Shown here one piece after another: positions 1-21,355 of a stretch of 21,355 nt of DNA. A model generated the notes under the pieces. It worked only from the letters and a program-made list of their open reading frames with translations, ran no database searches and was not told the origin of the DNA. Origin of the DNA: a virus. A program made the translations under genes and the position numbers. Location of the stretch: the IMG/VR virus record IMGVR_UViG_3300045961_000141, positions 1 through 21,355 of that record; one strand, written 5' to 3'. Position 1 is the first letter of the stretch; each line of letters opens with the position of its first letter.

Positions 1-195
1 TACCCCGCACTCCCCCGCAATCGCATCCGTGATAGTGGCGTCCCGCTGTACGTTCACCACACCATCAGAGGACCACATAGCGAACGTGATGGTCCAGTCC
101 GTGATATCCACCACGGCTCCGGAGATGCTGACCACGATGGGAACGAAGCGCTTGTCGCCGGCCGTAAGGGGGGGCTGTTGGAATTTGTCACTCAT
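1..195 (-). CDS. Partial small phage structural protein, function unknown (C-terminus beyond window)
   Basis: An open frame starts at ATG 193-195 and runs off the left edge, giving 65 visible codons beginning MSDKFQQPPLTAGDKRF. The start is supported by AAGGA about 8 nt upstream and by an 8-nt overlap with the end of the preceding gene (stop at 188), as expected in this operon. The visible part alternates hydrophobic and polar residues and contains VPIVVSISG and ITDWTITFAMWSSDG. That pattern is typical of small beta-sandwich N-terminal domains of phage baseplate or tail-tip accessory proteins, which often begin with a GD-x-x-x-x-P-x-x-V stretch. This resemblance is inference from pattern only. 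No catalytic motif is visible, and the rest of the protein is needed for a function. Confidence 0.6.
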   Translation of the reverse strand, partial: MSDKFQQPPLTAGDKRFVPIVVSISGAVVDITDWTITFAMWSSDGVVNVQRDATITDAIAGECGV

Positions 196-1072
196 TGGGG
201 CAGTCCTTCACGCTGGCGATATAGAGAGCGGGAGTGGCGCAGGTGGCCGAGTAGGTGCCTGCTCCGACCGTGGCAACATAGAGGGCGGGAGTGGTGCAGT
301 CGGCCGAGTATACCACGCCGGAAACGGCTGCGGCGTACAGTTCAGGAGCGGAGCAGACTGCGAGCGGGGGGCAATGCGGCGAAGCCTCTGTGACCACCAC
401 GCCGGCGACGGAGATTGCCCACTCTCCCCAAAGCAGATCGGCGGAGCCGTCAACGGAGACGGAGCCAAGGGAATCAGCGGACAGCGCATCCCAAGCGAGG
501 GACGCGGCGCCGTCGACGGTGACAGATCCCGACGCGGCCAAGGGCAGCGGGGACCATGCCAAGTCGGATGCACCGGAGGCGGAGGCAGCACCAAGTGCGG
601 AAGGCGCGAAGGTGCTCCACGTCAGGTCAGACGAGCCGCCGACAACTACCGCACCGGCGGACGATGGAGTGAAGGCGCCCCAAGTGAGGGATGTCGAGCC
701 GGCAACTCGAACTTCTCCGGTCCCAGCCGCAGCAAAGGCCCCCCATGCTAGGTCTGCTGTTCCCGTTGCGGCCGGGTCCTCCACGGTCCCAGACGCGGAG
801 ACCGCGAAGGCGCCCCACGAAAGACTAGCAGGGCCTTCCACGTTGACCGCTCCGGCGCTTGCGACAAGCAGCGCGCCCCATGTGAGGGAGGTGGCACCTG
901 AGACGGCCACAGACCCCGCAGCAGCCGGAGCGATGGCGCCCCATGCTAGAGACGCCGTGCCAGTGATGGCGGTGGCCGAATCGAGCGCAAAATCAACCGC
1001 GCTACGGGGCGCGGGAGTGAGGCTGGACAGCGCAAAATCTACACTGGTCCTGGATGGCGGCGAGTAGGCCAT
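188..1072 (-). CDS. Tandem-repeat protein with two repeat families, probable virion surface or fibre-like protein
   Basis: A 294-residue protein starts at ATG 1070-1072, one base after the upstream stop. Residues 1-38 hold two copies of a motif ending in VDFAL(S/D)S. Residues 39 to about 228 hold nine imperfect copies of a 21-23-residue repeat with the pattern (S/D)L-x-WG-A-x-x-x-x-x-x-G-x-V-x-V-x-G. The tryptophan is kept in every copy. Residues 240-294 hold three copies of a different repeat, about 19 residues long, containing (P)-(A/E)-LY-x-A-x-V and spaced by single cysteines. The protein is small-residue rich (Ala, Gly, Ser, Thr, Val) and has no signal peptide or membrane segment. Regular beta-strand repeats after the baseplate genes suggest an extended virion protein, perhaps replacing a fibre. 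I do not recognise the family. Function is inferred only from composition and position. Confidence 0.75.
   Translation of the reverse strand: MAYSPPSRTSVDFALSSLTPAPRSAVDFALDSATAITGTASLAWGAIAPAAAGSVAVSGATSLTWGALLVASAGAVNVEGPASLSWGAFAVSASGTVEDPAATGTADLAWGAFAAAGTGEVRVAGSTSLTWGAFTPSSAGAVVVGGSSDLTWSTFAPSALGAASASGASDLAWSPLPLAASGSVTVDGAASLAWDALSADSLGSVSVDGSADLLWGEWAISVAGVVVTEASPHCPPLAVCSAPELYAAAVSGVVYSADCTTPALYVATVGAGTYSATCATPALYIASVKDCPNE
191..352 (-). repeat. Three tandem ~19-aa Cys-spaced LY repeats
   Basis: Residues 241-294 of the same protein contain ELYAAAVSGVVYSADC, then ALYVATVGAGTYSATC, then ALYIASVKDC. Each copy has Pro, two residues before Leu-Tyr, and ends with a cysteine 19 residues after the previous one. 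The last copy is truncated by the end of the protein. Four evenly spaced cysteines (residues 240, 259, 278 and one near 291) are seen directly. Disulfide or metal use is not shown. Confidence 0.75.
353..958 (-). repeat. Nine tandem ~21-23-aa repeats with invariant Trp
   Basis: This block encodes residues 39-240 of the repeat protein. Copies begin at approximately residues 39, 61, 82, 105, 127, 148, 169, 190 and 211. The core in most copies is S-L-(A/T)-W-G-A-F, with S-D-L-(A/T)-W-S in copies 6 and 7. On the + strand the repeated core shows as GCGCCCCA followed by a variable stretch, at several places between 670 and 950. The DNA copies have diverged more than the protein pattern, which suggests old duplication kept under protein-level constraint. 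Confidence 0.8.
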
Positions 1073-1073
1073 G

Positions 1074-1889
1074 TCAGCTCACGTACGGAGCGCCGTCTGC
1101 GGTGTAGTAGGTCCCGCCCGTGTAGTTTTGAGCGTAGGCATAGGCGATCTTTCCGTCCGGGATGTTCGCCGGAGTTGTCCACGCTCCGCCAGCTCCGGTC
1201 GTGTAGACGCCCCAGAGGACGGCATTCGTGAGCGAGGTGTCGTCGGCTACCAGCACCGTCACCTTTGCGCCCACGACACCCGACCCGCCATTGTTCACGG
1301 TCCCACTGATCGCGTGGACCGGGACAGCCTCTTCCTGCCAGACGAAGCCAGCAAACCACCAGCACCCGGGATTGTTGTTGCCCAGCGAGACAGCATCAGC
1401 GCGAACGATCAGGTACTCTCCGGGGTTCAAAATCCAGTCGTTCGACCGCACAAGGCCCGGCAAAATGTCACTGTCGCTCGACAGGAACTGGCCTTCACCA
1501 GATCGCAGCTTTGCTACCCACTGGCGCCAAACAAGGCCACCAGAAGGCGCTCCGGCGAGCGTCGAGTCATTGATTCCGCCAGCCGTGGCCGGGTAGTAGA
1601 GCCGCACGTTCGGGTCCGATGAATCCGAACTTTTGAAGGAAGCCTTCGGCGCGGTCGCAACGGAGTCGCCGACAGTTGGCTCGCCGACCCCGCGGTACAT
1701 CAGGACGGGCACCTGGATGGTTGTGCTCGCTGGAGTCGTGGCTGCCGCGTCGAGCTGCATCATGGCGCGCCGGATGTAGACCTTCTTTCCGGAGTAGCGG
1801 CCGTTGACAAGGACAGCGAGGGCCAAGAAGTCTCTGCTGTCACCCTGTACCTGCCCCGTTACGGCTGAGCCGGTCCATGTGAACGCCAC
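1074..1889 (-). CDS. Beta-rich phage protein, paralogue of the next gene upstream, with C-terminal Ig/carboxypeptidase-regulatory-like domain
   Basis: A 271-residue protein starts at GTG 1887-1889. The start is supported by GAGGTG at 1896-1901, six bases upstream. Residues 1-190 match the 179-residue protein of the upstream gene in order: RRAMMQLDA near residue 40 against RRLLVQMDA, then VWRQWVAKL near 120 against LWQQYCMRL, then ILPGLVRSNDWILNPGEYLIV against LLPALVENIDLTLAAGEAIMV, and VWQEE against AWEEV at the end. Residues from about 191 to 271 are extra: they start ISGTVNNGGSGVVGAKVTV and look like a carboxypeptidase-regulatory-like or Big-type beta-sandwich, common in phage adsorption proteins. 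Function is unknown. Position and domain type suggest a virion surface protein. Confidence 0.7.
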   Translation of the reverse strand: MAFTWTGSAVTGQVQGDSRDFLALAVLVNGRYSGKKVYIRRAMMQLDAAATTPASTTIQVPVLMYRGVGEPTVGDSVATAPKASFKSSDSSDPNVRLYYPATAGGINDSTLAGAPSGGLVWRQWVAKLRSGEGQFLSSDSDILPGLVRSNDWILNPGEYLIVRADAVSLGNNNPGCWWFAGFVWQEEAVPVHAISGTVNNGGSGVVGAKVTVLVADDTSLTNAVLWGVYTTGAGGAWTTPANIPDGKIAYAYAQNYTGGTYYTADGAPYVS

Positions 1890-1892
1890 TGC

Positions 1893-2432
1893 TTACACCT
1901 CTTCCCAAGCGCACTCGACAAAATAATGATTGGTATTCGGGTTGGAGGTGGTGGCCGCGGCCACGATTTGAACCATGATCGCCTCTCCTGCCGCCAAGGT
2001 AAGGTCGATGTTTTCGACCAACGCTGGGAGCAGGTTGTTGTCTGGCGCGAGTACCTGTCCGACTGCAGTGTGTAGCCTCATGCAGTACTGCTGCCAGAGC
2101 ACGGCAGCCGCAGGGGTGGCCGTGATCGCCGTCGCCGCTCCGCCATCGGATGCCGTTGCGCCACGTGCAATCACGTTTGCAACGGAGCTGTTCGCCGTTG
2201 CGAACTGCGCCTTGCTGAGCGTCGTTCCGGCGCTCGGGATGGCCGTCGTCCGCGTGGTTTTGACGAGCGGCATAACTGCAGTGAGTACAGCGGTGGCGTC
2301 CATTTGGACGAGCAGCCGCCGCAGTTTCACTGTGACAGCTGATCCGGCCGTGTTCTCCAGGGTGAACAGCGTCTGAGTAGTCGCCGCGTTGCCGAGCGTG
2401 CGGAACGTAGCCGCTGAGAAGTAGCCAGCCAT
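1893..2432 (-). CDS. Beta-rich phage protein of unknown function (paralogue of downstream gene)
   Basis: A 179-residue protein starts at ATG 2430-2432, which shares one base with the TAA stop of the upstream gene (TAATG arrangement). An in-frame start seven codons upstream is less likely because it would lie inside the neighbouring gene. The sequence starts MAGYFSAATFRTLG, is Ala/Thr/Val rich, and ends in NHYFVECAWEEV. It aligns along almost its full length with residues 1-190 of the downstream 271-residue protein, so the two arose by tandem duplication. No membrane segment, signal peptide or catalytic motif is seen. A structural role at the tail tip or virion surface is inferred from position. 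Confidence 0.7.
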   Translation of the reverse strand: MAGYFSAATFRTLGNAATTQTLFTLENTAGSAVTVKLRRLLVQMDATAVLTAVMPLVKTTRTTAIPSAGTTLSKAQFATANSSVANVIARGATASDGGAATAITATPAAAVLWQQYCMRLHTAVGQVLAPDNNLLPALVENIDLTLAAGEAIMVQIVAAATTSNPNTNHYFVECAWEEV

Positions 2433-2836
2433 TAGGCGTTCGGCTCCGTCCAACCGAATGCAGTAATGGTCACTTGCTGGCCTACGGCGATCGAGGTGTT
2501 ATCCAACTGGAGGTCCCCGCCGCCGCCGGTCGCCGTGACGGTGCCCTGCAGTCCGCAGGTGGTCCCGTCGCTAGCATAGAGCCGGAAATGCGCGGCTGTT
2601 CCTGCGGCATCAGCCGCCGCGTCCTGCCAAGTTCCGAGGAGCGACGCAACGCCGCCGGTGCATGAGAGCCAGTCAGACGGCAGCGTCAGCGTCGCTAGCA
2701 CGGTGCCACTGTCAGCAGTGGCGCAGTTTGCCGGCGCTGCACCGGTGCGGATTTTCAGGACGGCCGTGGCGCCGATGGCCGTTTCTACTGCTTGAGCGCG
2801 GGCGTTCCGCACTGCTGAGGATGCTTGGATAGCCAT
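2432..2836 (-). CDS. Conserved hypothetical phage protein (134 aa)
   Basis: A 134-residue protein begins MAIQASSAVRNARAQAVETA at ATG 2834-2836. It contains LKIRTGAAPANCATADSGT near residues 27-45, LTLPSDWL near 51, and AAHFRLYASDGTTCGLQGTV near 80-100. This pattern (short N-terminal helix, then RTGAAPANC, LPSDW and an RIYxSxGTTC strand) is one I recognise from a widely distributed family of small unannotated phage proteins usually found beside tail-tip or fibre genes. No biochemical role is known to me. The 44-bp gap upstream is the largest protein-free spacer in this end of the operon apart from 20114-20223. Confidence 0.7.
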   Translation of the reverse strand: MAIQASSAVRNARAQAVETAIGATAVLKIRTGAAPANCATADSGTVLATLTLPSDWLSCTGGVASLLGTWQDAAADAAGTAAHFRLYASDGTTCGLQGTVTATGGGGDLQLDNTSIAVGQQVTITAFGWTEPNA

Positions 2837-2880
2837 ACAGTAAGCACCCTACCACGCCGAGGGCGATGCTCTGCCGCGCC

Positions 2881-3270
2881 TCACATCCGCAGAAATGCCC
2901 AGCCGAACAAGCGCACCGCGAGCCAGAAAAGCCACGCGCGAAGACGCGGCGCTCCGTCCGCAATCATGAGTACACGGAGTTGCCGGTCCGCCTCCGCGCG
3001 ACACCGGCGCGGGATAACTCGCTCCCGCATCATACGGTAAAGCGCATCGTGAACCAGGGACGCGCGGAGCGTGCTCTCCGTGGCGAGAGTAGGACCGGAT
3101 GGTCCGTCCCACTCGAAGCCGGGGAGGATGTGAAGTACTCCGCCCATGGTGAGGTAAGCGAAGGGAACCATGCCCCCAACTCCAGCGAGTGCAGGCACGG
3201 GAATGCGCTCGTGGTGCCCAAGAACGAAGCCCGGACACCGGCGAAAGACAAGGCGCCTAAAGCGGGTCAC
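2881..3270 (-). CDS. DUF1353-like phage protein
   Basis: A 129-residue protein starts at GTG 3268-3270, forming a GTGA overlap with the upstream stop (3267-3269). A GTG eight codons further upstream is possible but is not favoured. It contains LVHDALY at residues 72-78, followed by an arginine-rich stretch, a RAEADRQLRVLMIADG region (residues 91-106) and a C-terminal hydrophobic helix FWLAVRLFGWAFL. In DUF1353 proteins a preserved HDxLY and a later xxADxxFxxxxxxxG with a terminal amphipathic helix occur in the same order. The family is common in phage tail/lysis regions and its biochemical role is not established. The terminal helix could be membrane-associated, but that is inference. Confidence 0.65.
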   Translation of the reverse strand: MTRFRRLVFRRCPGFVLGHHERIPVPALAGVGGMVPFAYLTMGGVLHILPGFEWDGPSGPTLATESTLRASLVHDALYRMMRERVIPRRCRAEADRQLRVLMIADGAPRLRAWLFWLAVRLFGWAFLRM

Positions 3271-3995
3271 AGGGCAAACTCCGATGCGCACCACGCCCCG
3301 AGGGATGATGCTTCAGAGTCGGCGAGTTCACGGTCCCAGATCCCGAAAAGGGCAATTTTCCCGCCCGTCATATTGCCGCCGCCACCGTACCAGTCGCCAA
3401 GCGCGGAGCCCGAGTGCTGCGCGTGGACGAGCGCGCCCGTGGTGCTGTAGTCCGTGGCTCCGCCATCGACGACGATCCGCATCCTCTGACTGTTGGCCTT
3501 CACTCGCACAATGATTGCGACGGCCTTATCCAGCAGGTTCAGCCCGGGAGCTGTGTTGTAGATATTGCTACCGTCCGGCGAGGTCCGAACGTCGACGTTG
3601 GCGCCAGCGTCCCAAAATAGGATCGGGAACGGCTTACCGATGTTCGCAGACATGGGCCCGTAGGCGGTCGTCGGGTGACTCGCGGGGACCTGACCAACAA
3701 AAAGATAGGTCCACTCCGTGCCGGTGAGGCCGGGCCCGCTCGTCTCTAGTCGCGTGCCCGATGCAATGGTCACGCTAGGCTTTCCGCCTCGCCAGCTTGC
3801 CGTATAGGTGAGCGTTCCGGCGCCCACCTTGGCATTGGTGGCCGTACCGATCGACGCGGCCCACTGCGAGACGCTCCCGCCGCTCTCAGAGATTCCGGCG
3901 CCGTCCCAGAGAACATCAACGCCAAGCGCGGCCGGGGACTGCATCGTTGCGTTCCCTGCTGCTGCAATGATGCCCCCCATGGGCGACAGAATCAC
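3267..3995 (-). CDS. LamG/concanavalin A-like domain protein, probable receptor-binding protein
   Basis: A 242-residue protein starts at GTG 3993-3995 in a GTGA overlap with the preceding gene; an ATG five codons later is an alternative. After a short hydrophobic N-terminus, residues from about 25 onward show an LamG-like layout: a strand with VLWDGAGISESGGSVSQW, a central WTYLFVGQV strand, a RMRIVVDGG strand, and a closing strand IALFGIWDRELADSEASSL. The final D-R-E-L-x-x-x-E motif is typical of the end of laminin G/pentraxin-like lectin domains (for example Laminin_G_3). The same ending appears in the gp48 fusion of this window. No signal peptide is seen. Carbohydrate binding is inferred from fold type and location, with no ligand evidence. 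Confidence 0.65.
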   Translation of the reverse strand: MILSPMGGIIAAAGNATMQSPAALGVDVLWDGAGISESGGSVSQWAASIGTATNAKVGAGTLTYTASWRGGKPSVTIASGTRLETSGPGLTGTEWTYLFVGQVPASHPTTAYGPMSANIGKPFPILFWDAGANVDVRTSPDGSNIYNTAPGLNLLDKAVAIIVRVKANSQRMRIVVDGGATDYSTTGALVHAQHSGSALGDWYGGGGNMTGGKIALFGIWDRELADSEASSLGAWCASEFAL

Positions 3996-4387
3996 GGGCT
4001 CAGCTCTCCGGTGAGCAGCCATTCATCGGTGCCGATTTTCGTCAGCATCGCCTGTGCATACTGCCCCGCGATATTTAGGCCCTTGCCAGTGAGGTAGCGA
4101 ATGGTGACCCCGCCCGCCGCGGCAATGGCGACGCTGCCTGCGCCCCACCGGAGCACATAGACGACAGATCCAAGCGGGAAGGCGACGGAGCTATTCAGGG
4201 GGACCGTGATCGTGGTCGCGCTGCCGGAGGTGCAATGGAGGGTTGTCCCTGCATCATCAAGCGCGAGCGTGGCTGCGGTCCCGCTAATGTCGCGGAGCGC
4301 AATCACGGGTCCGTTTACGCTCTTCCCGGTGGGAGACTCCCAGTGTCCGGTGGTCGGGTTTTCTCGCCAGTTACTTGATGCCTTCAT
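3992..4387 (-). CDS. Small beta-rich phage tail-associated protein
   Basis: A 131-residue protein starts at ATG 4385-4387, giving an ATGA overlap with the upstream stop (4384-4386). A possible start four codons upstream lies inside the gp48 gene. The central part (residues about 38-100) contains ATLALDDAGTTLHCTSGSA, then TITVPLNSSVAFPLGSVVYV, AGSVAIAAAGGVTIR, and ends in KIGTDEWLLTGEL. This is a recurrent beta-domain of phage tail and fibre proteins, recognisable by the TVPxNSSVAFPxG and GTDEWxLTG signatures. The domain is usually appended to a larger fibre. Here it stands nearly alone, with a 37-residue N-terminal tail that contains NWRENPTTGHWES. Role: probable accessory adsorption or tail-tip protein. 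Confidence 0.65.
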   Translation of the reverse strand: MKASSNWRENPTTGHWESPTGKSVNGPVIALRDISGTAATLALDDAGTTLHCTSGSATTITVPLNSSVAFPLGSVVYVLRWGAGSVAIAAAGGVTIRYLTGKGLNIAGQYAQAMLTKIGTDEWLLTGELSP

Positions 4388-5757
4388 CGTGTGCCCCACT
4401 TGTTAGCCAGACTCGCCGTCACCTCTGCGATCTCCTCATCACTCAGTGACGCCTCCCACGCCAGGAATTCCATGAGGGCTCCGGGCAATTTCGTGGAATC
4501 GTCCGAATAACTCCCGATCCCGAAAACCTCGGCCGCGTTCGCACTACTGGCAGAGGAGAAGGTGCCGGAGACCACGGTCCCGCCTGTGCTCAGCTCCACC
4601 GCGCTCCCGGTCTTGCGGAACCACGCCGTGATCACGGCCCCCTGCTCGGTATTCGTGGCCGATGTGCCGAGTGTGGTCTGCGTGGTGCCGTCCGATATAT
4701 TGACGAACAGACGCGCGGTGGTGCCGGAAGCGAAGCTCACGATCAGTCGGATCCCGCGGGCTGACGAGCCGGCGGATTTGTTGCCAGCCAGCACTCCGCC
4801 CGCTGCATTGTCTAACCGGAATCGGACGATGATCGTTGCGCTCGAACCGGGCGAATGGACGAAGTTCAGGCTAGAGGTGGACCCGTACTCGAAGCCGCCG
4901 TTCGTCGTCGTCAGCGCCGCGCTTCGCTCCGCGATCTTGGCCACTGCCGGCCCCGGCCCCGATGCGGAGATGATGCTGCCCCCTAGGGTGCCCCGGTTCG
5001 GGACCGTCGCATAGTAGCCGCTCCCGTCGTAGATGGCGCCGTCGTCATCGGTGCTCAGGGCTAGGCGCAATGCGGACTCCTGCGGAATCGGCAGGTCCCA
5101 CAGCGTGGGCTCGTTCGTCGTGAGCATGACCGCGCCGGTGGCATCATCGATCTGAATCCACCCCGCGCCGTTCACTCCGCAGTTTCCCTCGAAATCAAGC
5201 GGAGTGTATCCGATGCGGCTCCGAGGGTCGCCCGCACGGAGCGCCATCCGCTCCGTGACTGTCCCCACGGTGTGACTCTGCGCGTAGTCGTAGAGCAGTG
5301 CATCCGCGTCGGATATCGCGAATGTCCCGCCAAGGCGCGGATCGCGGTAGATAAAGAAGCGATACACCTCCCGCTCCCCAGTGATCAGGATATGGCTGAC
5401 CTCCTCCACATGCACGTCTGCCGCGTCAATGCCGAGGACTCCGGCCATGCGGGCCTGATAATCCTCTACCCTTGTTCGGCTCCGCTTGTAGCGCCGGGCC
5501 GCCGCGCGCGCGCGTCGCTCCTCAAGTGTCCCAGTAGAGGGGAGCCCATAAAGGTCCTCCCACGCCACAAGGGAAGCCTCCGCCGTCGTTGGCTCCGTCT
5601 CAGCGAATGCCGCATCCGCCGCAGCATCAACGCGCGCAAGCTCCTCTGCCCATGCCTCGAGGAGTCCGGACAGATTCTCCCCGAGGTCAGAAAATAGCCG
5701 GCCGCGCGGGAGAAGCGCGGAAAGTTGGGCAGCGTAAGTGGTGGCGGGGTGAGTCAC
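4384..5757 (-). CDS. Mu gp48-like baseplate protein (YmfQ/DUF2313) fused to a LamG-like lectin domain
   Basis: A 457-residue protein starts at GTG 5755-5757, in a GTGA overlap with the preceding gene and with GGAG seven bases upstream. A longer frame to 5808 exists but would intrude 17 codons into the neighbour. Residues 1-190 match gp48: THPATTYAAQLSALLPRG at the start, a helical region, LYGLPSTGTLEERRARA near 70-86, ADVHVEEV near 113, and GDPRSRIGYTPL near 176-187, where the family normally ends (about 190 residues). Residues about 200-457 add a lectin-like sandwich with FVHSPGSSATIIVRFRLD, LIVSFASGTTARLFVNISDG and a closing EFLAWEASLSDEEIAEV. In Mu, gp48 sits at the baseplate centre-to-fibre region. 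The fusion would place a binding domain directly on the baseplate. Confidence 0.8.
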   Translation of the reverse strand: MTHPATTYAAQLSALLPRGRLFSDLGENLSGLLEAWAEELARVDAAADAAFAETEPTTAEASLVAWEDLYGLPSTGTLEERRARAAARRYKRSRTRVEDYQARMAGVLGIDAADVHVEEVSHILITGEREVYRFFIYRDPRLGGTFAISDADALLYDYAQSHTVGTVTERMALRAGDPRSRIGYTPLDFEGNCGVNGAGWIQIDDATGAVMLTTNEPTLWDLPIPQESALRLALSTDDDGAIYDGSGYYATVPNRGTLGGSIISASGPGPAVAKIAERSAALTTTNGGFEYGSTSSLNFVHSPGSSATIIVRFRLDNAAGGVLAGNKSAGSSARGIRLIVSFASGTTARLFVNISDGTTQTTLGTSATNTEQGAVITAWFRKTGSAVELSTGGTVVSGTFSSASSANAAEVFGIGSYSDDSTKLPGALMEFLAWEASLSDEEIAEVTASLANKWGTR

Positions 5758-6803
5758 ACGGAGACTCCGCCACACCGGAATGTCATTCCTCCCGCATAGC
5801 CGAGCCAACCGTGCCGGGTAAACTGGTCAATCGAGGTTGGGCGCATGATGCGCCACATCCCACCATTGTCTACGCTGGCAATTGATACTCCTGCCACCTC
5901 CGCGATGATTGCCCCGCGGGCGCAGTGTATGGTGGCCCCCGTGCCGCTAGGGATCGGTGGCTGCAGGGAGGCCCACGGCGTCTCTGCCCAATCGGTGAGG
6001 CTATCGGCTTTGGTCCCGCGGTAGACGGTGGATGTGGTTGCGCACCAGTAAGTCCGCGTCTCGTTGTCGTAACCAACGGACACCACGCCGGAGACAGGCT
6101 TCGTGTTGAGTGTCGCCCATGTCACGCCGCCATCGGTGGAGATTGCAAATCCACCGGTTGCAGCAAGGACCACGGTGTTTTGGTTTTGGTTGAACGCCAC
6201 GACTCCGCGCGAGAATGCAGCGCCGGCAGGTGCCGCTGCGTTGGCTGTCCATGTGGTCCCGTCTGTCGACCGCCACGATGCGCCGGTGGAGAGCCCTGCC
6301 CAAAACCGCAGCCCATCCCATCCGACCGTGGGGGCTTCGGTCCCCGAAACGGTGAGACTGGCAGAGGACATGGACGGAGAATTTACGCTAACATTCAACG
6401 GCACCCGAAGGATTCGCGCTGCGCTCCCTGCTGAGTGGCCGATTCCGCAAATGGCTACCCCTCCGCCATAGCACGCGGTTCCCATGGCGTTGATGTTCGT
6501 GAGCGACCCAACCGCAGCAGTCCCGCCTCCGCCTTGCCCACCCCACCCTACGGACATGTTCAGGTATGCGGTCGGGGCGGTGTAACTGAAAATTACGGTC
6601 ACGCCCTTGTCGTGCGCGTACACCGCGCGCGCTGCCGTCGCGCCGGTGATCGCTGGTGACGAGATCAGCCCATCGCCGAAGACCATCGCACCGGTGGACG
6701 CTAGCCACGCCTGCGACGTGTAATCCTGGATATCGTTCAAGTCCTCCGGTACCACGACAGATCCGAGGGAGTAGGTGCGATTACGTGAGCTAGGGAGTGC
6801 CAT
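5754..6803 (-). CDS. Asp-box (BNR) repeat protein inserted between gp47 and gp48
   Basis: A 349-residue protein starts at ATG 6801-6803, two bases after the gp47 stop. The N-terminus (1-55) contains VVVPEDLNDIQDYTS, a phage-tail-like attachment segment. A central Gly/Ser-rich part (85-125) holds GWGGQGGGGT. The C-terminal half carries Asp-box motifs S-x-D-G-x-x-W at residues 179-185 (STDGTTW), 222-229 (STDGGVTW) and 310-317 (SVDNGGMW). Such repeats mark beta-propeller blades of sialidases, Vps10-type and photosystem assembly proteins. The spacing fits a partial or irregular propeller. No sialidase FRIP arginine motif is seen, so an enzyme activity is not claimed. Position between two baseplate proteins suggests a receptor-binding or host-surface recognition role. 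Confidence 0.65.
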   Translation of the reverse strand: MALPSSRNRTYSLGSVVVPEDLNDIQDYTSQAWLASTGAMVFGDGLISSPAITGATAARAVYAHDKGVTVIFSYTAPTAYLNMSVGWGGQGGGGTAAVGSLTNINAMGTACYGGGVAICGIGHSAGSAARILRVPLNVSVNSPSMSSASLTVSGTEAPTVGWDGLRFWAGLSTGASWRSTDGTTWTANAAAPAGAAFSRGVVAFNQNQNTVVLAATGGFAISTDGGVTWATLNTKPVSGVVSVGYDNETRTYWCATTSTVYRGTKADSLTDWAETPWASLQPPIPSGTGATIHCARGAIIAEVAGVSIASVDNGGMWRIMRPTSIDQFTRHGWLGYAGGMTFRCGGVSV

Positions 6804-6805
6804 GA

Positions 6806-7864
6806 TCAGATCCAGGAATAGACGCCGGGGACGATAAGCTGCCCGACTCCGGGCACGATGTCAGTGGCGGGCGTGGTCAGTGTGTAGGCAGGCGAGATGA
6901 CGCCCACTGCGGTCCGCACCTCAGAGAGCAGAACGGTCCCGCGGCTTACCCCGTCGCCCGGCTCCGCCTTGCTGTAGAGCAGGTCCGCGATCTCGGTCTC
7001 AACCGCAGCCCGGAGCTCCGGAGTGTCCGGGGTGATGCTCAGAGTGACGTCAAGCGGGAGCGCCACGGGAGCCGCGGCGATGGGCTCCGCAGTGGTCGGG
7101 CGCTCCGCGTCTAGCTTGGCCTGTACCGCTGCCACCTCGCCCGCATCCGGGAAGATGGTCGGATCCATGTCGCGCACGAATCTGACCGTGACGGTTCCGA
7201 GCCCTTCCTCGTGCCGGTAGACCCATGCCCGCGTGACTCCGGGCACCTCGCGCGCCCAGCGGATCCAGTCTGCATCAGCTCCGCCAAGCGACTCCGCGCG
7301 CATGGCCTCTAGCACTCGCTCACGGAATGCCTCGGTCGTCTCCTCGTCGCCACCACCCGTGAGGCCAGAAACGACCTCGGCGCTAGTGATGCCAGCGATG
7401 GGGTTGACGAGCGCTAGCGGAGTCCCCGCGTCGGCGTCACCAGCAATCCCCGCCACAGTAGCGGTCACGCTGAGCTCCACCGTTCCGCCGCCGCCGATGG
7501 TCCCGCCAACATCCACCGCGTAGCGCGCGCCATCCGATCTGGTCACGAGCGCCCCCGTTGGGATCGTCGTCGACGGAGTCCCACTGAACTCCACGAGCCC
7601 GGCCGCGTATGTGGCCGCAGTAGGCGTCAGACCGTAGCCCTCCGCGTCGAGCAGCAGGTAATCGCGCTCAGAAGTCTGAGGGAAGACCTGTCGCAGCATG
7701 AACTCAATATGGCCGTGGAGCATGTGCGATGCTCCGGCCATGGCGCGGGAGAGCACGCGCACCACGGAGCGCGACAAGATCGGGAGGGTGAGACCGAGCT
7801 TCCCAGCCGTGTCGGCATCTACGCGGGAGAGGATGGTTTGAAGTGTCGGCCGCTCAAATGCCAC
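6806..7864 (-). CDS. Mu gp47-like baseplate J protein
   Basis: A 352-residue protein starts at GTG 7862-7864 and overlaps the end of the gp46 gene by 11 nt. It has the features of the baseplate J/gp47 family (PF04865): N-terminal RPTLQTILSRVDADTA, a helical region LHGHIEFMLRQVFPQTS around residue 50-66, LLLDAEGYGL at 70-79, and the conserved VEFSGTPSTTIPTGALVTRSDG at 91-112 followed by the YAVD element. EVPGVTRAWVYRHEEGLGTVTVRFV is also typical. In Mu and P2, this protein forms the wedges that surround the hub and control sheath contraction. Length is close to the Mu and P2 homologues. Confidence 0.93.
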   Translation of the reverse strand: MAFERPTLQTILSRVDADTAGKLGLTLPILSRSVVRVLSRAMAGASHMLHGHIEFMLRQVFPQTSERDYLLLDAEGYGLTPTAATYAAGLVEFSGTPSTTIPTGALVTRSDGARYAVDVGGTIGGGGTVELSVTATVAGIAGDADAGTPLALVNPIAGITSAEVVSGLTGGGDEETTEAFRERVLEAMRAESLGGADADWIRWAREVPGVTRAWVYRHEEGLGTVTVRFVRDMDPTIFPDAGEVAAVQAKLDAERPTTAEPIAAAPVALPLDVTLSITPDTPELRAAVETEIADLLYSKAEPGDGVSRGTVLLSEVRTAVGVISPAYTLTTPATDIVPGVGQLIVPGVYSWI

Positions 7865-8309
7865 TGGTCGCCTCCAAGGAGTCCCACAGGAGGCCGTAGC
7901 GGTAGCGGGTGTCCCTCCCGTCTGGCCTCACAATGGCCACCGATAGCACGAGCTGGCCGCCCTCCTGCGTAGCCTCCACGGACACGGATCGCGCGGCCTT
8001 CTCCTCTACCATCCACGCGAGCGCTTCACGCGCGTACTGCTCCGCGAGACGAAGAGACGGAATCGAGATCCGGCCGTCCAGGAGCCAGAGCCGCGAACCG
8101 ATCCGGCCGTCCGTGCCGCCGGTGAACTCGTCCGCCCACCATCCGCGCCGGTCGCTCTCTCCGGCGGGGATCGCGTCTCCTGGATCGGCGCGCCGGTCGC
8201 AAAAGAGCGACAGAAGGACAGCCCCGCGGAGTCCGTCGTCCGTTGTGAGGTCATTCAGGGAGACGGACAGGTCAGGCCCATCCGGCCCGATGATGGTGAG
8301 ATCACTCAT
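7854..8309 (-). CDS. Mu gp46-like baseplate wedge protein
   Basis: A 151-residue protein starts at ATG 8307-8309, in an ATGA overlap with the gp45 stop. Its RRGWWADEF, GSRLWLLDGR and AEQYAREALAWMVEEK elements are the core of the GP46 family (PF07409), in the usual order. The motif RRGWW is near residues 54-58 and GSRLWLL near 71-77. The protein is the expected companion of gp45 and gp47 in Mu-type baseplates, equivalent to P2 gpW or the T4 gp25 position. The C-terminus (VSVEATQEGGQLVLSVAIVRPDG) is a normal beta-rich end for the family. Confidence 0.92.
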   Translation of the reverse strand: MSDLTIIGPDGPDLSVSLNDLTTDDGLRGAVLLSLFCDRRADPGDAIPAGESDRRGWWADEFTGGTDGRIGSRLWLLDGRISIPSLRLAEQYAREALAWMVEEKAARSVSVEATQEGGQLVLSVAIVRPDGRDTRYRYGLLWDSLEATSGI

Positions 8310-8830
8310 TTTGCGAGTACCTTTGCGGAGCCGGTTGCTGTGTGAGACGGCCCTGCCGCCGTTGTCCCTGTGACGCTTCCGCTCGGGCTAGTCAGCGTCC
8401 CGGCCGCATGGGTGTGCCCATTGAATGCCGCCACTGCGGCCTGCAGATCACTTTTGCGCACCACCGGATCATCCGCATCGTCCCCTCCAAGCAGGAGCTT
8501 CCCGTCCGCCGTGAGCTTCGCGAGGATGCCTCCGGGGCCGTAGAGCGCCACCTCCCCCGGAAGGAGCCCGGTGGGCCTGTCAGGGCCTCCAGTGGCGACC
8601 ACCAGCAAGTGATCCCGGTTGCCCCCCACCGCGAGCGCAACGGCTTCGGTTCCGGCCGGCGGGGTACTCGTGAGCCCGTAGCACTGTACGTGCTCCACGT
8701 TCTCTCGGACCTCGCCATCGAGGAGCGCGAGCTGCAATTCTTGGATCGCACCGGTGTCCTTCGCTGCCTTGATCACCCCACGGATGACCATTCCGAGCAC
8801 GCGGTTTCGCAGCCCCCTTACTTCTTCCAC
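8306..8830 (-). CDS. Mu gp45-like baseplate central spike protein
   Basis: A 174-residue protein starts at GTG 8828-8830. AGGAGGT at 8837-8843 lies six bases upstream, deciding the start, and the gene overlaps the end of gpP by 13 nt. The family signature is clear: a short N-terminal helix, VEHVQCYGLTSTPPAGTEAVALAVGG (residues 45-70, OB-like domain), NRDHLLVVA, then VALYGPGGILAKLTADGKLLLGG, where the protein moves into a beta-helical needle. Near the tip is HTH at residues 139-141 in FNGHTHAAG. An HxH motif in this place binds the metal ion at the apex of Mu gp45 and P2 gpV spikes. Residues 142-174 extend past the motif with TG/SG-rich sequence and a second His. Confidence 0.92.
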   Translation of the reverse strand: MEEVRGLRNRVLGMVIRGVIKAAKDTGAIQELQLALLDGEVRENVEHVQCYGLTSTPPAGTEAVALAVGGNRDHLLVVATGGPDRPTGLLPGEVALYGPGGILAKLTADGKLLLGGDDADDPVVRKSDLQAAVAAFNGHTHAAGTLTSPSGSVTGTTAAGPSHTATGSAKVLAK

Positions 8831-9843
8831 TGCCCCACCTCCTGCGGATCCGCAGCATACGCATCCGGCCGCACAAGCCGGAGCGTGGTGCGAGTCGACA
8901 TCTCCACTTCCTGTTGGATCTCTTGGATGACCATGACCCCATCAACACCTAGCCGCGGGGCCTGCACCTGCACGGTCTCTCCGGGGCGCCAGTGCCAGCC
9001 GGGCACCGCATACAGGCCGGCCACGGTGACGGATACGGACTCCGCGCGCGCGGCCCTGATGGCTCGCTCATACTCCGCACGGGCCTGCGCGCCGCCGGGC
9101 GTTGTTGCACTCTCCGCCTGGATGATGAGTTTCCGATTTTGCCGCTTCACCTCGAGGTCTCGCACACTTGCGCGCATGGGCTTTGCCCCTCCGGTCGCCT
9201 GCCCCATCACAACGATCTCCGCGTACCTGCTGCCGGCATCAAATTCAGCGGACCCTTCCAGCAGATTGAACCCCTCCACAATGACGGTGGCGGACGGCAC
9301 CACGCCCGGCTGCATGAGCCGAAGCCCGCCCGCGCCGTCACTTACGGGGAGAATGCCAGCAAATTTACAGAGCCGATCGATCACGGAAAAAACTGAATCA
9401 CCCGGAGTGATGCTCAGGTCCGCCGGTGTATAAGGGAGCGGAACAAGTTCATCCACTTCAACAGGGATCCCGTACGGAGCACAGAGCAGCTGGATAAACG
9501 GGAGGAAAGGCTGGCTCTTGAACTGCCACCCCACGTCCGCGGAGCAGTCTGCAAGCGTGGCCGCTGCGTCGCGCCCTTCAATGCTCACGCTGTGCGAGGT
9601 GGCCGAAAGGGTTGCACTCCTCTTGTCTACGTAGCCGGTCACAAGTGGGGTCCCGCCCACAATGAGCGAGCAGGCGTCCCCCTCACGGATAGGCCACGGC
9701 ACCGGCTGATCTGACCACGCGTCAGTGACGGTGAGGGAGAACGACCCCGCCACCGCATCAATGGTTCGCGTGATGCTCGCGCGCTTCCATCCGCGGTAGC
9801 GGACCCCATTCACGAGCAGCTCGAGGAACTGCGCGTCAGACAC
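8818..9843 (-). CDS. Mu gpP (gp44)-like baseplate hub protein
   Basis: The start is set at GTG 9841-9843. GGAGG occurs at 9853-9857, nine bases upstream, and cannot serve the TTG at 9850-9852 that would add three codons. The product is about 341 residues and begins MSDAQFLELLVNGVRYRGW. It shows the gp44 pattern: N-terminal domain with SITRTIDAVAGSFSLTVTDAWSDQ, then DACSLIVGGTPLVTGYVDKRS, GRDAAATLADCS, a middle IPVEVDELVPLPYTPADLSI and VFSVIDRLCKFAGILP, and a C-terminal half with a PGWHWRPGETVQVQAPRLG stretch. In Mu, gpP forms the trimeric hub to which gp45 attaches. The upstream gene overlaps it by 8 nt. Confidence 0.92.
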   Translation of the reverse strand: MSDAQFLELLVNGVRYRGWKRASITRTIDAVAGSFSLTVTDAWSDQPVPWPIREGDACSLIVGGTPLVTGYVDKRSATLSATSHSVSIEGRDAAATLADCSADVGWQFKSQPFLPFIQLLCAPYGIPVEVDELVPLPYTPADLSITPGDSVFSVIDRLCKFAGILPVSDGAGGLRLMQPGVVPSATVIVEGFNLLEGSAEFDAGSRYAEIVVMGQATGGAKPMRASVRDLEVKRQNRKLIIQAESATTPGGAQARAEYERAIRAARAESVSVTVAGLYAVPGWHWRPGETVQVQAPRLGVDGVMVIQEIQQEVEMSTRTTLRLVRPDAYAADPQEVGQWKK

Positions 9844-11068
9844 CGGACACAACCTCCAGCACTGAGCCGGGGGCGATTACTCCGGGATATGGCAGCGCGT
9901 TCCGAGAGCAGATTTCAAGCTCCCGCGCGGTGTCTCCGTAGAGCCGATGGCAGAGCACAAGGCTCTGCTCTGTCTTGCTCACGGTGAGGGAGATCACGTC
10001 CCTGGTTTGCTCGTCCGGGTCGGGGAGCACATCGAGGATGCCTGCGCGCAGGTCTTGAAACAGTTGCCAGATATCGTCCGGCATCCCCCCATCCATCTCC
10101 GCGTCAATGCGCCGGAGAAGTTCGTCCCGCACAGTGCGCGCATCAGAGAAAATGGGCCACTCGGCTTCCGCCGCAAGCTCCGCTACGCGGACAATGGTCG
10201 CCCGTCGCTGCGCCGCAAACAGGACTTCGTGTAGCGTTGCCTGCTGAATCCGGCTCTGTGATAGCGGCGCAGTCTGAGGAAGCGTCGCCCATGGCGCGTC
10301 GTTCAGCCCGAGCATTTCGAGGAGCGCACGCGGGACCGTGGGTGGAGCGAACGCCACCGCAAGGATACCACTGATCGCATCGAAGAGCCCCGCCGCGTCG
10401 CGGACATACTCCGCGGAACGGTTGATCGCATTGTTGAGTCGGTAGCGGAAGTCGGCGAGCGCTTGCGCCTCGCGGAGCATTGACGACCCGGGCCGGTCCA
10501 TTCCTCGCGCGAATCCTGAAAGCAGGTCCGCCATGGGCGAGAGAAACGAACCGATGACCGTGGTGGGGTCATACTGCGCCACGAACCCAGCTTGCAGCGC
10601 AATCAGGAGCGCGTCAGTGGTGATGTTCAGGGACGCAACTGCATCCACGCTGAACGACGGAAACGGAGCGCTCTCCAGCGTCTCCGTAAAAGTCATAGAG
10701 AAGCGAGCAATCCCGCCTTCGTCGCGGCTCTCCGAGACCGAGAACTCCGAGCAGACCACGGTTCGCTTGCCGTGGAACGGGTGAACAAGCTCCCCCGGCC
10801 CGTCGCTGCTTTCGAGCGCGTCAATCAGCGCGTCACGCGCGGCGAGGTACCCGCTCCCGACCACATAGCCAACGACGGAGAACCCGCGCGCCTTGCGTCC
10901 GAGGTCCTCCGCAAAGGGCTGGTCCTGCGCGGGGTACTCGTGAATCTCCACGCGACGCCCGCCGCTACGGTCGGATGACTCCACGAAGAACGGCGCGCCG
11001 CGGAAGCTCCCGCCGATATACTCGCGAGCACCGATCTTGACCGTCTGAAGTTGCTCCCTCCAAGTCAT
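9836..11068 (-). CDS. Mu gpN-like protein with DNA circularisation N-terminal domain
   Basis: A 410-residue protein starts at ATG 11066-11068 in an ATGA overlap with the tape measure stop. Residues 1-130 match the DNA_circ_N domain (PF07157): TWREQLQTVKIGAREYIGGSFRGAPFF, HEYPAQDQPFAEDLGRKARGFSVVGYVVG and HPFHGKRTVVCSEFSVSESRDEGG followed by ARFSMTFTE. In Mu the protein carrying this domain is gpN, a tail protein likely injected with or located near the tape measure; despite the family name, its function is structural in this context. The C-terminal two thirds is helical and less distinctive. Mu gpN is somewhat longer, so this is a slightly short version. Confidence 0.9.
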   Translation of the reverse strand: MTWREQLQTVKIGAREYIGGSFRGAPFFVESSDRSGGRRVEIHEYPAQDQPFAEDLGRKARGFSVVGYVVGSGYLAARDALIDALESSDGPGELVHPFHGKRTVVCSEFSVSESRDEGGIARFSMTFTETLESAPFPSFSVDAVASLNITTDALLIALQAGFVAQYDPTTVIGSFLSPMADLLSGFARGMDRPGSSMLREAQALADFRYRLNNAINRSAEYVRDAAGLFDAISGILAVAFAPPTVPRALLEMLGLNDAPWATLPQTAPLSQSRIQQATLHEVLFAAQRRATIVRVAELAAEAEWPIFSDARTVRDELLRRIDAEMDGGMPDDIWQLFQDLRAGILDVLPDPDEQTRDVISLTVSKTEQSLVLCHRLYGDTARELEICSRNALPYPGVIAPGSVLEVVSGV

Positions 11069-12828
11069 AGGCTAGACCCCGCGCGGCCCACGTTGGTTTG
11101 TACCTGAACCGGGCCAGTGGTCTGCGATGTGACGTTGACGCCCGGGGGCATTCCAGAGAAGTCGACCGTGATCCAGGTCTGCGATGCAATCTGCGCCGCC
11201 ATTGCTTGGATTGACCCCGGCTGCGTGGCTGCCGGCAGAACGGTGGCAGCCGCCCCGGTGTTGCCTCCGGTAACCGGTGCGCCGCCCGGGAACAGGTGCG
11301 CGTCCCTCGCCTGTAGTGCCTTCAGCTCAGCAAGCGCATCATTAGTCGCGCCCAGCTGCGCCTTCTTCTCAGCGACCTGAGCCTCCGTCTCCTGTAGGTT
11401 CTTCCAACTGCTCCACGCTGCAACGGCGGCACCGATGGCTGCTGCCAGAGCGAGAAACGGCCAAGTCGCCGCGATGACTCCCGCAGCCACACCGAACCAT
11501 GCCGACGCAATGCCCCAAATCGACGCCACGAACCCGGCGCCCGTGGCCGCCTGATAGATTGCAATCGCGGCCGTAACACTCTGCCACGCTTTCGCCAGCC
11601 CGCCGATCACGGTGATGGCTCCGCCCACTGCCGTCATCGCTGGGCCAGCAATGGCGAAAGCAGCCGCAAGCATTAGAGCGCTGTTCTGGCCGTCCTCGCC
11701 AAGGGACTCGAACCACCCGGCTGCGTCTTCCGCGATCTTTGCCATGCGCTCCACGACCGGAAGTAGCTTTGTCCCGATGCTAATCGCGCTTGCCTCGATT
11801 GCATTCTTTGACCGCTGCATCGCCGCGGCTCCGGTTGCGCTCTGCTTCTGAAAGGCCGGCCCCAAGTTATCAACCCCGGAGCGCATGTCCGCAAGTGCAG
11901 CCTGACTCATGCCGGCCTGAGTCCCGGTGAGGGCCAGCATGGCAGTAAGAGCGTCCGTGGAGCCGACTAGCTCGAGCATCTTTGCCGTGTCACCGCCCAG
12001 TTCACCCTTGATCTTCGTGAGAGCAGCTTGGAGTCCTCCGCTTTTGGCAACCAGATCTGGGAAGTCCTTGGCACCGAGCGCACCGAAGACCTTCCGGCTC
12101 TTCGTGGTCTCGCGAGTGAGCCCCGAAACAACCGCCTTGAGCTGTGTGTATACCGTGGCGGCAGGGGTGCCGACAGCAGTCATGGCCGCAACGTTGCTCA
12201 GGTAGTCGTCCAGCTTGATGCCGGCGGCAGAAATGGCCGGAGCTACCGCACCGAATCCCTGCGCGAGCCCTTCGATTGTGGTCTTTCCGCTCTTGACCGT
12301 GGTGAAGATGGCATTCGCCGCGCTCCCTGCATCGGACGCGGAGATGCCAAAAGCATTCAGCGAGGAAGTAAGCAGATCGTTTGCCTGCTTAGTGGTGCCA
12401 ATGCCGGCCACGCCGAGCTTTGCGGAAGCCTCTAAAACCTTGAACTGGTCAGCTGCTGACACACCGGCGGAGCGCACGTCATACAGCGAAGCAGTCAAGT
12501 CTGAGATTCCAACCGGCACGCGGCGCGACATCTCCAGAATTGACGCCCCCATCGCATCAACACTCTCCGTGTTGGTGTCAATGAGCGTTGCGACGTTGGC
12601 CATTCCGGCCTGAAAATCCATCGCGATCTTCGTCGCTGCGACGCCAAGGCCAGCGATTGGCAGTGTCAGCCCCGCAGTCATGGCCGCGCCGGCATTGGCC
12701 ATCCCGGCGCCCACCTTTTCGATGCCGGAAACGCTCGCGCGCATCTTCCGCGTGGCAGAAGCAAGCGCACCGGTGGCGTTGTCGGTGAGCCCTAGAACGA
12801 ACTGAAGTGGGAACCTATCAACCGCCAC
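11065..12828 (-). CDS. Tail tape measure protein
   Basis: A 587-residue protein starts at GTG 12826-12828, inside the end of the chaperone frameshift frame (11-nt overlap). It has the TP901-type tape measure pattern: MDFQAGMANVATLIDTN around residues 70-86, SLYDVRSAGVS, ASAKLGVAGIGTTKQANDLL and AFGISASDAGSAANAIF around 150-185, then SGKTTIEGLAQGFG and AMTAVGTPAATVYTQLKAVVSGL. Residues about 382-472 are a long hydrophobic region (AAAFAIAGPAMTAVGGAI onward) of possible membrane segments, as usual for DNA-delivery tape measures. A coiled-coil-like stretch follows (ETEAQVAEKKAQLGATNDAL). At roughly 1.5 Å per residue, the length predicts a tail near 90 nm; this is an inference, not a measurement. 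Confidence 0.93.
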   Translation of the reverse strand: MAVDRFPLQFVLGLTDNATGALASATRKMRASVSGIEKVGAGMANAGAAMTAGLTLPIAGLGVAATKIAMDFQAGMANVATLIDTNTESVDAMGASILEMSRRVPVGISDLTASLYDVRSAGVSAADQFKVLEASAKLGVAGIGTTKQANDLLTSSLNAFGISASDAGSAANAIFTTVKSGKTTIEGLAQGFGAVAPAISAAGIKLDDYLSNVAAMTAVGTPAATVYTQLKAVVSGLTRETTKSRKVFGALGAKDFPDLVAKSGGLQAALTKIKGELGGDTAKMLELVGSTDALTAMLALTGTQAGMSQAALADMRSGVDNLGPAFQKQSATGAAAMQRSKNAIEASAISIGTKLLPVVERMAKIAEDAAGWFESLGEDGQNSALMLAAAFAIAGPAMTAVGGAITVIGGLAKAWQSVTAAIAIYQAATGAGFVASIWGIASAWFGVAAGVIAATWPFLALAAAIGAAVAAWSSWKNLQETEAQVAEKKAQLGATNDALAELKALQARDAHLFPGGAPVTGGNTGAAATVLPAATQPGSIQAMAAQIASQTWITVDFSGMPPGVNVTSQTTGPVQVQTNVGRAGSSL

Positions 12829-13218
12829 GCTTGCCCGCCTCCCGTTCCATCTGTCGGAGCCTATTCACCCGCCCGATCCACTGCCGCAGATCGTCCGCAT
12901 CGAGCTCTCCCAGCTCCGCTATCGAGAAGCGGAACTCGTGAGCCAGCACGATCACGGCGTCGTCGTAGTCGTCGGGCCACTCGATAAAAAACCGGATACC
13001 AGAGCGATGATCGCGGCCATGTCCTCGTGATCGATCTCCCCGAAAATGAGGTCAGAGAGACCGCACAGCCGCGCCGCGATGGTGCAGAGATCATCGAAGT
13101 GCATCGGGTCGCGGACTGGAATACCCTTCCAGTCCTTGACCTTCACGCGCTCGCGGAAATTGAGCTCCTCAACACGGACTCCCCCCACCTCCACCGGATT
13201 GATGAGCCGGTATTTCAC
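12818..13218 (-). CDS. Tail assembly chaperone, -1 frameshift long form (gp41-like plus extension)
   Basis: The long form is 133 residues. It reads the zero frame from GTG 13216-13218 to Leu-78, then moves to the -1 frame at base 12985 and ends at TGA 12818-12820. The added 55 residues are IEWPDDYDDAVIVLAHEFRF, then SIAELGELDADDLRQWIGRV and NRLRQMEREAGKRGG. This contains an acidic helix, a tryptophan-rich short domain and a basic end, the layout of gpE'/gpT-type chaperone extensions. No start codon precedes the -1 frame, so it can only be expressed by shifting. The tape measure start lies 11 nt inside the end of this frame. Long-tailed phages use a fixed ratio of short and long forms to fold the tape measure. 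Confidence 0.85.
12952..13218 (-). CDS. Tail assembly chaperone, zero-frame short form (Mu gp41-like)
   Basis: An 88-residue protein starts at GTG 13216-13218 in a GTGA overlap with the tube gene. It begins MKYRLINPVEVGGVRVEELN, followed by FRERVKVKDWKGIPVRDPMHFDDLCTIAA around residues 21-49, typical of the Mu gp41/Phage_TAC family (PF10109). In the zero frame it ends SSGPTTTTTP after the slippery site, a low-complexity tail encoded by repeated ACG/GAC triplets. That tail is unlikely to be functionally important, and it is replaced in the shifted product. It sits between tube and tape measure genes, the fixed position of chaperones. Confidence 0.88.
   Translation of the reverse strand: MKYRLINPVEVGGVRVEELNFRERVKVKDWKGIPVRDPMHFDDLCTIAARLCGLSDLIFGEIDHEDMAAIIALVSGFLSSGPTTTTTP
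12985..12991 (-). promoter_or_regulatory. Programmed -1 ribosomal frameshift slippery heptamer T-TTT-TTA
   Basis: In the direction of transcription the sequence reads GGT TTT TTA TCG in the zero frame, giving T-TTT-TTA, a standard X-XXY-YYZ slippery site. Both P- and A-site tRNAs (Phe, Leu) can re-pair in the -1 frame. The -1 frame remains open for 55 codons after the site and ends in TGA just past the tape measure start. A downstream stimulatory hairpin is possible in the GC-rich stretch but I could not confirm one by eye. Confidence 0.85.
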
Positions 13219-13592
13219 GGAGCGATCTCCTTACCGTCCGCTGCCTCGAAGCGGACCTCGATATTCCCCTCTTCACTGTTGCCGGTGCCCTCGCCAACGA
13301 AGTGGGCGCCGTTCAGCACGATTGCCTTTGCGGGGCCATTGGGCCCGACTGCAAGCTGAAGGACAACGGTTGCCTCCTCGATGCCAACGAGGGCCTCGAG
13401 GGAGAGGCTCGCGGAATCCGTGATCTCGCCGGCAATGAACGCGGCCTGCGGCTTTTCCATGAAGCCGTGAACGCCGTCACTCCCAACGATGGTCTCGCGC
13501 ACAGGGCGACCGAGATTGTACTCCCAATTGCCCTTTGCATCGAAGCGAACGCCGTCAACGGTGACCTGAATGATACCTGCTCTGCGCTTCAT
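13215..13592 (-). CDS. Mu gpM-like tail tube protein
   Basis: A 125-residue protein starts at ATG 13590-13592. AGGAG lies within 13603-13607, directly by the sheath stop, and its spacing is 10 nt. The sequence AGIIQVTVDGVRFDAKGNWEYNLG, followed by RETIVGSDGVHGFMEKPQAAFIAGEITD at residues 31-58, is the diagnostic core of the Mu-type tail tube family (PF10618). Stacked hexamers of this protein form the rigid inner tube inside the sheath. Length is normal for the family (about 115-125 residues). Confidence 0.94.
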   Translation of the reverse strand: MKRRAGIIQVTVDGVRFDAKGNWEYNLGRPVRETIVGSDGVHGFMEKPQAAFIAGEITDSASLSLEALVGIEEATVVLQLAVGPNGPAKAIVLNGAHFVGEGTGNSEEGNIEVRFEAADGKEIAP

Positions 13593-13606
13593 TGTCTTTT
13601 GGCTCC

Positions 13607-15088
13607 TCAGAGGATGAACTGGATCTTTGCCGCCGTGACAATCAACTGATTGATGAGGTCAGGCGGAAGCAGGAAGTCGAGACGGTTCACGTCCGTTGCG
13701 TTGCGCTCGACCACCAAGTCACGCTTGAACTGCTCAAGAGCAGAGGCGTCCACAAGCCCGAGCTCCGCCATGTCGAGGAACCACGAAACCGCCTCGGCCT
13801 TCCCGAGAAGAGGGGTCATGACAGCCTGACCCGCACCGTACTTCGCGCCATCGTTTGCGAGCTTATGGCGCGGATACTTGCTCAGGATTCGCTGCCTGAA
13901 GCTGTAACGCAGATACATCAGCGTCAGCATAGTGTTGGCGTCGAGGTAGGCCGCATCGGTCCCGCCGGCAGCGTTGGTCTGGTAGGTAGTGATCAGTCGT
14001 TCGATCCGAGTCACCCCACCAGCGTCCTGCGTGGTAGTAGCGATCCCGTCGAAGAGCAGGTTGTTCCGCTCCTGAAGCGTGAACTTCACATCATTACTGG
14101 TGAGCGGGACAATGCCGGCCACGGGAAGGGTCTGGAACGGGCGCGCCGGGTCGATCTGCCCATACAGCGCGACCACCGCAGCAACGCCGGCCGCAAGCTC
14201 CCACGATGGAGAGAATGTCGAAGGTGAGGCGTTCGCCACGATGCAGGAGTGTGGGCTATTTCGGCCGTTCCCTAGCGTGGTCAGGTTCCCGAGGCTATCC
14301 ACCGCACCAGTGATCGCGAGACCATCGATCATGCGCATTGGACCAAAGCGAGAGGCAAGCTCTGCCTCAATGGCAGCAAGCGAGGTCGCGTCCGTGAACG
14401 GGTGCGCGATGACCTGGAACCACTCGTCCGCGAGCGCCGCGATCAGGGTGGTGAGGGTGGGCGCAGCGGTCCCGCCGGACATTCCCACAATGGCCTGAGT
14501 AATCCCGGCAGGATTGCTCTGCCCATCGTAGGGGGCAATCGCAATATCGTAGCCATTGCCGACGAGACCCTTCGTGGCGAAGGTCACGGTTACAACCGAG
14601 GTCGACGCCGAAGCAGTGACAGGGATGTCCGAGACGGCAGAGATTGCCGCGGCCACCGCAGTTGCAACGGCCGTCGAAGCGGTCCCGCTCGCCACCGCAA
14701 CGGGGACGTAGACGCCGCCCAGATACAGGTGGATCGTGCCTGCGGCAGTCGAAGTGCCGGAGAAGGTGATGGTGCCGGTAGCAGCCACACCGGCGCCGGG
14801 CTCCGCAACCACTCCGAGGTAGAGAGGGGTGGTCGTGTTGTTCGCAAACCACTCCTTGGCCATGCGGTAGGCTACGGAGCGCGCGCCAGCCTTCGTGCGC
14901 ACATCGTCTGCACTGGTGACCTTGCTCCAAGTGTCGGCAGTCTGCGTGCCGGCCGAGGTCTTCGGTGCGATAATCAGTCCGTTGTAATGAAGGAGAGCAG
15001 GCCCCTGCGATGCGCGGGAAGCGTCAAATTCCGCAGTGACGAACGGCACGCGGAGAGCGGACGGAATGCTGTTGAAAGAAATGGTCAC
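13607..15088 (-). CDS. Mu gpL-like tail sheath protein
   Basis: A 493-residue protein starts at GTG 15086-15088 in a GTGA overlap with the DUF2635 gene. It begins ISFNSIPSALRVPFVTAEFDASRASQGPALL, the typical sheath N-terminus of Mu gpL. Later elements are YLGVVAEPGAGVAATGTI, NSPHSCIVANASPSTFSP and a C-terminal domain with FTLQERNNLLFDGIATT, RLITTYQTNAAGGTDAAYLD and MLTLMYLRYSFRQRILSKYPRHKLA. These last are the conserved sheath C-terminal strands that connect to neighbouring subunits. The protein forms the contractile outer sheath that drives the tube through the envelope. It proves a myovirus morphology. Confidence 0.95.
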   Translation of the reverse strand: MTISFNSIPSALRVPFVTAEFDASRASQGPALLHYNGLIIAPKTSAGTQTADTWSKVTSADDVRTKAGARSVAYRMAKEWFANNTTTPLYLGVVAEPGAGVAATGTITFSGTSTAAGTIHLYLGGVYVPVAVASGTASTAVATAVAAAISAVSDIPVTASASTSVVTVTFATKGLVGNGYDIAIAPYDGQSNPAGITQAIVGMSGGTAAPTLTTLIAALADEWFQVIAHPFTDATSLAAIEAELASRFGPMRMIDGLAITGAVDSLGNLTTLGNGRNSPHSCIVANASPSTFSPSWELAAGVAAVVALYGQIDPARPFQTLPVAGIVPLTSNDVKFTLQERNNLLFDGIATTTQDAGGVTRIERLITTYQTNAAGGTDAAYLDANTMLTLMYLRYSFRQRILSKYPRHKLANDGAKYGAGQAVMTPLLGKAEAVSWFLDMAELGLVDASALEQFKRDLVVERNATDVNRLDFLLPPDLINQLIVTAAKIQFIL

Positions 15089-15306
15089 TTGTCGATCTCC
15101 TTAGCCGCAGGGGCTTTCAAGTCTTTTGCCACGGGAGCGAGGGCTTCCTGCGCTACCCGCAAAACGGAGCCCTCCGCAATGCGGCGAGTCCAAAAAGAAA
15201 GATTGCCATCCACGACGGCACCACCATCGGGCAACGGCTTCATGGTCGCGGGGTCACGCACCACGATTCCGGGTGCGGGCTTCAGGTGGAGGGTGTTGTC
15301 ACTCAT
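15085..15306 (-). CDS. DUF2635 protein (Mu gp38-like)
   Basis: A 73-residue protein starts at ATG 15304-15306 and overlaps the previous stop by 8 nt. It contains LKPAPGIVVRDPATMKPLPDGGAVVDG and WTRRIAEGSVL, the complete core of DUF2635 (PF10948). In Mu this gene (gp38) lies directly before the sheath gene, exactly as here. Its molecular role is not established; a small tail-assembly or tail-neck role is assumed from position. The C-terminal twenty residues are Ala/Lys rich and vary in the family. Confidence 0.88.
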   Translation of the reverse strand: MSDNTLHLKPAPGIVVRDPATMKPLPDGGAVVDGNLSFWTRRIAEGSVLRVAQEALAPVAKDLKAPAAKEIDK

Positions 15307-15856
15307 GGATGTTTTCCAAGAAATCCACCGCCTCGTCCCCGAGCTGCACCACGCCCCCGAGGTTGAAGCGGATCTCTGCGGTGTCGAAGTCTGAAAGGGT
15401 TGCGGTGTCCGTGCCCACGATCTCGTCGTAGGTCACGCGGTAGTTCATCATTGCAACGCCGAGGTATTGCTGCCCCTCTTCCGAGAAGGCGATCTCCGTG
15501 CTGGAAATCCACGAATCGGAACAAGTCCCACCGAAGGTCTCGTCCTGCATCATTGCGCGCTCAACCGCTTCACAGAGCGAATCGAGCGCGCCGGGGAGGG
15601 CCATCTGCGTACCGTAGCCCACCGCTTCAATGGTGAGGGTTAGAGTGTGCCAAAGACGGCGCGGGTTGCTTTGGTTGCTGTCGAGCTCGACCGAATCCTC
15701 AGGGGTGAGGATATTCAAGCACGGGATCTCGACACCCACGCGCGGAGGAGTGAACCTGCACACATACACGCGCGGCCCAACAATCGCACTCACCCCTGCA
15801 TCGGCAAGGAGAGCCGCGGAAACTGCGGAGCGGATAGCGGCGCGGGAGTGCGTCAC
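15299..15856 (-). CDS. Probable tail terminator / minor tail protein (Mu gp37 or lambda gpU position)
   Basis: A 185-residue protein starts at GTG 15854-15856 in a GTGA overlap with the preceding gene. It shows an N-terminal helix THSRAAIRSAVSAALLADAGVSAIVGPRVY, then VEIPCLNILTPED, WHTLTLTIEAVGYG and helix LPGALDSLCEAVERAM, then YLGVAMMNYRVTYDEIVG. This helix-strand order, with a conserved R-V-Y after the first helix and a late Y-R-V-T-Y strand, is typical of phage tail terminators that cap the tail tube and receive the head. No exact family is certain. Position between head joining and sheath genes matches Mu gp37. Confidence 0.65.
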   Translation of the reverse strand: MTHSRAAIRSAVSAALLADAGVSAIVGPRVYVCRFTPPRVGVEIPCLNILTPEDSVELDSNQSNPRRLWHTLTLTIEAVGYGTQMALPGALDSLCEAVERAMMQDETFGGTCSDSWISSTEIAFSEEGQQYLGVAMMNYRVTYDEIVGTDTATLSDFDTAEIRFNLGGVVQLGDEAVDFLENIHE

Positions 15857-16176
15857 GGGGTCACCAAGTGGAGCAGGAGAAGCACACCGCCCTGCCCATC
15901 GCGCTTCGGCTCGCGCACGGTGTATTCCGTTCCGTCAACAACGACGACAGCGGAGGGGTCAAGGGCCGGGTCTGACGAGAGCTGCGCGAGGGTCGTGAAA
16001 AGGGCAGGCGTATACATGACCGCACCCATCTCACCTTCTGCTGGGTTCTGGTAGTACGCGTCGAAAATGCCAGACACGGAAACGCGGTCCCCATCGCCAG
16101 AAATGTATTCGAGCAAATCTGGTCCACCAAGGACCATGATTGCAGACGAATCCATTCCGGCGATGAGGTCACGCAT
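15853..16176 (-). CDS. Head-tail joining protein (lambda FII-like)
   Basis: A 107-residue protein starts at ATG 16174-16176, eight bases after the DUF2190 stop. A longer frame to 16344 exists, but its first 56 residues are arginine-rich shadow sequence overlapping the DUF2190 gene. Residues about 24-100 show VSVSGIFDAYYQNPAEG, VMYTPALFTTLAQLSSDP, VVVVDGTEYTVREPKRDGQGGVLLLLHL, which follows the lambda FII layout: a GIFDxx strand, an S-P-x-L-F-like middle, then a G-x-x-Y-x-V-x-x-x-x-x-D-G-G-x-x-x-L end. The protein would sit between connector and tail. Sequence identity to FII is low. Confidence 0.65.
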   Translation of the reverse strand: MRDLIAGMDSSAIMVLGGPDLLEYISGDGDRVSVSGIFDAYYQNPAEGEMGAVMYTPALFTTLAQLSSDPALDPSAVVVVDGTEYTVREPKRDGQGGVLLLLHLVTP

Positions 16177-16184
16177 GTGGTTGC

Positions 16185-16532
16185 TCAGGTGGTAGCGGCA
16201 GCAATACCGAGCAGAACCACGGTTCCGGTAGCGTCGCCGGAAGCGGCGGCAGCGCCAGCGACAGCGCACAGGGTTGCCCCGGTGCTGCTCTTGGTGAAGT
16301 TCTTGTTCGTGTCGTTCCAGTAGAGCAGCTCGCCCTCGGCCCATGCTGCACCGGTGGCCTTCGCCACGCCAGTGAACACGCCAACGCGAGCGCCGGCAAA
16401 GGGAAGAGTCTGCGCGACGGTGGCCTGAGGGACCACGATCAACTGTCCGACCTTGACGGGAGTGCCACTCACCACCCCGCCCGTGGGGGCAGTAAGGGTG
16501 AGGACATCACCGGACTGTGAAGCGTTCTTCAT
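16185..16532 (-). CDS. DUF2190 capsid cement/decoration protein
   Basis: A 115-residue protein starts at ATG 16530-16532 with AAGGA about eight bases upstream. It reads KNASQSGDVLTLTAPTGGVVSGTPVKVGQLIVVPQATV, then GARVGVFTGVAKATGAAWAEGELLYWNDTNKNFT and GATLCAVAGAAAASGDATGTVVLL. These are the three signature strands of DUF2190 (PF09956), related in fold to the lambda gpD/decoration class. It directly follows the capsid gene, which is standard for a capsid-stabilising decoration protein. There is no sign of truncation. Confidence 0.9.
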   Translation of the reverse strand: MKNASQSGDVLTLTAPTGGVVSGTPVKVGQLIVVPQATVAQTLPFAGARVGVFTGVAKATGAAWAEGELLYWNDTNKNFTKSSTGATLCAVAGAAAASGDATGTVVLLGIAAATT

Positions 16533-16551
16533 GGTTCAAATCCTTTCAGCG

Positions 16552-18453
16552 TTAGACGCCGGTGCTCTTGTAGAAGCCGCGATGGTCAATAACCTTCGCG
16601 GCGAAGTCGTGACGGCACTTGATCTCGAAGCCGTCAATCTCGAAGCCCTCGCGGGTCTCGATGTAGGGGCCGTTTTCGCCTTCCAGCGTGGCGATCTCGA
16701 TGGTGTCGATCCCGGAGGGATTCGCCACCAGATACCAAGCCGTTGCACTGCCCACGTCAAGGCGCGGCTCCGCGATGACCATGAGCCGCGAGGCAAACGG
16801 ATTCACGGAGCTAGACTGCGATGCGAGCAGAGCCGACGAAACGAACTGGTCCGCGGTGGTCTCCAGAGCGGCAGGAACCAGAATGTACGCCGGAGCAACG
16901 TTCAGGTAGCTACCATTCAGGCCAGTCTGCTTGCGCATGGCTGCGCGACCCGCGCCGATGTTGGCCACATTGATCACACCGGAACCGAGATTCCCGTGCG
17001 AAGCGTGGAACAGCACCACGCCGTCTCCCATGGTCGGGTTGCTCAGGTAGTGAGACCAAACAATATTGGACTCCGTGTCCCGCGCACTGCGCCCGAAGGC
17101 CGCCGGCATACGGGAGAAGGCATCCATATCGTCATTGATAAGAGTCTGCCGGGTGATGGCCAGTCGCTTCGCGTAGGTGGCGAGACTGTATACCTCGCGA
17201 CCCTCGCCGATGGTCCCGAGCTTGATCTCCGCACCTTCCGGAACGGCTTCAAGAACGGGAGCATCGCCAATCTGAGTCACCTTGCGCGACTTGAAATCAG
17301 GGATGGTCACGCGCCGCGAGAGCGGCTCGAAGGTCTGCGGTGCCTCGCTGTAGGCGCTCCGCAGGGCCTTCCCGGCGACATCCGCAAGGAGCAGCGGGAA
17401 GTCGGAGGTAGAGTGCATCCCGGAGCGGACCAGTAGTGCGCCGGCCTGCTGCATGCGCGACCCGGCGAGAGGCTTACCCTCCACCGCGCGGATATACTCG
17501 CTGCCCATCTCGAGGAGGGAGCGCCCAAGGTAGGGCTTGGCCTGCTCGGTGGCGTCACTGCGGAGCCCTGCGCGGTACTCCAGAGCATCGCGGAGACCCT
17601 CCTTTGCGCTGTCGCGGGCATCGCGCACCACCTCCACGGAGACCCCGCGGGGCTTGCTACGCTCGCTGTCGCGGGCAATGACGGCATCAAGGATCTGCTT
17701 GCGCGCGTCCTCGATGGTGGCGCCGGACTCCACGAGGGAGCGGGCCATGCTGTCGAGCTGCACGCTGCGGGCGATGCTCTCGATCTCAGTGATGCGCTGC
17801 CTTTCGGCTGCGCGGATACCCTCGACGTCCACGACAGGAGCCACCGGGGCGGCTCGCGTCTCGACGGCCGGGGCGGCCTCGGTGTTCTGCTGGTCACTCA
17901 TGGTTTCTTTTTCCTCATGCGCTCCAAGGGAGCGGAACTTTGCGCCCACATCCGCAGGGATAGGGGCGACGCTGATTTCATGGGGCTCCCACTTGGTCAC
18001 CCGGTAGACGGGAATGCCGTCCACAGATTCCTTTTGTCGCTGCATCTTGTGGATCCGATACCCCACAGAAACGCCGCTGATAATGCCGTTGCGGACCTTG
18101 CCAAAGATCACGCCTGCTGTCGGGTCGTTGTCCCCGTCGTCGAAGCGGACCACAGCGAAACCCTGCGAGCCGTCCACGCGGACAGAACCGGGGACAACGG
18201 TCCCAACGATCTTGGTGGCGTCCTCGCCTCCGCGGTGGCCGTTCAGAAGCGGAGCGCCGGCATTCAGGCGGGACAGGTCCACCGCGCCGGGCGACAGGTC
18301 CAACTCCTCGAAGAAAGGCCCATCGACGCTCATGCGAAGAACGCGCGCAGAAGCGGTAGCGAATACCACGCCCACGGTGCGGTCCTCCACGTTGACGCTT
18401 TCAGGCATCGCCCGCGCTTCAATGGTCAGAAAATCCACGCCGATCATTGTCAC
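16552..18453 (-). CDS. Prohead protease / major capsid protein fusion
   Basis: A 633-residue protein starts at GTG 18451-18453 in a GTGA overlap with the portal gene; ATG two codons later is an alternative. Residues 1-180 form a S78-like prohead protease: LLNGHRGG with likely catalytic His-73, NGIISGVSVGYRIH with likely catalytic Ser-129, and WEPHEISVAPIPAD near 155-168. Residues about 185-290 are a charged, helical scaffold-like linker (ERQRITEIESIARSVQ). Residues about 330-633 are the capsid, with FEPLSRRVTIPDF, KRLAITRQTLINDDMDAFSRMP, VLFHASHGNLG and APAYILVPAALE. This architecture is known from protease-capsid fusions of lambda- and Mu-like phages. Maturation would cut the fused protein. 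An internal ATG at residue 185 has an upstream AGGA (see findings). Confidence 0.92.
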   Translation of the reverse strand: MTMIGVDFLTIEARAMPESVNVEDRTVGVVFATASARVLRMSVDGPFFEELDLSPGAVDLSRLNAGAPLLNGHRGGEDATKIVGTVVPGSVRVDGSQGFAVVRFDDGDNDPTAGVIFGKVRNGIISGVSVGYRIHKMQRQKESVDGIPVYRVTKWEPHEISVAPIPADVGAKFRSLGAHEEKETMSDQQNTEAAPAVETRAAPVAPVVDVEGIRAAERQRITEIESIARSVQLDSMARSLVESGATIEDARKQILDAVIARDSERSKPRGVSVEVVRDARDSAKEGLRDALEYRAGLRSDATEQAKPYLGRSLLEMGSEYIRAVEGKPLAGSRMQQAGALLVRSGMHSTSDFPLLLADVAGKALRSAYSEAPQTFEPLSRRVTIPDFKSRKVTQIGDAPVLEAVPEGAEIKLGTIGEGREVYSLATYAKRLAITRQTLINDDMDAFSRMPAAFGRSARDTESNIVWSHYLSNPTMGDGVVLFHASHGNLGSGVINVANIGAGRAAMRKQTGLNGSYLNVAPAYILVPAALETTADQFVSSALLASQSSSVNPFASRLMVIAEPRLDVGSATAWYLVANPSGIDTIEIATLEGENGPYIETREGFEIDGFEIKCRHDFAAKVIDHRGFYKSTGV

Positions 18454-19907
18454 GACTCTGCCACCTTCCCCGGATTTTCTGCGCCGGTCTGCTGCACCTG
18501 ACCCTGCGCCGTCATCCTGCGCGGGTCGCTATCGAGAGAGATCCCGAGAGCATCCAGTCGCGCGAGACCGCTAGCGTACTCGCGCCAATGTGCAGCCGGA
18601 TCGCGGCCCATGGTCGCCGCCAGCTCGTCGTGAGTCATCGCTCCCGCACGGATCAGGAGCTGGTAGGCTGCGCCTTCCTTCTCCGGGTCGGTCATGGGCA
18701 TTGACGGAGGAGTCCATTCTGGAGTGCCAGCATCGCCGTAGAGCCCGGCAAGTCTCCCGATCGGCTCGAACCACTCCCACACACGCACGCACAGCTGCGG
18801 GATCACGGTGTTGTGTTGCCAGTCCGCAACGCTTGCCCAATGGGCGAGCCTGCCCATGCGCGCGGAGCTGTAGTTCACCTGCGAAAAATCGCCAGTCAGA
18901 TCCTCATAAGTCACGCCCATGGCGCTAGCGATGCTCCGGAGGCAGAGCATCGAAAACCGCCCCTCACTCTCGGGGACACCGGGAGGGGTCGCAAATGTGA
19001 TGTCTTGCCCTGGCTTCAGGTAATCAATGCGGCCGGGCTCCAGAGTCTCGATAAATCCTGTGTCGTCCACCTCTCCAATGGCAGACGAACTCCCGTCCAT
19101 ATCGCGCACGAACGCGGAGAAGCAGGCCGCGATCTTCTGCCGGACTAGCAGCGCGTCGTGATAGTCGTCGAAGTCGTGAAGCTTCACGATTGCCGGGGCA
19201 AGCCAAGAGACCCCGCGAATCTGCCCGGGGCGCTCCACGCGGAACAGGTGGATCACATCTTCCGCAGGAACGCGCACGGAATCGCGCCGCATTGCATCGG
19301 TGCCGCCGGGGTGGTCAGGAAAGAGCCAATAGGCCACCGGGCGCCGACGGGAATCGAACTCGATCCCCTGCCGGATCTGGTTCCCGGTGCCGCTCCAGTA
19401 GTCCTTCGCCGTGTCCAAGTGGTCGGCCTCGAGCACCTCCAGAGCCAGAGGAACCGCAGAGCCCTCCACCATGTGCCGCACGATCAGGCACTCACCATCC
19501 TGCACCATGGCTTGCACGGCCAAGCGCTGGATCCCGGCAAAATTGGCTCGACCATCAAGGCTACATCGATTCGACTCGGACCACTGCGCCCACGCTGTTG
19601 CAGCGTCAGGCATGAGCCCACGCGGGCGAATGCCCCAACCAACAATATTGTTGGTGATCACACGATGAGCGTTGCGCGCCCAAGCATTGTTGCGCACCAG
19701 ATCGCGCGCAACATCCCGCAAAATCCTCCCCTGACCACGCGTGGTGGACGCGGAGTCGCCCCCCGACCGTCTCCACCCTTCGGTTCTGCGCCCTCGTGCA
19801 GCCCCGTCGTAGTAGCGCTTCGCAAGCGTCAGGGCAGCAGACTGCGCCTCGGCGCGCGCGCGCTGAATCGGAACCACTTCGGCCCTCAAATCCTCGGCCA
19901 TTCCCAT
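18450..19907 (-). CDS. Portal protein (lambda gpB type)
   Basis: A 485-residue protein starts at ATG 19905-19907, two bases after the gpW-like stop; an ATG two codons later is also possible. It carries the lambda portal pattern (PF05136): DVARDLVRNNAWARNAHRVI and NNIVGWGIRPRG around residues 65-97, VQDGECLIV, LEVLEADHLD, GIEFDSRRRPVAYWLFPDHPG, VPAEDVIHLFRVERPGQIRGVSWLAPAI, and LKPGQDITFATPPGVPESEGRF. The MGVTYEDLTGDFSQVNYSSARMG stretch near residues 350-372 is diagnostic. The portal forms the dodecameric vertex through which DNA is packaged and ejected. Confidence 0.95.
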   Translation of the reverse strand: MGMAEDLRAEVVPIQRARAEAQSAALTLAKRYYDGAARGRRTEGWRRSGGDSASTTRGQGRILRDVARDLVRNNAWARNAHRVITNNIVGWGIRPRGLMPDAATAWAQWSESNRCSLDGRANFAGIQRLAVQAMVQDGECLIVRHMVEGSAVPLALEVLEADHLDTAKDYWSGTGNQIRQGIEFDSRRRPVAYWLFPDHPGGTDAMRRDSVRVPAEDVIHLFRVERPGQIRGVSWLAPAIVKLHDFDDYHDALLVRQKIAACFSAFVRDMDGSSSAIGEVDDTGFIETLEPGRIDYLKPGQDITFATPPGVPESEGRFSMLCLRSIASAMGVTYEDLTGDFSQVNYSSARMGRLAHWASVADWQHNTVIPQLCVRVWEWFEPIGRLAGLYGDAGTPEWTPPSMPMTDPEKEGAAYQLLIRAGAMTHDELAATMGRDPAAHWREYASGLARLDALGISLDSDPRRMTAQGQVQQTGAENPGKVAES

Positions 19908-19909
19908 GT

Positions 19910-20113
19910 TCAGAAGCCCTTTCTAGTGGCTGCGTACCGGTGACGGGGCGCACCGGACACCTCCGCGACCATCGACGCAAGCAGGGACCGCATCTCGGAA
20001 AGTGAGTGATAGGTAATCGCTCGCGCCGGAGGCCCGTCGTAGCGCACCGTGAGCACGCCAGAGGCCACCGCAGCCCGGAGCCTGTCAATGTCAGCTTGTG
20101 TCCACAGGGCCAT
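19910..20113 (-). CDS. gpW-like head completion protein
   Basis: A 67-residue protein starts at ATG 20111-20113 with AAGG seven bases upstream. Its pattern, WTQADIDRLRAAVASGVLTVRY, then AITYHSLSEMRSLLASMVAEVSG, is typical of the small helical proteins between terminase and portal in lambda-type head operons. There, gpW plugs the portal and completes the head before tail joining. Position and length (lambda gpW is 68 residues) agree. Sequence similarity is in the helix pattern rather than high identity. Confidence 0.8.
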   Translation of the reverse strand: MALWTQADIDRLRAAVASGVLTVRYDGPPARAITYHSLSEMRSLLASMVAEVSGAPRHRYAATRKGF

Positions 20114-20223
20114 GCTCTTACCTTATGCCATGAACTCGCACCGGACCTGCGCGGTGCCGCACACGCGGGCTTGTTCCATGGTTCCAGGGCGTGGCGGTGG
20201 CGCCATCAATGCCACCTTGCCCC
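20114..20223. other. 110-bp terminase/gpW spacer
   Basis: Apart from the 27-codon mini-ORF described separately, I see no terminator hairpin, promoter or RNA gene here. This is the longest gap between recognised genes in the whole window. Confidence 0.5.
20123..20206 (-). CDS. Possible 27-codon mini-ORF between terminase and gpW-like genes
   Basis: An open frame runs from ATG 20204-20206 to TAA 20123-20125, encoding 27 residues that end in RVCGTAQVRCEFMA. AGGTGG stands five bases upstream of the ATG, and the TAA lies next to the AAGG that serves the gpW-like gene. The frame fills nearly all of the 110-bp gap left by the two neighbouring genes (20114-20223). No family is recognised. It may be a short coupling or leader peptide, or a chance frame. 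Confidence 0.3.
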   Translation of the reverse strand: MAPPPRPGTMEQARVCGTAQVRCEFMA

Positions 20224-21355
20224 CTAGCGTAACCATCCCTTGCCGCGACCGAGGAAGCCCCCGCCGCTCCTCTGTGGCCTAGCAGGTCTTGCTGCCGTCT
20301 CTGCGCGAGCAGGAGGTGCCACGGGCTGCGCCGTGGACTGTGCGGGCGCCGCTCGCGGCTTCTCGGGAATCGCGCGGTCCACCCCGAGCAGGGCGGCAGC
20401 CGCGCGGGCGTACACGCGACAATCGAGGAAGTGGTTCTCCCTGCCGGGGAGCATCTTCCAGATATAGCGAGTGAAGCCGCGCCGGTCTTTCTCGCTCACA
20501 AGATGCTCACTCGTGAGCTGCCGGAAGTATTCCTCCCCGTATTCGGGGAAGTGACAGAAACCCGGAGGGAAACCGTCCTCTCCGCGCTCTAGTCGGAGCC
20601 ACCCGTAGAGCTCCCCCTTTGCAATGTGAGAACCAACGCCCCACTTCTTATAGCCGATGCGCTTTCCGCGGATCGTGACATCGACCTTCGTCGGGGTGGA
20701 GATAATGACCTTCGCCGTATCCTCACCCTTCACCGCGATCACGCGGTTCATGGGATGCTTTCTTGCCCATGCGTAGACCTGTTGAGTGTTGAATCCGGAG
20801 TCCACAGCGAGCATCGAAATGGACTGCGCACCTTCGTCTCCGGGGAACTCGCGAGAAACGAGAGAATCGAGCTGCGCCCACACCTCCGGCGCGCTCGTGT
20901 CTCCCACGAAGACCCCTGCGTCAATGCTCCACGACTCGCGAGAGAGCGACCACCCCACCACCTCATAGACCAGCCGGTCCTTCTGCACGTCAACGCCGGC
21001 AGTGAGGAACTTCACGCCGCGCGGTACAGTGCCGATCCGGTACGGCTCCCGCCGCGCGTAGAGACGCTCGTATTCGGGCGCATCGCCGCGCTCCACCCAT
21101 GTCTCCCCGAGCACGGTATTTACGAACGTCCGTAGCTTCTCCGGTCCTGCTTTCGCGCATTCATCAAACTCTAGCGCGAGCTGCCCCCATGCAGCGTTAG
21201 GACTAAAGCTGTACGCTGCCCAAATGTGGAATGAAGCGTGCCCTGTGAATGGCGCGGAAGCGCGCCACTCGCCGCGCGCCACCATGTCCCGCTTGTGTGT
21301 GTGGTCAATCTCGCATCCGCACTCGCAACAGACGAAGTGCGCGCGCAGCGGCTCG
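20224..21355 (-). CDS. Terminase large subunit, GpA family (5' end beyond window)
   Basis: The frame enters at the right edge without a start and ends at TAG 20224-20226, giving about 377 visible residues. A cysteine-rich element VCCECGCEIDHTHKRDM at about 21300-21330 precedes MVARGEWRASAPFTGHASFHIW, the characteristic GpA segment after the ATPase domain. The nuclease domain has likely RNase H-fold acidic residues: GVDVQKDRL (Asp codon near 20991), AVDSGFN (near 20802) and HFLDCRVYA (near 20424). The missing N-terminus would carry the Walker A ATPase. Lambda gpA and relatives cut concatemers and pump DNA into the prohead. The C-terminal tail (about residues 305-353 from the first internal Met) is Pro/Ala/Arg rich. 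Confidence 0.93.
   Translation of the reverse strand, partial: EPLRAHFVCCECGCEIDHTHKRDMVARGEWRASAPFTGHASFHIWAAYSFSPNAAWGQLALEFDECAKAGPEKLRTFVNTVLGETWVERGDAPEYERLYARREPYRIGTVPRGVKFLTAGVDVQKDRLVYEVVGWSLSRESWSIDAGVFVGDTSAPEVWAQLDSLVSREFPGDEGAQSISMLAVDSGFNTQQVYAWARKHPMNRVIAVKGEDTAKVIISTPTKVDVTIRGKRIGYKKWGVGSHIAKGELYGWLRLERGEDGFPPGFCHFPEYGEEYFRQLTSEHLVSEKDRRGFTRYIWKMLPGRENHFLDCRVYARAAAALLGVDRAIPEKPRAAPAQSTAQPVAPPARAETAARPARPQRSGGGFLGRGKGWLR

Follow-up and report, generated by a model that had tools for sequence, protein, structure and literature searches.

A phage with a Mu-type tail carries a probable P2 E/E+E'-type programmed -1 frameshift in its tail assembly chaperone gene

A small gene between the tail tube and tape measure genes

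We analyzed a 21,355-nucleotide stretch of viral DNA (hereafter, the window) and focused on its tail module, which lies on the minus strand. Pfam and PHROG matches back the gene order sheath, tube, tail assembly chaperone (TAC), extension, and tape measure protein (TMP), with the following features:

13607 to 15088, minus strand: tail sheath protein (phrog_165, E = 1.9e-155; Phage_sheath_1 also matched)
13215 to 13592, minus strand: tail tube protein (PF10618, Tail_tube, E = 5.6e-28)
12952 to 13218, minus strand: tail assembly chaperone, zero-frame product of 88 aa, GTG start at 13218, TGA end (PF10109, Phage_TAC_7, E = 4.6e-7; phrog_166, tail protein, E = 2.9e-6)
12985 to 12991, minus strand: slippery heptamer T-TTT-TTA, in phase (a canonical X-XXY-YYZ site stands here in 24 of 27 loci)
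12818 to 12985, minus strand: -1 frame extension, 55 codons plus TGA, with a P2 GpE-type domain (PF06528 in 20 of 26 extensions; Bordetella phage match, E = 3e-4)
12952 to 12955, minus strand: GTGA overlap of the zero-frame stop and a -1 frame GTG, possible reinitiation (45 aa), not conserved
11065 to 12828, minus strand: tape measure protein, 587 aa, GTG start at 12828 (PF10145, PhageMin_Tail, E = 2.4e-28; phrog_1533, E = 1.5e-52)

The small ORF between the tail tube and tape measure genes thus occupies the position of a gene of the P2 E/E+E' type. Its zero-frame product scored 30.2 bits against PF10109 in the Pfam search, compared to a curated cut-off of 25, and Pfam describes this family (Phage_TAC_7) as "E, or 41 or 14." A search of NCBIfam returned zero matches. 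Elsewhere in the window, a 633-aa ORF (16552-18453, minus strand) joins prohead protease (Peptidase_S78) and major capsid (Phage_capsid_4/Mu-like gpT) domains. A 294-aa protein (188-1072, minus strand) is built of degenerate repeats of ~27 residues (A-S/D-L-x-W-G-A-F ...); it has no match in a Pfam search, and a tandem repeat at the DNA level was looked for there and not found.

The original observation, T-TTT-TTA with an open -1 frame, holds, and its coordinates and lengths are correct. The heptamer, read from 12991 to 12985, falls in the codons GGT TTT TTA, i.e., in the phase needed for tandem slippage. From there the -1 frame runs without a stop through 55 codons (12985 to 12821) up to a TGA at 12820-12818, overlapping the tape measure gene (GTG at 12828) by 11 nt, and a fused product would have 133 residues (78 + 55). 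How much of this exceeds chance differs between the two elements. An open -1 frame is by itself weak evidence in this window, as at least 55 open -1 codons follow 20% of positions within its genes. What exceeds chance is the slip site: runs of six Ts or six As occur twice in 21 kb, and one of the two is the slip site; among the window's 23 genes, it is the single in-phase heptamer made solely of T/A letters; and the Leu codon TTA is used only 4 times among ~540 Leu codons. Conservation among relatives adds to this, and since openness of the -1 frame is unremarkable alone, the case rests on that conservation. In the window, a search over 60- to 100-nt stretches downstream found no stimulatory RNA structure (z from +0.7 to -1.4), and a search for a conserved downstream structure among the relatives gave zero consensus pairs.

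Conservation and identity of the extension

A scan of viral contigs with the fused protein gave no match, and we therefore reached relatives through the sheath gene; a scan of genome contigs for relatives found none. The sheath search yielded 42 loci, which, after removal of duplicates and addition of Bordetella phage PBb001, became 27 non-redundant loci including the window. All 27 have the extension in the chaperone's -1 frame, with no stop across the junction, and join it at the same motif; in one locus (L006), it is interrupted by the contig end. The site takes the form T-TTT-TTN in 18 loci (TTTTTTG in 12, TTTTTTC in 4, and TTTTTTA in 2), and six further loci have another canonical heptamer (GGGTTTT in 4, GGGTTTC in 1, and CCCTTTG in 1). 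One of the TTTTTTG loci (L034) reads CCCTTTT in phase as well. The remaining three retain the extension although a canonical heptamer is missing (L003, CGGTTTT; L023, GGATTTT; and L039, GGCTTTT). The two outcomes that the original prediction had named as fatal, i.e., a slip site without conservation in relatives or stops in their -1 frame, are not what the relatives display.

Codon use at the site points the same way. Where the site encodes Phe, the codon is TTT in 25 of 26 loci, whereas codon use in the sheath genes of the individual loci would predict 4.1 (SD 1.5), and GC-rich genomes retain this rare codon for Phe at the slip site. Past the zero-frame stop, mismatches by -1 frame codon position are 0.45, 0.40, and 0.62; the third position varies most, which is the pattern of a translated frame. 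Both measures are descriptive and treat relatives as if they were independent.

The identity of the extension emerged through its relatives. Alone, the window's copy fell below the GpE model, and no Pfam model matched it. It matched the extensions of three Bordetella phages (41.7% identity, E = 3e-4) and also phrog_8286. Across the aligned extension sequences, PF06528 (Phage_P2_GpE) matched 20 of 26, and a profile of the extensions aligned with the P2 E' extension; the GpE assignment comes through these aligned extensions and reaches the window's own copy only via its relatives. The gpE'/gpT-like look first noted for the extension is thereby borne out, also by the P2 precedent.

Could the GpE-like segment instead be a separate protein? 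The claim that the extension has no start of its own needs qualification: two GTGs are present in its frame (12955-12953, within GTGA, and 12949-12947), and what stands is that such starts are not conserved. Termination-reinitiation at the GTG overlapping the zero-frame stop would give a separate 45-aa GpE-like protein. The GTGA is in place (12955-12952), and four relatives have start-type codons nearby (GTG in L015 and ATG in L035, both at the same -4 offset, and others in L026 and L027). However, a scan from 30 nt before the junction to 75 nt after it finds no ATG, GTG, or TTG in the extension frame of 22 of 27 loci; the GTG is not preceded by a Shine-Dalgarno-like sequence; and conservation extends to the residues that the slip site and this GTG enclose (FFxxWPxDWxxA), as well as to the slippery site itself. 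We consider reinitiation very unlikely in place of frameshifting. There is a slim chance that the locus yields three products, with a free-standing GpE-like protein of 45 aa, begun at GTGA, next to the 88-aa chaperone and the 133-aa frameshift product.

The T6 run invites two further explanations. A sequencing or assembly error there could have split a normal fused gene, homopolymers being error prone and the window being a virus record, apparently an IMG/VR contig. Yet the identical split occurs at the identical place in 26 other loci and in P2, all independent records, so that its probability is negligible and we regard this explanation as ruled out by the relatives. Alternatively, RNA polymerase might slip on the run, which is homopolymeric, so that some transcripts would carry the other frame. 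A run of six Ts is short for such slippage, and relatives have GGGTTTT or CCCTTTG instead of the run, which fits tandem tRNA slippage and not polymerase slippage; we judge this origin extremely improbable.

Comparison with P2, Bordetella phages, and Mu-type tails

The locus resembles P2 E/E+E' in its GGT TTT TT(A/G) site, its -1 shift, and a GpE-type extension reaching 8-11 nt into the tape measure gene. P2 has GGT TTT TTG at the corresponding point, where its record places a -1 frameshift that yields E+E', and the extension stops 8 nt into T. According to a published study (PMC3091744), the -1 shift of P2 at TTTTTTG gives a 91-aa E and a 142-aa E+E', near the 88 and 133 aa of the window; the same study reports a downstream hairpin to be absent in P2 and three relatives, which agrees with the lack of downstream structure in the window. 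The two systems differ in the slip codon (TTA in the window, TTG in P2) and in their neighbors, which are Mu-type in the window and P2-type in P2, and sequence identity is low. The closest named relative is Bordetella phage PBb001 (also vB_BbrM_PBb002 and PY223), with a sheath 51% identical, a T-TTT-TTG site, and a homologous extension; its deposited annotation holds solely the 89-aa zero-frame product.

Mu gp41 shares the location of the frameshift, between the tube and tape measure genes, but not its type. Two papers (PMC2628397; PMC5009743) report that Mu shifts by -2, and in the records that we inspected, CGG-GGG-CGA together with an open -2 frame was found only in Mu, D108, Pmp9, MuM16-2, and B23. 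This combination is common to loci L045, L049, L050, L057, and L059 and marks a separate Mu/D108/Pmp9/MuM16-2/B23 subgroup. The window's chaperone gene lacks the Mu gp41-type CGG-GGG-CGA, having T-TTT-TTA and an extension in the -1 frame instead. A T-TTT-TTN site with an open -1 frame was found in the records of SfV, ST64B, AH07, YeP1, BgVeeders33, EPP-1, PG1, and PBb001. SfV, AH07, and EPP-1 (GGT TTT TTC), as well as ST64B, combine a Mu-type sheath with such a site, as the window does; the extensions of SfV and ST64B have diverged, with the extension profile giving SfV a weak score (8 bits) and ST64B none. A canonical -1 site in a Mu-type tail had been singled out as a contrast to Mu. Mu and its close kin do use -2, but phages such as SfV and ST64B make a -1 site in a Mu-type tail ordinary. 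The chaperone gene of phage KS10 (L060, 2101-2655) has no run of five Ts or five As and no G-rich slip run, in agreement with a published statement. Mu-type tails divide between T-TTT-TTN, with a -1 shift, and CGG-GGG-CGA, with a -2 shift, and offer a tidy natural comparison.

A P2-type chaperone in a Mu-type tail

Gene order, the match to Phage_TAC_7, an extension of GpE type, canonical sites at 24 of the 27 loci, and the example of P2 together argue that the tail assembly chaperone gene very probably undergoes, as originally predicted, a programmed -1 ribosomal frameshift, here assigned to the P2 E/E+E' type. Judged by its sequence, the locus is a putative P2 E/E+E'-type chaperone within a phage bearing a Mu-type tail. 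Most ribosomes would produce the 88-aa chaperone. In a minority, the P- and A-site tRNAs on TTT TTA would slip one base back, and translation would run on through the 55-aa GpE-type domain to a product of 133 aa; both the slippage and its efficiency are predicted. In lambda, the tape measure protein is bound by the short form, gpG, and the longer gpGT recruits tube subunits (PMC5009743). By analogy, the short form here would act as a chaperone that coats or binds the tape measure protein, and recruitment of tail tube subunits would fall to the extended form.

The mechanism is already established and well known in tailed phages. As anticipated, gene callers miss this frame, and most of the deposited Mu-type phage records that we checked are without a frameshifted product; the finding mends an annotation that gene callers overlooked.
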